Source: Limnobacter parvus
GTDB lineage: Bacteria; Pseudomonadota; Gammaproteobacteria; Burkholderiales; Burkholderiaceae_B
Reading direction: 5' to 3'
Length of the DNA: 64,000 nt
Assembly (NCBI RefSeq): GCF_024623725.1
Contig: NZ_JANKHG010000018.1
Coordinates: 370,602-434,601, forward strand
In this document: piece by piece, positions 1 through 64,000 of the stretch
Layout: every line of letters begins with the position of its first letter
Numbering within the stretch: position 1 is the stretch's first letter
The notes under the pieces: model-generated
What the model saw: only the letters and a program-made list of their open reading frames with translations
What the model was told of the DNA's origin: nothing
The model's database searches: none
Position numbers and translations under genes: made by a program

Positions 1-1
1 C

Positions 2-2170
2 CGCTACATTGCTGAATTGAAAGCGGGCGAGCATGAATATGAGCAGGCCGATGGCAGCAAAGTGCCAGCGCACGCTGCATGTGTTGATGCAGAATGGCTG
101 GCCCCAATTACCACCGATGACATGTACCGCCGCTTTGTGCGCTTGGCAGTGTTGGCAAGCAGCTCGGTGTTTGTGACTGAAATAGGCAACGCACAGCCAC
201 CAGGCCTGTTGCCTGCGTTGCCCGGTGTTCCGGCTTTGCCCACAGCGCAAGCCGATGAAGAATCAACCGGCTTGAGCACCGCGCAAAAAGTTGCTTTGCT
301 ACAAGGCAACCCCAACCCCTTCACGGCCATGCAGAACAAAGACCGCTTTGGCAGCAATATGTACGCCTTTGGTAAAGAGGCAACGGCCAACGGCGAGTCG
401 CTGGTGTACGGCAACCCGCACTTTCCGTGGAAGGGCACTGAGCGCCTGTACCCCAGCCACAATATTCTGGAACTGGATGGCGAAAAGGCGATGGACATCA
501 TGGGGGTTGGGCTGTACGGCGTGCCCGCAGTGTTGATTGGTTTTAATGAGAATGTGGCCTGGAGCCACACGGTTTCAACCGCCTTCCGCTTTACCTTGTA
601 CCAGCTGCAGATTAACCCGGCAAACCCCACTCAATATTTGTACGAAGGTGAATTGCGCGACATGATTGCGCTGCCCACTGAAATTGAAGTTAAGCAGGCC
701 GATGGCAGCATTAACACCCTGCAACGCACCATGTACCGTAGCCACTTTGGCCCTATGCTGGTATTGGAAGTCAGCGGCATGCCCGTGTTGGGCTGGAACC
801 AGTTAATGGCCTTCAGCCTGCGCGATGCGAACGTGGAAAACGACAGGCTGATCAATCAGTTTGCGAAGTGGAACATGGCCCAGTCGCTTGAAGAATTCAT
901 TGGTTTGCATGGCAGTGAACTGGGTGTGCCGTGGGTTAATACCGTGGCCAGTGGTCCAGGCAAGCCCGCTTACTATGGCGATGTAACTGTGGTGCCGCAT
1001 GTGACCAATGCCAAGGTGTCAAGCTGTTCAGCCCAGCCTTTCAGCACGGTGGTTGGGCAGCTTCAGCCAGGCCTTCCGGTGCTGGACGGTTCGCGCGCAG
1101 CCTGTGAATGGGGCAGCGACCCCGATGCACCTGCACCCGGTATTTTTGGGGCTGGCAATCTGCCCAAGCTTCAGCGCGACGATTATGTAACCAACTGCAA
1201 TGACAGCCACTGGTTAAGCAACCCTGCCGAACCCTTGGAGGGCTTTGCGCGAATTATTGGTGATGAAAAAGCCGAGCGTACTTTGCGTACTCGCCTGTGC
1301 ACCCTTCAGGCCGAGCGCAGACTGGCCGGCACCGATGGTTTGCCTGGCAACAAATTCACGCAAGACAATCTGAAAGACATTGCGCTGAACAGTGAAATTT
1401 ATTCCGCCACCCTGGCCAAACAAGCGGTGGTCGACACCATTTGTCAATTGCCCGTGTTGTTGAGCACAGGCCTAATGCCGGTTCAAACTGCGGAAGGTTG
1501 CTCAACATTGGCCGCTTGGGATGGAAAGGCCAATCTGGACAGCAAAGGCGCACACCTGTGGCGTGAGTTCTGGAGCCGCGCCATTGCCAATCCCGGCGGC
1601 TTGCCGGTGGGTGTGCCCCAGTTGCATTTGCCGCTGAACAACCCTTTGCCCATTTCATTGCCCACCAATTTCTGGGCCAACGGGTTTAGTGCCGCCAACC
1701 CTGTGAACACCCCCAACAACCTGAATGTGCTCAATCCTTTCACACTGACTGCGCTGGCCGATGCAATTCTGGCGGTTCAAGCGGCTGGTTTTGCACTGGA
1801 CGCACCCCTTGGTGACATTCAAAAGTCGGGCGTGCAGGCCAGTGCCACGCCCATATTCGGTGGCACCAGCCCTGAAGGCGCGTTCACAATTGTGAGCACA
1901 GAACCGGATCGCCTGAATTCGGAAGGATACAAGGTTACTTACGGAAACAGCTACATTCAAGCTGTGACTTGGGATGAAAATGGCAATCCACAGGCGGATG
2001 CGATGTTGACGTATTCCTTGTCTACCGACCCGGCCAATCCGCATTTTGACGACTACACCAAGGCATATTCGCAGAAAAACTGGCATCGCCTACCCTACAC
2101 GGATGAGCAGATCGAGGCAGCAAAGCTGGGTGAAACCAAGGTATTAAGGGTGCCAAGGGCGTCAAACTGA
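2..2170 (+). CDS. Penicillin acylase family protein (AHL-acylase-like), 5' partial
   Basis: Ntn-hydrolase of the penicillin amidase / acyl-homoserine lactone acylase family, normally periplasmic and self-cleaved into two chains. The reading frame is open to the window edge, so the signal peptide and much of the alpha chain lie upstream. The autocleavage site is visible as FGSN with the nucleophile Ser coded at 353-355, followed by the family stretch LVYGNPHFPWKG. The long beta chain runs to the TGA at 2168-2170. Substrate cannot be read from sequence: long-chain AHLs, other acyl amides and beta-lactam side chains are all possible. A terminator follows directly. Confidence 0.9.
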   Translation, partial: RYIAELKAGEHEYEQADGSKVPAHAACVDAEWLAPITTDDMYRRFVRLAVLASSSVFVTEIGNAQPPGLLPALPGVPALPTAQADEESTGLSTAQKVALLQGNPNPFTAMQNKDRFGSNMYAFGKEATANGESLVYGNPHFPWKGTERLYPSHNILELDGEKAMDIMGVGLYGVPAVLIGFNENVAWSHTVSTAFRFTLYQLQINPANPTQYLYEGELRDMIALPTEIEVKQADGSINTLQRTMYRSHFGPMLVLEVSGMPVLGWNQLMAFSLRDANVENDRLINQFAKWNMAQSLEEFIGLHGSELGVPWVNTVASGPGKPAYYGDVTVVPHVTNAKVSSCSAQPFSTVVGQLQPGLPVLDGSRAACEWGSDPDAPAPGIFGAGNLPKLQRDDYVTNCNDSHWLSNPAEPLEGFARIIGDEKAERTLRTRLCTLQAERRLAGTDGLPGNKFTQDNLKDIALNSEIYSATLAKQAVVDTICQLPVLLSTGLMPVQTAEGCSTLAAWDGKANLDSKGAHLWREFWSRAIANPGGLPVGVPQLHLPLNNPLPISLPTNFWANGFSAANPVNTPNNLNVLNPFTLTALADAILAVQAAGFALDAPLGDIQKSGVQASATPIFGGTSPEGAFTIVSTEPDRLNSEGYKVTYGNSYIQAVTWDENGNPQADAMLTYSLSTDPANPHFDDYTKAYSQKNWHRLPYTDEQIEAAKLGETKVLRVPRASN

Positions 2171-2216
2171 GCCTTAATTCAATGTTAAATTGACAATAAC
2201 TGTAAAGTAACAAATT

Positions 2217-2239
2217 AAGGGGGTTAATCCCCCTTTTTT
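2217..2239 (+). terminator. Rho-independent terminator after the acylase gene
   Basis: Five G (2219-2223), a TTAAT loop and five C (2229-2233), extended by an AA/TT pair and followed by six T (2234-2239). It sits 47 nt after the acylase stop and closes that transcription unit before the binding-protein gene. Confidence 0.9.
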
Positions 2240-2304
2240 CATCGATCAAACCGACTAAAAACCCCGCATCTTGTTTGAATCCAAACCTACACCTGGCTCA
2301 TTCA

Positions 2305-3318
2305 ATGTTTAATTTATTGCCCGGAACCATCGGCGACTCCCGTTGGTTCAAAAGTGGTGTCGCTGCCCTGCTTTTTGTGGCGGTCGCCTTTTGCCAAACT
2401 GCATGGGCCGACAACCCACGCATTGCAGTGTCGAAGTCGCCGTTGTCCTTGCCCTTCTTTGTTGCGAAAGAAAAAAACCTGTTCGCAAAACACGGGGTTG
2501 AACCCCAGCTGATTGAATGCATTGGTGGTAACCGCTGCGTGCAGGAACTGGTCGACGGCAAAGTGGACATGGCCACTTCATCTGAACTGCCATTCATGTT
2601 TACAGTGCATGCGGGCAAGCCGATAACCTTGATCACCACTTTCGTAAACAACAAAGACGACATGAAGTTCCTTGTGCGCAAAAGTGCGGCACCGGAAGGG
2701 ATCAAATCCCTGGCAGGAAAGCGCGTGGGCTATGTGTCCAAATCGGCGTCGCATTATTTCATGGATGTATTTTTGCTTTACCACGGTCTTGATCCCCGAA
2801 CTGTTGTTCCCGTGGCCTTGCGGGCCGATGAGTTGGCTGGAGCATTGGCCAAGGGTGAAGTCGATGCCATTTCAGTTTGGGAGCCCTGGGGGCAGGTGGC
2901 CCTTGAAATGGGTGGGTCAAAAGTAGAGGTGGTTTCTTCGCCAAGGCTTTACAACCAAACCTTTAACTTGTTGGTGGGCAATGAATACAGGCTTGCTGAA
3001 TCAAAACGTATTTCCGCGGTGTTGATGGCGCTTGAAGACGCCATTCAATTGATCAAGAAAAATCCTGACGAGGCCATGCGCACCATGGCACGAGTGACGG
3101 GCGTAAGCATGGCAATTGTCAAAGCAGCCTGGCCCACTTACCGTTTCGAACTTTCGCTCCAGCAATCCTTGCTGACCACCATACAAGGTCAGGCACGCTG
3201 GGCCAAGCGTGAAGGTCATGTTGCTGCCACGAATACGGATCCTGAATTTCTGGATTTTATTGATTCCAGTTTGTTGAGAAAACTTAACCCTTCCGCTGTA
3301 GATTTTGTGTATCGATGA
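2305..3318 (+). CDS. ABC-type periplasmic substrate-binding protein (NMT1/SsuA-like)
   Basis: Periplasmic binding protein of the NMT1/THI5-like (nitrate, sulfonate, taurine, thiamine-precursor) family. After a short N-terminal tail there is a hydrophobic signal segment ending near AWADNP, then the family pattern SLPFFVAKEKNLFAKHGVEP and a conserved VDMATSSELP loop. I chose ATG 2305; a TTG at 2275 is also in frame, and neither has a clear ribosome-binding site. No permease or ATPase gene is adjacent. Instead the stop overlaps the ATG of a hybrid histidine kinase by 4 nt (ATGA), so the protein is more likely a ligand-sensing partner of that kinase than a transport component (inference). The ligand is unknown. 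Confidence 0.85.
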   Translation: MFNLLPGTIGDSRWFKSGVAALLFVAVAFCQTAWADNPRIAVSKSPLSLPFFVAKEKNLFAKHGVEPQLIECIGGNRCVQELVDGKVDMATSSELPFMFTVHAGKPITLITTFVNNKDDMKFLVRKSAAPEGIKSLAGKRVGYVSKSASHYFMDVFLLYHGLDPRTVVPVALRADELAGALAKGEVDAISVWEPWGQVALEMGGSKVEVVSSPRLYNQTFNLLVGNEYRLAESKRISAVLMALEDAIQLIKKNPDEAMRTMARVTGVSMAIVKAAWPTYRFELSLQQSLLTTIQGQARWAKREGHVAATNTDPEFLDFIDSSLLRKLNPSAVDFVYR

Positions 3319-6041
3319 AAACGTCGCTTCGATTAAAACAAGGAGTGATGATTGCCTTGGCGGTGTTGGTCGTTCTGGTTGTGCTGGGCATTGGTTCTGT
3401 ATTGTTGATCAATGATCAGCGCCAGGGTGCACTTGAACAGAGTGAAGCAGCCCGCCAGGTGTCGCGGCTTTCAACCCGAATGTTGGTGCTGACACACACT
3501 GTGTCGATGCACAGCAGTGAAAGCAATCTGCGCCAATGGTGGGGGGTGCATCAATCAATCAACAGCCAGCTTGAGCAACTTCAGTTCTCGGATGAACAAA
3601 CGGACTTGCCGGCAAGGCTGGACGAAAGGCTAAGTGACCTGGCAGTTCTGTTTAGCGGCTATTCGCACATGGTTGCATCTCAACAGGCCTCGTTGGATCA
3701 AAGGCGAAGCGATGTGCTGGTCGACCGCTTGATTTCCGAGGCCGAGCAAGTTGCCGAAATCAGTTACAAGATTGCTGATTCAGCCATAGCAAAGCAAGAA
3801 CAGTTAACCATCCAACGCAAGACAATTGTTTCAACTTTTGCTGTGTTGTTCGCAGTCAATTCCATTTTTTTATTGATCTTGATTCGATTCCGAGTAGTCA
3901 AACCACTTGAGCGAATTGAAAGCGTGGCCAACGAAATGAGGCATGGAAACCTGGCCGCGCGTTGTGGCTTGCCTGAAGGTGATGAGTTGGGTGATGTGGC
4001 CGCTGCGCTGGACAATTTGGCGATTGAGTTAAATGATCGCCTGGAAGACTTGACCGCAACCACACACCTTTTGGAGGTGGCTGGCCGCATGTGCGGTGTG
4101 GGCGCCTGGACATTGAATTGTGCCAACCAGGAGTTGCGATGGTCCAAACAGGTTTTTGATATTGTCGAGGCTGATTTTTCAACCCAGCCCACCTTGTTGG
4201 ATGCCATTGCCATGTACCCCGGTGACTACGCACTGAAGTTGTCCAACGCGTTGAGGCAAGCCACAGAAAACGGAAACAATGTTGATCTTGAGTTGCAACT
4301 TTGCACTTACAAAGGCAAGTTGATCTGGGTGCATGTTTTCGGCGAGGTGATTTTTCAGGGCGAAGGAAAACACCGCGAACCTCGAATTATTCTGGGCGCT
4401 TTTCAAGACATCACTGAGCGCAAACGCGTTGAAGAGGAGAATCGACAGGCCAAAGAAGTTGCAGAGTCTGCAAGCAAGGCCAAAGGCGAGTTTCTTTCCA
4501 ATATCAGCCACGAGATCAGAACGCCATTGAATGCAGTGGTGGGGCTTGCTTACATTCTGAAGCAAAGCAAACTGGATTCGTCGCAGCTGGATTTTGTCGA
4601 AAAGCTTGAGAACGCAGGGCGTGGATTGATTGAGCTGGTCAGCGGTGTTCTGGATGTGTCGAAAATCGAAGCCGGCGCCATGGAACTGGAAAAACGTCCG
4701 TTCTCAGCCCGGGGTCTGCTTGATTCCCTGGCTGATTTAATGACCAGTGCCGTGGCCGACAAGCCCATCGAGTTTGTGGTGTCGGTGGAACCCAATGTGC
4801 CCGACAAACTGATCGGCGACGAGACCAAATTGCGGCAAGTGTTGGTCAACCTGGCTGGCAACGCCATCAAATTCACCGAGAATGGTTATGTGAAAGTCGG
4901 CGTTACTCTGGATCAGTTGGACACCAATCATTGCGTGCTTCGTTTCGTGATTCAAGACACGGGTTTGGGCATGGACCCAGCGGCCATGAAACGTCTGTTT
5001 CAGTCGTTTTCGCAGGCTGATTCGTCTATTTCCCGTCGGTTTGGTGGTTCTGGTGTCGGTCTGGCGCTCAGCCAAAAGCTTGTGGAATTAATGGGCAGCA
5101 CTATTTCAGCGGTAAGTGCACCCGCGCAAGGCAGCTTGTTTGCTTTCTCGCTGGTGTTAACGCTCGATCAACAAGCCTCTCAAACACCGCCGCGTTGTGA
5201 ATTGCCTTTTGATGTGGTGGTGGTGGATGAATTTCGGCATCAGCTTGAAAGCCTTAGCCACATGACAGAATGGTGCGGTATTCAATCCAAGGTAATCAGC
5301 GATGCGCAACAGGCCTTAAACATTCCTGCCAGTGAACGCCCGCATTTGTACATTGTGAACAACCACTTGCACAACACCACCGGGCTTGAAGTGGCGCAGA
5401 AAATCAAAAAGCTTCATGGCTCAGCGGGCGCGAAAGTGATTTTGATGGCCAGGCCCAAAGAAGTGGAGCACATACACGAATCACTGGGCAAAGGTCACTT
5501 TGATGCAGTGTTAATGAAGCCAGTTTCTTTTTCGGCTCTGAAAAACACACTCGAAGATCTTGCCACCAATTCCGACAGCAATACGCATTTTAATGAGCGC
5601 CACTTGCACCAAAATGATTTGGTGTTTTTGTCAGGACTTACCGTGCTTGCTGTCGATGATCAAAAACTGAACTTGCTTATCTTAAGAAAAATTCTTGAAA
5701 CCCACGGCGCACGCGTCATTCTGGCTGAAACAGGCCAGGCGGCAATTGCCGTGTTGTCGCAGCCGGACCGGTCCGATGTGAATGTGTGTTTGATGGACGT
5801 GCAAATGCCCGACATGGATGGCCTTGAAACCTGTGAATACATTCGCCACAACTTGGGCATGAAAGACCTGCCAATTTTGGCGTTGACCGCAGGTGTCATG
5901 TCTGCAGACCATCAAGCGGCACTTGATGCCGGCATGAACGAAGTCCTGACCAAACCGCTTCTGATTGACAAGGTTCTGGACTCACTACGGCGTTGGGGTT
6001 CTAATATGAACGTTGGGTCGATTAACCAAAATGTTTCCTGA
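3315..6041 (+). CDS. Hybrid sensor histidine kinase (HAMP-PAS-HisKA-HATPase-pseudoREC-REC)
   Basis: 908-residue membrane hybrid kinase. Membrane segments lie near residues 11-33 and 170-191 and enclose a periplasmic helical region. HAMP follows (about 192-245), then PAS (255-372), and HisKA with SNISHEIRTPLN, phospho-His 399. HATPase N-box is near 500-545 and the G-boxes include GSGVGLAL. The first receiver-like domain (about 632-750) lacks the acceptor Asp: the beta-3 end reads LYIVNN, Asn 682. The second receiver (775-895) is intact, with LMDVQMPDMDG and Asp 828. The gene is translationally coupled to the binding protein upstream and sits 18 nt before a second hybrid kinase, so the three probably form one operon. 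The most plausible signal path is binding protein to periplasmic domain (inference). Confidence 0.93.
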   Translation: MKTSLRLKQGVMIALAVLVVLVVLGIGSVLLINDQRQGALEQSEAARQVSRLSTRMLVLTHTVSMHSSESNLRQWWGVHQSINSQLEQLQFSDEQTDLPARLDERLSDLAVLFSGYSHMVASQQASLDQRRSDVLVDRLISEAEQVAEISYKIADSAIAKQEQLTIQRKTIVSTFAVLFAVNSIFLLILIRFRVVKPLERIESVANEMRHGNLAARCGLPEGDELGDVAAALDNLAIELNDRLEDLTATTHLLEVAGRMCGVGAWTLNCANQELRWSKQVFDIVEADFSTQPTLLDAIAMYPGDYALKLSNALRQATENGNNVDLELQLCTYKGKLIWVHVFGEVIFQGEGKHREPRIILGAFQDITERKRVEEENRQAKEVAESASKAKGEFLSNISHEIRTPLNAVVGLAYILKQSKLDSSQLDFVEKLENAGRGLIELVSGVLDVSKIEAGAMELEKRPFSARGLLDSLADLMTSAVADKPIEFVVSVEPNVPDKLIGDETKLRQVLVNLAGNAIKFTENGYVKVGVTLDQLDTNHCVLRFVIQDTGLGMDPAAMKRLFQSFSQADSSISRRFGGSGVGLALSQKLVELMGSTISAVSAPAQGSLFAFSLVLTLDQQASQTPPRCELPFDVVVVDEFRHQLESLSHMTEWCGIQSKVISDAQQALNIPASERPHLYIVNNHLHNTTGLEVAQKIKKLHGSAGAKVILMARPKEVEHIHESLGKGHFDAVLMKPVSFSALKNTLEDLATNSDSNTHFNERHLHQNDLVFLSGLTVLAVDDQKLNLLILRKILETHGARVILAETGQAAIAVLSQPDRSDVNVCLMDVQMPDMDGLETCEYIRHNLGMKDLPILALTAGVMSADHQAALDAGMNEVLTKPLLIDKVLDSLRRWGSNMNVGSINQNVS

Positions 6042-6059
6042 AGGTGTAGCACTTCGTCC

Positions 6060-8054
6060 ATGAACAACATCAATGAATACTTGCCCCACGGATTTTGTAT
6101 AGCCTGGAATCCCCAATTGCTGGCGATGCATGTGATCTCCGACATCCTGATTGCGCTGGCCTATTTTTCGATTCCAATTGGCATTGTTTATGTGGCCAGG
6201 AAAAGAGCCGAAGCGGTTTTTCAGCCCATCTATTATTTGTTCGCCGGTTTTATTCTGGCCTGTGGTGTTACACATGTTATGGGCATTTTGACCTTGTGGA
6301 TACCGCTGTATTACGCCCAAGGAATTGCCAAGATTGCCACGGCAGCGGTGTCTGTGGCCACTGCCTTGTATTTGCTGCCTAAATTGAAATACATCATGGC
6401 GCTGCCCAACCTCGAAAAACTCAGCCAGATGAACAAGGACTTGAGCGTTGAAATTGAATCGAGAAAGCGCAGCGAAGCGTCCTTGATTGAATCGCAAGCG
6501 CTGGCCGTGCAAGCGCAAAAAATACAGTCCGTATTTTTGGCCAACATGAGCCATGAAATTCGAACACCGATGAACGGTGTGATGGGTGCCATCGATTTGT
6601 TGCTGGACACCAAACTGGACGAAGCCCAACAACGTTTGGCCATGGCCTCGAGAAAAAGCGCCAAGTCTTTGCTGATTTTGCTCAATGACATCCTGGATCT
6701 TTCCAAAGTGGAAAGTGGCAAGATGACTCTGCGTGAAGAAGATGTGCAACTGGTTTCCATTTTTGAAGAAGTGGCTTCTGCCCTGTCGTTCGAAGCTGAG
6801 CAAAAAAGGCTTGAGCTGGTGTGCCCTGCAAACAACTTGGTTTTGACCGATTACCGCGCCGATTCAGTTAGATTGCGACAAATTTTGCTGAACCTTGTGG
6901 GCAACGCAATCAAGTTCACAGAATCTGGATACGTGTTGGTAAGCTGTCGTGAAATTGGCCGCAGCGACAAAGAATCGGTGTTGGAATTCAGAATAAAAGA
7001 TTCCGGGATTGGCATTCCGCCTGCCGAAAAAAGTAACTTGTTCAAACGGTTCAAGCAACTGGATAATTCCAGCACGCGCCGCGCCCAAGGCAGTGGTTTG
7101 GGCTTGGCCATCGTGAAAGAACTGGTCGATTTGATGGGCGGAAGCATTCGTGTTTCAAGCGATCTGGGCAAGGGTACAGAATTTGTATTTACCCTGAATT
7201 TGAAATTCGCTTCAGTGCAAATGCCATGCGCATGGCACCAGGCGCAATCCGGTTTCGAAGGCACTGTGTATTTGGCGATTGATGGCAAACACACCGCCAC
7301 TTACTTGGCTGAGTTGTTCACGCGGTGGGGCTTTAAAAATCGCATACTCGATTCATCGACGGTGTGCGATTTGTCTGCCAGTCTGTTCAAGCCGGGCGAT
7401 GTGCTTTTGGTCAGCTCACGCTTAATGCATGAACTACCTTCCTGGGGTCAAAGCATTGAACAGTTGGTTGCGCAGGCTGGTGTCAAGATTGGTTTGTTGG
7501 TCACGGAATCTGAGCAAACCCAATCGGGTTCAATGCCATGGAATAAGGCAGACCGCGTCATTATGACGCCGCTGGTACAGGCCGATGTACGCAAGGCATT
7601 GGATGCCTTGACCAGTAAAGTGGAAAGTTCTCCCGGTTTGACGGCCCAAGCGCTTAGCGAGGACCGCCCAAAGTACCGCGGCCGCGTGCTGGTGGTTGAA
7701 GATTCCACAATGAACCAGATGGTCATTTGCAAGGTGTTGGAGTCCATGAGCCTTGAAGTTGTGGTGGCCAACAATGGGCAGGAGTGCATTGATTTGCTGC
7801 GGGTTGAAAAATTCGATGTGGTGTTGATGGACGGGCAAATGCCGGTGATGGATGGCTACGAAGCCACTCGAATTATTCGAAGCGGCGCTTTCGAAGGCAT
7901 CAATTCCGACATACCGGTGATTGCATTGACCGCACATGCCATGAGCGGCGAGGATCAGCGTTGCTACGACGCGGGCATGAATGATTACTTGACCAAGCCC
8001 TTAAGTCGCGAAAAGTTGAATGCAGTGCTGGCCAAATACCTGGCAATAGAATAG
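6060..8054 (+). CDS. Hybrid histidine kinase with ETR1-type ethylene-binding transmembrane domain
   Basis: 664-residue hybrid kinase whose N-terminus matches the three-helix ethylene-binding domain of plant ETR1 and cyanobacterial SynEtr1. Seen directly: SDILIALAYFSIP (Asp28, Tyr35, Ile38, Pro39) and FILACGVTH (Ile65, Cys68, His72). These are, at a constant offset of three, the residues known as essential in ETR1 (D25, Y32, I35, P36, I62, C65, H69); Cys and His hold the copper cofactor. No GAF domain follows. A short coiled linker leads to HisKA (NMSHEIRTPMNG, His165), HATPase, a receiver-like domain without acceptor (Ser452 at the Asp position), and an intact receiver (LMDGQMPVMDG, Asp591). 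Whether the ligand is ethylene cannot be settled from sequence. Confidence 0.92.
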   Translation: MNNINEYLPHGFCIAWNPQLLAMHVISDILIALAYFSIPIGIVYVARKRAEAVFQPIYYLFAGFILACGVTHVMGILTLWIPLYYAQGIAKIATAAVSVATALYLLPKLKYIMALPNLEKLSQMNKDLSVEIESRKRSEASLIESQALAVQAQKIQSVFLANMSHEIRTPMNGVMGAIDLLLDTKLDEAQQRLAMASRKSAKSLLILLNDILDLSKVESGKMTLREEDVQLVSIFEEVASALSFEAEQKRLELVCPANNLVLTDYRADSVRLRQILLNLVGNAIKFTESGYVLVSCREIGRSDKESVLEFRIKDSGIGIPPAEKSNLFKRFKQLDNSSTRRAQGSGLGLAIVKELVDLMGGSIRVSSDLGKGTEFVFTLNLKFASVQMPCAWHQAQSGFEGTVYLAIDGKHTATYLAELFTRWGFKNRILDSSTVCDLSASLFKPGDVLLVSSRLMHELPSWGQSIEQLVAQAGVKIGLLVTESEQTQSGSMPWNKADRVIMTPLVQADVRKALDALTSKVESSPGLTAQALSEDRPKYRGRVLVVEDSTMNQMVICKVLESMSLEVVVANNGQECIDLLRVEKFDVVLMDGQMPVMDGYEATRIIRSGAFEGINSDIPVIALTAHAMSGEDQRCYDAGMNDYLTKPLSREKLNAVLAKYLAIE

Positions 8055-8073
8055 GTGCTGGTTATTGCGCAGT

Positions 8074-8430
8074 CTATTTTTCAGCTAGGTTTGTTAACAG
8101 CTCTTCCACGTGCAGTACGGTGTTTAGCATTTCTTGAAAGGCTTCTTTGCATTTTGCTTGATTGGCCAATTGGGCAAATGTTTCCAGGCTTTTCGCCGCA
8201 GCCATGAAGTTCAACAAACCCAGGTTGGCGCCAATGCCCTTGTGGTGGTGCGCCTTGCTGCGCAGCCAAGGGTAATCTTCGTTTTCAAGGTGAGCAATAA
8301 ACTCAGCCTGTTCGCCTTTAAAGTCATCGACCAACATCCCCAGCAATTCCACCAACAGTGCTTTGTCGTCGCACACGCGATCCAGGGTGGATTCAAGTTC
8401 AACTTCAGAAGCAAGACTACTTAAATCCAT
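8074..8430 (-). CDS. Hpt domain histidine phosphotransfer protein
   Basis: 118-residue single-domain protein that would shuttle phosphate between a hybrid-kinase receiver and a final response regulator. The Hpt signature AHHHKGIGANLG places the phospho-His at residue 61 (the first His after Ala60), with the downstream Lys, Gly and Asn conserved. It is convergent with the ETR1-like kinase gene, 19 nt apart. Neither upstream hybrid kinase carries its own Hpt domain, so this is the natural relay partner for both (inference). No output regulator is coded close by. Confidence 0.88.
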   Translation of the reverse strand: MDLSSLASEVELESTLDRVCDDKALLVELLGMLVDDFKGEQAEFIAHLENEDYPWLRSKAHHHKGIGANLGLLNFMAAAKSLETFAQLANQAKCKEAFQEMLNTVLHVEELLTNLAEK

Positions 8431-8453
8431 GGAAGTACCGCGGCAAAAATTGG

Positions 8454-8924
8454 TTACAGAGCATTCATTTTATGCTCATATTCTATCCGGAACGCCTTGC
8501 GCATTTCAGCTTTTGTGGCGCGTCTTTTCTCTTCGGGCGTGGTCGGTACAAACGGGGGTACTTTGCCGGGTGTACCGTCTTCATTCATGGCCACCATTGT
8601 GAAAAAGCAACTGTTGGTGTGGCTGACCACGCCCTTGTGGATGTCTTCAGAAACCACTTTGATGCCCACTTCCATCGAGGTATTGCCTGTGTGGTTGACG
8701 CTTGCCAGAAAGGTCACCAGTTCGCCCACACGGATGGGCTGGCGAAATAGCACCCTGTCTACTGACAAGGTAACCACATACATACCTGCATAGCGGCTTG
8801 CACAGGCGTAGGCCACTTGATCCAGTAATTTTAAAATATGCCCGCCGTGCACCTTGCCGCTGAAGTTGGCCATGTCGGGGGTCATCAGCACGGTCATGCT
8901 GAGTTCGTGGTTTGGAAAGGGCAT
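8454..8924 (-). CDS. Acyl-CoA thioesterase, hotdog fold (YciA/ACOT-type)
   Basis: 156-residue cytosolic hotdog-fold thioesterase hydrolysing acyl-CoA to free acid and CoA. The acyl-CoA hydrolase pattern is present: Asn20, Gly23, the HGGHILKLLDQ helix with Asp35, and VDRVLF strands, followed by a basic C-terminal tail. Length and order fit the YciA/BFIT group. It lies 23 nt upstream of the Hpt start, both on the minus strand, so they may be co-transcribed, but no functional link is evident. Confidence 0.85.
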   Translation of the reverse strand: MPFPNHELSMTVLMTPDMANFSGKVHGGHILKLLDQVAYACASRYAGMYVVTLSVDRVLFRQPIRVGELVTFLASVNHTGNTSMEVGIKVVSEDIHKGVVSHTNSCFFTMVAMNEDGTPGKVPPFVPTTPEEKRRATKAEMRKAFRIEYEHKMNAL

Positions 8925-9023
8925 GATTTCAAGTCAGGAGTGAACAAGTAAAACAGTGTAGCGCGCAAGTACAGGGGGTGACACGTCTACAATGTTCCCT
9001 TGAATTCAATTGCGGAGGGTGCC

Positions 9024-9818
9024 GTGGCGGCAGAACTTACCAAATATGCAATCTGGTTGTTAAGCCCTTTGGGTTTGTGGCTTGCCCTGTGCGCATTGGC
9101 TGGTTTGGGCTTGTTTGGCGGGCGCAAGTGGCGCAAACGTGTGTTGGTGCTGGCGCATGTTCAGTTGGTGGTATTTAGCTTGCCTTGGGTAAGTGATGCC
9201 ATGCTGGGCGGCTTGGAAAATGAAGCCACCGCGCTGGAAATTAGCCGACCCTTGCCTGCCAAAGTGGATGCAATCGTGGTGCTGGGCGGGGGCCTGGAGG
9301 GGCGTTATGAAGGACTCAGAACTTTACCGGATTTGAATGACGCGGGTGATCGGGTGTGGCAAGGCGCGCGTCTTTACAAGCAAGGGGTGGCCGAACGTGT
9401 GGTGTTAAGCGGTGGGCAGTTCTCTGCCGACCCAAGGCGCGAAGCCGAGGCCCATGGCATGAGAATTTTCATGACCGACATGGGTGTACCCGACAGCGCA
9501 ATGGTGATTGAGAGCAGCTCGAGAACCACGTTCGAGAACGCCTTGCGCACCCGTGAAATGTTGGGTACTGATGCACGCACCATTGCATTGGTAACTTCAG
9601 CATTTCACATGGGTCGCTCGGTGTTGTGGTTTGAAAAAGCAGGCTTCACGGTGTACCCGGTGCGCACCGACATTCGGGTGTTGTATGAACAGCGCCCCGT
9701 CTGGGAATGGCTGCCAAAACCGCAGGCACTTGAAGAAAGCACCACAGCCATCAAGGAGTATTTGGGCCGTTTGCAATTGAAAGTAAGTGGTGCCTATGCC
9801 GCAGGTGGCGCACCATGA
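9024..9818 (+). CDS. YdcF/ElyC/SanA family (DUF218) membrane protein
   Basis: Inner-membrane protein with two N-terminal hydrophobic segments and a DUF218 domain: AIVVLGGG, a central GGQFSADP and EAEAHGM region, the SSRTTFENA motif, and LVTSAFHMGRS near the end. Relatives (ElyC, SanA) influence cell-envelope integrity in enterobacteria; the activity is not established. I chose GTG 9024 because GGAGG at 9014-9018 precedes it by 5 nt; TTG 9000 is an in-frame alternative without such a site. The stop overlaps the following aapJ-like gene by 4 nt. Confidence 0.85.
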   Translation: MAAELTKYAIWLLSPLGLWLALCALAGLGLFGGRKWRKRVLVLAHVQLVVFSLPWVSDAMLGGLENEATALEISRPLPAKVDAIVVLGGGLEGRYEGLRTLPDLNDAGDRVWQGARLYKQGVAERVVLSGGQFSADPRREAEAHGMRIFMTDMGVPDSAMVIESSSRTTFENALRTREMLGTDARTIALVTSAFHMGRSVLWFEKAGFTVYPVRTDIRVLYEQRPVWEWLPKPQALEESTTAIKEYLGRLQLKVSGAYAAGGAP

Positions 9819-10834
9819 AATGGCTGAATTTCATGGTTGCAGCCTTTCTGGGTTTCAGCATGATTGGCACTGCACATGCAGGCCCGGTGCTTGATGCAAT
9901 TCACAAACGCGACGCTGTGCGCTGTGGCGTTAGCAGCGGGGTGGCCGGATTTTCTGCATTGGGTGCAGATGGTCTATGGCGCGGTCTTGATGTTTCGGTG
10001 TGCCGTGCGGTGGCCGCCGCCGTTTTGGGCAATGCACAGAAAGTGGAATTCACGCCCTTAAGTTCACAACAACGTTTTGCCGCGTTGCAGGCGGGGCAAA
10101 TCGACATCCTTTCGCGCAACACCACCTGGACCCTTAGCCGCGATGCCGGCTTGAATGTGCATTTCACCGCAATCACTTATTTCGATGGTCAAGGCATTTT
10201 AATGCCCACGCATTTCGGTGTAAAAAGCGCCAAAGAATTGAACGGTGCGGAAATTTGCGTGCAGTCAGGCACCACCAATGAAAAAAATTTAAGCACCTAC
10301 TTGGGTATGCAAGGAATCAAGGCCAAAGCCATCGTGTACGACAATTTCGAGGCGGCTTACAAAGCTTTTTTCAGTGGCCGGTGCCAGGCGTTTTCCACCG
10401 ATGTGTCGGCGTTGATTGGTTTGAAAAGCAGCCAAAGCGGCAAGCCCGATGCTTACACCGTGTTGCCTGAAGTGTTTTCCAAAGAACCCCTTGGCCCAGC
10501 CGTGTTGCGCGGCGACGATGAATTTTTCGCCATTGTGAAGTGGGTGGTATTCGCCATGATCGAAGCTGAAGAACTCGGTGTGGGGCAAGCCAATATTGAA
10601 CAAGCTTTGCACAGCAAAAACCCGGCCGTACAGCGGTTTCTTGGCGGAGCTGAAAACCTGGGAAAACCACTGGGTTTGCCGCAGGACTGGGTGGTGAAAA
10701 TAATTCAACAAGTGGGCAATTACGGCGAGGTGTTCGATGCAAATTTGGGCAAGCAATCGCCCTTGAAGCTGGAACGCGGGCTGAATGCCCTGTGGACCCA
10801 AGGCGGGCTGATGTACGCCCCGCCTTTGCGCTAA
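9815..10834 (+). CDS. aapJ: General L-amino-acid ABC transporter, substrate-binding protein
   Basis: Periplasmic binding protein of the AapJ/BztA type for polar amino acids. A signal peptide ends around GTAHA (residue 22). Family features follow: RDAVRCGVS, GLWRGLDVSVCRAVAAAV, a conserved QDIL-like QIDILSRNTTWTLSRD block, and GAEICVQSGTT. ATG overlaps the upstream stop (ATGA). Two permease genes follow directly, making a J-Q-M order as in Rhizobium aapJQMP. Confidence 0.9.
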   Translation: MKWLNFMVAAFLGFSMIGTAHAGPVLDAIHKRDAVRCGVSSGVAGFSALGADGLWRGLDVSVCRAVAAAVLGNAQKVEFTPLSSQQRFAALQAGQIDILSRNTTWTLSRDAGLNVHFTAITYFDGQGILMPTHFGVKSAKELNGAEICVQSGTTNEKNLSTYLGMQGIKAKAIVYDNFEAAYKAFFSGRCQAFSTDVSALIGLKSSQSGKPDAYTVLPEVFSKEPLGPAVLRGDDEFFAIVKWVVFAMIEAEELGVGQANIEQALHSKNPAVQRFLGGAENLGKPLGLPQDWVVKIIQQVGNYGEVFDANLGKQSPLKLERGLNALWTQGGLMYAPPLR

Positions 10835-10846
10835 GGCTGGCACCGC

Positions 10847-11674
10847 GTGAACTTTGAATTTTTAACCGACCCTGCGGGCTTTGGCCTTAGCGAAGGCTGG
10901 TGGCCAGTGGCCTTCGATTCGCCTTACTGGCAAATTTTGTTGGCGGGTTTGTTGAACACCTTGAAGGTGGCATTGCCTGCATTGCTGCTTTCCACCTTGC
11001 TGGGTTTGTTCATTGGGCTGGGCCAGCTGGTGCAGCACCCGCTACTCAAGGGGCTGTGCAGGGGCTATGTGAACCTGTTTCGAAATATTCCACTGTTGCT
11101 TCAACTGCTGGCCATTTACTTTGCCATTACCCAGTTTTTGCCGATTGCCAGCCAGGCTTGGTCTATCGGCGACACTGTGTTCATCAGCAAAAGTGGTCTG
11201 GCCATTCCCACGTTTTCTGAAACACCTGTGCGCGGGCGCTTTTCGATTGAAGGGGGTTGGGTGCTTAGCCCGGAATACCTGGCCGTCCTTCTTGCACTGG
11301 TTGTGTACACCGCAGCTTTTGTTGCTGAAGTGGTGCGTGCCGGCATACAGACCGTGAAGCCGGGCATGCGCCAGGGCGCCTTGGCTTTGGGTTTGAACCC
11401 TGCGCAAACCACACGGCATGTGGTGTTGCCTTTGGCCTTGCGGGTTATGGTCCCCTCACTTTCCAACCAGTACTTGAACCTGTTGAAAAATGCCTCGCTG
11501 GGTGTGGCGGTGGGTTATCCGGAATTGGTGTCGGTGGCCAACACAGCAATTAACCAAAGTGGCAAGGCGGTTGAATGCGTGCTCATTATTTTGTTCACCT
11601 ATGCGCTGCTTAGTGCGGTGGCATCCGGCCTGATGAATGTGTTGAACACCCGCGTGAACCGGGGGGTACTGTGA
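10847..11674 (+). CDS. aapQ: General L-amino-acid ABC transporter permease AapQ
   Basis: Inner-membrane permease of the His/Glu/Gln/Arg family. The N-terminal NTLKVALPALLLSTLLG segment and the cytoplasmic EAA-like loop (AGIQTVKPGMRQGALALG, then a VLPLALRVMVPSL strand) are present. It starts at GTG 10847, 13 nt after aapJ, and its TGA overlaps the GTG of aapM. At 275 residues it is shorter than typical AapQ (about 400), because the extra N-terminal helices are reduced. Confidence 0.85.
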   Translation: MNFEFLTDPAGFGLSEGWWPVAFDSPYWQILLAGLLNTLKVALPALLLSTLLGLFIGLGQLVQHPLLKGLCRGYVNLFRNIPLLLQLLAIYFAITQFLPIASQAWSIGDTVFISKSGLAIPTFSETPVRGRFSIEGGWVLSPEYLAVLLALVVYTAAFVAEVVRAGIQTVKPGMRQGALALGLNPAQTTRHVVLPLALRVMVPSLSNQYLNLLKNASLGVAVGYPELVSVANTAINQSGKAVECVLIILFTYALLSAVASGLMNVLNTRVNRGVL

Positions 11675-12657
11675 ACGCCAGCGTGGTGCTTAACCGCTTT
11701 TTGTGGGTGGCACTGCCCCTGTTGCTGGCACCCGTGGTGTGGGCGTTGGTGGATTGGGCGGTGTTCAGCGCCGTATTTCGGCCTGATCTGCAAGCCTGCC
11801 AACAAGCCGCCGGGCAGGGTGCCTGCTGGGGTGTGGTGGCTGAAAAGTGGCGGGTCATCTTGTTTGGCCGCTACCCGGCGGCCGAGCAGTGGCGTGCGGG
11901 CATGGTGCTGGTGGTGTGGTCGTTGTTGCTGTTTGCCACGGCGGCGCGGGTGTTCAAACCCAAAACAGCTTTCACGCTGTGGGCGGTTTTGCTGCCTGCC
12001 AGCGCATTGTTGCTTCACGGCGGCTTTGCTCGCTTGCCCACAGTGCCCACCGCCTTGTGGGGTGGTTTACCACTCACCCTGATCTTAAGCACCGTGGGTT
12101 TTGGCGTGGCCTTTCCGTTGGGGCTGTTGTTGGCTTTGGGCAGGCAATCTACCTTCGCGCCGGTTCGCCGTTTTTGTATTGCCTACATTGAATTGTTGCG
12201 GGCCTTGCCACTGGTTACAGTGCTGTTTTTGGCGGCTTTTGTATTGCCCTTGTGGTTACCCGGCGATGGTTTCGATTTGTTCACCCGCGTGCTGTTTACC
12301 ATTGCCTTGTTCAGCGCTGCCTACCTTGCTGAAGTGCTTCGCGGTGGTTTGCAGGCAGTACCCCAAGGCCAGGCCATGGCGGCCAAGGCGTTGGGTTTGA
12401 ATGTTGTACAGCGCAATGTGCAGGTGGTGTTGCCACAGGCCATCAAGGCGTGTTTGCCCAGCCTTATCAACAGCTTCATTACCTTGTTCAAGGAGTGTTC
12501 ACTGGTCACCATCGTGGCCTTGTTCGAATTAACTGGCTCGCTAACCCTGGCGCTGGCAGGCGACGTGCAGTGGCGCAGTTTTTATCTGGAAGGGTATTTG
12601 TTCATTGCGCTGCTGTATTGGGCCTATTGCTTTGGCTTGTCGAAAACGGTCAAATAG
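11671..12657 (+). CDS. aapM: General L-amino-acid ABC transporter permease AapM
   Basis: Second permease of the heterodimer. Starts at GTG 11671, overlapping the aapQ stop. It has several hydrophobic segments and a large insertion typical of AapM. The C-terminal permease core has GLPLTLILSTVGFGVAFPLG, an RALPLVTVLF segment and the EAA loop GLQAVPQGQAMAAKALGL. The usual fourth gene, the ATPase aapP, does not follow; the next gene is an unrelated lipase 115 nt downstream. The pump must borrow an ATPase coded elsewhere or is non-functional. Confidence 0.87.
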   Translation: MNASVVLNRFLWVALPLLLAPVVWALVDWAVFSAVFRPDLQACQQAAGQGACWGVVAEKWRVILFGRYPAAEQWRAGMVLVVWSLLLFATAARVFKPKTAFTLWAVLLPASALLLHGGFARLPTVPTALWGGLPLTLILSTVGFGVAFPLGLLLALGRQSTFAPVRRFCIAYIELLRALPLVTVLFLAAFVLPLWLPGDGFDLFTRVLFTIALFSAAYLAEVLRGGLQAVPQGQAMAAKALGLNVVQRNVQVVLPQAIKACLPSLINSFITLFKECSLVTIVALFELTGSLTLALAGDVQWRSFYLEGYLFIALLYWAYCFGLSKTVK

Positions 12658-12772
12658 CAGGCAGAGAACCCAAGCGTTAGAGTTGAATTTCTAGCGCTAA
12701 AAAAATAATAAGTGTACATTTGTGCACTAAATTGCACACCACACAATATGCATTCCATGGCGGAGACAGACC

Positions 12773-14059
12773 ATGAACAAAAAAACCGAACCCAGCACCG
12801 GCGAGAAAATCGAAGGCACCTTGAACTTCGTGGGCGACTCCATTGCACAGGCTGCCACTCGGGTGCATGAACTTCACCGCGCCATCAGCGACATGCCGTT
12901 TAAAGCTGTGGGCGCGGCCACCTTGAATGCCAGCAAGCCGGTTGAATCCATTCACAACGAAATTACCGACCTGGTCTATGGCGCGGTGCGCGAAGCGGGC
13001 AAGGGTGTGTTTTCAGGCGCAGCCTGGGTGGTGCGCCAAGCCAATCAAAGTTTGGCCTCGCCACAAATTATCGATCAGGCCATGGGCGGTGAATTGATGG
13101 ACCAGGTGGACCACCTGCCCATGCCCACTGCACCGAATGCGAAAACCGACAAGCGGGTTTCTGCCATTTCCAGTGCCATCAATGGTGTGTTTGGCGACCA
13201 CTTAACCGCCACGCGCAACCCCATGCAAGTCCGCATGAATTTGTATGCGAACGGCCAGGCTTTGGCGGCAGACCAGGCCTCGCTAATGGCCCAGTTTCCC
13301 AATGCGAAAAATCATTTGATTGTTTTTGTGCATGGCCTGTGCTGTAACGAAGACAGCTGGCAGATGTATTACAACCCCAGCGAGCCCGCCACGCGCCCCT
13401 ATGGCGACAAGCTGCAAGATGAGTTTCCTGTGACCTCGATTTACCTGCGATACAACACAGGCCGCAACATCGATGCAAATGCCCGTCAGTTCAAACGCCT
13501 GTTGAACAAGCTGGTGCGCAACTGGCCAGTGGCCGTTGAAGGCATTACTTTGGTGGGCCACAGCATGGGTGGATTGGTAAGCCGAGCCGTGGTTGAAGCG
13601 CTAACTGATGACGACATTATCCTGAAACGCGCCATTCGTGACGTGGTGTGTCTGGGCTCACCCCATGCGGGTGCACCGTTGGCTCGGCTGGCTGCAGCGG
13701 GCGAACAGCTGTTTGGAAAATTTGAATTGTCCAAGCCGATTGGCAAGGTGTTGGGCGTGCGTTCAAGAGGTATTCGTGATTTGAAAGACGGGCTGGGCGC
13801 TTTGCAAGCACAGGGTGGTCAGGAAGTGATGTTTCACTTGATTGGGTCAACGATTGGCGATCACACTTCGTCCTGGCTAAACACCACGGTTGGTGATGGC
13901 CTTGTCACGCCCGATTCCGCATTGGCGGACGATACAGGCCGTGCGCAACGGGTCACCTTCGCGCAAAAGCATCACATGACCTTGCTGAACGACCCTGATG
14001 TGTTCCTTGAATTGCGCATGGTGCTGCGCCAGCACTTGCGGCAAAAACAGCTCAACTAA
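12773..14059 (+). CDS. Alpha/beta-hydrolase, lipase/PGAP1-like
   Basis: 428-residue serine hydrolase. The oxyanion strand LIVFVHGLCCNEDSW and the nucleophile elbow GHSMGG (Ser264) are clear; the C-terminal His is probably in QKHHMTLL. About 150 residues of helical sequence without a recognised domain precede the hydrolase. There is no signal peptide, so it is probably cytosolic or surface-associated by another route. The gene stands alone, with an AT-rich 115-nt leader that may hold its promoter, and ends overlapping by 4 nt the stop of a convergent hypothetical gene. Substrate (triacylglycerol, polyhydroxyalkanoate, other esters) is not determined. Confidence 0.8.
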   Translation: MNKKTEPSTGEKIEGTLNFVGDSIAQAATRVHELHRAISDMPFKAVGAATLNASKPVESIHNEITDLVYGAVREAGKGVFSGAAWVVRQANQSLASPQIIDQAMGGELMDQVDHLPMPTAPNAKTDKRVSAISSAINGVFGDHLTATRNPMQVRMNLYANGQALAADQASLMAQFPNAKNHLIVFVHGLCCNEDSWQMYYNPSEPATRPYGDKLQDEFPVTSIYLRYNTGRNIDANARQFKRLLNKLVRNWPVAVEGITLVGHSMGGLVSRAVVEALTDDDIILKRAIRDVVCLGSPHAGAPLARLAAAGEQLFGKFELSKPIGKVLGVRSRGIRDLKDGLGALQAQGGQEVMFHLIGSTIGDHTSSWLNTTVGDGLVTPDSALADDTGRAQRVTFAQKHHMTLLNDPDVFLELRMVLRQHLRQKQLN

Positions 14060-14706
14060 ATGTTGTAAGTCGAGGTTCTGCTTTCCTGTAAAAACACACG
14101 CTGTGTGGTCAATAAATAATTCACCAACAAGTCGGCGTACGTGCGTTTGAATTTCGATTCGCGCATGCCGCTTTCAACCAGGTTCAGTCCGTAATATTTC
14201 AAGGCCAAATGGGCTTGTTGGCATTCTTTGGTCCAGCAGTCCAAAGGTTCCAGAATTTGACTCACCGCATCTTGAAAACCTGTGGTGAAGTTCAGGAAGT
14301 CGGATTCATTCATGTCCTCCAGCAATTCCAACGCATTGTGCTCAGCATGCAGGTGGTGCGTATGCAGGCCCACGCGGGGGCGCGATTGGAACACTGTCAG
14401 AATTTGAAACAACAGCGGTTCAGGCAGATGAGCACTGGGCACGCCATACAACAATTGAACCCGACTTAAATCGATTTGCAACTGCATGCCAAACAGCCCT
14501 GACACATTGCGTGAACTCAAAGCCCAACAGGCACCCAGTGTCTCGAAAAACACCTCACGCTCGAACGAGTATTTTTTGTATGGGCTGCTGTGCAGAACCC
14601 GGTAGGGTGCTCGAATGGTCATGGTGAATCCAATACCTCGCCGTTGATCGTTTAATGATTGTGGGCTGACAAGGATTGAATTGGCATCGCATAGGTGAGG
14701 GTTCAC
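14056..14706 (-). CDS. Conserved hypothetical protein, soluble
   Basis: No family recognised. The 216-residue frame begins at GTG 14706, but ATG 14622 (MTIRAPYRVLH) would give 188 residues; neither has a good ribosome-binding site. The protein is mixed alpha/beta with a His-rich patch (VGLHTHHLHAEHNAL) and two Trp. There is no signal peptide or membrane segment. It lies 41 nt downstream of a hybrid histidine kinase on the same strand, so it may belong to that kinase's operon. Its ribosomal frame ends overlapping the lipase stop. Confidence 0.55.
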   Translation of the reverse strand: MNPHLCDANSILVSPQSLNDQRRGIGFTMTIRAPYRVLHSSPYKKYSFEREVFFETLGACWALSSRNVSGLFGMQLQIDLSRVQLLYGVPSAHLPEPLLFQILTVFQSRPRVGLHTHHLHAEHNALELLEDMNESDFLNFTTGFQDAVSQILEPLDCWTKECQQAHLALKYYGLNLVESGMRESKFKRTYADLLVNYLLTTQRVFLQESRTSTYNI

Positions 14707-14747
14707 CGTTTCCGGGGAGGTTAACCTTTTCAGGGGGTTGGTTTCCC

Positions 14748-17600
14748 CTAGTGGGGGGTGGTGCTCTCAGCCAGTTCAGCGTACTTCCGAACCAATGTAG
14801 GCCAAACCGTGCGGATTTGCGAATGCACCTCGCGTGCGGTTAGCGTCTGCGTGTTTAAACCCTGCTCGAATTCGCGAAAGCTGTGATGTAGGCTATCTTC
14901 ATTCAGCAGTGCCAGCAAACTGACCATGGAATGAATTTCCCGAACAAAAGCCACCTCGTCGAGTTGCTGAAGGTGTCCCAGCAGTTTGTCAGGCAAGTCC
15001 GCGCAGTGTTTTAAAAACAGTGAGGGAATGGCCGGCAATGGCGGTGGTTCAAAGTCGATGGTGGCTTGTGTGTCCAATAGGTCCATCAAAGCACCGTAGA
15101 GCACATTTGCTTCCACGGGTTTGGTAATAAAATCAGTCATGCCCAGGTCCATGCAGCGTGTGCGTGTTTCTGAAAAAGCATGGCCCGTTAAACCCAGCAA
15201 AGGCGTGTCCATCCAACGTGTTTGGTCGCGTAGCCATGCAGTGAATTGATAACCATCCATGACCGGCATTTCAAGGTCGGTAATAATCAAGTCGAAATCT
15301 GGCGCATCGTTGGTGTCCAGCAAAGTCATCGCTTGTTGTCCGTTTTCGCACAGCGTCACATTCAGCGCCACTGCTTCAAGCAAAGTGCGAATCAGCACCT
15401 GATTCACCGGGTGGTCTTCCAGCACCAACACCTTCTTGCCTTGCAAAGTCAGGCGGGCGTCTTGCTCAATGCCCCGTGATGTGGGCACGGCTATTTCACC
15501 CCATGGCGTGGTGCATATGTCTTGTGCCAGCAAAGGGTGCGGCAGGTGAATCAGGCGTTTGCTTAAATCGCTGGGCAGCAGTTGAAGCAAAGCACTGTCG
15601 GCTGCCAGTAGATCGCGATCAATGGCCACAATGCGCAATGCCGGGTTGCTCAAATGCTCAAGCAGTTCCTTGGGCAAGGGGTGGTTTGGTTCAAAGGGAT
15701 CCGACTGCAGCAGCACCCAATCAAAACTTTGTGTATCCAGTTCGCTTAGGCAGGCCCCCAGCGTACTGACCTTGGTCAGCTGCAGGCCTGTCGATTCAAG
15801 CACGGATTGCACACAATCGGCCACCTGCCCCGGCTGTTGCATCAACAGGCCAGTTTGGTAGGCCAGCGGCATGGGTTCCAGAAAAATATCGCTGTCGTAA
15901 GTCAGCGGCACGGAAAACCAAAAGCAGCTGCCTTGGCCCTGTGCACTTTCAACTGAAATTTCGCCACCCATGCGTAAAGTCAGTTCTCTCGCAATGCTTA
16001 GACCCAAACCCGTTCCACCATACACGCGGCTAATGCTGGAATCACCTTGCGAAAATTTTTGAAAAATACGGTCCAGCTGCGACTTGCTTAAACCGGGCCC
16101 GGTGTCGTGCACTTCAATTCTTAAATCAAGCAAATTGTCGCTTCGGGTTTGCAGTTTTGAAAACACCCGAATTGACCCCGCCTCAGTAAACTTCACTGCA
16201 TTGCTCAACAGGTTGCTAAGCACTTGGCGCAGGCGCGATGGGTCGCCCACCAGGCTGCGGCCCAACTGGCCTGAATAACCCGGCGCAATGTCGTTCAGCA
16301 AGACCAAATGCCGGCTGGCTGCCTGACTTTGAACCGCCAAGAAAGAATTGGCCAGTACTTCGTCCAAAGTGAATGGAATTTGTTCAAATTCCACCATACC
16401 TGCTTCGGCTTTGGAAAAGTCAAGAATGTCGTTGAGCAGGCCAAGCAGCGACTTCGCAGCGTCTTGTACTTTCAACAAATAATTGCGTTCCTGCTCGGGC
16501 AAATTCGATTTCAGGGTCAGTGCCGTCATACCCAATATCGCATTCATGGGCGTGCGAATCTCATGGCTCATGTTTGCCAGCAAATGCCCCCGGGCTTCAA
16601 CTTGAGCCTCGGCACGTTCACGGCCCATTTTGGCTTCCAGCGCTGCCAATTGTGCTTCGCGGGCTGCATCGCCCTGTTCCAGTTCACGGCGAAACGAACC
16701 CACCATCACCGCAAATCCTTTGGACAAGTTCACCATTTCCGTGACGAACTTGGGTTCAGGCAACTGCACGCTGTAATTGCCTTTGGCAATTTTCTCGCTC
16801 GCTTTGTTGAAGTCACGCAAAGGCTCAACGACGAAACGCTGCAACATCGCCAAGCCCAACAAGGCCATCAGCGTAACCAATACACCCAAATACAAATCAA
16901 AATTGGCCGTCGTTTTAATGTTGTCCGTTTGTTCTGTAATCACATCCTGAAAGCCCAATTCCACCGCACGAATCCGTCCTTGAATTTCCGCGCGAACGGC
17001 ATTGGTCATGCCCAGGTATTCTTCCGAAAAAAGCATTTGAATGGCCAGGTCGTCGCGCACCTCGGCTTCTGAAACATATCGCTTGGCAACAGGGTCGTAC
17101 AGCCCTTGTGTCAGCGCAAACACAATTTGTTCACGTTCGCGAAGTTTGCGGCTTAGCGTCAGAATACTGTCTACCGATTCCTTCAACTGGCTGCCCAGCT
17201 GTGGCGCCAGGCGCTCCGGGTTCAGCAGCCTTTCTTCAAGCGTTGGGCCCTTGGCCAAGATCAACTCAACACGATCTGTGCTGCCCGCGATCAACTTGTT
17301 CCAGTACACATTGTTCACCGGGTACTCATAAACACGTTCGCCAGCGTGGGTATCCAGTAGCTCGTAGTAGTTCACCAGGTGCTGGCTGTTTTTGCCCACG
17401 GTGTAGGCCGCCACCATGGTTTGCAGCGCATCGAATTCGGATTGAACCAGGCGCAACTCGTTGATCGCGTTCAGGCGTTCGGTCAGCAGTTCGGTTTGGG
17501 TGGTTTGCAGTTGCTCTGCGCGCTCGCCCATCCACACGTTGGACGCAAGGCCAAGCAAGGTGGCAAACAACACGAAACGGAACAGGGCTGCCAGCTTCAT
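14748..17600 (-). CDS. Hybrid histidine kinase (TM-HAMP-HisKA-HATPase-pseudoREC-REC-Hpt-like)
   Basis: 950-residue membrane hybrid kinase. Transmembrane segments lie at about 5-22 and 235-256 and flank a helical periplasmic domain. HAMP (257-310) and a coiled coil lead into HisKA with ANMSHEIRTPMNA (His346), then HATPase (N-box near 465, GTGLGLSI near 530). A receiver-like domain (580-700) reads WVLLQSDPFEP where an acceptor Asp would be expected. A full receiver follows (IITDLEMPVMDG, Asp775), then a C-terminal helical region with REIHSM (His890) resembling a degenerate Hpt. The order repeats the degenerate-then-intact receiver layout of the two kinases at 3.3-8.1 kb. Its stimulus is unknown. 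Confidence 0.92.
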   Translation of the reverse strand: MKLAALFRFVLFATLLGLASNVWMGERAEQLQTTQTELLTERLNAINELRLVQSEFDALQTMVAAYTVGKNSQHLVNYYELLDTHAGERVYEYPVNNVYWNKLIAGSTDRVELILAKGPTLEERLLNPERLAPQLGSQLKESVDSILTLSRKLREREQIVFALTQGLYDPVAKRYVSEAEVRDDLAIQMLFSEEYLGMTNAVRAEIQGRIRAVELGFQDVITEQTDNIKTTANFDLYLGVLVTLMALLGLAMLQRFVVEPLRDFNKASEKIAKGNYSVQLPEPKFVTEMVNLSKGFAVMVGSFRRELEQGDAAREAQLAALEAKMGRERAEAQVEARGHLLANMSHEIRTPMNAILGMTALTLKSNLPEQERNYLLKVQDAAKSLLGLLNDILDFSKAEAGMVEFEQIPFTLDEVLANSFLAVQSQAASRHLVLLNDIAPGYSGQLGRSLVGDPSRLRQVLSNLLSNAVKFTEAGSIRVFSKLQTRSDNLLDLRIEVHDTGPGLSKSQLDRIFQKFSQGDSSISRVYGGTGLGLSIARELTLRMGGEISVESAQGQGSCFWFSVPLTYDSDIFLEPMPLAYQTGLLMQQPGQVADCVQSVLESTGLQLTKVSTLGACLSELDTQSFDWVLLQSDPFEPNHPLPKELLEHLSNPALRIVAIDRDLLAADSALLQLLPSDLSKRLIHLPHPLLAQDICTTPWGEIAVPTSRGIEQDARLTLQGKKVLVLEDHPVNQVLIRTLLEAVALNVTLCENGQQAMTLLDTNDAPDFDLIITDLEMPVMDGYQFTAWLRDQTRWMDTPLLGLTGHAFSETRTRCMDLGMTDFITKPVEANVLYGALMDLLDTQATIDFEPPPLPAIPSLFLKHCADLPDKLLGHLQQLDEVAFVREIHSMVSLLALLNEDSLHHSFREFEQGLNTQTLTAREVHSQIRTVWPTLVRKYAELAESTTPH

Positions 17601-17649
17601 TCGGCGGGAAAGGCTAGTTGCAGGAAGCCTCTATTCTTACCGGAAAAGC

Positions 17650-18426
17650 TTAGTGCGTGTGCAGTGATTGCACAATCAGCCAGATTGCCGCAATGATCAT
17701 GACCACCGCAAAGCTTCGGCGCAGTGCTTTTTCAGGCAGATAATGCGCAATCGCCACCCCCGCAGAAACGGTGAATAATCCGCCAAATGCGAGGGGCAGG
17801 CCGAGCGCCCAGTCTACCCGGTGGGCATTGGCATAGGTGGTCAGCGCCATGACGGAACTGGGTGCCACCAAGGCCAACGACAAGGCCTGTGCTGTGGTTT
17901 GGGTGTGCTTGAACACGCTGGTTAACAGGGGTGTGGCCACCAAGCCACCCCCCATGCCCAACAAGCCCATGCTGGTGCCACCCAGCACACCCACGAACGG
18001 CATGGTGACAGTGCGCGGTTCGTTGGAAAGGGTATTTCCATCGCTTGGATTCTTGCGCAGCATCAGCATGCGAAACCCAACTGCCAGCACAAACAGATTG
18101 AATATCCAGTGCAGCACGTTTTGATCAAGCTGCACTGCCAGCTTGGCGGTTAACCAGGTGGTAATGGTGGCGCTGATGCCAATCGCCAATACCGCAATCC
18201 AGGGCATGTGGTGGTGCTTGTGGTAGCGCCACCAGCCAATCAGCAGGTTGGGCACCATCAACACCAGCGCGGTGCCCTGGGCCAGGGCTTGGTCCATACC
18301 AAACCCGATGATAAAAAGCGGCACTGCAATAATGCCGCCCCCAATGCCAAACAGTCCACCAAAGAAACCCAAAGCCGCGCCCAGCGACAGGATAAGGAGC
18401 AAATCGGGTAGGGCGAGCCAAGACAT
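17650..18426 (-). CDS. TauE/SafE (TSUP) family anion exporter
   Basis: 258-residue inner-membrane protein with about eight hydrophobic segments. The two TSUP half-motifs are present: GGLFGIGGGIIAVP near the N-terminus and GLLGMGGGLVATP in the second half. Family members move sulfite, sulfonates or other organosulfur or carboxylate anions out of the cell. It is divergent from a LysR gene with 119 nt between them, which suggests that regulator controls it. The substrate is not readable from the sequence. Confidence 0.88.
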   Translation of the reverse strand: MSWLALPDLLLILSLGAALGFFGGLFGIGGGIIAVPLFIIGFGMDQALAQGTALVLMVPNLLIGWWRYHKHHHMPWIAVLAIGISATITTWLTAKLAVQLDQNVLHWIFNLFVLAVGFRMLMLRKNPSDGNTLSNEPRTVTMPFVGVLGGTSMGLLGMGGGLVATPLLTSVFKHTQTTAQALSLALVAPSSVMALTTYANAHRVDWALGLPLAFGGLFTVSAGVAIAHYLPEKALRRSFAVVMIIAAIWLIVQSLHTH

Positions 18427-18545
18427 GGGTGGGTGCGCTGTTGAATGAGGAAGGCCCCAGTGTATTCGTTATAAAAATTACTACAATGGCGCGATATTTA
18501 AAATATTATTAACAAATACACACGAATTGGACAAGGAGCAAGCTG

Positions 18546-19451
18546 GTGAAGCAGTTGTCGGATTTGGCATTTTTCAGCGAATTGGTGCGCCACGAAAGCC
18601 TGGCCAGCGCGGCAATGGCGTTTGACGTCACTCCACCTGCGGTCAGCCGTCGCCTGGCGGCGCTGGAAAAACGACTGGGCGTGCGCCTGCTACACCGCAG
18701 CACGCGACGCATTGGTTTGAGTGCCGAGGGTGAACGCTACCTTGCGGAAGGTGCAACCATTCTTCGCCAGATTGACGCACTTGAATCTGCCCTGCGCGCC
18801 GGGCAAGACACACCGCGTGGCCAGCTGCGTGTGAATGCGAGTTTGGGTTTTGGCCGCAAGCATGTGGCCAATGTGGTGTCGGCCTACCATGCGCAGTTTC
18901 CCGCCATGGAAGTGATTCTGGAGCTTACCGACCACCCCATTGATTTGATCGAAGGGGGTTTTGATTTGGCTGTGCGTTTCGGTGAACCGCCCGACCAAAG
19001 GCTGATTGCGCAAAAGCTGGCCAGCAACCGGCGCATATTGTGTGCAGCGCCCTCGTATTTGGCCACCGCAGGCGCGTTGAACAACCCGGCTGATTTAACG
19101 CGGCACCATTGCCTGGTGATTCGCCAGGAAAATCACACCTTCAACAACTGGCAATTGCGCAATGGCAAACAGGAAACCACGGTGAAAGTACACGGGCCGG
19201 TGAGTTCAAATGATGGCGATGTTTCCGTGCAGTGGGCACTGGAAGGCAAGGGCGTGCTGCTGCGTTCTGAATGGGACATTCAGCAAGAACTGAAAACCGG
19301 CGCACTGGTGCGCGTGCTGGGCGACTGGGCTGGCGCGCCAGCCGACATATTCGCTGTGTGCCCTTATGCCAGCCCCATGCCCGCCAAAACCCGGGAGTTC
19401 ATAAGGGTTACACGCGAGGTACTGGCCAGCAAGGCGGGCTTGAATGTGTGA
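18546..19451 (+). CDS. LysR-family transcriptional regulator
   Basis: 301 residues: N-terminal winged helix-turn-helix (ASAAMAFDVTPPAVSRRLAALEKRLG) and a C-terminal LysR substrate domain with the LELTDHPIDLIEGGFDLAVRFG signature of the CrgA/DsdC-like group. It starts at GTG 18546 after AAGGAGC. The divergent TSUP exporter gene is the likely target, a common LysR arrangement. The AT-rich 119-nt gap, with runs of A and T around 18470-18520, presumably holds the operator. Confidence 0.9.
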   Translation: MKQLSDLAFFSELVRHESLASAAMAFDVTPPAVSRRLAALEKRLGVRLLHRSTRRIGLSAEGERYLAEGATILRQIDALESALRAGQDTPRGQLRVNASLGFGRKHVANVVSAYHAQFPAMEVILELTDHPIDLIEGGFDLAVRFGEPPDQRLIAQKLASNRRILCAAPSYLATAGALNNPADLTRHHCLVIRQENHTFNNWQLRNGKQETTVKVHGPVSSNDGDVSVQWALEGKGVLLRSEWDIQQELKTGALVRVLGDWAGAPADIFAVCPYASPMPAKTREFIRVTREVLASKAGLNV

Positions 19452-19488
19452 TTGCTGAGTGGTGATAGCATTGTGTATAATATACAAT
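19452..19488 (+). promoter_or_regulatory. fitAB promoter with overlapping palindromic operator
   Basis: TTGCTG at 19452-19457 and TATAAT at 19476-19481 are spaced 18 nt, a good sigma-70 promoter. The -10 lies inside a 19-nt near-perfect inverted repeat (19470-19488, arms ATTGTGTAT / ATATACAAT, one mismatch pair). This is the expected autoregulatory site for the ribbon-helix-helix antitoxin 30 nt downstream. Confidence 0.75.
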
Positions 19489-19518
19489 CAATGATGTCAT
19501 TAATCAAGAGGTGAAGTC

Positions 19519-19773
19519 ATGAGGACAGTCACTGTTAGAAATCTTCCCGAAGAGGTTCATCGCGCTCTTCGTGTTCGCGCTGCCCAGCATGGTCGCAGTA
19601 CTGAAGCGGAAATTCGCGCCATTCTTCAGTCCACGGTGTGTCCGCCTGAACGTATCCGTTTGGGAACAGCCTTGGCAGAGTTGGCCCGTAAAAGCGGTTT
19701 GACAAATGATGAAGCGGCGGCAATGGAAAAAACGCGAGACAAGTCAGCAGCCGAGCCTTTGAGGTTTGAATGA
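19519..19773 (+). CDS. fitA: FitA-like ribbon-helix-helix antitoxin
   Basis: 84-residue antitoxin and autorepressor. The N-terminal ribbon-helix-helix reads TVTVRNLPEEVHRALRVRAA, followed by the FitA-type STEAEIRAIL helix; the C-terminal tail would wrap the toxin. A good Shine-Dalgarno (AGAGGTGA) precedes the ATG. The stop overlaps the toxin ATG by 4 nt, so the two are translationally coupled. FitA or VapB naming is by family resemblance. Confidence 0.88.
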   Translation: MRTVTVRNLPEEVHRALRVRAAQHGRSTEAEIRAILQSTVCPPERIRLGTALAELARKSGLTNDEAAAMEKTRDKSAAEPLRFE

Positions 19774-20189
19774 TCTTGCTCGACACCAATGTTGTTTCTG
19801 AAACCATGAGGGTCCAACCCAACCCCGCTGTGATTGAGTGGCTCGACAAACAAGCTGCCGACACGCTTTACTTGAGCAGCATCACTTTGGCCGAACTTCG
19901 GTTTGGAATCGGTGTTTTGTCGGCAGGTCGGCGCAAGAACGAGCTGAACCAAATTTTAAATGGCATTGTGGATATGTTTGCTGGCCGTATTCTGGCGTTT
20001 GACGCTGATGCCGCTCTGCATCATTCCGACCTGGCTGTCGCGGCGCGCGCAGCTGGAAGGGGCTTTCCAACTCCCGATGGTTATATCGCGGCCATTGCAA
20101 AATCGCACAATTTCGCAGTGGCCACGCGGGATGAGGCACCTTTTAAAGCTGCAGGGTTGAACGTGGTCAACCCTTGGCATGTCCAATAG
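19770..20189 (+). CDS. fitB: FitB/VapC-like PIN-domain ribonuclease toxin
   Basis: 139-residue PIN-domain RNase. The four acidic residues that bind Mg/Mn are all present: Asp5 (ILLDTNVVSE), Glu42 (TLAELRFG), Asp103 (TPDGYIAAIA) and Asp121 (ATRDEAPF). The toxin therefore looks intact. It is paired with the FitA-like antitoxin by an ATGA overlap. Its stop is 2 nt from the stop of the convergent DUF748 gene. Confidence 0.9.
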   Translation: MILLDTNVVSETMRVQPNPAVIEWLDKQAADTLYLSSITLAELRFGIGVLSAGRRKNELNQILNGIVDMFAGRILAFDADAALHHSDLAVAARAAGRGFPTPDGYIAAIAKSHNFAVATRDEAPFKAAGLNVVNPWHVQ

Positions 20190-20191
20190 TT

Positions 20192-23100
20192 TTATTTATT
20201 AACAGCCACTCCGAGCTCCATCGGCACGGTTTTCTCTTCAGTGGCCTTGGTTTCTTTAGGTGAGTCCACCTTCAGCCGTTCAGCCGACACGCCGGTTGCA
20301 GCCAAGGCCTTGCTGATCAAATCTTGCCGTTGTGTGGCCAGGGCCTGCAATTGCGCGGGGGTTACTTCCTCAGCATCTTGCAGCTTTTGCGTTAGTACGG
20401 CGTAAAAGTTTTTGCCCTTTAGTGTATTTATTTCTGCGGCGCTTAGCTCGCGGGTGTCCTTGAACAAACTTGTAATTTGCCCCAAAGCTTTGCCAGCCAA
20501 GCCTTGTTCCAGCTCACCGGGGTTGGCCGTTCTAAAGCCGCTTTTCAATGAAGCCAACTCACCGCCGCCGAAGCGCTTTTCAAACAGGTCTTCAATGGCT
20601 TTCTGTGTGCTTTCACCGTTCATGGCCAAGGGGCCAGGGTCTTCATTGGCCTGCAATTTCTCGCCTGCTTGCTGGGCTACAGCGCGACGCATTTGCAGGT
20701 TTTGAATGGCTGTTTTGTCAGCTGGTGCCCAGGTGCCCTGCACGGTCAGTGCAAGGTTGGGGCGGGTGGTCAGTGCTTCACCCAGCTTTTTCAGGCTTTC
20801 ACGTTGTGAAGGGCTTAGCGTGTTGGCACCAGGGTTGAACGCAACTTTGCCAATTTCCTCGCCAGCACTGCCCCCGAACAAAGCACCCAGTGCGCGGAAG
20901 GGTGCAGTTACAATTTTGGTCAGCACATTGCCAATTGTTTTCCACACAATATCGCCAAAGCTGAACTGTGGGTCGTTCAAATTGCCGGTAATGGGTAAGC
21001 CCAAATCGATGCGCCCATTGCTGTCTTCCAGTATGGCCACCGCAAGTTCCAGAGGCAGGTCGCGGCCTTGCGGGCTTTGCACGCGTTCGCCCAATTTCAG
21101 TTTGTCCACGATCACCTGGTTCGTGCTGTTTAGTTGTTGATTGTCGATTTTGTAATTCAGGTTCAGTGACAATTTGCCAGCTTCAATTTTACGGTTCGCA
21201 AACGTGCCGGAATATGCGGTCAGGTTACTCATTTCGACGTTGGTGAATTTCACTGCAATGTCCATGAATGCAGTGGGGTCGAGCAGGTTCAGCGAACCCT
21301 TGGCATCGGCTTCGCCATATTCATCCACCGCGCCTTTCAACACCAGTTCACCGCGCGCACCGGGCTTGTTCGACAAACCATTTACTACACCTTCCAGGCT
21401 GTGAATGCGTGTGCCGAACGGAATGAACAGTGACTCATCCGCGAAATCCAGCTCGCTGTTGGCAAGGTTGAAGCGATCAATTTTCACTGCAAAAGCCGGG
21501 GACGTGGCCGCAGGTTTTTCAGAAGGTACTGTGCTGGATTTTGGTTCTTCCTCGTTCACTAGAATTCGGCTGATGTTGGTGGATTTGTCTTTCGCAATCA
21601 GCAGCGCTGTGTCCAAACCATCCAGTGTCAGGCGCTGAATATTCACACCCTTTGCACTGGCTGTGAAGCCCGGGGTGGACAGCCTGTTGAATTGCAGAAA
21701 CGACTTTTTGTTACCTGCCTCATTCAGGCGCAAACTGGCCACAGTCAGGCTACCTGCATAGCCTTGTTCCTTGGCGTTGTAAGTGGCTTTGCCCTTGGTG
21801 CTAACCGTGCCTGCTGCAAGGTCCAGTTTTGCAAACTGACTTATGAAAGGCTGCGCAAGTTTCAAAGACAATTCGTTAACTTCCACATTCAATTGCGTGG
21901 CTGCGGTGGCGGGCGTTAAATCGCCATTTACCGCAATGCGGCCGCCGCTTTGAATGTCCAGGCTGGCTTTCAGGGGCAGGGCCTTGTTCAGGTTCTGGGT
22001 CACTCCGCTGGTGGACACGGCAATGTTGTTCAAACCAATGCTCAACGTTGGCTTCATCGATTCGTCGGCAATTGCTGCGTTAATGCCGGAAACTGCAACC
22101 GTATTCACGGCATAGGTCCAGGGTTTGGCGGGCTCATCGGCCTCTTTGGCCTTCGGTTCTGCTGCCGGTTTTGCAGTTGGAATCCAGTCGTTGATCGCCG
22201 CCATCAGGTCTAGTTCGCCCTGTGCATTGCGTTTCACATTCACCTGCCCACCTTTCACGGTGGCGCTGTTTACTTCAGCATGTTGCTTGGCAAGGTCAAC
22301 AGTAATCGGCCCTACTTCAATGGCGTTCAGGGCGAGGGCTTTGGCTTTGTTGGCGTGGCTCATTTGCAAACCGGCCAACACAATACCTGCCAGTTCGGCC
22401 TTGTTGGCTTGCAAATCAAAACTGCCATTGTTGATGTTCAACTTGGCAAACTGCGCTGAAGCCGATTGCCCTTGTTGCTTGGCCGCAATGGCGAAATCGC
22501 GCACCTCTGCGTTCACATTGTTGATCAATACTTTTAGCTGCGACGCTTCGCTGCTATTGGCGGTGGGCTCGGCTGCGGGTTGAGCCATGGGCTCGGCCAG
22601 GTTCACATCAAAATTCAGCGACAGGTCGGCAGTGCCAGCCGGTGGGGCGGTGGGCAACAGCGGTTGTAGAAGCGGTTCCAGTTTGGCAATGTTCAAGCCG
22701 ATTAGCGACATTTCACCCACCACTGAGGGGTCGGCCAACTGAATTTGAGCGCGCAACTTTAGCTCGGCGTCCAGGCCGGTTACCGCGTTCAAAATAAAAG
22801 CGCCGTCGGTTTCAGAACGCGTGGCCAGGTCGCGCAGTTCAAGGTTTAATGGTTCTAAGCGGGTTTTAAGGCCATCGGGTTTGCGGCGGTCATGAAAGTC
22901 GATAACCGCGTCGGAAATAATCAACTGACTGAGCAAAAATGCTGGCGGCTCGGTGTTGTCTTCAGGCTCGGGCTCATCGTTTTTAAAAGCGTCCATTAGG
23001 GCGCTGAAGTTGTGCCGGCCTTCCGGCAGCAGCGCAACATTCATATTCAGGTTTTTCAGGTCGATTTGGTCTAATGCGATCAAACCTTTGAACAGGTCAG

Positions 23101-23374
23101 TGCCGGAAATGTCCAGGTACAACTGGTCGAACGCTACAAGCGGTTCGCCTTCGGGCGTGCTCAGGTTCAGGTTGGGCACGCTCAGCGTTAATGTGAAGGG
23201 GTTCAGTTCAGGCAGACCCATTTTTAACACATGGCCTGAACGTTCAAGTACCTGCTTTTCGGCTTGCCAGTGAACCAGGCGCGGCAGGCCCGCCCAAGCG
23301 AACAAATAAAACAAAACAATGACAAGAAGCGGAATAATCAGCGCTTTTGAGCGAAGAATAGCGGCGAATTTCAT
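20192..23374 (-). CDS. DUF748 domain protein (AsmA-like, envelope)
   Basis: 1060 residues. One N-terminal membrane anchor (LIIPLLVIVLFYLFAWAGL) is followed by a long beta-rich periplasmic body typical of DUF748/AsmA-like proteins. These resemble the bridge proteins that carry lipids between inner and outer membrane. Ala/Pro/Glu-rich linkers near residues 265-280 and 395-410 separate the beta modules. The C-terminal third has an alpha-helical segment. It stands alone on the minus strand. Role in lipid transport is inferred from the AsmA-like fold, not shown. Confidence 0.85.
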   Translation of the reverse strand: MKFAAILRSKALIIPLLVIVLFYLFAWAGLPRLVHWQAEKQVLERSGHVLKMGLPELNPFTLTLSVPNLNLSTPEGEPLVAFDQLYLDISGTDLFKGLIALDQIDLKNLNMNVALLPEGRHNFSALMDAFKNDEPEPEDNTEPPAFLLSQLIISDAVIDFHDRRKPDGLKTRLEPLNLELRDLATRSETDGAFILNAVTGLDAELKLRAQIQLADPSVVGEMSLIGLNIAKLEPLLQPLLPTAPPAGTADLSLNFDVNLAEPMAQPAAEPTANSSEASQLKVLINNVNAEVRDFAIAAKQQGQSASAQFAKLNINNGSFDLQANKAELAGIVLAGLQMSHANKAKALALNAIEVGPITVDLAKQHAEVNSATVKGGQVNVKRNAQGELDLMAAINDWIPTAKPAAEPKAKEADEPAKPWTYAVNTVAVSGINAAIADESMKPTLSIGLNNIAVSTSGVTQNLNKALPLKASLDIQSGGRIAVNGDLTPATAATQLNVEVNELSLKLAQPFISQFAKLDLAAGTVSTKGKATYNAKEQGYAGSLTVASLRLNEAGNKKSFLQFNRLSTPGFTASAKGVNIQRLTLDGLDTALLIAKDKSTNISRILVNEEEPKSSTVPSEKPAATSPAFAVKIDRFNLANSELDFADESLFIPFGTRIHSLEGVVNGLSNKPGARGELVLKGAVDEYGEADAKGSLNLLDPTAFMDIAVKFTNVEMSNLTAYSGTFANRKIEAGKLSLNLNYKIDNQQLNSTNQVIVDKLKLGERVQSPQGRDLPLELAVAILEDSNGRIDLGLPITGNLNDPQFSFGDIVWKTIGNVLTKIVTAPFRALGALFGGSAGEEIGKVAFNPGANTLSPSQRESLKKLGEALTTRPNLALTVQGTWAPADKTAIQNLQMRRAVAQQAGEKLQANEDPGPLAMNGESTQKAIEDLFEKRFGGGELASLKSGFRTANPGELEQGLAGKALGQITSLFKDTRELSAAEINTLKGKNFYAVLTQKLQDAEEVTPAQLQALATQRQDLISKALAATGVSAERLKVDSPKETKATEEKTVPMELGVAVNK

Positions 23375-23452
23375 TTTTATAGCAACAGTACGGTGGATAT
23401 ATACCTCCAGTATCCTAGATACGGGCGCTGGTGTACACTAACGCCTTCCTGC

Positions 23453-23528
23453 GCGGCTGTAGCTCAGTGGATAGAGTATTGGCCTCCGAAGCCAAGGGTC
23501 GTGGGTTCGATCCCCGCCAGCCGCGCCA
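23453..23528 (+). tRNA. tRNA-Arg (CCG)
   Basis: 76-nt cloverleaf with a 7-bp acceptor stem (GCGGCTG / CAGCCGC), TA at positions 8-9, D-arm GCTCAGTGGATAGAG, and anticodon stem TTGGC/GCCAA around loop CTCCGAA. The anticodon is CCG at 23486-23488. The T-arm contains GGTTCGATCC. Discriminator G and CCA are encoded. It reads the CGG arginine codon. Confidence 0.97.
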
Positions 23529-23545
23529 CTGATCAATTCAATGGT

Positions 23546-25702
23546 TCACTCATTGCGCTTCCACATCGTCAGTTCACTCAAGGTGTACTGGTGTTTGCGT
23601 CGCGTTTCGCGAATTACGAAAGGCACAGGCTGTGGCCCTTCCACCAACGTGAACTGTTCACCCAGAATGTCTTTCAAGCCATCCAGGGTGCCATACGATT
23701 CACCATCCTTTTTGAATCCGCCTATCCATTCCTCGCGCTTGGTGTATTCCTCCATCCAAGTGTAGGGCGATGCAAGCACCAGCAGTCCACCGGGATTCAG
23801 GCGGCTGGCAATTTCATTCAAGAAGCGGCGGGGCGCATACAGCCTGTCGATCAGGTTGGCCGCCAGAACCAGGTCAAAGCCAGTGTGAATGTCTTTCAGG
23901 TTGCAGGCATCGCCTTGCCAAAACTCCACTTTGCCGGCTGTGTCGGCAAGGCCAAGATTATCCAGCCTGCGCTCGTAATAATTCAGAAGTTCGCCTTCGT
24001 CTGGCAAGGTGTAACGAATGGTGCCTGTTTCTTTCAGGCGAATGCCGACCTGAATCAATAAGGTTGAGAAATCAATGCCAATCACCTTGTTGAACACGCG
24101 GGCCAATTCAAGGCTGGAGCGTCCAGTGGCGCAACCCAGGTCGAGTGCTTTGCCAAGCAGGCCGTTGCCATGTTTTTGGTGGGCAGCAATCGCCAAATCA
24201 GCCATCGCCTTGGCGAAGTTGGGCACACCCAATGGCGAGTCGCCATAATGGAATTCGGCGTACTGCGACACCAAGGCGTCATTTTCATAGGTCGACAACG
24301 GGTTGGTGGCCGGTGTGTCGGTGACTACATAGCGAAACCCGGCATGCTGAAAAAAGTGTTTTCGAAATGCGTAGCGCGAGGCATGGCGGCTTTCATTGCC
24401 GCATGAAATCCAACTGCCGCCCTTGATGATGTTGTGGCGATTGTCAAAAGTAGGGCTGGTGAAATCGTCGTAAATCGGGTGCACATCAAAACCATCGAAC
24501 GGGTAGGTGGGCGTTTCACACCATTGCCACACATTGCCAACTACATCGAACAACTCGCCGTGCGCAAAGTGGTTCACCGGGCAGCTCGATGCCCAATAAT
24601 CCAGGTGCAAATTCGCATTGGCGCGCGTGTTGCTCGGTACTTCGGCAAGCTGCGCATGATCGTAAATGCGGTTCCATTCATCCTCAGTGGGCAAGCGCAC
24701 CGGCTGGCCGGTTTGTTCGGCTTTCCAGCAGCAGAAGGCCCGCGACTCGTGGTAATTCGTTTCCACGGGCCAGTTCCAGGGCATGGGCACTTCTTCAGCC
24801 AGCAATCGGAGTTTCCAGCCACCTTGCACGGTGTTGTCGGGTACCCAGAAGGTGGGGTGCGTCGCTTTGGTGAATTCTTTCCAGCCTGCGCCTTCGCCGT
24901 CCCAATACTGATTGTTGGTGTAGCCACCCGCATTGATAAATTCCAGAAACTCGCTGTTGCTGACCAAATGGCGAGCGGTTTGAAACGCAGGTACATCGGC
25001 CTCGTGGCGACCGTACTCATTGTCCCAGCCATAGATGGGTTCGGTTAACGTACGCCCCAACACCACGCGGCCCGCAGGAATATTAACCAGGGTGTTCGCC
25101 GGCGCAACGCCCGTGCTTCGGCAAGGTTGCCAGGCTGGGTGTGGCTTCACATAGTGCAAGGCATGCTGGCGCATTAATACCGACGAGGTTTCAAGGTGAA
25201 TGTGTTCATGCTCAATACCCATTACCACGGCCCAAAACGGGTCGTTCCAGCCAATCGGCAAGGTGAAGGGCGTGTTGCGAATTACGTTGTCGATCACCTC
25301 GCGCGCCTTGTGGCGGTATGCGCGTACTTCGTCCACGGTGGGCCAGTCGTAGCGCGCATCGTCCAGGTCGTCCCAACTCATTTCATCCACACCCACAGCA
25401 AACATCGATTCCAGGCGCGGGTCGATGCGCTTGTCGATCAGGCCGGTCAACATGAATTTGTTGATGAAGAAGGTGGCTGTGTGCCCCAGGTAAAAAATCA
25501 GCGGGTGCCGCAGGTTGATTGGCTTTTTGTAATAGGCCTCGTCGCAGGTCAGTAGCTCAAACAGCGATTCATACCGATCAAAGCTTGCGTGAAAGTACTG
25601 CAACAGCTCGCCGCGTTTGGATTCAATGTCGCTGCCCGCCAGAAAAGGTGTGCGCAGGAAGTGCTCGCTTTGGGCGGGCATGTGTTGTAGTCGGGTATTC
25701 AT
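23546..25702 (-). CDS. ovoA: 5-histidylcysteine sulfoxide synthase / N-methyltransferase OvoA
   Basis: 718-residue OvoA, making ovothiol A: it joins cysteine and histidine with oxygen at a non-haem iron and then methylates the imidazole. Domains in order: DinB-like iron domain with GHTATF (His74) and the H-x3-H-x-E iron triad (His165, His169, Glu171); FGE-sulfatase/EgtB-like domain (about 205-450, with VGNVWQWCETP and KGGSWISCGNESRHASRYAFR); and a C-terminal SAM methyltransferase (ALDLGCATGRSSLELA). The methyltransferase distinguishes OvoA from ergothioneine EgtB. The later C-S lyase (OvoB) is not in the window. Monocistronic; an inverted repeat TAACAT/ATGTTA at 25743-25763 lies in its leader. 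Confidence 0.93.
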   Translation of the reverse strand: MNTRLQHMPAQSEHFLRTPFLAGSDIESKRGELLQYFHASFDRYESLFELLTCDEAYYKKPINLRHPLIFYLGHTATFFINKFMLTGLIDKRIDPRLESMFAVGVDEMSWDDLDDARYDWPTVDEVRAYRHKAREVIDNVIRNTPFTLPIGWNDPFWAVVMGIEHEHIHLETSSVLMRQHALHYVKPHPAWQPCRSTGVAPANTLVNIPAGRVVLGRTLTEPIYGWDNEYGRHEADVPAFQTARHLVSNSEFLEFINAGGYTNNQYWDGEGAGWKEFTKATHPTFWVPDNTVQGGWKLRLLAEEVPMPWNWPVETNYHESRAFCCWKAEQTGQPVRLPTEDEWNRIYDHAQLAEVPSNTRANANLHLDYWASSCPVNHFAHGELFDVVGNVWQWCETPTYPFDGFDVHPIYDDFTSPTFDNRHNIIKGGSWISCGNESRHASRYAFRKHFFQHAGFRYVVTDTPATNPLSTYENDALVSQYAEFHYGDSPLGVPNFAKAMADLAIAAHQKHGNGLLGKALDLGCATGRSSLELARVFNKVIGIDFSTLLIQVGIRLKETGTIRYTLPDEGELLNYYERRLDNLGLADTAGKVEFWQGDACNLKDIHTGFDLVLAANLIDRLYAPRRFLNEIASRLNPGGLLVLASPYTWMEEYTKREEWIGGFKKDGESYGTLDGLKDILGEQFTLVEGPQPVPFVIRETRRKHQYTLSELTMWKRNE

Positions 25703-26380
25703 TGGGGCAGACCTGCGATGCTTCAGAATATAGTTAGTGTAATAACATACTTTATGAATGTTACGCAGTATCTACAGTCATTTAATAAATTGAAACACGC
25801 TGCCACGCCGTGTGCCCTTACCTCTACTTAGCGATCCAATTCACGGTTTTTTGACAGGGCCTGTGCCTGCGGCTTGATATTTTTCCGGGGCAATAAACCC
25901 CCGCGGTGAATGGCGATTGCTATTCCAGTGGCTAGACGAATTAGAAAGTTTGGCGATATTCACAAACTGGTGCCCATGTGATTCAACGCAGTTTGTCGAA
26001 TTTATATCTTTTGCATTGGCTTCTGAACTGATCTTTTGCGTCACCCCTCAAATGCGGGGATGTGCATATTTGTTTGTTGGCTAAAACAAGTATTTATGGG
26101 GGGTTCAAGGCATTGTTTGTTAATTAAGCAGAGGTAGTTTGGGTCGATTGCTTGCCTTGGAATACTGGGTAATTTACATTCTAAAACGACTGTGAATTTG
26201 TGTTTCAACGCCACGCTGCTGTTAGGGCATGCGGTGGCCATGGTGTATCAAGAAAATGAGTTCAAGGTGCTGATTACGCCACACTCAATCGCCAAGTTGT
26301 ACAAAGGGCTCCGTCGGTCGGGTAGTGCTCGGGGTGATGTTCGGATAAATGGATATCGCAGTTATTCTTCGACAAATTTA
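25703..26380. other. 678-nt stretch with no convincing gene
   Basis: AT-richer than its flanks. It holds the ovoA leader (25703-25770) and then no frame I can assign. A 67-codon minus-strand frame (25841-26044) ends in a weakly IS3-transposase-like pattern (N-x2-R-HS-x2-G-x3-P-x2-Y), too short to call. A small stem CCCC...GGGG lies at 26043-26058. Because attC cassettes follow, this may be eroded cassette or integron platform DNA, but no integrase gene or remnant was found. Confidence 0.5.
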
Positions 26381-26387
26381 GTTAGGC
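26381..26387 (+). other. Isolated integron core site GTTAGGC
   Basis: Exact R' core (GTTRRRY) 9 nt before the ATG of the first cassette gene, the spacing expected at an attI or attC recombination point. No matching R'' (RYYYAAC) was found within about 150 nt upstream. It is therefore either an attI-type simple site, a decayed attC, or chance. The two clear attC sites downstream in the same orientation favour a real junction. Confidence 0.5.
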
Positions 26388-26395
26388 AAACCAGC

Positions 26396-26972
26396 ATGGC
26401 CCAAAATCCGTTCTACGTTTATGCACTTAAAGACCCAACAGAAAAGCCATCTAAGCCTTTCTATATCGGTAAAGGAACGGGTAATCGTGCTTGGGAACAT
26501 CACACAAAAATTGATGAATCAGAAAAAAGCTCGGTAATTAAAAAAATACAAGAATCGAGACACGAAGTGATACACACAATAATTGCTGATAACTTAACGG
26601 AGCAGCAAGCTTTAAAAATTGAAGCAGAGTTAATTTCAGCGTTCGGAATTCGTTCTCAGGGTGGATTATTAACAAATAAAGTTCGTCCGAACACAGAGAA
26701 TATTAGCCAAAAAAATAAAAGCAAACATCCCTGACGGGTGTTATGAAAAAGCTCAAATGGCGCTTGAGCTCATGAAGTCCGCCGTAATGGAGCTAGCCAA
26801 GGCAAACCCGCACGGAATTTCAAACTCGGATGCCGCAAAATATCTTGGCCTACAGTCAGACTATGGTGGTGGTTCAAAAGACTATCTGAGCTACAGCATT
26901 ATTGGTTTACTAATGAAGGAAGGTCGGTTAACACGAACAGCCGACCGAAAGCATATTGCAACAGGTGAATAG
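26396..26972 (+). pseudogene. GIY-YIG (LEM-3-like) nuclease with C-terminal winged helix, frameshifted
   Basis: Two adjacent frames read as one protein. The first (26396-26734, 112 residues) is a LEM-3-like GIY-YIG domain: YVY at 7-9, FYIGKGTGNR with Arg31, and a Glu at 77-78. The second (frame of 26757-26972) carries a helical or winged-helix module, SNSDAAKYLGLQSDYGGGS and YLSYSIIGLLMKEG. Removing one A from the A7 run at 26709-26715 joins them as SQKIKANIPDGCYEKAQMALE, a natural continuation of the family to about 191 residues. The break is a 1-nt insertion, sequencing error, or slippage site. The stop at 26970-26972 is 3 nt before an attC, so this is an integron cassette gene. Confidence 0.72.
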
Positions 26973-26975
26973 TTC

Positions 26976-27052
26976 GCCTAACAATGCGCTCAAATCGCTC
27001 GCTTCGCTCACTGGGACTGGCTAAAGCCAGCCCCTTAGCTTAAACGTTAGGT
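26976..27052 (+). repeat. Integron attC recombination site 1
   Basis: 77 nt from R'' GCCTAAC (26976-26982) to R' GTTAGGT (27046-27052), complementary save a G-T pair. The centre has a strong hairpin CTGGCT-AA-AGCCAG (27017-27030) flanked by GGG/CCCC. Position (directly after one stop, 6 nt before the next ATG) and orientation are those of a cassette boundary. Confidence 0.85.
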
Positions 27053-27058
27053 CGCGCA

Positions 27059-27778
27059 ATGGAGCCTTGGGATCTCAAAGACACGAGCTCGCTGGTAAGG
27101 CGCCAGTTCGGACGGGAGCAAGAGACGCTCTTCCGCGAGAGTTCACGTGCTGTCAACGATAGAAAGGCGTTCTCCTCGTATCATTTCCGCGAAGCAATGC
27201 GGCTTTCGAAGGACTTCGAGCGGCGACACCTCTCAGGAGCAAGAACGATCCTAGAGCTTCACGTCGCAGGTGCAGAGAAGAAGGAGTTGGCGTTCAACGT
27301 CTTCATGGTTAAAGCCGGTGCCCATGCGCTAGCCGCCATCCAAAGCCTTCACGCCATCCCCGACATCTTTGCTCACGCGGTGTATTTCGGAGCCGGGCAG
27401 AACCTTAGGCCTGGTGCACTGAAGGACCCTGAGATTTCACTTCCTCGGGTTGCGGCCAGCCTAAAGAAGGACAAGGAGTTCTCTGGTTTGTCTGCTCCGC
27501 TTACAGCCCTTCAATCAGGCTCGGACTGGAAGCGGCTTGCCGCAGTAGCGAATATGAGCAAGCATCGGAGCGTCGTGCGTGCCGCGTACAACGAGGACTG
27601 GACCGGCACCAAACCGAAGATCAGGGAACTCCATGTCTCCGCTTTTGAACGAAACGGTGTCCGCTATCCGGCGGCATCATTGCGTGACGTTCTGGAGCCC
27701 GAGTACGATCGGCTTCTGAAGAGCATCATATCTATAGGCCATGAGCTCCATGCATGCCTCCGGGGGCGCGCGACCTGA
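27059..27778 (+). CDS. Unknown integron cassette protein
   Basis: 239-residue soluble protein, mostly helical, no signal peptide or membrane segment. I do not recognise a family with confidence. Its N-terminus is charged (VRRQFGREQETLFRES), the middle has Ala/Gly-rich helices, and a SNMSKHRS-like NMSKHRSVVRAAY motif near residue 165 recalls HEPN/DUF5677-type helical proteins (weak). ATG lies 6 nt after attC site 1, and the stop falls inside the R'' of attC site 2, so it is the sole gene of a mobile cassette. Codon use (many AGG, CGG, TCG) looks different from the backbone genes. Confidence 0.75.
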   Translation: MEPWDLKDTSSLVRRQFGREQETLFRESSRAVNDRKAFSSYHFREAMRLSKDFERRHLSGARTILELHVAGAEKKELAFNVFMVKAGAHALAAIQSLHAIPDIFAHAVYFGAGQNLRPGALKDPEISLPRVAASLKKDKEFSGLSAPLTALQSGSDWKRLAAVANMSKHRSVVRAAYNEDWTGTKPKIRELHVSAFERNGVRYPAASLRDVLEPEYDRLLKSIISIGHELHACLRGRAT

Positions 27779-27886
27779 CAGGTCATTCGACACGGACACG
27801 CAGCGGCAGGGTGCCGCGAGGCGTGCAGGTGAGCATACGTCTCGTGGCGCCCTGCCGGTGCGTGCCGGTCAACTCCAACGTTAGAG
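27773..27886 (+). repeat. Integron attC recombination site 2
   Basis: R'' is ACCTGAC (27773-27779, one base off RYYYAAC) and R' is GTTAGAG (27880-27886). Between them, long arms at 27797-27822 and 27839-27864 pair over 26 nt with about five mismatches, leaving a 16-nt loop. This is the imperfect extended stem typical of longer attC sites. Same orientation as site 1. Confidence 0.75.
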
Positions 27887-27912
27887 TTTTCCATAGCAAT
27901 TCTTGCTTGAAT

Positions 27913-27928
27913 GTATCCGTTCGGATAC
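27913..27928. promoter_or_regulatory. Palindrome upstream of the higBA-like pair
   Basis: Perfect 7-bp inverted repeat GTATCCG-TT-CGGATAC, 10 nt before the toxin ATG. It is the likely operator bound by the HigA-like antitoxin. Confidence 0.6.
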
Positions 27929-27938
27929 GCTTCTCAAA

Positions 27939-28235
27939 ATGAACTCATTTCAACGCACATCAGAATTTGACGCATGGCTTAAAGCATTGCGTGATTCGAT
28001 CGGGAAAGCTCGAATAATTTCAAGAGTTCGCTCAGCTGAAGCAGGAAATTTCGGTGATTGTGAACCCGTAGGCGAAGGTGTTTCTGAGATGCGAATTCAT
28101 TGCGGGCCGGGTTATCGGGCTTATTAGTCGCGCAAAGGTGATGTGGTTTACCTGTTGCTTTGCGGTGGAAATAAATCGACACAGAAAAGTAACATCAAAC
28201 TGGCCAAAGCTTTGCTTAAGGATTATGAGGGTTAA
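27939..28235 (+). pseudogene. higB: HigB/RelE-type toxin gene with in-frame stop
   Basis: Reads as an addiction-module killer protein: FQRTSEFDAWLKALRDS, ARIISRVRSAEAGNFGDCEPVG, SEMRIHCGPGYR. A TAG at 28125-28127 interrupts it after RAY, exactly where the family has YY or YF before RKGD. The same frame then continues without another stop through GDVVYLLLCGGNKSTQ and IKLAKALLKDYEG to TAA at 28233-28235, giving the usual length of about 98 residues. A single base change (TAG to TAC or TAT) would restore it. The truncated product lacks the C-terminal catalytic part, so the toxin is probably dead, while the antitoxin next to it is intact. Confidence 0.85.
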
Positions 28236-28238
28236 GGC

Positions 28239-28529
28239 ATGAAAAAGAAACTCGCGACATTTGATGCGGCTGAATATCTCGATAGCGAGGAAGTTATCGT
28301 AGAGTACCTGAACGCCGCGCTAGAAGACGAAAACCCAGATGTTTTTCTCATCGCCATTGGCGATGTAGCGAAAGCTCGAGGAATGACGCAACTTGCAAAA
28401 GACACCGGATTAGCAAGGGAGAGCTTGTACAAGGCGTTGGCTCTTGGAGCAAAACCTAGGTATGACACAGTTCTGAAATTGATCCGTGCATTGGGTGTTG
28501 AGCTACACACGTCTCCAGCTCACAAGTGA
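28239..28529 (+). CDS. higA: HigA-like addiction-module antidote protein
   Basis: 96-residue antitoxin. FDAAEYLDSEEVIVEYLNAAL, then a Cro/C1-type helix-turn-helix (GMTQLAKDTGLARESLYKALA) and the family ending KLIRALGVELHTSP. It begins 3 nt after the toxin frame's stop, so they form one operon. No disruption is seen. With the toxin broken, selection on this gene may now be for autorepression or cross-neutralisation, or it may be on the way out. Confidence 0.88.
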   Translation: MKKKLATFDAAEYLDSEEVIVEYLNAALEDENPDVFLIAIGDVAKARGMTQLAKDTGLARESLYKALALGAKPRYDTVLKLIRALGVELHTSPAHK

Positions 28530-28560
28530 ATGCGGATAACTCTAGCCTGTCGATGTATCG

Positions 28561-28579
28561 GCCCGCCTGAGCGGCGGGC
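28561..28579. terminator. GC-rich hairpin between antitoxin and antiporter genes
   Basis: GCCCGCC-TGAGC-GGCGGGC, 7-bp perfect stem between convergent genes. No T-run on either side, so it is a possible bidirectional terminator only. Confidence 0.4.
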
Positions 28580-28582
28580 TTG

Positions 28583-29869
28583 CTACGCGCCGCGCCGACC
28601 CCATAGCAAATTGAGCAAGGGTTTGACGCTGGTGCCGTGCACGACAATCGACAGCGTAACGACAATCAGCGTTAGATACGTTAACTCGCGTGCCAGTGCT
28701 TCTGGAACACCGTGTTGAATCGCATACATCAAGTAATACACGGAGCCGATTCCGCGCACGCCAAACCATCCTGCAATGCCACGCACTCGCCACGACGTCT
28801 GGGTGCCGATCAATCCAATGGCAACACTTATCGGGCGTGCTACAACAAACACGAATACCGCGAGGCTGACCGATTGCCAGTTCCAGTAATCTAAAAAGAG
28901 CATGCCGCCTACAAGAAGAACCAGCATTAGCTCTGACAGCCGCTCTAAATGTTCCTTGAACACCAATGCTTCGGCGCTCACAATCGGCCGCGGTGCAGCG
29001 CCGGCATCATCGCCTGCGTCGAGTTGTTCAGGTTTCACAGCAATGGCGCTTGCAAGCTTGAGTTCGGTATGGCGCAACGCAACGGCAGCGAAAAACACAG
29101 CGAGAAACCCCCAAGCATGCAAAGCCTCGCTTAACCCATAAACGATCGCAATCAATCCCAAGCCGACCAGGTCATCGAGTACATCGTGTTCTGCGTTGGC
29201 ACCGCGAAGCCGCCACACGAGCTTTCCGATTGCAACACCGCTCAGCACGCCAATCCCAATCGCAACAGCGGTCGCCCACACCACATCGACGGCAAGCCAG
29301 CGCCAGCCAGTGTCTCCCAATTCGTGCAAGCCAAGCAGCCCTAAGCCAAGCATGACAAATGGGAAGGCCATGCCGTCATTCATACCGGCTTCGCATGTCA
29401 GTGTGAATCGGAGTTGATCCTCGTCGCCCGCATAGCGGGACTGAGTATCGGCTGCCAACACTGGATCGGTGGGGGCAAGCACTGCGCCAAGCAGCACGCA
29501 AGCACCAAGCGGCAGTTCGAGTACGATGTAAGCAAAGGCTGCAATGAGTGTTACCGTGAGCACCATGGAGATGGAAGCCAGACGCAGCGGCGCGCGCCAA
29601 TGCGCAATTTGAACTGGTACTGGCATTTTGACGCCGGCCGAAAACAGGGAGATGAGTACCGCAATCTCCGTCAGCGTTTCCAGAAGGGCTGATTGCTTGA
29701 TCGGGTCGAAATAAAATAAGTTGAGAACAGTCGGTCCTAACAAAAGACCAACGGCGAGATAAACATTTGCCGAGGTGAAAGGAAGCCGCTGTAGATATCG
29801 GCTACCGAGTCCTCTGCTCAACATCAGGATACCGATGAGAAGAAACCACGATGCATGTGACATTGGCAT
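28583..29869 (-). CDS. Cation:proton antiporter, CPA1/NhaP family
   Basis: 428-residue inner-membrane antiporter with about 11-12 hydrophobic segments, exchanging Na+ or K+ for H+. The family motifs GAVLAPTDPVLA and EAGMNDGMAFPF hold the ion-binding acidic residues, and GVRGIGSVYYLMYA is near the C-terminus. It lacks a long cytoplasmic tail. It sits on the minus strand between the integron cassettes and a damaged toxin-antitoxin pair, so it may be part of the acquired island. No attC was seen on its flanks. Confidence 0.88.
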   Translation of the reverse strand: MPMSHASWFLLIGILMLSRGLGSRYLQRLPFTSANVYLAVGLLLGPTVLNLFYFDPIKQSALLETLTEIAVLISLFSAGVKMPVPVQIAHWRAPLRLASISMVLTVTLIAAFAYIVLELPLGACVLLGAVLAPTDPVLAADTQSRYAGDEDQLRFTLTCEAGMNDGMAFPFVMLGLGLLGLHELGDTGWRWLAVDVVWATAVAIGIGVLSGVAIGKLVWRLRGANAEHDVLDDLVGLGLIAIVYGLSEALHAWGFLAVFFAAVALRHTELKLASAIAVKPEQLDAGDDAGAAPRPIVSAEALVFKEHLERLSELMLVLLVGGMLFLDYWNWQSVSLAVFVFVVARPISVAIGLIGTQTSWRVRGIAGWFGVRGIGSVYYLMYAIQHGVPEALARELTYLTLIVVTLSIVVHGTSVKPLLNLLWGRRGA

Positions 29870-29939
29870 CCTATGAAGAACATGGTGTGGACCCGGACAA
29901 ATTCAACGATTATCCAAAGCCTGCCAATAAGTAAACGTC

Positions 29940-30227
29940 TCAGGTCGGGGAAAGTGCACCCAAGCAAGCTACCGCTTCACATCTCGATAGAAGTGCTAGA
30001 ACGAGTGCACCATCATCAAAACTATATCCAAGCAACGTCAGTTGCTTGTTCATCTTGAATTTGTGTACTCGCAAAAATGAAAGGTCTCCCTTTTTCTGCT
30101 CCCCAATGGCGGGGTCGACCATCAGCTCCTTAATGGCTGCGTCCAGGTCTTGTTTCTGATTGGTATTCAGCTTTTTTACAGCTTTCTTAAAGGTCGGAGA
30201 CTGTAAAACATGGGTGGCCTTAACCAA
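29940..30227 (-). pseudogene. RelE/ParE-family toxin with deleted, frameshifted C-terminus
   Basis: The N-terminal 80 residues fit a RelE toxin (SPTFKKAVKKLNTNQKQDLD, LRVHKFKMNKQLTLLGYSFDDG). After LVLALLS the frame ends in an unrelated tail. In another frame, minus-strand 29989-29969 reads YRDVKR-stop, the normal C-terminal end of the family. The expected bridge (LGSHENF or similar, with the catalytic His) is missing. A 17-nt deletion between two CTT triplets would explain both the gap and the shift (inference). Start is TTG 30227, overlapping the antitoxin stop by 8 nt. Confidence 0.72.
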
Positions 30228-30441
30228 AATGGTAGCTCTCTAACTTTCCTGCCTCGCGTTCCGCTTTCGCGATAATCGCTTGCTTCACAAACTCATATGG
30301 CAAGTCGGGGTTGTCTTCCATCATTTCACCGATCTTTGCCCAATGCTCAATTTGCTTGGGGGGTGTGCGGTTAAGCGCCTTGGCCATGATGGTTGCTTTT
30401 TCGATCAGGTCTTGATCCAAGCGAATGCTGCTAGTGCCCAT
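30220..30441 (-). CDS. ParD-like antitoxin of a type II toxin-antitoxin system
   Basis: 73-residue ParD-like antitoxin: SSIRLDQDLIEKATIMAKALN, PPKQIEHWAKIGEMMEDNPDLPYEF-like organisation, and a charged C-terminal toxin-binding helix. ATG 30441 is fixed by GGAGGAG 7 nt upstream; a longer upstream frame lacks any such signal. It is the first gene of the operon and is preceded by a strong promoter buried in a 36-nt palindrome. Confidence 0.85.
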   Translation of the reverse strand: MGTSSIRLDQDLIEKATIMAKALNRTPPKQIEHWAKIGEMMEDNPDLPYEFVKQAIIAKAEREAGKLESYHFG

Positions 30442-30469
30442 GTAAAACTCCTCCAAGGTGATTACTTCA

Positions 30470-30507
30470 ATTGTAGCGAAACGCCACAAATGTGGCAAGT
30501 CGCTACA
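30470..30507 (-). promoter_or_regulatory. Promoter inside a 36-nt palindromic operator
   Basis: Nested inverted repeat at 30472-30507: outer arms TGTAGCGA / TCGCTACA and inner arms GCCACA / TGTGGC, both perfect. On the minus strand TTGCCA (30498-30493) and TACAAT (30475-30470) are exactly 17 nt apart. This gives a textbook antitoxin-repressed promoter 29 nt before the antitoxin ATG. Confidence 0.82.
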
Positions 30508-30553
30508 CCCCACGTGCTTTTCATTGGGCAGATCACTCGTGTAATCTTACGAA

Positions 30554-30955
30554 ATGAATAACGTTAAACACATCACCACAACCATTAACCGCACCCCAGC
30601 CGATGTATACGCTTACGCCTCGAACCCTGAAAATCTTCCGCTTTGGGCTGCTGGCTTGGCGCGTTCTGAAATAACAAAACAGGGCGATGCATGGGTGGCT
30701 CAAGCGCCTTTCGGCAAGGTAAAAATCAAGTTCGCGCCGGCAAACAGTTTTGGCGTTCTCGATCACGATGTGCAGCTTGAATCGGGCGTGGTGGTGCACA
30801 ACCCAATGCGTGTGGTGCCCAATGGCAAGGGCAGTGAATTCACCTTCACTTTGTTTCAGCAGGCGGGTATGTCGCAACAGCAATTCGAAGAAGATGCGCA
30901 AGCGGTTGAACACGATTTGCACACCTTGAAAACAATTCTTGAATCTGCAAGCTGA
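30554..30955 (+). CDS. SRPBCC-family (START/polyketide-cyclase fold) protein
   Basis: 133-residue small helix-grip protein: an N-terminal strand with TTTINRTPADVYAYASNPENLPLWAAG, the family start, and a long C-terminal helix (EDAQAVEHDLHTLKTILE). Binds hydrophobic ligands in general; substrate unknown. Its TGA overlaps the ATG of the alkylation-repair gene by one base, so the two are coupled. Confidence 0.8.
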   Translation: MNNVKHITTTINRTPADVYAYASNPENLPLWAAGLARSEITKQGDAWVAQAPFGKVKIKFAPANSFGVLDHDVQLESGVVVHNPMRVVPNGKGSEFTFTLFQQAGMSQQQFEEDAQAVEHDLHTLKTILESAS

Positions 30956-31818
30956 TGCAGCTCCGTCCGCCCACTGTTCCACTGGCGCCAAATGCCATTC
31001 AAAAGGGCACGCCGCTTAAACTTCTTTTGAATCAGGACTCGATCGAGTGCCTTGCGCAAAACATTCTTTACGCGCACAAGGCATTTCCGGCGGATGAATT
31101 TTGCAAACATGCGTTAAGCAATTTAGAACCGCTTGAACTGATGCAACGTGCCCAGCACATTGCAAATTCGCTGCGGCAATTTTTGCCTGCCAATTACACG
31201 CAGGCCGTGTCTATTCTTATTGAGTCGTTTACCCCGGCAGAGGCTGACGTGGGGTCGTTGGGCGTGGCCGGTTTTTTCTATTTGCCGCACAGCGTTTTTA
31301 TTGCCGATTACGGTTTGGACCCAAGTTACAACCACGGTGAAGACCCGTTCAATGTGTCCACGCAAGCCTTGCGCGAACTGACCATGCGCTTCACCGCCGA
31401 ATTTGCCATTCGCCCGTTTTTGATTCACCAGCCAGAACGCACGCTGGCACAGGTTGGCAAGTGGTTAAGCGACCCAAACCCGCATGTGCGGCGGCTGTGC
31501 AGTGAAGGCACTCGCCCCAAGCTGCCTTGGGGAAAGCGCATTCAATCGTTTGTGGTCAACCCACAGCCCACGCTGCCCATACTTGAACATTTGAAAGATG
31601 ACAATGAACTGTATGTGCGCCGCAGTGTGGCCAACCACCTGGGCGATATTGCCAAAGACCACCCGGAACTGGTTTTCTCAATTTGCGAACGCTGGCTGCA
31701 AGCTGGGGCGTCAACTGACTTGAAATGGTTGATTCGCCATGCGGTTCGCTACCATGCCAAGAAGGGCAATGCCAGGGCGTTGGAAATTCGGACTAAAGCG
31801 AGTGGAAAAGCCAATTAA
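30955..31818 (+). CDS. DNA alkylation repair protein, AlkD/AlkC-like HEAT-repeat glycosylase
   Basis: 287-residue HEAT-like helical protein. The region SDPNPHVRRLCSEGTRPKLPWG is the signature of AlkC-type 3-methyladenine DNA glycosylases, followed by VRRSVANHLGDIAKDHP, a conserved helix pair. These enzymes remove N3- and N7-alkylated purines. Coupled to the SRPBCC gene upstream. Assignment to AlkC rather than AlkD is tentative. Confidence 0.83.
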   Translation: MQLRPPTVPLAPNAIQKGTPLKLLLNQDSIECLAQNILYAHKAFPADEFCKHALSNLEPLELMQRAQHIANSLRQFLPANYTQAVSILIESFTPAEADVGSLGVAGFFYLPHSVFIADYGLDPSYNHGEDPFNVSTQALRELTMRFTAEFAIRPFLIHQPERTLAQVGKWLSDPNPHVRRLCSEGTRPKLPWGKRIQSFVVNPQPTLPILEHLKDDNELYVRRSVANHLGDIAKDHPELVFSICERWLQAGASTDLKWLIRHAVRYHAKKGNARALEIRTKASGKAN

Positions 31819-31853
31819 ACTGGTCGCCATCGACTTTAATAGATTGTAAAAAT

Positions 31854-32477
31854 ATGCACATCGAAGGCATTTTGAAAACCTGGAATGACGATCGCGGCTT
31901 TGGCTTTATTCAGCCAAGTCAGGGCGGTGCTGACGTGTTTGTTCACATCAAGGCGTTCAGCGCTCGCAATGTTCGCCCGCAGGTGAATCAACGCGTTTTT
32001 TATGAAATCGAATTGGGTCCGGAAGGCAAGCCACGCGCAAAGAATGTACACCTTTCTCGCCCTGTGGCGAGCCAATTTCGCCAAGAGAAAGTTGCGCCGG
32101 CGTCTTGGGGTACGGTGTCTTTTCTGGCCATTCCAGCGTTTGTCTTTTTGTTCGGTGTGGTTAGCTTGCTGTGGCAACCACCGCTGATTCTGGCGGCGGT
32201 ATATTTAACGGTCAGTGCTTTCACCTTTGTAATTTACGCCATGGACAAGTCCGCAGCAAAAACAGGTGCTTGGAGAACTTCAGAAAGCACATTGCATTGG
32301 CTTTCTTTGTTTGGCGGGTGGCCTGGTGCGTTAATCGGGCAACACCTGCTTCGTCACAAATCAAGCAAGGCACCATTCCGGTTTGTTTTTTGGGTAACGG
32401 TGTTTGTGAATGTGGCCTTATTTATTGCGCTGGCCTCGCCGGAAGGACAGGCACATTGGTGGTTCGTAAATCGCTGA
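31854..32477 (+). CDS. Cold-shock domain fused to DUF1294 membrane protein
   Basis: 207 residues. An N-terminal cold-shock nucleic-acid-binding domain (GILKTWNDDRGFGFIQP, DVFVHI) is joined by a basic linker to a DUF1294 membrane region with about four helices (FVIYAMDKSAA, LFGGWPGALIGQHLLRHK). The fusion is widespread in proteobacteria, and its function is unknown. The ATG follows a TAAAAAT leader without a strong ribosome-binding site. Confidence 0.88.
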   Translation: MHIEGILKTWNDDRGFGFIQPSQGGADVFVHIKAFSARNVRPQVNQRVFYEIELGPEGKPRAKNVHLSRPVASQFRQEKVAPASWGTVSFLAIPAFVFLFGVVSLLWQPPLILAAVYLTVSAFTFVIYAMDKSAAKTGAWRTSESTLHWLSLFGGWPGALIGQHLLRHKSSKAPFRFVFWVTVFVNVALFIALASPEGQAHWWFVNR

Positions 32478-32686
32478 GCAAGTCAGATTGAATGTCTAGC
32501 AAGTAAAGGTAAATAGCCTTGTTGGCTTTGTTTGGATTCTCATAAGCCATCAACTGACCCATTAGAAGCTCCCTAGGTCGTCACCCCACCCCTAGGCACT
32601 GTCTTACACCACACTCAGCACAATCCCACATACGTTCTCGCCGACGCCAATCATGATGGAATCACCAACCAAAATGAGGAAAGGCA

Positions 32687-33163
32687 ATGAAAGCGAAAGC
32701 GTTATTCTTGGGGCACCCAATTCATCAAATGTTGATTGTCTTTCCGCTGGGCTTGTTGGGCACTGCGGTTATTTTCGATGTCATTTACCTTGTTACAGAA
32801 CTGAGCACAATGGCGATCGTCTCGTACTGGATGCTTACAGCCGGTTTGGTTGGCGCCATGTTCGCCATCCCTTTCGGCATGATGGATTATTCAAAAATTC
32901 CACCCGACACCCGCGCCAAACGAATAGGGCTGATGCACGGGGTAGGTAACGCTGTAGTTTCTGTTTTGTTTATTGTAAGTTGGTATTTGCGGGAAGCCGA
33001 TACCCTGCCCACTGCCACCGCAATGGCCTGGTCTTTCGCCGGGGTGGCCTTGGCATTGGTCACAGCCTGGTGGGGCGGCGAGTTGGTCTCAAGGCTGGGA
33101 ATCGGCGTGTACAGCGACGCGTCACCAAATGCTGGTAGTTCACTGGACGTTCCCAGAGATTAA
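32687..33163 (+). CDS. DUF2231 inner-membrane protein
   Basis: 158 residues, four hydrophobic segments. Family signature at the start: LGHPIHQMLIVFPLGLL. Then DYSKIPPDTRAKRIGLMHGVGN. Function unknown; relatives are often near stress or redox genes. AAGGCA lies 7 nt before the ATG. The 209 nt upstream of it contain no gene and no clear terminator. It probably forms a small unit with the SDR gene 32 nt downstream. Confidence 0.8.
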   Translation: MKAKALFLGHPIHQMLIVFPLGLLGTAVIFDVIYLVTELSTMAIVSYWMLTAGLVGAMFAIPFGMMDYSKIPPDTRAKRIGLMHGVGNAVVSVLFIVSWYLREADTLPTATAMAWSFAGVALALVTAWWGGELVSRLGIGVYSDASPNAGSSLDVPRD

Positions 33164-33195
33164 GCCTTCCAAAAGCTCAACCAATGGAGATACGC

Positions 33196-34167
33196 ATGGC
33201 CACTTCCACCACAGTAAGCAAACAACAAAAAATTCAGCGCGACCAAGATTCAAAAGACAAAGCCAAGTCGAAAAAAACCACGAGCAAAGCCAAGCCAGCA
33301 GTGCAAACCAGCAGCAAGAAACAACCCGCGCCGCCCATGTCGCGCAACCATTTGAAAAAGCCCGGCACGGAAGCTGACTTGGATCTTGCACCGAAGTTTC
33401 TGGCCAAAGGCTACAAAGGCAGCGGCAAACTGGAAGGCATGAAAGCAATTATTACAGGCGGCGATTCGGGCATTGGCCGCGCAGTGGCGGTGTTATTTGC
33501 GCGTGAAGGTGCTGATGTGGCAATTGTTTACCTGAGTGAAAATTCGGATGCAAAGGAAACACGGCGCCATGTAGAGGCAGAAGGGCGACAATGTTTGTTA
33601 CTGCCCGGCGATGTGAAAGACGCTGCGTTTTGTCGGAAGGCCGTTGCGAAGGCCGTGAAAGCTTTCGGCAAGCTTGATGTATTGGTCAACAACGCAGCAT
33701 TTCAAATGCACGCCGATTCATTGGGCGATCTAACCGAAGAACGCTTTGATGAAACAATGAAAACCAATGTGTATGGCTACTTCCACATGGCAAAAGCAGC
33801 ACTGCCCAATATGAAGCGGGGTTCAGCCATAATCAACACCGGCTCGGTGACTGGTTTAAAAGGCAGTGAAAAGTTGCTGGATTATTCAACCACCAAAGGT
33901 GCCATTCATGCCTTCACCATGGCGCTGGCCAGCAATGTGCTGGACCAGGGCATTCGCGTGAACGCAGTGGCCCCCGGCCCAGTGTGGACGCCGCTGAACC
34001 CTGCTGATAAATCAGGTCCGGAGATCGAACAGTTTGGTTCACAATCTGATTACCGCAGGCCTGCACAGCCTGAAGAAATTTCGCCCGCGTATGTGTTTCT
34101 TGCTTCGGCGGCGTGCTCCAGCTACATCACTGGCATTGTGTTGCCGATCACCGGCAGCGTGGGTTAA
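33196..34167 (+). CDS. SDR-family oxidoreductase (YghA-like)
   Basis: About 323 residues. A Lys/Ala-rich N-terminal extension precedes a classical short-chain dehydrogenase: cofactor loop TGGDSGIGRAVAV, NNAA motif (VLVNNAAFQ), Ser in NTGSVTG, and catalytic YSTTK. This long-tailed group (YghA, general stress protein 39) uses NAD(P)(H) on aldehydes or alcohols. ATG 33196 is preferred over 33184 because GGAG at 33186-33189 then lies 6 nt upstream. Confidence 0.88.
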   Translation: MATSTTVSKQQKIQRDQDSKDKAKSKKTTSKAKPAVQTSSKKQPAPPMSRNHLKKPGTEADLDLAPKFLAKGYKGSGKLEGMKAIITGGDSGIGRAVAVLFAREGADVAIVYLSENSDAKETRRHVEAEGRQCLLLPGDVKDAAFCRKAVAKAVKAFGKLDVLVNNAAFQMHADSLGDLTEERFDETMKTNVYGYFHMAKAALPNMKRGSAIINTGSVTGLKGSEKLLDYSTTKGAIHAFTMALASNVLDQGIRVNAVAPGPVWTPLNPADKSGPEIEQFGSQSDYRRPAQPEEISPAYVFLASAACSSYITGIVLPITGSVG

Positions 34168-34241
34168 GGGTACGGCAGCCACTTGACCATGTGGGACTAA
34201 GCTGGGATATTGGTAGTAGAAACCTATACTCCTTTCCCCAC

Positions 34242-34793
34242 ATGAACAACCACTACTCATTCATCGGCGGCTTCGAAGGCCAATGGCAGGTTAACCGTTG
34301 CGAAGCGGTTATTGGCGAGCCTATTGAGCCGGTGCAAAAGTTGAACGTGGTGAATGCCCCAGCAAGCCAGCTGACCCAACGTGGCACTTGGGTGCTTCAA
34401 GGATTTACCAGCAATGTGCGCTATGCCGAGCGACATGAAATTGCGCAATTGCGTGCCAGGCAAGAGGGTTTGAATCGCCCCACTTCAACATGTGCAGCCC
34501 TTATTCCGATCAAGAAAAGCCCAGAGTGGTGGGCCTTGTCGCAAGACGAGCGGCGTGCAATCTTCGAGGCTCAATCGCATCACACTGAAATTGGACTGGC
34601 TTACCTTCCGGAAATTGCCAGGCAGTTGCATCATTCCCGCGATCTTGGTGAGCCCTTTGATTTTCTGACATGGTTTGAATTTGCACCCGAGCACACGGCT
34701 GCATTCGATGAACTGCTGGTGAAACTTCGGGCTTCGGAAGAGTGGAAGTATGTGGAGCGCGAAATAGACATTCGGCTTGTGAAAAACAACTAG
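34242..34793 (+). CDS. Chlorite dismutase-like (Cld-fold) protein
   Basis: 183 residues. Second half fits the chlorite-dismutase / coproheme-decarboxylase fold: PEWWALSQDERRAIFEAQSHHTEIG is split over the typical W-x-L-x2-EER helix, followed by LHHSRDLGEPFDFLTWFEF. A proximal-His candidate is present in the HHS segment. Whether it binds haem and degrades chlorite cannot be told here; many family members do not. I chose ATG 34242; the frame is open upstream into the SDR end but without homology. Confidence 0.72.
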   Translation: MNNHYSFIGGFEGQWQVNRCEAVIGEPIEPVQKLNVVNAPASQLTQRGTWVLQGFTSNVRYAERHEIAQLRARQEGLNRPTSTCAALIPIKKSPEWWALSQDERRAIFEAQSHHTEIGLAYLPEIARQLHHSRDLGEPFDFLTWFEFAPEHTAAFDELLVKLRASEEWKYVEREIDIRLVKNN

Positions 34794-34806
34794 AAGAACG
34801 CGAACT

Positions 34807-35355
34807 ATGACAACCCAATGTGAGGTATTCATCGCCACAAGCCTGGATGGCTTCATTGCACGTAAAGATGGCAGCATTGATTGGTTAAACCAGGCCAACC
34901 AAGTGGTGCCCCCCGGCGAGGACTGTGGCTATGGCAAATTCATGGCCGATGTGGATGTGCTTGTGATGGGCCGCAACACCTTCGAGCAAGTGCTTACTTT
35001 CACCCCTTGGCCCTATGGTTCAACTCCGGTGATTGTTATGAGCAGAAATGGAGTAGCCTTGCCGCCCACCGTTCCGTCCAGCGTTTCGGTCAGCACTGAA
35101 GCACCGGCTGCCTTAATTGAGAGGCTGGGTAAGCAGGGGGTAAAAAAGGTGTACCTGGACGGTGGCCAAACCATTCAAAGCTTTTTGGCGACAGGGCTGG
35201 TCAACAGCATTACAATCACCACCATTCCTGTTTTGTTGGGCGAAGGCAAGCCGCTATTCGGCCCATTACCAAAGGATGTGAAGCTACTGCACAAAAGCAC
35301 CAAAGCGTTTGAATTTGGGTTTGTGCAGAGTCAGTATGAATTGATCTGGAACTAA
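34807..35355 (+). CDS. Dihydrofolate reductase family protein (RibD C-terminal-like)
   Basis: 182 residues of DHFR/RibD-C fold: VFIATSLDGFIARKDGSIDWL at the start, DVLVMGRNTFEQVL, VKKVYLDGGQTIQSFLA and TTIPVLLGEGKPLFG. NADPH-dependent reductase of unknown substrate (YyaP/YwjB type). 13 nt after the Cld-like gene and 7 nt before mug, so these likely share a transcript. Confidence 0.88.
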   Translation: MTTQCEVFIATSLDGFIARKDGSIDWLNQANQVVPPGEDCGYGKFMADVDVLVMGRNTFEQVLTFTPWPYGSTPVIVMSRNGVALPPTVPSSVSVSTEAPAALIERLGKQGVKKVYLDGGQTIQSFLATGLVNSITITTIPVLLGEGKPLFGPLPKDVKLLHKSTKAFEFGFVQSQYELIWN

Positions 35356-35362
35356 TCCCGCT

Positions 35363-35875
35363 GTGGATCTTTCACCTCCCGCTATCCTCCCCGATCTTCT
35401 TGCGCCACATTTAAACATCGTATTTTGCGGCACCGCACCCGGCACTGTGTCGGCCCAACGTGGTGCGTACTACGCCAACGCGGGCAATGCTTTTTGGCCC
35501 ACTTTGTTTGAAGTCGGTTTAACCCCCCACCGAATTTCAGCAGAAAATTTCTCCAGCATCACTCGATATAAGCTAGGGCTGACCGACCTGGCCAAACATG
35601 TGTACGGCGCCGACAGCGTGTTGAAGAAAACCGATTTTGGTCGCGATGAACTACGCGCAAAAATTTTGCAGCACGCGCCGAAAATACTGGCCTTCACCAG
35701 CAAGCGGGCAGGGCAAGAATATCTGTGCGGCAAAGTTCAATGTGGTCTGCAAGACGAGAAAATTGGCAACACTGTGTTGTTTGTGTTGCCTTCACCCTCG
35801 GGCCTGGCGCGTAGCCATTGGAGTATTACCCCATGGCAAGATTTGGCTGCTTTGGCAAAACAGCCACTTACCTAG
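35363..35875 (+). CDS. mug: Mismatch-specific uracil/thymine DNA glycosylase (Mug-like)
   Basis: 170 residues, family-2 uracil-DNA glycosylase. The active-site loop reads CGTAPGTVSAQ where E. coli Mug has GINPG, so the catalytic Asn is replaced by Ala in this copy. ANAGNAFWPTL and the LPSPSGLAR intercalation loop (NPSGLSR in Mug) are kept. It may act on a different base lesion or with lower activity. Starts at GTG 35363. Stop overlaps by 4 nt the stop of the convergent secretin gene. Confidence 0.8.
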   Translation: MDLSPPAILPDLLAPHLNIVFCGTAPGTVSAQRGAYYANAGNAFWPTLFEVGLTPHRISAENFSSITRYKLGLTDLAKHVYGADSVLKKTDFGRDELRAKILQHAPKILAFTSKRAGQEYLCGKVQCGLQDEKIGNTVLFVLPSPSGLARSHWSITPWQDLAALAKQPLT

Positions 35876-37758
35876 TAGTACAAAAACTCCAGCGCCTCTT
35901 TTAAACGGTCGCCAGTGGTCCTCATCCTTTCCCAGCGTTCCATTGACACATCGCCCTGCCGGAATTCGCGGAAGAAGTCGTTGGAATCCAACTGCGTCAT
36001 CACCGCTTCAATATTGCCCGGCATACTGTTTGAAAATCCAAACTTTTCGCGCAGCATTTTCATGCGTTGGTCCATCGACTCGGCTTCAGTTTGTGCTGCG
36101 CTAGATACTTGTACAGGCGACCTGGGTGTAACCAGAATCAACACAGAGCGTTGTAAATCATTGGTGCGTTTGTTTGAGAAAAGGTACTGCAGGCCTGGTA
36201 CATCTTGCAAGCCAGGAACGCCGTCTCTGTTGTTGGCACTTGATTTTTCACTCAGGCCGCTCAGCACCAGTGTGTCGCCCAGGTTCATCACCACATTGGC
36301 GTTGGCGGTGGTTTCACCAATTTCAATTTGGTAGGCCACACGCGGGTTTTCGGTGGTGGCATTCAGGTTGGTGCGCTGGGCCTCCACTTTCAACTGAATT
36401 TTTCCCTCTGGCAAAAATACAGGTGTTACGGCCAGCTTAATGCCCACTCTTTTTTCCAGCGGCACCACGGTGGTACCACCTTGCACGCTGGTTGAAACAA
36501 AGCCAGCGCTCAAGTTAATGCCCGAGAAAAATTCCGAGGGCAAGCCTTCAATCGCGGCCAGGGTGGGGCGGGCCAACACCTCATTCAGCGAGCTGTTGGC
36601 ATTCGCAATATTGAGCGAATACGACAAGGCGGGAATGGTCACTGCCCGTGTAATGGCGGTGCTGACATCGGCCGGGCCGCCGTTGGCCACATTGGAATTG
36701 TTCACGCGCGAATAGGCGGCCACGTTGCCAGCCACATTGCCCAGTTGCAGGGTTAGCGCATTCAGCAAGTTCACACCCTTGGATGTTGAAATCAATTCTT
36801 GAGTCGACAGCAACACCACGTCAATCAACAACATGCGTGGGCCGCTGCTGGACCCTGCAACCGCTGGGGCACTTTCTGGCGCTGATTCAGGCGCAGACTC
36901 AGGTTCAGATTCCGAGCCACCTTGTGGTGGATTTGGGAACGGCACCACAGGCACATCAAAAGCCTGGGCGAGTTGATCATTGCCTGGTTTGAACACTGCT
37001 GGCTTGCTGTAAAAATTTTTCCACTGTGCCACGCGGCGGTCGGCGCGCTCCACCTCAGGCCCGGCATTGTTCAGGCCTTTCAACACTTCCCGCATTACAC
37101 CAGCGCGTTCAAAATCGGCGCATGAAGCGTACACCGCAATGCTTGAACGAATGAATCCGTGTGAAAGCGTCGCTGAAACTTTTCTGAACTGAGTGGCCAT
37201 GGCGCAGGCAGTTTTCGCATCGCCGGTGACATACGAAGTCACCATCAATCCATAGATGGACACCGCACTGTCGGGCGTTAACAACAACACTTCCGAGAAC
37301 GCACGCTTGGCTTTGTCAAACTGTTTCAAATCCATGTGGGCCAGGCCCAGAAATTCCTGCGCAATCCAGTTGCTTGGGTCAATGCGAAGGGCCTGCTCGT
37401 AACCTTCTTGGGCCATTTCGCCTTTTTGCGTGTCGCCCTGGCGGGCTTGCAGGTGGTACACAAAGCCATTCAGAAAGTGCAAATGCGAATTGCGCGGGTC
37501 AAGCCGCAGGGCTTCATTCACGGCAAAATGTGCTTCGCTTAGCTCAAGGCGTTTGATGTGTTTCACTGCCTCTGTCACTTTGGTCAGCATGTCTGAATCG
37601 CGCATAGTGGTGGGCACCAGTGGAACCTCTTTCACCATGTCAATGAATGATCTTGCGGTGTTTTCTTGTGCAGCCATACCTGGCTGCAGGGTGCAAACCG
37701 CCAATGCCATGGCCGCGGCCAGTTTGCCGAGGCGTGCTGTGTGAATCAATTTACTCAT
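35872..37758 (-). CDS. Secretin-type outer-membrane protein with TPR repeats
   Basis: 628 residues. Signal peptide (to about AMAA, residue 30), TPR repeats at about 65-175, a Glu/Ser/Ala/Pro linker with SAPE repeats (281-300), then a secretin core (about 305-548). The core has VGIKLAVTPVFLPEGKIQL and the diagnostic VPGLQDVPGLQYLFSNK and LILVTPR. An unusual tail follows (549-628). Secretins form gated outer-membrane rings for type II/III secretion and pili, yet no ATPase, pseudopilin or inner-membrane platform gene is nearby. It follows the lectin gene by 3 nt, so the two are co-transcribed and probably work together. Confidence 0.88.
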   Translation of the reverse strand: MSKLIHTARLGKLAAAMALAVCTLQPGMAAQENTARSFIDMVKEVPLVPTTMRDSDMLTKVTEAVKHIKRLELSEAHFAVNEALRLDPRNSHLHFLNGFVYHLQARQGDTQKGEMAQEGYEQALRIDPSNWIAQEFLGLAHMDLKQFDKAKRAFSEVLLLTPDSAVSIYGLMVTSYVTGDAKTACAMATQFRKVSATLSHGFIRSSIAVYASCADFERAGVMREVLKGLNNAGPEVERADRRVAQWKNFYSKPAVFKPGNDQLAQAFDVPVVPFPNPPQGGSESEPESAPESAPESAPAVAGSSSGPRMLLIDVVLLSTQELISTSKGVNLLNALTLQLGNVAGNVAAYSRVNNSNVANGGPADVSTAITRAVTIPALSYSLNIANANSSLNEVLARPTLAAIEGLPSEFFSGINLSAGFVSTSVQGGTTVVPLEKRVGIKLAVTPVFLPEGKIQLKVEAQRTNLNATTENPRVAYQIEIGETTANANVVMNLGDTLVLSGLSEKSSANNRDGVPGLQDVPGLQYLFSNKRTNDLQRSVLILVTPRSPVQVSSAAQTEAESMDQRMKMLREKFGFSNSMPGNIEAVMTQLDSNDFFREFRQGDVSMERWERMRTTGDRLKEALEFLYY

Positions 37759-37761
37759 GAT

Positions 37762-40476
37762 TTAACGTGGCCCTGTGGATGTAAAGGTAAGCCGGTCCAT
37801 GGATGACCCTGCACGGCCGCGCATGCAGCCCAATTTCTCGCCCGGTGTAACCAGGTAGGTGCCAGGGCTACCACCACCGCCACCATAGGGGCCGTACTTC
37901 ACGCCCGTGTTGGTGGTAAAGCTGACCTGATCCACCATGCTGCCATTGCGGTAATCAACTCGCACAATGTATTGGCCTTTGGGCAGGTTTACATCCGCTT
38001 GCCACCCATCGCCACCGCCCTGGCGAGGTGCCCAGCCGTTGGGGTACTTGAATTGCACCCGGTCTACCAAGCGGCCAGCGCCAATCCGGAAGCCGGTCAC
38101 GTGCTGGTTTTTGCAGGTGGCCATGTCGCTCCAGAAACCGCCACCACCGCCACCAACCCGGGCTGGGCCAGACACGGTTGCTTTGGCAGTGGAAGTCGGT
38201 GAGGCATCGCGACCCTCCAGTTCTTCGCCGTTGTCAAACCAGTGGGTAATTGCAGTTTCGTAGTTTTCTTCACCAAATACCCTGCGTAAATCAGAGTAAC
38301 GGTTCATGTAGCTGTAAAGGCTAAAGTTGGGGCTGCCCTGGCGACCCTGCTCTATACCGTAATTCAGCCAATGGTTGGTTACACAAAGGCGATCACCCAG
38401 TTTGCAAAGCTGTTGCACGTCGGTGTAGCGGTGCCAGTAAAACGAGGCGCCGAATTCCGGGCTGCCCTGGCGACCTTTTTCAAATCCGCTGTCGGCCCAG
38501 TGGGTGGCCAAGTCAACTTTGGCTTTCACCACGTCTGGATTGTTGTCATAGTAAAAGTCCCAGTCGAACACTGAGGCTGCAAAGCGGGGATCGGGTGCAG
38601 GCTTGTGTTTCTTCTTTTTCCCCAATTTTTTGAATGCATTGCCTGCGTCGTTGAAGGCTTTATTCACCGAGTTCGTACTTGTGCTGGCCACATTGCGCGC
38701 TGCGTCTTTCGCTTTGTTGTATTCCCGTTCGGCTGCTTCGGCCTGTTTTTTGGCCTCTGCTTCTGCGGCAGCTGCTGCATTGGCAATTTTCTTCAGTTCA
38801 GCGTTTGCCGCACTGGCGGTGTAGCCACTCAGGTTTTTGTATTCACCTGCAATTTTCTTGTAAGCGGCCTCAAGCTGCGCGCCAATACAGCCTTGTATTT
38901 TGGATGGGTCCACGTTGGCACCGCCTTGCCCTTCAAACACGGTGGCAATGTTGGTGCTGGCTTCAATGGCCACGCTTGTTTTAATTTCAAATGGGTTCAC
39001 ACAGCTGGGCGGCACTTCAATACTCAATGTATTTCCGCTTAGCACCACGTTCACAGCCTGACCCACAAAGTTGCCACGCATGCTGATTTCCTGTGAACGC
39101 TGATCCACGTCGGCCAGGGCTTCCATCTTCACTTTCACGCGGCCCAATGGGCCCAGTTTCAGGTCAATCATTTCACCGGCCACGCCGTGCAGGCCATCTT
39201 TGCCGGCAGACGCATCCATCCATCCCATCTTTTGACCAAGAATGTAAGCATCACCTGCCACGCGCATCCACGGGCCACCATCGGTCAAGGGGCCCAGTAC
39301 AGTGATGTTGAATTTGTTGGGGTCGGTGGGGAAGGGTTTGGTGTTGTCGCCAAACCTGTATTCATTGGGTGGGTTGGGGTTGCGCACCTGAAACACTGAA
39401 AGTGGCTTGGTCACCGTGAGTAGCGTATTTTTGTAAGATTCAATGTTGCGAATAAAACCACCGCCGTATTGCGCAAGGCGCGGGTCGGGTGTGGCCATGG
39501 CAATCATCACGCGGGCTTGGTCTTCCATTGTGAATGCAGGTGGCGTGGCCATGCGGAAGGAGAAATCAAGAAAATCAATTGCGCCTGCGGGGCTCAGCGG
39601 TGTTTGAAACTGCGTAATGATTTTCTTATTGGGTACAGCGCGATAAATTGCATTGCCCTTGTAACCGAAAGTTAAAGCGTTGTTCAAAAAGAAGGTGGCG
39701 TCGGTCAAATCCATTTCTGGTTGCCTCAGCGATATTCTTGCATTTGGCGCAAACTGCAGTTCAATGAATGCTTCGGGCGACAGGGCATCAGCCCCCGCTT
39801 TCTTCATGGTGTCGCCGTGGCTTACTGCGTCGGCCATACCAGCACCTGTACCCGCGCCACCCGCCAGATCGGTCGGTATAGGCATGACCACTGCAGCGCG
39901 CATGGTTACATCACTGCCTTGCACGCCCAAACTTTGCATGGCGGCTTTAACGGGGCCACCCAGGTCGGCCCGTGCAGCCAATTGCACACCACTGGAGAAG
40001 GCCAGCGAATTCACGTTGAAGTATTTTTCCCGCACCAGTTTTTGCAGGTCAGGCGGCATTTTTACGGTTTCCAGTTCAAAGTCGCTGGTCGAAATGGAAA
40101 TGATGGGCGAGCTAAGCACTGTGTTGCCCATCATTTTCTGAACATTCTCTTTCAGCAGCTTGGGCATGGGGAATGATTTGTCGACGACCACAAAGAAGGT
40201 TTGCTGCGCGGTGTTGCTGGTGAAAAAGTAAAGTTGAACTGGACCTTTTTCCGTGAAGTAACAGCCCTTCAGGCCACCACCACAACTGGTTTTTTTCAAG
40301 TCACCAACCATGCCTTGAAGTTGTTCTTTGGCTTCGGCCAGCGGCAAGGCGCCAAGCATCTTTTTCAGCGTGGGGGAAACTGCTGGTACTTCTTGTGCGT
40401 GTGCGGGACCACACAGTGCCAATGCGCCTGCAAGAAGTAAGCTGGCGTTAAATAGATGTTTGTCCTTGAGGGTCAT
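37762..40476 (-). CDS. Large exported protein with EGR-type repeats and jacalin-like lectin domain
   Basis: 904 residues. Signal peptide ends near AHAQ (residue 28). Residues 30-540 are beta-rich without a recognised family. An Ala/Glu/Lys coiled coil (about 560-605) and a KKKK linker follow. Then come three repeats (637-675, 676-716, 717-760) of the form FDxxFYxxxNPDV...HWxxxGxxxGRQGSPxF. The last 130 residues are jacalin-like, with VDRVQFKYPNGW, a GGGGG loop, PGEKLGCMRG and SMDRLTF. First gene of the pair with the secretin, so a plausible secreted or surface adhesin. No family name is assigned to the whole protein. Confidence 0.82.
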   Translation of the reverse strand: MTLKDKHLFNASLLLAGALALCGPAHAQEVPAVSPTLKKMLGALPLAEAKEQLQGMVGDLKKTSCGGGLKGCYFTEKGPVQLYFFTSNTAQQTFFVVVDKSFPMPKLLKENVQKMMGNTVLSSPIISISTSDFELETVKMPPDLQKLVREKYFNVNSLAFSSGVQLAARADLGGPVKAAMQSLGVQGSDVTMRAAVVMPIPTDLAGGAGTGAGMADAVSHGDTMKKAGADALSPEAFIELQFAPNARISLRQPEMDLTDATFFLNNALTFGYKGNAIYRAVPNKKIITQFQTPLSPAGAIDFLDFSFRMATPPAFTMEDQARVMIAMATPDPRLAQYGGGFIRNIESYKNTLLTVTKPLSVFQVRNPNPPNEYRFGDNTKPFPTDPNKFNITVLGPLTDGGPWMRVAGDAYILGQKMGWMDASAGKDGLHGVAGEMIDLKLGPLGRVKVKMEALADVDQRSQEISMRGNFVGQAVNVVLSGNTLSIEVPPSCVNPFEIKTSVAIEASTNIATVFEGQGGANVDPSKIQGCIGAQLEAAYKKIAGEYKNLSGYTASAANAELKKIANAAAAAEAEAKKQAEAAEREYNKAKDAARNVASTSTNSVNKAFNDAGNAFKKLGKKKKHKPAPDPRFAASVFDWDFYYDNNPDVVKAKVDLATHWADSGFEKGRQGSPEFGASFYWHRYTDVQQLCKLGDRLCVTNHWLNYGIEQGRQGSPNFSLYSYMNRYSDLRRVFGEENYETAITHWFDNGEELEGRDASPTSTAKATVSGPARVGGGGGGFWSDMATCKNQHVTGFRIGAGRLVDRVQFKYPNGWAPRQGGGDGWQADVNLPKGQYIVRVDYRNGSMVDQVSFTTNTGVKYGPYGGGGGSPGTYLVTPGEKLGCMRGRAGSSMDRLTFTSTGPR

Positions 40477-40653
40477 GGAGCTTGCCTTTTAATTGTTGTT
40501 GATGCGTTATGCTGATCAGCTAGGGCTTTTTGCTGGACGAGGTTGTGGTACATCATTCCACTGCGGTGAAATAAGCAAGGCGTGAATAAACCGGAAAACC
40601 CGCCGCTGCTCCCGATATCACATGAATTGGTGACAAATTTTGAAGGCTTGGTG

Positions 40654-41220
40654 ATGAAATTTTTCTTGAATAAAATGCTGTTGAGTGCTGCTGTAGTGCT
40701 TGTAACGCCCATGTTTGGAAGCCATGTGCTTGCCGATGCCAGCCAGCCCCTGCAAACCATCCAATCGCTTGATGTACCCCGCTACATGGGCACTTGGCAT
40801 GAAATTGCGAAGTATCCCAACCGCTTTCAAAAACAATGTGTGGGCAACACCAGCGCGGAATATTCCATGCGCAGCGATGGCAAGGTGAAAGTCTTGAACC
40901 GCTGCCAATTGGCCAGCGGTGAAATGGATGAAGCCGAAGGCCAGGCCCGCCAGGTCGGCGGTGCCAATTCACCAAAGTTTGAGGTGCGGTTTGCACCTGC
41001 CTGGCTAAGCTGGCTGCCTATGGTGTGGGGCGATTATTGGGTTATCGATTTGGACAAGGAATATGAATTGGTTGCGGTCAGCGAACCCAGCCGTGAGTAT
41101 TTGTGGGTGTTGGCTCGTACGCAGCAAGTGGAGCAAGCCAAATACGATGCCCTGCTTGCTCGCTTGAAAGCGCGTGGATTCGACATGAACAAAATCGAGC
41201 TTTCACCGCAGGGAAAGTAA
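40654..41220 (+). CDS. Lipocalin family protein (Blc-like)
   Basis: 188 residues with signal peptide (AAVVLVTPMFGSHVLADA). Lipocalin GxW motif in YMGTWHEIAKYPNRFQKQC, then a DYWVIDLD strand and the ending EYLWVLART with a Pro/Lys tail. Blc-type lipocalins bind lysophospholipids in the envelope. No lipobox Cys is evident at the cleavage site, so it is more likely soluble periplasmic than lipoprotein. ATG 40654 follows GAAGG; a longer GTG frame from 40582 lacks support. Confidence 0.85.
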   Translation: MKFFLNKMLLSAAVVLVTPMFGSHVLADASQPLQTIQSLDVPRYMGTWHEIAKYPNRFQKQCVGNTSAEYSMRSDGKVKVLNRCQLASGEMDEAEGQARQVGGANSPKFEVRFAPAWLSWLPMVWGDYWVIDLDKEYELVAVSEPSREYLWVLARTQQVEQAKYDALLARLKARGFDMNKIELSPQGK

Positions 41221-41223
41221 ACC

Positions 41224-41445
41224 ATGCGCCGCTTGAACCCGAAAAAGTTGTTGCTGAGCAAGTGGACTGCGGTAAAGCCGGTGAACAAGGAAAAGCATTT
41301 TCTGGTTCGCAGTGTGGTGCAGCCAGAAAGTGCCGAGCTACTGGTGGAGCAGGTTGAGCTGGAAGCAGTGCATTCAGGCCGAACTCAAATTATTCATTGG
41401 CGCGATTTGCAAGACGAAGCGCAGTGGTTGCAGGGGTGGAAATAA
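41224..41445 (+). CDS. TIGR02450-type Trp-rich small protein
   Basis: 73 residues: NPKKLLLSKWTAVKPVNKEKHFLVRSV, then HWRDLQDEAQWLQGWK at the C-terminus, which is the conserved Trp-rich family TIGR02450 of proteobacteria. Function unknown. It begins 3 nt after the lipocalin stop, so the pair is an operon. Confidence 0.85.
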   Translation: MRRLNPKKLLLSKWTAVKPVNKEKHFLVRSVVQPESAELLVEQVELEAVHSGRTQIIHWRDLQDEAQWLQGWK

Positions 41446-41453
41446 AACCACTC

Positions 41454-41852
41454 CTACCATATTGTGTTCACATGCGGATAGGCTTGAATTTTTTCATCGG
41501 CCGTAATCAAGGCCAAACCCATGGTGCGCGCTGTAGCAACGATTAACCTGTCGGCGGGGTCTCTGTGAAATTCGCCAGGAAGGCGAACGCTTTCAATCGC
41601 AATTTTATTGCTGACAGGTTGAAAACGGATTGCGTTGATTTGATTTATTTTGTTGAGCCACGACTCCACATCAAGCGAAAGTACCAAGCGCTCTCGTTCG
41701 ACCAGCATGGCGATTTCCCATGCACTAATTGTTGAAACCCACACTTCGCCGCGTTCCAATTCTTCGCCAATCCGTTTCATTGCTTTTTTGCTGATCAGTT
41801 GGCGTGTGCCTGTGGCCAGCCAAACCAACACATGGGTATCAATTGCAATCAT
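41454..41852 (-). CDS. VapC-type PIN-domain toxin
   Basis: 132 residues. PIN acidic residues: Asp5 (IAIDTHVLVW), Glu46 (SAWEIAML), Asp98/Asp101 (HRDPADRLIVATA) and Asp119 (ITADEKI). It is of the type usually paired with Phd-like antitoxins and looks intact. I chose ATG 41852, which overlaps the antitoxin stop as ATGA. Convergent with the Trp-rich gene. Confidence 0.88.
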   Translation of the reverse strand: MIAIDTHVLVWLATGTRQLISKKAMKRIGEELERGEVWVSTISAWEIAMLVERERLVLSLDVESWLNKINQINAIRFQPVSNKIAIESVRLPGEFHRDPADRLIVATARTMGLALITADEKIQAYPHVNTIW

Positions 41853-42082
41853 TGGTTGGCATCCCAATCGTCTTCCCCTACTGGGTCGGTGGGCGCATCG
41901 TACCGCAGCACTGTGTCACGCAGCGCATCGAAAGGATCAGCGTTTGCTTGCTTGAACGGTTTGATCTCAAGGGTTGGAATGCCGTGGTCTGTGATGATCA
42001 CAGACTCGCCAGTTGATTCTATTTGCCTGAAGAACTCCAAGGCTTTTGCTTTAAATTGAGATTTTGATACATGAATTGACAT
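41849..42082 (-). CDS. Phd/YefM-type antitoxin
   Basis: 77 residues. MSIHVSKSQFKAKALEFFRQIESTGESVIITDHGIPTLEI-type N-terminus, the Phd/YefM DNA-binding fold, then an acidic C-terminal tail (EDDWDANQ) for toxin binding. Coupled to the PIN toxin by a 4-nt overlap. No clear operator palindrome stands out in the 45 nt upstream. Confidence 0.87.
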   Translation of the reverse strand: MSIHVSKSQFKAKALEFFRQIESTGESVIITDHGIPTLEIKPFKQANADPFDALRDTVLRYDAPTDPVGEDDWDANQ

Positions 42083-42127
42083 CGTAAGACCATGGTCATG
42101 TGAGCGTGGTCATAATATCATGCCTGT

Positions 42128-42874
42128 TTACTTTATTGCCAGCACATTGCAAAACCGCCGCCCGCTGGTGTCTTTCAGAAACTCTTCTTCCATGGCTTGC
42201 ACTGTCATTGTTTTTTGCAGGTAGTCGTCAACCACCACAATCGATGTGAATCCCAGCGATTCCAGAAATGCAGGAAATTCTGTGGGTTCATAGCCTGCTT
42301 TCTTCATCCAGGCGGGTGCCCATTCAATGATCATCTTCAGGCGTGTGGCGCTTGCAATGGACTGCCTGGCGCCTTCCAGCACTGCCATTTCATCGCCCTG
42401 AACGTCGCATTTGATGAACTGCACCATGTCTTTGCCCGCACCGCGCGCAGCCAGCAAGTTGTCGATGGTGTTCAGGGCCACAGAAATTTTTCGAGCATTT
42501 TTTTGAAATGGGCTTTGCGATACACCCGAGTTCACGAAATCCTCGGTCAGAAAAAATTCGGTGGTGCCCTGTTCTTTGCCAACAGCTGCATGCACCAGCT
42601 CGGTGTTTGCAAATGCCGCAAGGTTTTTCTTCAAGTGGGGCAGCACATCGGGCGATGCTTCAACTGCAATCACTCGCCCGCCGGGCCCCACTTTGTGTGC
42701 GGCCAACAGCGAGAAATAACCAAAATTGGCACCAATGTCCAGAAAAGTGTCGCCGGGCCGCAAGTGTTCGCAAACCACTTGGGTGCTCAAGGGTTCAAAT
42801 CGGGTGTAAATCTTTTCCAGTGATTCCGGAATTTCGAAATACAGGTCGTCAACAATGTGCGATTTGATCATCAT
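42128..42874 (-). CDS. FkbM-family SAM-dependent methyltransferase
   Basis: 248 residues. SAM-binding loop FLDIGANFGYFSLLAA and acidic EASPD, then FIKCDVQGDEMAVLEGA and EWAPAWMKKAGY, all FkbM hallmarks. FkbM enzymes O-methylate sugars or polyketides. ATG 42874 overlaps the stop of the GT41 gene by 4 nt, placing it last in the five-gene operon. The target is probably the sugar made or attached by the operon (inference). Confidence 0.88.
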   Translation of the reverse strand: MMIKSHIVDDLYFEIPESLEKIYTRFEPLSTQVVCEHLRPGDTFLDIGANFGYFSLLAAHKVGPGGRVIAVEASPDVLPHLKKNLAAFANTELVHAAVGKEQGTTEFFLTEDFVNSGVSQSPFQKNARKISVALNTIDNLLAARGAGKDMVQFIKCDVQGDEMAVLEGARQSIASATRLKMIIEWAPAWMKKAGYEPTEFPAFLESLGFTSIVVVDDYLQKTMTVQAMEEEFLKDTSGRRFCNVLAIK

Positions 42875-44769
42875 GCCTGCCACCTTCCCATGCCCTCCAA
42901 TACCAGGCCCCTCGGGCCTTTCACTTCGTCCATGTGCTGGTAGGCCCAATTCAGTGCTGCGCACATTTCGGTTGAAAATTCATTGTCTACCACTGTGTGT
43001 TCCTGCATGAAGTTTTTTGAATTCACCATGGCACGCAGTTCTTGTAGCAAACCGGGTTCATTGATGTAACGCACCACGCCACTCACATAATTTTCAATTG
43101 AATCGGCCACGCAGAATTCAGCCAGTCCCAATGAATCGAGTATGTCGAAATCGCTGCGCGAATGGGGTTCCTTTCCAATCATGCTGACTACTGGCAGCCC
43201 CAGCACCATGCAGTCTACTGTGCTGGTTGCATTGCCAAACGGAAAGGGGCTAAGGGCCAGGTGGTTTTGGTTCAGTAAATTCAAATACGCTTCATAGCCT
43301 GTGCGGCGTGCCACCACGGCGGTGGGGAAATAGCTGTGCAAACGTTTTTCGGTGGACAAATGCCCTACACCATATTCATTGGGGAAGAACATGAAGCGCA
43401 CCGGCTTTGCAGACAAGCGTTCAATTTCCTTCAAGGCGCTGACAAAACCCAAATTGATTTTCATGGCGTTACAAGGCACTGCAATGCAAACAACTGAATC
43501 ATCCAGCACGGCAGGGGGCGGAAGCTTCAGGTCTTTGTGGGCTTCGGCCACGTTGCTGACGCGGCTGTTCAACAGCAACATGTTTTCTGAAACCACGCCT
43601 TCGCCGCCATAGACATTGGGTGTTGCAAACACCACATCCATTTCCGTGCTGTGGCTGGTGGCGGGGTGCCCAAAGCTCATGGCTTGCAAACTGGCCCAGC
43701 GCAAGTTAGCCAGCGAAATACCCCAAGAGCGCATGCCCACACTCATGAACCAGGCAATGTTGGGTGTGCAGCTGTTCAACACGCTTTGCAGGTTCATTTC
43801 TTCTTCGGGCACTTCAATGAATTCATCGAACAGACCGATGGATTGTTCATCCACATCGCCTTTCATCGACACCATGACCATGTAATAGTCGCGCCGCAAT
43901 TCTTTGATCATGGGCGCATACCAACGGTACATGGCGTGCACCGATTTAAAGGTTTCTGCGATCACCGCCATCACTGGTTTGTTGTGGGTGTTGCCCGCAT
44001 GCTTCACGCTGCCCACTGCTTTGGCCTGAATGCCTTTAACCTTGTGAACGCGTTTAAACCAGTTGTTCAGGTGCTTCTTGATGTCGTGCTTGCGCGGCGA
44101 TGTGCTGTAGCTGCACAGCATCCAGATATTCGAAATCAGTGCCCGGTATTGTTCAAGCGGGCGCAGTGCATCGTAGGGGTTGTATTCTTCCAGCAGGAAT
44201 GTGCGGCCTGCATCGCCAGTTACAGTCAGGGGCAAGCGGTCCAGCAACAAACCAATGGCCAGCAAGGCTGCAGTCTCAGAATTTTCAAGGGTCAATTCAA
44301 CCAGGTCGCCAGGTTCAAGATCGCCCACGCCCGCCAAAAGCAGGGCGCGCACCATGGCCGCATTCTCGCTCAAATTCTTGGTTTTTTTCTCATGCGCTTT
44401 GTTCAGCAGCAGCTTAAGCACCGCGCGGTTGCTGTTGTAACCCGATACCTCAAACACATGGCTCATGAAGCGCTTTTGCTTGGTGAGTACCAGCACGCTG
44501 TTCAAGCTCAGGGTGTGTTTCAGGTCGGTCAGCACATTCACATACAGCGCAGCAAACCGAGTACACAGTTCAGTGGTTCCTTGAACGCCCAGTTGCATCA
44601 AGTTGGCATAGGGCTTGTTCTGGCATTCATTCACCAACACTGCAAGCTGGTTGATGGTTAATTCAGGGCTTTGCCGTTGCAGGTACACGCCACTTTCAAT
44701 GGCTTGAAGTTTGCCATCGATTTCATCAAATACCGGTTGAAGTTGTTCTTCCAGGCTGGGTGTGCTCAT
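42871..44769 (-). CDS. GT41/HMW1C-like glycosyltransferase
   Basis: 632 residues. N-terminal helical half resembles the HMW1C AAD domain. The C-terminal Rossmann half has the motif MKINLGF (Lys437, at the position of the UDP-contacting Lys of Actinobacillus HMW1C) and LSPFPFGNATSTVD (Asn513) with LGLPVVSM, which match the nucleotide-sugar loop of HMW1C/OGT-type enzymes. These transfer glucose or galactose to Asn in surface adhesins. No adhesin gene of the usual HMW type is adjacent. ATG 44769 is 14 nt after the oxidoreductase stop. Protein or small-molecule acceptor is unknown. Confidence 0.78.
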   Translation of the reverse strand: MSTPSLEEQLQPVFDEIDGKLQAIESGVYLQRQSPELTINQLAVLVNECQNKPYANLMQLGVQGTTELCTRFAALYVNVLTDLKHTLSLNSVLVLTKQKRFMSHVFEVSGYNSNRAVLKLLLNKAHEKKTKNLSENAAMVRALLLAGVGDLEPGDLVELTLENSETAALLAIGLLLDRLPLTVTGDAGRTFLLEEYNPYDALRPLEQYRALISNIWMLCSYSTSPRKHDIKKHLNNWFKRVHKVKGIQAKAVGSVKHAGNTHNKPVMAVIAETFKSVHAMYRWYAPMIKELRRDYYMVMVSMKGDVDEQSIGLFDEFIEVPEEEMNLQSVLNSCTPNIAWFMSVGMRSWGISLANLRWASLQAMSFGHPATSHSTEMDVVFATPNVYGGEGVVSENMLLLNSRVSNVAEAHKDLKLPPPAVLDDSVVCIAVPCNAMKINLGFVSALKEIERLSAKPVRFMFFPNEYGVGHLSTEKRLHSYFPTAVVARRTGYEAYLNLLNQNHLALSPFPFGNATSTVDCMVLGLPVVSMIGKEPHSRSDFDILDSLGLAEFCVADSIENYVSGVVRYINEPGLLQELRAMVNSKNFMQEHTVVDNEFSTEMCAALNWAYQHMDEVKGPRGLVLEGMGRWQA

Positions 44770-44782
44770 GGGTACAAAACTC

Positions 44783-45904
44783 TCACAATCCAAGTTCAAC
44801 TGCTTGTCCGCTTGCAGACGACTGCGCAATTGCCTGGCTCAGTGCCAAGCCTTCAGCCGCAACGCCGGTGGACAATGTGTAGGTGTTCAATTTTTCATCG
44901 CGCATGGCTTGCGCAATGTCGGCGTAGTAGTTCGCAAACGCTTCGATAAAGCCGGAAGGGTGGCCTGCTTTAAAGCGGTTATAGCGCGGTTGAGCGGTAA
45001 TGTCGCTGCCAGTTGAAATTCGGTCCAGCAGCATTTTGTTGCCAGCTTCGTCGGCAGCTTCAATAATTTCCGGGCTTTCCTGGTGCCATTGCAAACTGCC
45101 CTTGGTACCAAATACACGTATGCGCAAACCATTGCGGTAGCCCAGCACGGCTTTGCCATACCAGGCGTTCACCACCAGGTTGTCGCTGTATCGAATGACA
45201 GCATCCACTTCGTCGATCAGCCCGGGGGCCACGTTGGTGATGGCGCGCTGCCATGCATTCACGGTGTGTGGCGTGTTGCCGCACACGAAGTTCACCAGGC
45301 TGTGCAAGTGCACGAACAGATCAAGCGACACACAGCTGATTTCGCCATCTTCAAGCCGCCAAGCCTGAATGGCGTGGGTTTTGTTTTGGTTGGTCAAGCG
45401 CATATAAGAATCTTGCGGCATTTCCACCATCACTTTGAACACGTGGCCAATCGCGCCGCTTTCCACGCGGCGTTTCATCTCGCGCACAGCCGGGTAGCCG
45501 GTGTAATTGAAAATCGAGAACACCTGAGTGTTGTCAGGCTTTACGCGGGCCAAAAGTTCTTTGCATTCCTGCACATTGGCCAGCAGTGGCTTGTCAGAAA
45601 TAACGCGCAAATTGTGGTCGAGTGCCAAGTGAATGTACTGCGCATGCGACTTGATTGGCGTGGCAATCACCACCGCATCCACTTCGCTGGCCACTGCATC
45701 AATCAGCGCCTCTGCACTGGGGTACAGCTTGTGCGCAGGCACATTGTATTGACGACCCGATTCAGCATTGAATTCCGGGCTGCGGCTGAAGCAGCCCGCC
45801 ACCAGTTCAAATTCATTGTCCATTTTCATGGCGATTTCATGCACGCGGCCCACGGCGGAATTCACGCCGCCGCCAATCATTGCAACTTTGATGGGTTTGT
45901 TCAT
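44783..45904 (-). CDS. Gfo/Idh/MocA-family oxidoreductase
   Basis: 373 residues. N-terminal NAD(P)-binding loop VAMIGGGVNSAVGRVH, then AVVIATPIKSHAQ and ISDKPLLANVQE (family EKP motif as DKP). The C-terminal beta-sheet domain follows. Members oxidise or reduce sugars and inositols, including UDP-sugars on the way to amino sugars. Start ATG 45904 follows AGGA by 9 nt. Next to an aminotransferase, it may supply the keto-sugar (inference). Confidence 0.88.
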   Translation of the reverse strand: MNKPIKVAMIGGGVNSAVGRVHEIAMKMDNEFELVAGCFSRSPEFNAESGRQYNVPAHKLYPSAEALIDAVASEVDAVVIATPIKSHAQYIHLALDHNLRVISDKPLLANVQECKELLARVKPDNTQVFSIFNYTGYPAVREMKRRVESGAIGHVFKVMVEMPQDSYMRLTNQNKTHAIQAWRLEDGEISCVSLDLFVHLHSLVNFVCGNTPHTVNAWQRAITNVAPGLIDEVDAVIRYSDNLVVNAWYGKAVLGYRNGLRIRVFGTKGSLQWHQESPEIIEAADEAGNKMLLDRISTGSDITAQPRYNRFKAGHPSGFIEAFANYYADIAQAMRDEKLNTYTLSTGVAAEGLALSQAIAQSSASGQAVELGL

Positions 45905-45928
45905 GTTCGATTTCCTTTGCATGCGGCT

Positions 45929-47086
45929 TCAACCATTGAAGGAGTAAAGCCGACGCTGTGTGGCGTGGCTGGCCAGGGTTTGCAGTTCGGCTGCATTCGT
46001 GCAGCGTGCAAACAGCAGGGCCATTCGACCCGCCGGGCTTGGGGCGATCAAGTCGCCCGTGCTGGCAATCGGCACCCAGCGTTCCATGTGAACAGGGTAA
46101 TGAAAGTGCAGGTGCTGCAACAGCCCTTCGTGTGGCAGGGTCAGGGTGTGGCGCAAAATGAATTGTTGCTTCAACGGCCCAGAAACCGCCCTTTGCCCCA
46201 AAAAACCTTTTGCATAACTGGCCACATACGGAAAGCCAGTGGAAAGCTCGATCAGTTGGCTGTACAAGTCGCCGGGGCAGCGGCGGGTAATTTCAACCAG
46301 CCAGAATTTGTCGCCTCGCAATAAAAACTGCGTGTGTACCAAACCATCACACAGGCGCAGGCTTTGCGCCAGGTGTTCAATTTCACGGCGAACACGGGTA
46401 TGTACTTCCATCGGGAAGTCGATGGCCAGGTGGCTGGTGTCGACCACAAAGCGATTGGCTGAACCATGTTCAATCACGATGAAGTCTTGCACCATACGGC
46501 CATTCACCACGAATGCCGAATGGCTGTACAACTGGCCTTCAACGTATTCTTCGACCAGGCAGTCGCCGCTTTTCGATTCCGCTTTGGCAGCTGCAACGGC
46601 TGCTCGCAATTGTCCACCTTCGCCCGCTTGAACCACAGCAATGCCACGGCCGCTGTAGGCGTCGACGGGTTTTACAATCACCGCGCAGGCGGGTGTTTCA
46701 TCATTGCCGAACACACGCGGCACCGACAAGCCTTCACGCTGCGCGTAGCTTCTGAATTTCTGTTTGTGATTGATTGTTTCTGTGGCTTCCAGTCGGTCTA
46801 TGCCCGGAAAATGCAGGGTTTCTGAAACCTCGGCACACGAATAATAGGAGCGGTCGTTGCAGCCGGGCACCAGGTATTCGATGCCCTGCACGGTGCACAA
46901 ATCGGCCAGCGCAGCCGGGTTTGAATAATCCAATGGGTGGTAACCAGGCGTGGCCTTGGCCAAAAAATCAGTCGGCTTGCCGCCTGCGAACAACACCGTG
47001 TGGCCGGCATTACGCAGGTAATTCAGAATGGGGCCTGATGAGAAATTGGTGTCAACCAACAGCACTTTAGCCACGGCTGGCCTCAT
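45929..47086 (-). CDS. ATP-grasp domain protein
   Basis: 385 residues. ATP-grasp core with VIVKPVDAYSGRGIAVV (ATP Lys and Gly loop), CLVEEYVEGQLYSHSAF and LVEITRRCPGDLY (metal ligands). N-terminal pre-ATP-grasp domain begins VLLVDTNFSSGPILNYLR. These enzymes activate a carboxylate and join it to an amine or thiol. Beside an aminotransferase, it may couple an amino acid to an amino sugar (inference). ATG 47086 overlaps the upstream stop by 20 nt; a GTG 12 nt in is an alternative. Confidence 0.85.
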   Translation of the reverse strand: MRPAVAKVLLVDTNFSSGPILNYLRNAGHTVLFAGGKPTDFLAKATPGYHPLDYSNPAALADLCTVQGIEYLVPGCNDRSYYSCAEVSETLHFPGIDRLEATETINHKQKFRSYAQREGLSVPRVFGNDETPACAVIVKPVDAYSGRGIAVVQAGEGGQLRAAVAAAKAESKSGDCLVEEYVEGQLYSHSAFVVNGRMVQDFIVIEHGSANRFVVDTSHLAIDFPMEVHTRVRREIEHLAQSLRLCDGLVHTQFLLRGDKFWLVEITRRCPGDLYSQLIELSTGFPYVASYAKGFLGQRAVSGPLKQQFILRHTLTLPHEGLLQHLHFHYPVHMERWVPIASTGDLIAPSPAGRMALLFARCTNAAELQTLASHATQRRLYSFNG

Positions 47087-48185
47087 CGATGATCACGCAA
47101 ATACGGGCCACGTCTTCAAGTGCCAGGTCGGGGTAAATCGGCAGGCAAAGCACTTGCTCTGCGGCTTTGTGAGCATTGGGCAAGCGCTTTGGTGCTGCCG
47201 AGGGCAGGCCGCGGTACATGGGCATGCTGCTAATCAGCGGGAAGAAGTATCGGCGGCCGTTCACGCCGTGTTCTTGTAGCCTTGTGTACAGCGCATCGCG
47301 TGAAATCGGGTAATGCGCATTCACAAAAATCGGAAAGTAAGCGGCATTCCATTCTACGTTTTCTGGCACAGCCATGTGTTCAATCCCGGGTACGTTGGCC
47401 AGCAGTTCGCGGTACAGGGCTTGAATGTGACGGCGTTTGGCAATCGATTCATCCACATATTTCAATTGCAACATGCCCATGGCGGCATTCAGCTCGCTCA
47501 TCTTGCCGTTGATGCCGGGGGCCATCACGGTGACTTCATCGGCGAAGCCGAAGTTCTTCAGGTAATCAATGCGCTGTTTGGTTTTTGCATCTTTGCAAAT
47601 AATTGCGCCGCCTTCAAAGGTGTTGAACACCTTGGTGGCGTGCAGGCTAAGCACCGACAAATCGCCCGCATTCAAAATGCTCTCGCCGTTTTGCTTCACG
47701 CCAAAAGCGTGCGCAGCATCGTAAATCACCTTCAGGCCATACACATCGGCAATACGCTGAATTTCCTCTGTGTTGGTGGGCAGGCCATAGCAATGCACTG
47801 GCAAAATTGCACTGGTTTTCGGGGTAATGGCTTCTTCAATTCGGCGGGGGTCCAGGTTCAGGGTCACCGGGTCGACATCGACAAACACCGGTTCCAGGTC
47901 ATTCCACAACAAGGAATGGCTGGTGCACACGAAAGAATAGGGGGTGGTGATGACTTCGCCTTGAATGCGCAGGGCTTTCAAGGCGGTCATCAGGGCAATG
48001 GTGCCGTTGCAGAACAGGGCGAGGTGTGGCACACCCAAATATTCACACAGCGCTTTTTCAAGTTGCTGGTGAAAGGGGCCATTGTTGGTCAGGGTTTTGC
48101 TGTCCCAAATCTGTTCCAGGTAGGGAATGAACTCCGCGAGTGGCGGCAGCGCAGGCTGCGTCACAAAAATTTTCCGATTGTCCAT
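47067..48185 (-). CDS. DegT/DnrJ/EryC1/StrS sugar aminotransferase
   Basis: 372 residues, PLP-dependent sugar aminotransferase. Catalytic Lys185 (SLHATKVFNTFEGG), PLP-pairing Asp156 (YDAAHAFG) and the FCNGTIALM loop. Best resemblance is to VioA/FdtB-type enzymes acting on dTDP-keto sugars. First gene of the operon. ATG 48185 is preceded by AAAGG; the in-frame TTG at 48191 is less likely. Sugar identity is not determined. Confidence 0.88.
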   Translation of the reverse strand: MDNRKIFVTQPALPPLAEFIPYLEQIWDSKTLTNNGPFHQQLEKALCEYLGVPHLALFCNGTIALMTALKALRIQGEVITTPYSFVCTSHSLLWNDLEPVFVDVDPVTLNLDPRRIEEAITPKTSAILPVHCYGLPTNTEEIQRIADVYGLKVIYDAAHAFGVKQNGESILNAGDLSVLSLHATKVFNTFEGGAIICKDAKTKQRIDYLKNFGFADEVTVMAPGINGKMSELNAAMGMLQLKYVDESIAKRRHIQALYRELLANVPGIEHMAVPENVEWNAAYFPIFVNAHYPISRDALYTRLQEHGVNGRRYFFPLISSMPMYRGLPSAAPKRLPNAHKAAEQVLCLPIYPDLALEDVARICVIIDEASRG

Positions 48186-48393
48186 ACCCAAGCCTTTCTA
48201 TTTGATTTTCTTCATTATCAAGGCAAGCAGGCGCAATCATTTGTTAAATATCAGCCCTCTTTCCCCTTCAGAAAAATGTTTTCCCCCGTTCAGGCTTGCT
48301 ATAGTGGCGCATTGAAATGCACCCAACAATGGCTTGCTCCGTTGTGTTTGGGGCGTTTTCCACCTGTTTTTGACCAATTTTCAGGAATTCACC

Positions 48394-49239
48394 ATGTTTG
48401 TTGCCGGCGACGGTGTGGGTTGGCTTGAGGCCATCGTGTTGGGTTTAATCCAGGGCCTCACCGAGTTTTTGCCAATTTCATCGAGTGCGCACTTGCGCAT
48501 CATCGGCCCCATGCTGCCTTCCGGGCTCGACCCCGGCGCGGCATTCACCGCGATCACCCAACTTGGCACTGAACTGGCGGTGATGGTGTACTTCCGGCAC
48601 GACATTGCTCGAATATTCCTGGCTTGGTGTGCCTCGTTCAAACGAAACACTCCTTTCAATCCAGATGCCCGTCTAGGTTGGCTGGTGATTGTGGGCACAT
48701 TTCCGATTGCTGTCTTGGGCTTGTTGTTTCAAGACCTTATCGAAACCTACCTGCGCAACCTCTACCTAACGGCCATCATGCTGATTGTGTTCGGCTTGAT
48801 ACTGGGGCTTGCCGACAAAGTGGGCAAGCGCCAAACCGAGCTGCGTGAAATGACCTGGCGTGACGGTATTTTGTTTGGTTTTGCACAGGCACTGGCTTTG
48901 ATTCCCGGCGTAAGCCGCTCGGGCGGCACCATCACGGCAGGTTTGCTAATGGGCTATACCCGCGAGGCCGCAGCACGCTATTCATTTCTGTTGGCAGTGC
49001 CTGCGGTGTTTGCTTCTGGCTTCTACCAGTTGTACAAAAGTTGGGGTGTTGCAGGCCCTGTTAGCCCGGCCAATACGGCCTTGGCCACTTTTGTGGCTTT
49101 TTTCGTCGGTTATGCTGTCATTATCTGGTTTTTGAAAATAGTCAGCACACGTGGTTATGGCCTTTTTGTGGGTTACCGTGTGGTCTTGGGTTTCGTGGTG
49201 TTGGGCCTGTTGACGGCCGGGGTTTTGCAGCCCCTTTAA
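48394..49239 (+). CDS. uppP: Undecaprenyl-diphosphatase UppP (BacA)
   Basis: 281 residues, about eight membrane segments. It dephosphorylates undecaprenyl pyrophosphate to recycle the lipid carrier for peptidoglycan and surface glycans, and gives bacitracin resistance. Family motifs: [18 protein letters not shown] (Glu/Ser active-site region), [10 protein letters not shown] and the VPAVFAS helix. ATG 48394 has CAGGAA 8 nt upstream. A TATAGT -10-like box lies at 48300-48305. Divergent from the glycosyl operon, consistent with but not proof of a shared role. Confidence 0.93.
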
Positions 49240-49257
49240 GCAGTTCAAGGATGTGGC

Positions 49258-50637
49258 ATGCAGGTGTTGTGGTTCAAACGGGATTTGCGTTTAAGCGACC
49301 ACCTGCCGCTGTTTGAAGCCATGCGCAATGCCAAGCACCAAGGTTTGGTGCTGCCCCTTTATATTCACGAACCCAGCCAAATTGCAGATGCACACACAGC
49401 GCGCCAGCACCAGTTGTTTGTGCATGAATGCCTGGACGACCTGCAACAGCAGTTTGAACAGGTGGGTGGTTACCTGCATGAAGAACTGGGCGAAGCCGTT
49501 GAAGTGTTGGCGGCATTGCATGCACAATTCAAATTCACCCACCTTTGGGCACACCAGGAAACCACCCAGCTTGCGCAGTACAAGCGCGACCAAGCGGTGG
49601 CGGCGTGGTGCAAAAGCATGGGCGTGGCATTCATGGAATTGCCGCAGAACAATGTGCAACGAAACACCTTCATGGCCAATCCGTTTGCCGAGAAAGTGAA
49701 CTTCCAAACCTACCTGGACCGTGCCGCACAAGAGGAAATCAAAAACCCGGCTGGGCGAAATTTGCAGGCCTTTTTCGCACCCAAACCCCCGAACGGATTG
49801 AACCGCGCCAAGGTGCCACATGCGGCAGGGGAAGACAAACCCTTGCGCCTTAAAGGCGGGCGGGCGCAGGCCCGTGCGGTGGCCGCGAAATTCTTCACCC
49901 CGGCAAAGCTTAAAAGTTATCCGTTTTCCATCTCGAGCCCCTTGAAGGCATGGAATGGTTGTTCACGCCTCTCGCCTTATTTGGCTTACGGCGTGGTCAG
50001 CGACCGGGAAGTGTTGCAAAAACTGAACGCATTGGTGAATACCGTGCATGGTCAAAACGACGCGTATTTGATTACCAAGGTGGAAGACGCAGCCCGGTTT
50101 TTTGTCGAAAGGCTGATTTGGCGGCAGGGCTATTTTCAGCAATTCGAGAACCACACGGGTCTGGAAACCGATGCGTTTTATGCCGAAGAACCGGTTGAAA
50201 CGAACGAAGAATTTCTGCTTGCGTGGCAACAAGGGCGAACCGGATTTGCTTACATTGACGCGCTTCAACGTTTCCTGGGCCAAACCGGTTGGCTGAACAT
50301 GCGGGCGCGGGCCACACTGGTTTCATTCGCTTGCGTGCAACTTGGCCTGCCCTGGCAACCAGTGGCCCTGTATTTGGCGCAGCAGTTTCTTGATTTCGAA
50401 CCTGCCATTCACTACGGGCAGGTGCGAATTGCTTCAGGCACCAGCCATTTTTCGCAAATGCTGGTCTACGACCCTGTGAAGCAACAGCTTGAGCAAGACC
50501 CCAAGGGTGAGTTCATCAAGCGTTGGCTGCCTGAATTTGGCACGCCTGCCTATCCGTCACCCATTGTTGAAAATGCAGAATCGTTGAAGCTTGGCAAAGC
50601 GCGGCTGCATGCCATGCGGCAAAGCCGGCTGGTTTAA
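49258..50637 (+). CDS. Cryptochrome/photolyase family protein
   Basis: 459 residues. N-terminal antenna domain (VLWFKRDLRLSDHLPLFEA) and C-terminal FAD-binding helical domain: SRLSPYLAYGVVS, ERLIWRQGYFQQF, WLNMRARATLVSF and DFEPAIHYGQVR before RIASGTSH. The last block replaces the NNGGWQW of classical CPD photolyases. That form is shared by a recognised group of FAD-binding photolyase-like proteins. CPD repair versus photoreceptor function cannot be settled. 18 nt after uppP. Its stop overlaps the convergent TetR stop by 4 nt. Confidence 0.88.
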   Translation: MQVLWFKRDLRLSDHLPLFEAMRNAKHQGLVLPLYIHEPSQIADAHTARQHQLFVHECLDDLQQQFEQVGGYLHEELGEAVEVLAALHAQFKFTHLWAHQETTQLAQYKRDQAVAAWCKSMGVAFMELPQNNVQRNTFMANPFAEKVNFQTYLDRAAQEEIKNPAGRNLQAFFAPKPPNGLNRAKVPHAAGEDKPLRLKGGRAQARAVAAKFFTPAKLKSYPFSISSPLKAWNGCSRLSPYLAYGVVSDREVLQKLNALVNTVHGQNDAYLITKVEDAARFFVERLIWRQGYFQQFENHTGLETDAFYAEEPVETNEEFLLAWQQGRTGFAYIDALQRFLGQTGWLNMRARATLVSFACVQLGLPWQPVALYLAQQFLDFEPAIHYGQVRIASGTSHFSQMLVYDPVKQQLEQDPKGEFIKRWLPEFGTPAYPSPIVENAESLKLGKARLHAMRQSRLV

Positions 50638-51290
50638 TTGCCCTTTAACCCAGCACTGACATAGTCGTGAAACAACCGGCGCATTTCCTTTGGGCCACCT
50701 GCTTGTGAAAGAAAGGGGCGCAACGTTTCATCGTGCATCACCATGGAAAAGTCAGCCAAACCGTGAATTGCCGTATTCACTGCCAAGTGTATTTTGAATC
50801 GCAGTTGGGTTTCTGAATATTGCGGCAATATTTCCTGCATGGTGGGTGAAAACACAGCCATGTAAGGGTTGAAAAATCGTGTCAGGAAACCTTGACCTTG
50901 CTCGCCGGTTTGCCAAGTCAAGCGCGATAAAAACTGTATGCAAATGGCGCCGGTTTCCCCGCTGGCAAACAGTTTCAGGAAAGGATCAAAAATCAGTTCG
51001 CTCAGGCGAGTCCACTCTTTGTATTCAGGCTTACCAAGCGCAAACTCAGCATGCGCCTGTCTGCAATACACGTCCAGTTGGGCATTCACAAAATCCACCA
51101 CCTCTTCCACCAGCTTTTCTTTTGACTTGAAGTGGTAGTGCACCGCAGAGCGGTTGTGCTGGCCGGAACGCTGCCGTATTTTGCTCAGCGTGACTCCCTC
51201 AATGCCGTGCTGGGCAAATTCATTCAAGGCAATCCGTAGCAGCTGTTCGCGAGTATCAATAACAGGTGTGAATTCTGCAGCTTGATTCAT
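50634..51290 (-). CDS. TetR/AcrR-family transcriptional regulator
   Basis: 218 residues. N-terminal TetR helix-turn-helix (LLRIALNEFAQHGIEGVTLSKI, HYHFKSKEKLVEEVV). The ligand domain has Cys and Trp-rich helices of no clear ligand class. Divergent from the lipoprotein/DUF1329 pair, with a perfect ATTAATAC/GTATTAAT operator between. Its own ATG 51290 is 37 nt from that site, so it probably represses itself and the pair. Confidence 0.9.
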   Translation of the reverse strand: MNQAAEFTPVIDTREQLLRIALNEFAQHGIEGVTLSKIRQRSGQHNRSAVHYHFKSKEKLVEEVVDFVNAQLDVYCRQAHAEFALGKPEYKEWTRLSELIFDPFLKLFASGETGAICIQFLSRLTWQTGEQGQGFLTRFFNPYMAVFSPTMQEILPQYSETQLRFKIHLAVNTAIHGLADFSMVMHDETLRPFLSQAGGPKEMRRLFHDYVSAGLKGN

Positions 51291-51326
51291 GTGCTTGTTT
51301 TTGTGAGTAATTTTGTTCTTGCCTGT

Positions 51327-51346
51327 ATTAATACCTTCGTATTAAT
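51327..51346. promoter_or_regulatory. TetR-type operator
   Basis: Perfect 8-bp inverted repeat ATTAATAC-CTTC-GTATTAAT in the divergent gap. TTGCCT at 51319-51324 and TTAATC at 51342-51347 (17-nt spacing) make a plausible promoter for the lipoprotein gene, which the repressor would cover. Confidence 0.72.
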
Positions 51347-51390
51347 CTAGAGTGATTAAAAACACTATAACTACAAATCAGGAGACATGC

Positions 51391-52851
51391 GTGAAACTTT
51401 CACAAGTATTCACGGCGGTAACCATTGCCACGGCAACGGTTTTGCTTGCAGCTTGTTTGTCAGACAACAGCAGCACAGCAGCAAGTGTGGCGGCGGCGCC
51501 TTCCGGCACTGAAAATGTGCTCAGCAGCGAGTCGCTTCGACAGGTCATGGGCGCCGAAAGCCCCTTGGGTTTAGGTTGTGGCTGGTTGGCAGCATCAGAC
51601 CCCGACAAAGCCAATATTGCCTTTCCCGACAGCGAAGCCAAGTATTGGGTTGCGGCCGCACCGGTTTCACCCCAAACTCGCTTGCGAATTGACGGCCGGT
51701 ATCCGGATGCTCGTTATTTTTCCTACAACGCCTACGATCCCGCACTGCGCCCAACCGATGCACTGGCCGATTTTGAGCTTGCACCCAATGACCCAAAGCA
51801 TCCGGATGGCAATCCCTTTGTGCGCAATGGTGCAAAGCCGGGCGGGAACTACACTGCCTACCTCGAATATGGTCCGTCTCCCGTTCAAAACCCAGATGTG
51901 GTTCGCAAGGCCAACACCTTCTACACCGGTGATATTGCGCTTGGTCCATTGAACATCCCAAATGCATTGGCTGTATTCATGTATCGCGTGTATGTATCAA
52001 ACGCGGGTGAGTTTTTTGATGGTGGTGTGGGGCTTCCCACCCTGACACTTGAAACCGCCGATGGAAGCCGTGAACTGGGTACCCTTCCGAACTGTGCAGA
52101 GCCTTTGTTGCCCAATCTAGGCGGTGCGTTGCCACCATTGGGTTTGAATGAATTGCTGTTGGGGCTGGATTACCCGAACCAGCTGGCGCTGCCTTTCCCC
52201 ACGGCCACCCAGCCGCCCAGCAGCGTGAAGTTCTTCAGCCTAGGGGACACTGCATTTCGAATTCTGGGCAATGTGACCGGGCAAGACACCAGCATGGCAG
52301 GCAATCGCGTTGATTCCGGTTCTGGCGGATTCTTAAGCAACATTCACAACGCCTACACCACCACGGCATTTGATCGGAGTGGCGGAAGTATCGCCTTGGT
52401 TCGTGGCAAGGCACCCACGTACCGTGGACAAGCCGGTGTGGCCTTCAATGAAGAACAATTGCGTTATTGGTCGCTGTGCGCCAATGAGTTTGCCACTCAG
52501 CGTTTCACCGATTGTGCCGCCGACTTCCAAGTGCCACTGGATGATCAAGGTTATTTCACGGTGGTCATTTCCGACCCTGTAGACCGCCCAGCCAATGCCA
52601 CCGCCGAAAACGGATTCCTGTGGTTGCCTTGGGGCCCATATCCTGATCAACTGCTTATTTATCGCCACATGTTGCACAACCCTGACTTCGGCGAGGCCAT
52701 CCAGAATGTCGAGAAGGGTGATGAGCTTGGGCAAACCATGAAAGATTTCGCGCCTGTCGGCATTTATTGCGATCCGAGCGTTTTTACACAAAGCATGCGC
52801 AGTGGCGAGGTGTTCGCCCTGTGTGAACAAGATCAAAACACCAGAAGATAA
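51391..52851 (+). CDS. Exported lipoprotein of unknown function
   Basis: 486 residues. A signal peptide ends in the lipobox LAAC (Cys22 from the GTG), so it is an outer-membrane lipoprotein candidate. GTG 51391 is chosen because GGAGA at 51381-51385 lies 5 nt upstream. The body has DGRYPDARYFSYNAYD and a C-terminal LWLPWGPYP region. I recognise this as a conserved hypothetical family but cannot name a fold with confidence. 26 nt before a DUF1329 gene; the pair is under a TetR regulator. Such pairs occur in steroid or hydrocarbon-using bacteria; no function is shown. Confidence 0.78.
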   Translation: MKLSQVFTAVTIATATVLLAACLSDNSSTAASVAAAPSGTENVLSSESLRQVMGAESPLGLGCGWLAASDPDKANIAFPDSEAKYWVAAAPVSPQTRLRIDGRYPDARYFSYNAYDPALRPTDALADFELAPNDPKHPDGNPFVRNGAKPGGNYTAYLEYGPSPVQNPDVVRKANTFYTGDIALGPLNIPNALAVFMYRVYVSNAGEFFDGGVGLPTLTLETADGSRELGTLPNCAEPLLPNLGGALPPLGLNELLLGLDYPNQLALPFPTATQPPSSVKFFSLGDTAFRILGNVTGQDTSMAGNRVDSGSGGFLSNIHNAYTTTAFDRSGGSIALVRGKAPTYRGQAGVAFNEEQLRYWSLCANEFATQRFTDCAADFQVPLDDQGYFTVVISDPVDRPANATAENGFLWLPWGPYPDQLLIYRHMLHNPDFGEAIQNVEKGDELGQTMKDFAPVGIYCDPSVFTQSMRSGEVFALCEQDQNTRR

Positions 52852-52877
52852 CCATTCATCCACAAGGAGACAATGAA

Positions 52878-54215
52878 ATGGCAGTGCAAAAGTTGAAACA
52901 CGGATTGCTGGCAGCAGCAATCATTCTGGGAAGTGGCGCAGCACTGGCCAATGACCTGTCTGAATTGGGCAAAAGCCTGACGCCTGTCGGTGCCGAGAAA
53001 AAAGGCAATGCCGCTGGCACCATCCCGGAATGGACTGGTGGTTTGAACACCGTGCCCAAAGGGTTTAATCCTGAAACTGGTTATGTGGATCCCTTCGCTG
53101 GCGAGAAGCCCTTGTTCACCATTTCCTCGGCCAATATGGCGCAATACCAGGCCAGTTTGACCCCCGGCCAGATGGAAATGATGAAGCGCTACCCCACGTA
53201 CAAAATGAATGTGTACAAAACCCACCGCACCGCATCGTATCGCCAGTCGGTTTACGATGCAGCCAAGGCCGAGGCACCGAATGTGAAATTGGTGGACGGT
53301 GGCAACGGTGTGCAAGGCATCAAGAAATCGAATATTCCTTTCCCGGTGCCCAAAAGCGGTGTTGAGGTGATCTGGAACCACAACTTCCGCGACCTGGGTG
53401 GCTCGGTGGTGCGCTATTCCGCTGACTTTCCGGTTCAATCCGATGGTTCCTTCACGGTGGGCAAGCGAATTGAAACAGTTGCGCTTGCTTCTTTCATGGA
53501 CAGCCCGGAAGAGAACCGCATTCTGTACTTCATGAACCAAATTACCGCACCTGCAAACGCAGCAGGTGAGGTGGCTTTGGTGCATGAACCCATTAACCAG
53601 GTGGCTGAACCCCGCTTGGCGTGGCAGTACAACCCGGGCCAGCGCCGCGTGATTCGTGCGCCTGAACTGGCTTACGACTCACCGGGTATTGGTGCAGATG
53701 GCTTGCGAACCAACGACGACTTGAACGGTTTCAACGGTTCACCCGACCGTTATGAATGGAAGCTGGTGGGCAAAAAAGAAATGTACGTGCCCTACAACAA
53801 CTACAAAATTGCTGACCGCAACTTGAAGTACAACCAGATTATTCAGAAGAACCATGTGAACCCTGAATATGTTCGGTACGAGTTGCACCGTGTGTGGGTT
53901 GTGGAGGCCACATTGAAGCCGGGCAAGCGCCACATTTACGCCAAGCGCGTGTTCTTCATTGATGAAGATTCATGGGCTGTGCTGCATGCCGACCAATACG
54001 ACAGTCGCAACACCTTGTGGCGTGTACGCGAAGTGTATGGGGTGCAGGCTTACCATGTGCCCACGTTTGCCGGCACTGGTGAAGTGTTGTACGACTTGCA
54101 GTCGCGCCGTTACCTGGTGGGTGGTTTAACGAACGAAGAAAAGTTTGCCGAGTTTGGCAAGAAGTACACGCCTGCCGACTTCTCTACTGCAGCCTTGCGC
54201 CGCATGGGTCGTTAA
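52878..54215 (+). CDS. DUF1329 outer-membrane protein
   Basis: 445 residues with a signal peptide (ILGSGAALA). DUF1329 pattern: LGKSLTPVGAEKKGNAAGTIPEWTGG is the family opening, and later EKKEMYVPYNNYKIADRN and RVWVVEATLKPGKRHIYAKR. DUF1329 proteins have a LolA/LolB-like fold and often pair with DUF1302 porin-like proteins; here the partner is an unrelated lipoprotein. AAGGAGACA precedes the ATG by a good distance. Cargo is unknown. Confidence 0.9.
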   Translation: MAVQKLKHGLLAAAIILGSGAALANDLSELGKSLTPVGAEKKGNAAGTIPEWTGGLNTVPKGFNPETGYVDPFAGEKPLFTISSANMAQYQASLTPGQMEMMKRYPTYKMNVYKTHRTASYRQSVYDAAKAEAPNVKLVDGGNGVQGIKKSNIPFPVPKSGVEVIWNHNFRDLGGSVVRYSADFPVQSDGSFTVGKRIETVALASFMDSPEENRILYFMNQITAPANAAGEVALVHEPINQVAEPRLAWQYNPGQRRVIRAPELAYDSPGIGADGLRTNDDLNGFNGSPDRYEWKLVGKKEMYVPYNNYKIADRNLKYNQIIQKNHVNPEYVRYELHRVWVVEATLKPGKRHIYAKRVFFIDEDSWAVLHADQYDSRNTLWRVREVYGVQAYHVPTFAGTGEVLYDLQSRRYLVGGLTNEEKFAEFGKKYTPADFSTAALRRMGR

Positions 54216-54237
54216 GGCGCATTTAATCAGCGATAAT

Positions 54238-54262
54238 CGCGGTTTGAATGTTTTAAACCGCG
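54238..54262 (+). promoter_or_regulatory. Leader hairpin before yaeQ
   Basis: CGCGGTTT pairs with AAACCGCG across a 9-nt loop, 8 nt before the yaeQ ATG. No T-run follows, so it is not a simple terminator; it may affect translation start. Confidence 0.45.
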
Positions 54263-54269
54263 AGTCGCC

Positions 54270-54794
54270 ATGGCCCTTCGAGCCACCGTATACAAAGTTC
54301 AACTGGATGTGTCTGACTTAGACCGCAACCACTTCGCCCAATACACGCAAACACTTGCGCTGCACCCTTCCGAAACCGAAGAACGCATGATGGTTCGTTT
54401 GCTGGCATTTGCCATGCACGCGGGTCAAGACGTTCAATTTGGCAAAGGCCTTTCCGCCGAAGATGAAGCAGCGGTTTGGGAAGTGGACCCCACCGGCGAA
54501 ATCAAGGTGTGGATTGATGTGGGTCAACCTGATGAAAGCCGCATTAAAAAGGCCTGTGGCCGCTCGGGCCGCGTGGTGATTTATTGCTACACACGATCAG
54601 CTGAAGTGTGGTGGAAACAGAACCAGGACTGGTTGAACAAGCTCGACAAAGTGCAAGTGTTTCAGCTAAGCGTTGAAGACGGCGCAACACTGGCCAGCCT
54701 GGCCCAGCGCAATATGAACCTGGCTTGTACCATTCAGGAAGGCACGGTGTACCTGGGTGAAGCGGCCGTACAGCCAATTACCCTGAAACCCTGA
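54270..54794 (+). CDS. yaeQ: YaeQ family protein
   Basis: 174 residues of the YaeQ family (PD-(D/E)XK-like fold): ATVYKVQLDVSDLDRNHF at the start, the LHPSETEERMMVRLLAFA helix, and WIDVGQPDESRIKKACGRS. Function in the cell is not established. Its stop abuts the stop of the convergent dicarboxylate symporter without a gap. The upstream hairpin covers the usual ribosome-binding area. Confidence 0.9.
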   Translation: MALRATVYKVQLDVSDLDRNHFAQYTQTLALHPSETEERMMVRLLAFAMHAGQDVQFGKGLSAEDEAAVWEVDPTGEIKVWIDVGQPDESRIKKACGRSGRVVIYCYTRSAEVWWKQNQDWLNKLDKVQVFQLSVEDGATLASLAQRNMNLACTIQEGTVYLGEAAVQPITLKP

Positions 54795-56132
54795 TTATTT
54801 GCCTTTGTAAGCCGTGGACATGGCCTGCGCAAAATCGCGCCTCACTTCATTGTTCACGCGGATGTCGCCAGTGTCGCTGTTTTCAAGATTTTCATTGTTG
54901 AAAACATCTTCATCCAGCTTGCCCTCGCTTTTTGCCACCACGAGTGAAACCACTGCGTCGCCACTGACATTCACAGCGGTGCGCAGCATGTCGAGCAGGC
55001 GATCAACACCCAGAATCAATCCGATGCCTTCAAGCGGCAAGCCCACCTGTGCAAACACCATGGACAACATAATCAGCCCCACGCCGGGTACACCGGCTGT
55101 GCCAATCGACGCCAATACCGACATCATGATGACGGTGAGGTAGCCCGCAATACCCAGCTCAACGCCGTACATATTGGCAATGAACACAGTGGCCACGCCT
55201 TGCATAATCGCCGTGCCATCCATGTTGATGGTGGCACCGAAGGGCACCGTGAATGAAGCCACCGAATTGTTCACACCCATGCGTTCGGTTACGGTGCGCA
55301 ATGTAACCGGAATGGTGGCATTCGAGCTGGATGTACTGAATGCAAACACCTGCACATTGCGAATTTTCTTCAGGAAAATACGGGGGCTAAGCCCTGAGAA
55401 TGCTTTGAGGAAAATAAGCAAGGTGACAAACAGGTGAAACAACAACACGCCCGCCAGAACAAGCACATAGCCGATGAGTTGCGTAAACAGCTCAACACCC
55501 AGTTCAGCCATGGCCTTTGCCAGCAAACAGAACACGGCGTACGGCGCCAGCGCCATGATGATGGTCACCATCTTCATCATGGCTTCATTCAAGATCTCGA
55601 TCAGCTCAATTAGCTTGGTGGCTTTCTTGCCCACCAGCAACAAGCTGATGCCAAACAAAATCGCGAAGAAAATGATCGACAGCATTTCACCTTGTGCCAT
55701 CGCATTGATGGGATTGGTCGGAATGATGTTGATGAGTACATCGCTTAAGGGGGGTGCATCGCGACCTGTGAAAGTGGTGCTGCTGCTGGCGTTCATGCCT
55801 TCACCAATGCCCAGGCCACCTGCAATTAATATCGCACTTGCAATGGCAACGGCGGTGGTCAGAATGTAAAAGCCGAATGATTTACTGCCGATTTTTCCGA
55901 GCAGTTTAATGTCGCCTATGCCGCACACGCCGCAAATAAGCGAGAACAACACCAGCGGAACCACCATCATGTTCAAGGCATTAATGAACATTTTGCCCAC
56001 GACATGGAACAGTCCACCAGTTACAAATTCCTGTACGAAACTGCCTTCAGAATTGAGGCCAGAAAAGTTGATTGCCAAGCCCACAACAATGCCCAGCGCC
56101 ATGCCCACGATCACTTTCACTGTCAGGTTCAT
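54795..56132 (-). CDS. Dicarboxylate/amino acid:cation symporter (DAACS)
   Basis: 445 residues, GltP/DctA-type secondary transporter of Glu/Asp or C4-dicarboxylates with Na+ or H+. The substrate-site region reads TSSSNATIPVTL, then NMDGTAIMQGVATVF and the GVPGVGLIML hairpin. About eight transmembrane segments plus two re-entrant loops. Stands alone, divergent from the flavin reductase gene, 72 nt apart. Confidence 0.9.
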   Translation of the reverse strand: MNLTVKVIVGMALGIVVGLAINFSGLNSEGSFVQEFVTGGLFHVVGKMFINALNMMVVPLVLFSLICGVCGIGDIKLLGKIGSKSFGFYILTTAVAIASAILIAGGLGIGEGMNASSSTTFTGRDAPPLSDVLINIIPTNPINAMAQGEMLSIIFFAILFGISLLLVGKKATKLIELIEILNEAMMKMVTIIMALAPYAVFCLLAKAMAELGVELFTQLIGYVLVLAGVLLFHLFVTLLIFLKAFSGLSPRIFLKKIRNVQVFAFSTSSSNATIPVTLRTVTERMGVNNSVASFTVPFGATINMDGTAIMQGVATVFIANMYGVELGIAGYLTVIMMSVLASIGTAGVPGVGLIMLSMVFAQVGLPLEGIGLILGVDRLLDMLRTAVNVSGDAVVSLVVAKSEGKLDEDVFNNENLENSDTGDIRVNNEVRRDFAQAMSTAYKGK

Positions 56133-56204
56133 GCGTCCACCCCAATTGCTAGTTCAGGCTAAACTATAACAGCACTTAAAAAACTACCAACCCGGAAACC
56201 CAGC

Positions 56205-56813
56205 ATGTACTTCAACACAGCCGACATCGCCCCGCGTGAAAACTATCAATTGCTGACAGGTGCTGTGGTGCCGCGGCCCATTGCATGGGTCAGTACACTG
56301 AGTGCAAACGGCATTGCCAACCTGGCACCTTATTCGTTTTTTACTGTGGCCAGTTGCATGCCACCGGTGTTGTGCGTGGTGCAAGTGAACCCGCGCAACC
56401 GCAGCGAAAAAGACACGCTGAGCAACCTGAAGGACACGCGCGAATGTGTGGTGAACATTGTTAGCCATGTGTTGGTTGATGCGATGAATACCAGTTGTGG
56501 CGACTACCCACCTGAGGTGGATGAGTTCGAAAAAGCGGGATTGAAAAAATCGCTGAGCAAGGCGGTGATTGTGCCCGGTGTGGAAGAGGCCTTGGTGCGT
56601 TTCGAATGCAATTTGCGTGAAGTGAAACTGGTGGGCGAGGGCGCCATGGCAGGTTCAATGATGCTGCTGGATGTGTTGGGAGTTGATGTAAGCGACACCG
56701 CGATGCGCAATGGCCTTATTGCAAACGATTTGCTAGACGCGGTCGGGAAATTGACGGGCGATGCGTACTGCACCACCCGCAGTAATTTTGAATTGGCGCG
56801 GCCCAAGGTTTAG
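56205..56813 (+). CDS. Flavin reductase family protein
   Basis: 202 residues. FMN-binding split-barrel: RPIAWVSTLSANGIANLAPYSFF (the family opener), KDTLSNLKDTRECVVNI, and a C-terminal CTTRSNFELARP. Such proteins reduce FMN/FAD with NAD(P)H for a partner monooxygenase; none is nearby. Ends 10 nt from the convergent GntR gene. Confidence 0.88.
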   Translation: MYFNTADIAPRENYQLLTGAVVPRPIAWVSTLSANGIANLAPYSFFTVASCMPPVLCVVQVNPRNRSEKDTLSNLKDTRECVVNIVSHVLVDAMNTSCGDYPPEVDEFEKAGLKKSLSKAVIVPGVEEALVRFECNLREVKLVGEGAMAGSMMLLDVLGVDVSDTAMRNGLIANDLLDAVGKLTGDAYCTTRSNFELARPKV

Positions 56814-56823
56814 GCCACTGAGT

Positions 56824-57492
56824 TCAGGCTGCTTTTGTTTTCAGCAAAGGCAGCGATGCCACCAAATCGGCAAAGCGCTGGCCTTGCACCATCACATGGC
56901 TGCGAAGCAATTCATTGGCGGTGTCGCCATCGCCATTCAAAATGGCTTTCACAATTTCGTCGTGCTCATCCAACGAGGTTGGAATTCGCCCGCGCACACG
57001 CAATTGCAAGCGCCGGTATGGGCGCAGCCTGCGGCGCAAGCTCCAGGCCTGCTCCATCAAAAACTCATTGTGGCTGCCGCGGTAAATTACACCGTGAAAC
57101 TTGTCATTCAGAAGGTAGTATTCGTCAGGGTCACCACCCTTGGCCATGGCGGCTTTGCATTCCTCATGCGTGGCCACCAATTCCGTTTGTTCTTCATCGG
57201 TCAGCCGGCGGGCAGCCAAGCGGCCGCACATGCCTTCAAATTCGCCCATCACTTCAAACATTTCAACCAATTGCTGGGCGCTGAATTGCGCCACAACCGC
57301 ACCCCGGCGTGCGCGCAGCTCAACCAAACCAGCGGTGGCCAATTGGTTCAATGCCTCTCGAATTGGTGTTCTTGAAACACCGAACCGGTCGGCAAGCTCG
57401 GTTTCATCCAAGTGGTCGCCCGGCGGTAATTTGCCAAAGGCAATCAACTCTTCAATTTGATCCCGAACGTCTTCTGAGAGTTTTTTCTTCAT
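56824..57492 (-). CDS. GntR-family (FCD) repressor, MdcY-like
   Basis: 222 residues. Winged helix ETELADRFGVSRTPIREALNQLATAGLV, then an FCD ligand domain with the metal-binding His/Asp pattern (NDKFHGVIYRGSHNEFL, HDEIVKAI, SHVMVQG). Divergent from a seven-gene operon ending in malonate decarboxylase. GntR-family MdcY represses malonate decarboxylase operons in Acinetobacter; here two TGTATAC-containing sites sit between the genes, as that would require. Effector is probably malonate or a related dicarboxylate (inference). Confidence 0.85.
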   Translation of the reverse strand: MKKKLSEDVRDQIEELIAFGKLPPGDHLDETELADRFGVSRTPIREALNQLATAGLVELRARRGAVVAQFSAQQLVEMFEVMGEFEGMCGRLAARRLTDEEQTELVATHEECKAAMAKGGDPDEYYLLNDKFHGVIYRGSHNEFLMEQAWSLRRRLRPYRRLQLRVRGRIPTSLDEHDEIVKAILNGDGDTANELLRSHVMVQGQRFADLVASLPLLKTKAA

Positions 57493-57522
57493 GGAGGCGA
57501 TAAAAAAAATGAATCAGCGTTA

Positions 57523-57561
57523 TTGACAATGTATACGAGCACATTTAGTCTTGTATACAAG
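57523..57561. promoter_or_regulatory. Promoter with two GntR (MdcY-like) operators
   Basis: Site 1 ATGTATAC (57529-57536) and site 2 CTTGTATACAAG (57550-57561, perfect palindrome) have GTATAC centres 22 nt apart, about two helical turns. TTGACA at 57523-57528 with TAGTCT 17 nt on makes a promoter for the dehalogenase operon, which site 1 overlaps. Site 2 resembles my recollection of the MdcY box (ATTGTATACAAT). Confidence 0.7.
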
Positions 57562-57662
57562 AAATCAAATAACGCATGCAAAGTGTGAAGCTCTAAATAC
57601 AATAATAAAAGAGCAAAGGTCCAAACACAAACAGTTTCGGGCAAACAAACGAGGAGACATGG

Positions 57663-58382
57663 ATGAACCAAGCCGCCAGTGCTGTGAAGGCACTTGCATT
57701 TGATGTATTTGGTACGGTGGTTGACTGGCGTGGCAGCATTGCCCGCGAAGTTTCGCTGATTGCCAAACACATGAACATTCAGCTGGACGCTTTTGCATTT
57801 GCTGACGCTTGGCGCGCCGGTTACGCACCGGCCATGGACCGTGTTCGCAAGGGCGAATTGCCTTGGATGCACATCGACAGCCTGCACCGAATGATCCTGG
57901 ATTCCATCGTAGACAAGTTTGGATTACAGGGCTTGAGCGATGAGCAGCGCGAAAACCTGAACAAGGTTTGGCACCGCTTGGCCCCTTGGCCGGACACCGT
58001 GGCTGGTCTTCATGCCCTGAAAAAACAATTCACCATCACCACGCTTTCCAACGGCAATTTTTCCCTGCTCACCGGCATGGCCAAAAACGCGGGCCTGCCC
58101 TGGGATTGCATTGTGTCGGCTGAGCTGTTCAAGCACTACAAGCCCGACCCTGAAACCTACCACGGCGTTGCTGGCCTGCTGAACTTGCCAATAGAACAAG
58201 TGATGCTGTGTGCCTGCCACCCCAGCGACTTGCGTGCTGCGAAAGCACAGGGCATGCGCACCGCTTATGTGATGCGCCCTTTTGAGTTTGGTGAACACGT
58301 GCCTTTGCCCGCAGTAGAAGCGGGCGAGTTCGATTTCGTAGCACAAGATTTTGTGGACCTGGCCCGCCAACTGGCAACCTGA
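57663..58382 (+). CDS. Haloacid dehalogenase, type II
   Basis: 239 residues, HAD superfamily L-2-haloacid dehalogenase. Nucleophile Asp14 in AFDVFGTVVDWRG, the TLSNGN motif, Lys in KHYKPDPETY, and HPSDLRAAKAQG with RPFEFG at the end. It would release halide from 2-chloro- or fluoro-acids to give hydroxyacids. GAGGAG 6 nt before ATG 57663. First gene of the operon behind the GntR sites. Confidence 0.9.
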   Translation: MNQAASAVKALAFDVFGTVVDWRGSIAREVSLIAKHMNIQLDAFAFADAWRAGYAPAMDRVRKGELPWMHIDSLHRMILDSIVDKFGLQGLSDEQRENLNKVWHRLAPWPDTVAGLHALKKQFTITTLSNGNFSLLTGMAKNAGLPWDCIVSAELFKHYKPDPETYHGVAGLLNLPIEQVMLCACHPSDLRAAKAQGMRTAYVMRPFEFGEHVPLPAVEAGEFDFVAQDFVDLARQLAT

Positions 58383-58404
58383 TTCCACGCACCCGGAGTA
58401 TTCA

Positions 58405-59157
58405 ATGAACAAGATTTACCGAATTGGCCAGATTGTGCCAAGCTCAAACACCACCATGGAAACGGAAATTCCAGCCATTTTGCGTGCCCGTGAGGCAGTT
58501 GAGGCTGAGCGTTTTACCTTCCATTCCAGCCGCATGCGCATGCAGCATGTGACCAAAGAAGAGTTGGCGAAGATGGACGCAGACTCCGATCGCTGCGCGC
58601 TTGAATTGGCTGACGCCCGGGTCGATGTACTTGGCTACGCCTGCCTGGTTGCCATCATGAGCATGGGTTTGGGTTATCACAAAAAATCAGAAGAACGCCT
58701 GCATGGCCGAACCGTGGAAGCCGGTGGCCCTGCGCCCGTGGTCACCAGCGCAGGTGCGTTGGTGGATGGTTTGAAAGCGATTGGTGCCAAGAAGGTTGCC
58801 ATTCTGACCCCCTACATGAAACCGCTGACCCAGTTGGTGGTGGATTACCTTGAACACGAAGGCATTGAAGTGCTTGACAGTATTTCGCTTGAAGTGTCGA
58901 ACAATTTGGAAGTGGGTTTGTTGAACCCGCTGGCCCCGCTTGAACACACGAAAAAATTGAACACAGCCAATGTGGACGCCATTGTGGCCTCGGCCTGTGT
59001 GCAAATGCCGTCGCTGGCATCGATTCAGCAGATCGAAGACCGCGCGGGTATGCCCGTATTGTCTTCTTCGGTCGCAACGACTTACATGATGTTAAAGAAA
59101 TTGGGTCTTAAGACCTATGCCCCGGGCTTTGGCTCGCTTTTGTCCGGGAAATATTGA
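58405..59157 (+). CDS. maiA: Maleate cis-trans isomerase
   Basis: 250 residues. Near-continuous match to MaiA: YRIGQIVPSSNTTMETEIPA, then FTFHSSRMRMQHVTKEEL, LGYACLVAIMSMGLGYH and ASACVQMPSL. The two catalytic Cys are the ones in GYACLVA and SACVQMP. Converts maleate to fumarate without cofactor. ATG 58405 follows GGAGT; a longer frame into the dehalogenase end is not supported. 22 nt after the dehalogenase stop. Confidence 0.93.
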   Translation: MNKIYRIGQIVPSSNTTMETEIPAILRAREAVEAERFTFHSSRMRMQHVTKEELAKMDADSDRCALELADARVDVLGYACLVAIMSMGLGYHKKSEERLHGRTVEAGGPAPVVTSAGALVDGLKAIGAKKVAILTPYMKPLTQLVVDYLEHEGIEVLDSISLEVSNNLEVGLLNPLAPLEHTKKLNTANVDAIVASACVQMPSLASIQQIEDRAGMPVLSSSVATTYMMLKKLGLKTYAPGFGSLLSGKY

Positions 59158-59253
59158 ACGAACTCAGAAATTTCGTTCGGATGTGGAAAGCGCTTGCGAA
59201 TCACTCACCTGGTTCAACAGCGTTCAATTAGAAGCAAGAGAGGAGACTTACTC

Positions 59254-60273
59254 ATGCGTTTTATGTTCAAACCCCTCGTAGCCGGCATGGCTGCAGCCGC
59301 ACTGACCTTTGGTTTTGCCACCACCGCGTCAGCACAAACCACCACCATCAAAGTGTCGCACCAGTTCCCGGGTGGCACCGAAGAAAAAGGTGATTTCCGT
59401 GACCGTTTGGTGCGCAAGTTTGCGCGTGAAGTGTCCGAGAAAACCAATGGCAGCCTGAAATTTGAAATTTTCCCGGGCAGCTCGCTGGTGAAAACATTTG
59501 CCCAGTTTGGTGCCCTGCAAAACGGTTCAGTCGACATGACCTTGTACCCGCTGGCTTATGAAGGCGGCAAGATTCCACAAGTGAACATCACCTTGATGCC
59601 AGGCCTGATCACCAGCTACGAACAAGGCCACCGCTGGAAAGGCCAGCCCATTGGCAATGAACTGGAAAAGCTGCTGGAAAGCAAAGGCGTGAAAGTGGTC
59701 ACCTGGATTTGGCAGGCAGGCGGTATTGCCTCCAAGAAAAAGGTGCTTGACCCGGCCGATGTAAAAGGCGTGAAGATTCGCGGTGCATCCAAGCACATGG
59801 ACTTGATGCTGAAGGGTGCAGGTGGTTCGATTACCAACGTGCCATCGAACGAAGTGTACAGCGCCATGCAAACCGGCGTGTTGGACGCGGCTGTAACATC
59901 CAGCACATCCATCATTTCTTTCCGTCTTGAAGAAGTGGGTGATCACTTGACCGACGCCAGCCAGAACTCATTCTGGTTTATGTTCGAACCCCTCTTGATG
60001 GCCAAGTCCACATTTGACCGCCTGACACCTGCCCAGCAGAAAGCGGTGATGGAAGTGGGTGCAAGTCTTGAGAAGTTCTCCATCGAGGAGTCCAAGAAAG
60101 ACGACATGATGGCTGCTGAAGTCTGGAAGAAAGCTGGCAAAAAAGCCTACGCGATGGACGATGCAACATTCGCCAAGTGGCGTGCCGTGGCTGAAAAGTC
60201 TGCCTGGAAAGATTTCGCTGAAGAAGTGAAAGACGGCCAGAAGTGGTTGGACATGGCCACCGCAGTTAAGTAA
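59254..60273 (+). CDS. dctP: TRAP transporter periplasmic binding protein (DctP)
   Basis: 339 residues. Signal peptide ends at ASAQ. DctP features: KVSHQFPGGTEEKGDFRDRLVRKFAREV, FPGSSLVK, then GVKIRGASKHMDLMLKGAG with the Arg that binds carboxylates, and SNEVYSAMQTGVLDAAVTS. ATG 59254 follows GAGGAG; the longer GTG frame at 59194 has no support. A stem-loop follows before dctQ. Confidence 0.92.
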   Translation: MRFMFKPLVAGMAAAALTFGFATTASAQTTTIKVSHQFPGGTEEKGDFRDRLVRKFAREVSEKTNGSLKFEIFPGSSLVKTFAQFGALQNGSVDMTLYPLAYEGGKIPQVNITLMPGLITSYEQGHRWKGQPIGNELEKLLESKGVKVVTWIWQAGGIASKKKVLDPADVKGVKIRGASKHMDLMLKGAGGSITNVPSNEVYSAMQTGVLDAAVTSSTSIISFRLEEVGDHLTDASQNSFWFMFEPLLMAKSTFDRLTPAQQKAVMEVGASLEKFSIEESKKDDMMAAEVWKKAGKKAYAMDDATFAKWRAVAEKSAWKDFAEEVKDGQKWLDMATAVK

Positions 60274-60296
60274 AGCCTTGAAGTAAAGCAAAGCGC

Positions 60297-60327
60297 ACCA
60301 AGCCCCTTCAAAAGCGAGGGGTTTGGT
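60297..60327 (+). promoter_or_regulatory. Intercistronic stem-loop between dctP and dctQ
   Basis: 11-bp stem ACCAAGCCCCT / AGGGGTTTGGT with one G-T pair and a 9-nt loop. No U-run after it, so it likely stabilises the dctP message or partly attenuates, as is common after high-level binding-protein genes. Confidence 0.7.
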
Positions 60328-60352
60328 GACCTGGTTCCACTCGGAGAAAACT

Positions 60353-60901
60353 ATGAACAACCCATTGTGGCGACTGTTCAGCGGCACCGTGCGCGGCGTT
60401 AACCAAGCCATGGCTTATTTGTCCGCACTTCTGATTTTGGTGTGCTCATTCGTGCTGGTGTACGAAGTGATCACCCGCTATGTACTGAATATTTCAAATG
60501 ACTGGGTGATCGAACTCAGTATTTTCATGTTGATTGCCGCCACGTTTTTGGCAGCCGCGCACACGCAACGCGAACGCGGCCATGTGGGCATTGAAATTCT
60601 GGATGAAGTGATGTCCAAACGTGCCAGCCGAATTCGCCTTTTGTTTGGCGATATTTTGTCGATGTTGTTTTGCGGTTTGGTGGCGTACTTGTCGGCAGTG
60701 TATTGCCACGAGGCCTGGGACCAAGGTTGGACAACCAGCTCCACCTGGGGGCCGCCATTGTGGATTCCTTACTTCTTCATGGCGTTCGGCATGCTGTTGC
60801 TGACGCTTCAATTCGTGGTGCAAATTCTGGAAGGTTTGATGGGCAAAGCGCCTGAACTTCCAAAGCACGGCCACGCAACCACCAGCGGACAGGGAGGCTA
60901 A
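60353..60901 (+). CDS. dctQ: TRAP transporter small permease (DctQ)
   Basis: 182 residues, four membrane segments. LVYEVITRYVLNISNDWVIELS is the DctQ signature, with ERGHVGIEI and a C-terminal tail. ATG 60353 after GGAGAAA. It pairs with the large permease whose ATG follows one base after its stop. Confidence 0.9.
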   Translation: MNNPLWRLFSGTVRGVNQAMAYLSALLILVCSFVLVYEVITRYVLNISNDWVIELSIFMLIAATFLAAAHTQRERGHVGIEILDEVMSKRASRIRLLFGDILSMLFCGLVAYLSAVYCHEAWDQGWTTSSTWGPPLWIPYFFMAFGMLLLTLQFVVQILEGLMGKAPELPKHGHATTSGQGG

Positions 60902-60902
60902 T

Positions 60903-62246
60903 ATGGGCGTCGTCGAAATTGGCCTGATTTATACGGCCCTTACTTTGGTGTTGTTGTTCTCGGGCATGCCCATCGCGTTTGCGCTGGGAAGTTCAGCCGT
61001 CATCATCATGTATTTTTTCATGCCTGCAACCAATATTCATTTGATTGCAGAAACCATTTTTGGTGAACTGGACAACTTCACCCTGCTCACCATTCCGCTG
61101 TTCATTCTGATGGGGGCAGCCATTGGTAAAACCCGCGCAGCAGTAGATTTGTATGAATCTGCTTACCGCTGGTTGTACCGCATGCCCGGTAGCTTGGGCG
61201 TGGCCAACGTAATGGGTTGCACCATTTTTGCTGCGCTGTGCGGTTCAAGCCCTGCGACCTGTGCAGCCATTGGCGGCATGGGCATTCCGGAAATGCGCAA
61301 GCGTGGTTACACCGGTGCCTTGGCTTCTGGCCTGATTGCAGCGGGTGGCACACTGGGTATTCTGATTCCGCCCAGCATTACGCTGATTATTTACGGCGTA
61401 ATGGCTGAGCAATCCATCGGCAAGTTGTTTGTTGCGGGCATCGTGCCGGGCTTCCTGCTGGCCGTGCTGTTTTCAGTGTGGGTGGTGATCAAATACATTC
61501 GCGATCGCCATGACTGGATGAAAACTGCAAGCCCCGAAGAAATTGCAGAGGTCAGCAAAAAAGAACATTTCACTTGGAAGGAAAAAATGGAGTCGCTGCC
61601 GCGTCTGCTGCCTTTCCTTTTGCTGATTGGTTTGATCATGGGCGCCATGTACGGCGGCTTTGGTACACCTTCTGAAGTGGCGGGTGTGGGTGCAGTGGCT
61701 GCGCTTGTTCTGGTGATTGCGCTGTACAAGTGCTACCAGTGGAATGACCTGCGCGCTATTTTCACAGGCACTGCGAAAGAAAGCTGCATGGTGATGATGA
61801 TCATTGCCATGTCCTTCCTGTTCACCTATGTGATGAGTTACTTGCGCATTAGCCAAAGCATGGCGGAATGGCTGGTGGCACTGGAAATGTCGAAGTGGGC
61901 CTTGTTGTTCTGGGTGAACATGCTGTTGCTGGTGTTGGGTTTCTTCCTGCCGCCGGTGGCGATTATCCTGATGATCACACCCGTAATCTTGCCGCCGATT
62001 CTGGCTGCTGGTTTTGACCCAATCTGGTTCGGCATTATTTTGACCATCAACATGGAACTGGGCTTGATAACACCGCCTGTGGGCTTGAACCTGTTCGTGA
62101 TCAACGGCATTGCGCCCGACATCAAGTTCGGTGAAATTTTCCGGGGCATTGTTCCGTTCATTCTGATTATTGCGGGTTACATCGCATTCCTGTCAGTGTT
62201 TCCGGAAGTGGTGCTGTTCTTGCCCGACATGTTCTACGATTATTAA
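60903..62246 (+). CDS. dctM: TRAP transporter large permease (DctM)
   Basis: 447 residues, about 12 membrane segments. FALGSSAVIIM, GCTIFAALCGSSPATCAAIGGMG, GTLGILIPPSITLIIYG and TPPVGLNLFVINGI are DctM hallmarks. It drives Na+-coupled uptake with dctPQ, probably of a small dicarboxylate (malonate or maleate, from the neighbours). Confidence 0.92.
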   Translation: MGVVEIGLIYTALTLVLLFSGMPIAFALGSSAVIIMYFFMPATNIHLIAETIFGELDNFTLLTIPLFILMGAAIGKTRAAVDLYESAYRWLYRMPGSLGVANVMGCTIFAALCGSSPATCAAIGGMGIPEMRKRGYTGALASGLIAAGGTLGILIPPSITLIIYGVMAEQSIGKLFVAGIVPGFLLAVLFSVWVVIKYIRDRHDWMKTASPEEIAEVSKKEHFTWKEKMESLPRLLPFLLLIGLIMGAMYGGFGTPSEVAGVGAVAALVLVIALYKCYQWNDLRAIFTGTAKESCMVMMIIAMSFLFTYVMSYLRISQSMAEWLVALEMSKWALLFWVNMLLLVLGFFLPPVAIILMITPVILPPILAAGFDPIWFGIILTINMELGLITPPVGLNLFVINGIAPDIKFGEIFRGIVPFILIIAGYIAFLSVFPEVVLFLPDMFYDY

Positions 62247-62266
62247 AAGCGGCTAAGGATTCAACA

Positions 62267-63931
62267 ATGAGCATGACCAACACAGCATGGCGCCAAGGGC
62301 AACAGTCCAAGGCAGCCCGGCTGGGCCGCGCCGCTCACCTTGCCGGCGGAAGTTCCGGCAAGGTGGTGCAAGCAGACCAAACTGTGGCTTTGCTTGAAAG
62401 TGTGGTGCAGCCAGGCGACAGGGTTTGTCTGGAAGGCAACAACCAGAAGCAGGCCGATTTTTTGGCGCAGTGTTTGGCCAAAGTGAACCCGCAGCATGTG
62501 CATGATTTGCACCTGTTGCAATCGGTGGTGGCTTTGCCTGAACACACGGCACTGTTCGACAAAGGCATTGCAAAGGAAATTGATTTTTCCTTTTCCGGGC
62601 CCCAAGGCGCACGCCTTGCCAACCTGGTGGCAGCTGGAAAAATCAAAATCAATGCCATTCACACTTACCTTGAATTGTTTGGCCGCTACTTTGTGGATTT
62701 AACGCCCAATGTGGCGTTAATTGCTGCAGAAGCGGCTGACGCACAGGGCAATTTGTACACCGGGCCCAATACTGAGGACACACCTGCCATTGTGGAAGCG
62801 GCCGCTTTCAAAAACGGCATTGTGATTGTGCAGGTCAATGAAATACGCGACACCTTGCCACGTGTGGACGTGCCTGCAGATTGGGTGGATTTTGTAATTC
62901 ACGCCCCGCGCCCGAATTACATTGAACCGCTGTTCACACGCGACCCTGCACAAATTTCTGAAATACAAGTATTGATGGCCATGATGGTGATCAAAGGCAT
63001 TTACGCTGAATATGGCGTGAAGCGTTTGAACCACGGCATTGGCTTTGACACCGCAGCCATTGAATTGCTGCTGCCCACGTACGGCGAACAACTGGGCCTG
63101 AAAGGAAAAATTTGCACCAACTGGGCGCTGAACCCTCACCCCGCATTAATACCCGCCATCGAAGCAGGCTTTGTGCAAAGCGTACACAGTTTTGGCAGTG
63201 AATTGGGCATGGAAAAATACATAGCCGCACGGCCCGATGTGTTTTTCACGGGCAACGACGGCAGCATGCGTTCCAACCGCGCTTTCTGCCAGGCAGCAGG
63301 CCACTATGCTTGCGATTTGTTCATTGGTTCAACTTTGCAAATAGACACCTTTGGCAACAGCAGCACCGCCACCAAGGGCCGCATTGCCGGCTTTGGTGGT
63401 GCACCCAATATGGGGGCCGATGCACGTGGCCGCAGGCATGAAAGTGAAGCTTGGGTGAAAGCAGGGCGTGAAGCGCAAGCCAACCCCAAACACATGCCAC
63501 GCGGGCGCAAGCTGGTGGTGCAAATGGTGGAAACATTCCGCGAGCACATGGCCCCAGCATTTGTAGAGCGTCTGGATGCTTGGGATTTGGCGGAAAGCAT
63601 GGGTTTGAACAACCCGCCCGTGATGATTTTCGGTGATGATGTAACCCACATTGTGACTGAAGAAGGAATTGCCAATTTGCTGCTGTGTCGGGGTGAAGAA
63701 GAACGCGAGCAAGCCATTCGTGGCGTGGCGGGTTACACCGATGTGGGCATGGCCCGCGACAAAAAAATGGTGGAAGCGTTGCGCGCACGTGGAGTAATTC
63801 GCCGCGCTGAAGATTTGGGCATTGCCCGGCGCGACGCCACCCGCGACCTGCTGGCCGCTAAGACCGTAAAAGATTTGGTGCGTGCTTCAGGCGGTTTGTA
63901 CAACCCGCCCAGCCGTTTCCGCAACTGGTAA
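62267..63931 (+). CDS. mdcA: Malonate decarboxylase alpha subunit
   Basis: 554 residues, matching MdcA: acetyl-ACP:malonate ACP-transferase. It exchanges acetate for malonate on the carrier protein before decarboxylation. Family stretches: VLESVVQPGDRVCLEGNN is close to VCLEGNNQKQADFLA, with GIAKEIDFSFSGPQG, GNDGSMRSNRAFCQ, and the C-terminal ending GGLYNPPSRFRNW. Full length. Follows dctM by 20 nt and runs into another mdc gene, so uptake and breakdown share an operon. Confidence 0.93.
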   Translation: MSMTNTAWRQGQQSKAARLGRAAHLAGGSSGKVVQADQTVALLESVVQPGDRVCLEGNNQKQADFLAQCLAKVNPQHVHDLHLLQSVVALPEHTALFDKGIAKEIDFSFSGPQGARLANLVAAGKIKINAIHTYLELFGRYFVDLTPNVALIAAEAADAQGNLYTGPNTEDTPAIVEAAAFKNGIVIVQVNEIRDTLPRVDVPADWVDFVIHAPRPNYIEPLFTRDPAQISEIQVLMAMMVIKGIYAEYGVKRLNHGIGFDTAAIELLLPTYGEQLGLKGKICTNWALNPHPALIPAIEAGFVQSVHSFGSELGMEKYIAARPDVFFTGNDGSMRSNRAFCQAAGHYACDLFIGSTLQIDTFGNSSTATKGRIAGFGGAPNMGADARGRRHESEAWVKAGREAQANPKHMPRGRKLVVQMVETFREHMAPAFVERLDAWDLAESMGLNNPPVMIFGDDVTHIVTEEGIANLLLCRGEEEREQAIRGVAGYTDVGMARDKKMVEALRARGVIRRAEDLGIARRDATRDLLAAKTVKDLVRASGGLYNPPSRFRNW

Positions 63932-63942
63932 GGGCAAACACA

Positions 63943-64000
63943 ATGAGCATGGAACAACTGCGTTACAAGTTGCCCAGCAAGGCACAAGGCAAAGCCAGCG
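63943..64000 (+). CDS. mdcC: Start of next mdc gene, probably malonate decarboxylase carrier protein MdcC (3' cut)
   Basis: ATG 63943 (a second in-frame ATG is at 63949), 11 nt after mdcA. The visible MSMEQLRYKLPSKAQGKAS fits the MdcC start pattern (ME-x-L-x2-x-x-P-x4-GK) better than the longer MdcB. Only 19 codons are in view. Confidence 0.55.
   Translation, partial: MSMEQLRYKLPSKAQGKAS

Follow-up and report, generated by a model that had tools for sequence, protein, structure and literature searches.

A predicted ethylene receptor kinase and an adjoining Hpt protein in Limnobacter parvus

Organization of the locus

The locus lies in a 64,000-nucleotide stretch of Limnobacter parvus DNA, referred to below as the window. 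Genes for a penicillin amidase, an NMT1-like binding protein, a hybrid kinase (HK1) and a second hybrid kinase (ETR) follow one another on the forward strand, and genes for an Hpt phosphotransfer protein and a thioesterase come after them on the reverse strand (Table 1). The binding-protein gene overlaps the start of HK1 by 4 bases, and 18 bases separate the end of HK1 from ETR, which is read the same way. Promoter and terminator scans of the region gave hits that were not above those of shuffled sequence, the terminator-like hits numbering 13, equal to the shuffle mean.

A first-pass annotation, made from the letters of the window, had placed ETR beside a second sensor kinase and a lone Hpt protein, and both neighbors were recovered. 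The window Hpt scored 24.0 bits, just below the Pfam Hpt cut-off of 24.6, and a syntenic relative in L021 scored 26.4; the protein carries HxxKG, which we take to be the Hpt histidine motif. No Hpt domain was found within HK1 by Pfam. The middle receiver of HK1 has Asn at the acceptor column, yet Pfam counts two receiver stretches in the protein. Further along the window, a 216-aa protein (14056-14706) without a Pfam match adjoins another hybrid kinase (14748-17600); over the aligned part it shares 78-90% identity with its counterparts in close relatives.

Table 1. Positions of genes, protein domains and a candidate terminator in the window
Feature	Position	Strand	Evidence
Terminator-like hairpin between penicillin-amidase and binding-protein genes	2217..2235	+	weak; hits equal to shuffle mean
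NMT1-like periplasmic binding protein	2275..3318	+	Pfam PF09084, E=1.8e-28
HK1 hybrid kinase: HAMP, weak PAS, HisKA, HATPase, pseudo-receiver, receiver	3315..6041	+	Pfam
ETR hybrid histidine kinase with N-terminal ethylene-binding domain, 664 aa	6060..8054	+	ORF (ATG start), Pfam
ETR ethylene-binding domain, residues 20-114	6117..6401	+	Pfam ETR1_N; identity to AzoEtr1 copy; structure model
ETR HisKA phospho-acceptor domain, residues 157-220, H-box SHEIRTP	6528..6719	+	Pfam
ETR HATPase_c catalytic domain, residues 268-381	6861..7202	+	Pfam
ETR degenerate pseudo-receiver, about residues 395-530	7242..7649	+	receiver alignment; without Pfam receiver match
ETR intact receiver, residues 543-656, acceptor Asp in VVLMDGQMP	7686..8027	+	Pfam, E=7.4e-26
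118-aa Hpt phosphotransfer protein (Pfam Hpt score just under the cut-off), encoded convergently to ETR; AHHHKG contains the HxxKG histidine	8074..8430	-	Pfam

By Pfam and alignment, a single ETR chain holds HisKA, HATPase and one intact receiver, the make-up of a hybrid histidine kinase. Its H-box was located by motif scan 50 residues past the end of the ethylene-binding domain, and Pfam found no GAF or PAS domain between that domain and HisKA at E<=0.001, in agreement with the proposal that the kinase is attached straight to the ethylene-binding domain without a GAF. Of the two receivers that had been proposed for ETR, only the carboxy-terminal one is intact; in the middle stretch, which can be aligned with receivers, Ser stands in place of the acceptor Asp and Thr in place of the conserved Lys.

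The ethylene-binding domain

The Pfam profile ETR1_N (PF25487) matched ETR at E=4.4e-31 with 107.4 bits, far above the curated cut-off of 27. A profile search of the 3.18 Mb genome (25 contigs) returned ETR as the sole match, and the same search of 14 control genomes returned none. Residues D28, Y35, I38, P39, I65, C68 and H72 of ETR correspond, each at an offset of exactly +3, to D25, Y32, I35, P36, I62, C65 and H69 of ETR1. The ETR1 letters used in this comparison give the correct residue at every published number. When residues 1-114 of ETR were shuffled 200,000 times, five of the seven residues were reached once, and six or seven never. Members of the ETR1_N family without the seven residues do occur (e.g. 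DFTAVCR in L080/L081), which makes the retention of all seven in ETR meaningful.

The domain was also compared with AzoEtr1 as encoded in Azospirillum brasilense MTCC4038. This copy was identified by its MFGGVEAF start, which a cloning primer given in PMC11819568 specifies, and by the release-factor-3 gene upstream. An ungapped alignment gave 54/121 identical residues (45%; pairwise E=9e-41), a figure that refers to the MTCC4038 copy, this strain being different from those tested in PMC11819568. K91 of ETR aligns with K98 of AzoEtr1, a residue tied to output in that receptor (PMC11819568).

A structure model built from 10 sequences, namely the window and nine viral-contig loci, had a pLDDT of 86 and a pTM of 0.73 and placed helices at residues 18-48, 55-80 and 84-114. 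In this model D28, Y35, I38 and P39 are carried by helix 1, and I65, C68 and H72 by helix 2, where C68 and H72 are spaced i, i+4, one turn of the helix, and so would lie on the same face. A model built from one sequence alone was of low quality (pTM 0.34), with nothing of note matching it. No solved structure matched the domain by sequence or fold (for the 10-sequence model, none at E<=0.001), and among predicted viral proteins there was one fold match at E<=0.001 (A0A8E4UZR7, 289 aa, E=7.7e-5, TM 0.75).

The profile match, the seven residues at an offset of three and the position of Cys68 and His72 four residues apart on one predicted helix each bear out the first-pass view that ETR, a bacterial hybrid kinase, carries an ethylene-binding domain like that of plant ETR1. 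Judged by its sequence, we conclude that ETR carries a full ethylene-binding domain.

Distribution of the domain in bacteria and on viral contigs

ETR1_N was found in 15/250 genomes of the family (13 above the cut-off; 3/43 genera), in 27/399 sampled genomes of the order (25 above the cut-off) and in 29/398 sampled genomes of the phylum (28 above the cut-off). Pooling the own-genome, genus, family, order and phylum searches gave 70 loci, 66 with a domain match and four with none. All seven residues are kept in 44 of the 66 domain copies, 12 of these from the genus. A motif scan of the same copies, many of whose loci end about 500 residues past the domain, found a kinase-like H-box no more than 60 residues past the domain in 15/66 (12 of them from the genus) and a GGDEF motif in 10/66, so the outputs are varied.

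These counts bear on two earlier suggestions. The absence of a GAF domain had been presented as a peculiarity of ETR, which does not hold, given the 15 copies with a nearby H-box and the description of AzoEtr1 with a PAS domain; a plasmid protein of Eleftheria terrae moreover has the same domain order, so direct coupling to a kinase without a GAF is not unique. A scan of genome contigs gave a single locus, a Treponema kinase that matches ETR over residues 119-662, outside the ethylene-binding domain. The label "plant-like" is apt for an ETR1-type domain, but because ETR1_N is a broad bacterial family it is no pointer to a plant origin.

In another genus of the same family (genome G201), L028:17702-19846 encodes a protein with the order ETR1_N-PAS-GGDEF-EAL and Met as the I38 equivalent, for which ethylene control of cyclic-di-GMP is possible.

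A scan of viral contigs yielded 11 loci with the ethylene-binding domain, L120-L122 carrying the same genes. Kinase-less domain proteins are encoded at L118:3914-4333, L119:3704-4513, L123:3821-4273, L125:3860-4375 and L132:3893-4762; Cys and His are kept in all five, and all seven residues in L118 and L119. L132 is Maribacter phage Molly_1, with the domain protein at MT732451.1 36990-37859. Molly1_65 (ETR1_N E=1.5e-16), a 289-aa "hypothetical protein" in isolated Maribacter phages, directly precedes an amidase gene, and in L125 the domain protein is followed at about 1.1 kb by a GH108 lysozyme. In the part of PMC8776804, on the Maribacter phages, that is drawn on here, the amidase is the only lysis gene listed for Molly and the word "ethylene" is absent. 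The stand-alone phage domains might have a holin-like role in lysis or might interfere with host receptors, and these copies may deserve more attention. At L120:3914-5353, and likewise in L121 and L122, the domain is joined to a PAS domain and a histidine kinase, and the L120 kinase gene overlaps a phage-type PDDEXK endonuclease gene by one base. The L120 protein is possibly a phage-borne ethylene receptor kinase.

Receptor, Hpt and HK1 within the genus

ETR1_N is present in 12/16 genomes of the genus, and two of the four genomes without it are only 65% and 85% complete. The locus was compared in 11 genomes. ETR and Hpt are both present in nine of these (the window included) and both absent from two, and neither gene occurs without the other; HK1 is likewise present at the locus in 9/11 and missing from 2/11. 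These are different pairs of genomes. G009 and G010 have the same flanks and keep HK1 and the binding protein, with ETR and Hpt both gone, and no match to ETR or Hpt was found genome-wide elsewhere in G009 (91% complete) or G010 (96% complete). In G012 and G014 the reverse holds, with ETR and Hpt kept and neither HK1 nor the binding protein at the locus. On a tree built from seven flanking proteins, G009 is the sister of G006 (0.985), G012 of G015 (1.0) and G014 of G001 (1.0), and G010 comes out as the sister of the window, though weakly supported (0.34). In 6/11 genomes (e.g. L021:10268-11275) a further NMT1-like binding protein lies between HK1 and the ETR site; the window has none there.

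Remnants in G009 and G012 show that deletion took place. G012 retains about 48 residues of the HK1 end (L017:10436-10579). G009 retains the first 38 residues of the ethylene-binding domain (L112:9521-9634) adjoining the thioesterase gene, indicating that a single deletion took most of ETR together with Hpt. One deletion running through adjacent genes requires no shared function, and the argument from joint loss is weaker for it. The argument is also limited to two absences, of which that in G010 has a weak position on the tree. What is new here is that ETR and Hpt are present or absent together at the locus while the HK1/binding-protein pair goes missing separately: HK1 is separable from ETR, and Hpt is never seen there without ETR. 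The joint presence and absence suggests a receptor-to-Hpt phosphorelay.

Searching with the Hpt protein gave matches in 10/16 genomes of the genus, namely the nine above and a weak match on another contig in G003 (E=4e-5); G012 has a second, weak match beyond its locus copy, and G002 and G013 have no match to the window Hpt genome-wide. The more distant G003 carries, within the same 20 kb as ETR, a kinase resembling HK1 (39% identity) and a counterpart of its binding protein (38%). No Hpt match was found beside the G003 receptor, which has a 180-aa neighbor without a Pfam match, and the Hpt profile matched none of seven neighbors tested across the ETR loci of G002, G003 and G013. An HK1-like kinase near ETR without an adjacent Hpt speaks for a link with the kinase.

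Compared with its eight syntenic relatives, the window ETR is 82-86% identical in the ethylene-binding domain, 72-75% in HisKA, 67-70% in the ATPase domain and 69-74% in the receiver; against G002, G003 and G013 the ethylene-binding domain is 61-64% and HisKA 65-71% identical. Between L021 and the other relatives the values are 94-100% for HisKA and 86-100% for the ethylene-binding domain. Among relatives HisKA is at least as well kept as the ethylene-binding domain in most comparisons, so the two are about equally constrained and the ethylene-binding domain is not singled out. Hpt diverges fast, the relatives being 35-43% identical to the window copy, and HxxKG is kept in 9/9 syntenic copies, window included.

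The pseudo-receiver is missing from the ETR proteins of the eight syntenic relatives (533-548 aa) and present in three more distant members of the genus, in which ETR lies elsewhere in the genome (661-760 aa). In two of these three, G003 and G013, the middle domain has Asp at the acceptor column. The middle domain of ETR thus looks like an ancestral receiver that is decaying and dispensable.

Proposed mechanism and alternatives

We propose that ETR is a bacterial ETR1-like, copper-dependent ethylene sensor that signals by phosphorelay through the adjoining Hpt to an unlinked regulator, and we put the probability of this reading at roughly two in three. By analogy with related receptors, in which copper is held by Cys and ethylene is bound (PMC11819568), ethylene would bind to Cu(I) coordinated by Cys68 and His72 within the three-helix membrane bundle, and binding would alter autophosphorylation of the directly attached kinase. 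The effect would probably be inhibition, as for ETR1, whose kinase activity is inhibited by ethylene, and for SynEtr1, for which there is indirect evidence of the same (PMC11819568). Phosphate would then pass to the carboxy-terminal receiver Asp of ETR, from there to the His of the convergent neighboring Hpt, and on to a response regulator whose gene lies elsewhere. No phosphate would be accepted by the middle pseudo-receiver, which would be dispensable. We infer each of these elements, from copper and ethylene binding through the direction of the effect and phosphotransfer to Hpt to the output, from such parallels.

A wider claim is that in this genus ETR works with an Hpt of its own as a single phosphorelay unit. 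The two would be retained or lost together, the unit could drop the pseudo-receiver, and it would carry an ethylene input to a distant regulator via Hpt. We advance this tentatively, at a little under even odds: the single deletion in G009 and the neighborhood in G003 lower its standing, and slightly that of the main proposal, and raise that of a competing arrangement, in which Hpt serves HK1, or both kinases, and ETR acts via its own receiver or another partner. HK1 is itself a hybrid kinase without a Pfam Hpt domain, encoded just ahead of ETR on the same strand; the G003 receptor has an HK1-like kinase and a similar binding protein nearby and no adjoining Hpt match, and the joint absence in G009 traces to one event. 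The arrangement nevertheless fits poorly with G012 and G014, where ETR and Hpt persist without HK1 and the binding protein at the locus, and with G009 and G010, where HK1 persists without ETR and Hpt, and we regard it as unlikely.

The input could also differ, the copper site being kept and ETR sensing copper, redox state or another small molecule in place of ethylene. The genome has no ACC deaminase above the cut-off, its weak match being of a kind also seen in 6/14 controls, and the stand-alone phage copies show that the domain can serve without any kinase. Against this, ETR keeps all seven residues needed for ethylene binding by ETR1, and its domain is 45% identical to a copy of AzoEtr1, a receptor for which ethylene binding has been published (PMC11819568), so we give this possibility a still smaller share. 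That an unrelated three-helix membrane anchor shows the seven residues by chance is negligibly probable in view of the profile match (E=4.4e-31), the pairwise match to the AzoEtr1 copy (E=9e-41) and the failure of 200,000 shuffles to exceed five of seven.

If ETR is an ethylene sensor as proposed, predicted ethylene sensing extends to a further proteobacterial genus, within the Burkholderiales. The 16S sequence matched 527 plasmid records, and the eight listed, from Cupriavidus, Caballeronia and Burkholderia, showed 91.5-92% identity over 76-77% of the query, which supports a placement at order level. The system is compact, with direct coupling of domain to kinase, no GAF or PAS between them, one intact receiver and one Hpt, and could allow ethylene control of a kinase to be measured without an intervening GAF or PAS domain. 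Species of the genus with ETR and species from which it has been deleted would serve as natural mutants for the study of bacterial ethylene use.

Comparison with known ethylene receptors

The ethylene-binding domain is predicted in many proteobacteria and cyanobacteria with a wide range of outputs (reviewed in PMC7700396), and AzoEtr1, which binds ethylene, is given as the first such receptor from a proteobacterium to be described as functional (PMC11819568). ETR resembles AzoEtr1 in its domain (45% identity to the MTCC4038 copy), the seven residues, the helix-3 Lys and a histidine kinase output, and "GAF" is absent from the main text of PMC11819568 as the domain is from ETR. AzoEtr1 differs in having a PAS domain and in that a small response regulator is encoded separately, downstream (PMC11819568), whereas in ETR no PAS was found, a receiver and a pseudo-receiver are fused to the kinase, and an Hpt gene adjoins it.

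SynEtr1 (slr1212) and GeiEtr1/2 are likewise bacterial and share the domain, the seven residues being conserved in GeiEtr1 and GeiEtr2 (PMC6682694). Unlike ETR, each has extra domains before the kinase: a cyanobacteriochrome domain between the ethylene-binding domain and the kinase in SynEtr1, a GAF in GeiEtr1, and PAS and GAF in GeiEtr2 (PMC6682694). The Eleftheria terrae protein N7L95_RS29460, annotated as "ATP-binding protein" and also from the Burkholderiales, has ETR1_N, HisKA, HATPase and one receiver with no GAF match. It differs from ETR in lying on a plasmid (NZ_CP106953.1), in its length of 586 aa, which leaves no room for a pseudo-receiver, and in having no Hpt annotated in the surrounding stretch shown.

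Arabidopsis ETR1 is a hybrid kinase with a C-terminal receiver. ETR shares with it the seven residues at the +3 offset (residues as cited in PMC11819568); it differs from ETR in that a GAF domain is present in subfamily-1 receptors of plants (PMC5285503) and the main signaling partner of plant receptors is a Ser/Thr kinase (PMC11819568). Among the matches listed in a search of open-licence literature, no title dealt with an Hpt partner of an ethylene receptor in bacteria. Bacterial ethylene receptors have already been published and ETR adds another of that sort; wired through Hpt as we propose, it would be likened to the plant cytokinin receptors and would differ from AzoEtr1 with its adjacent response regulator.
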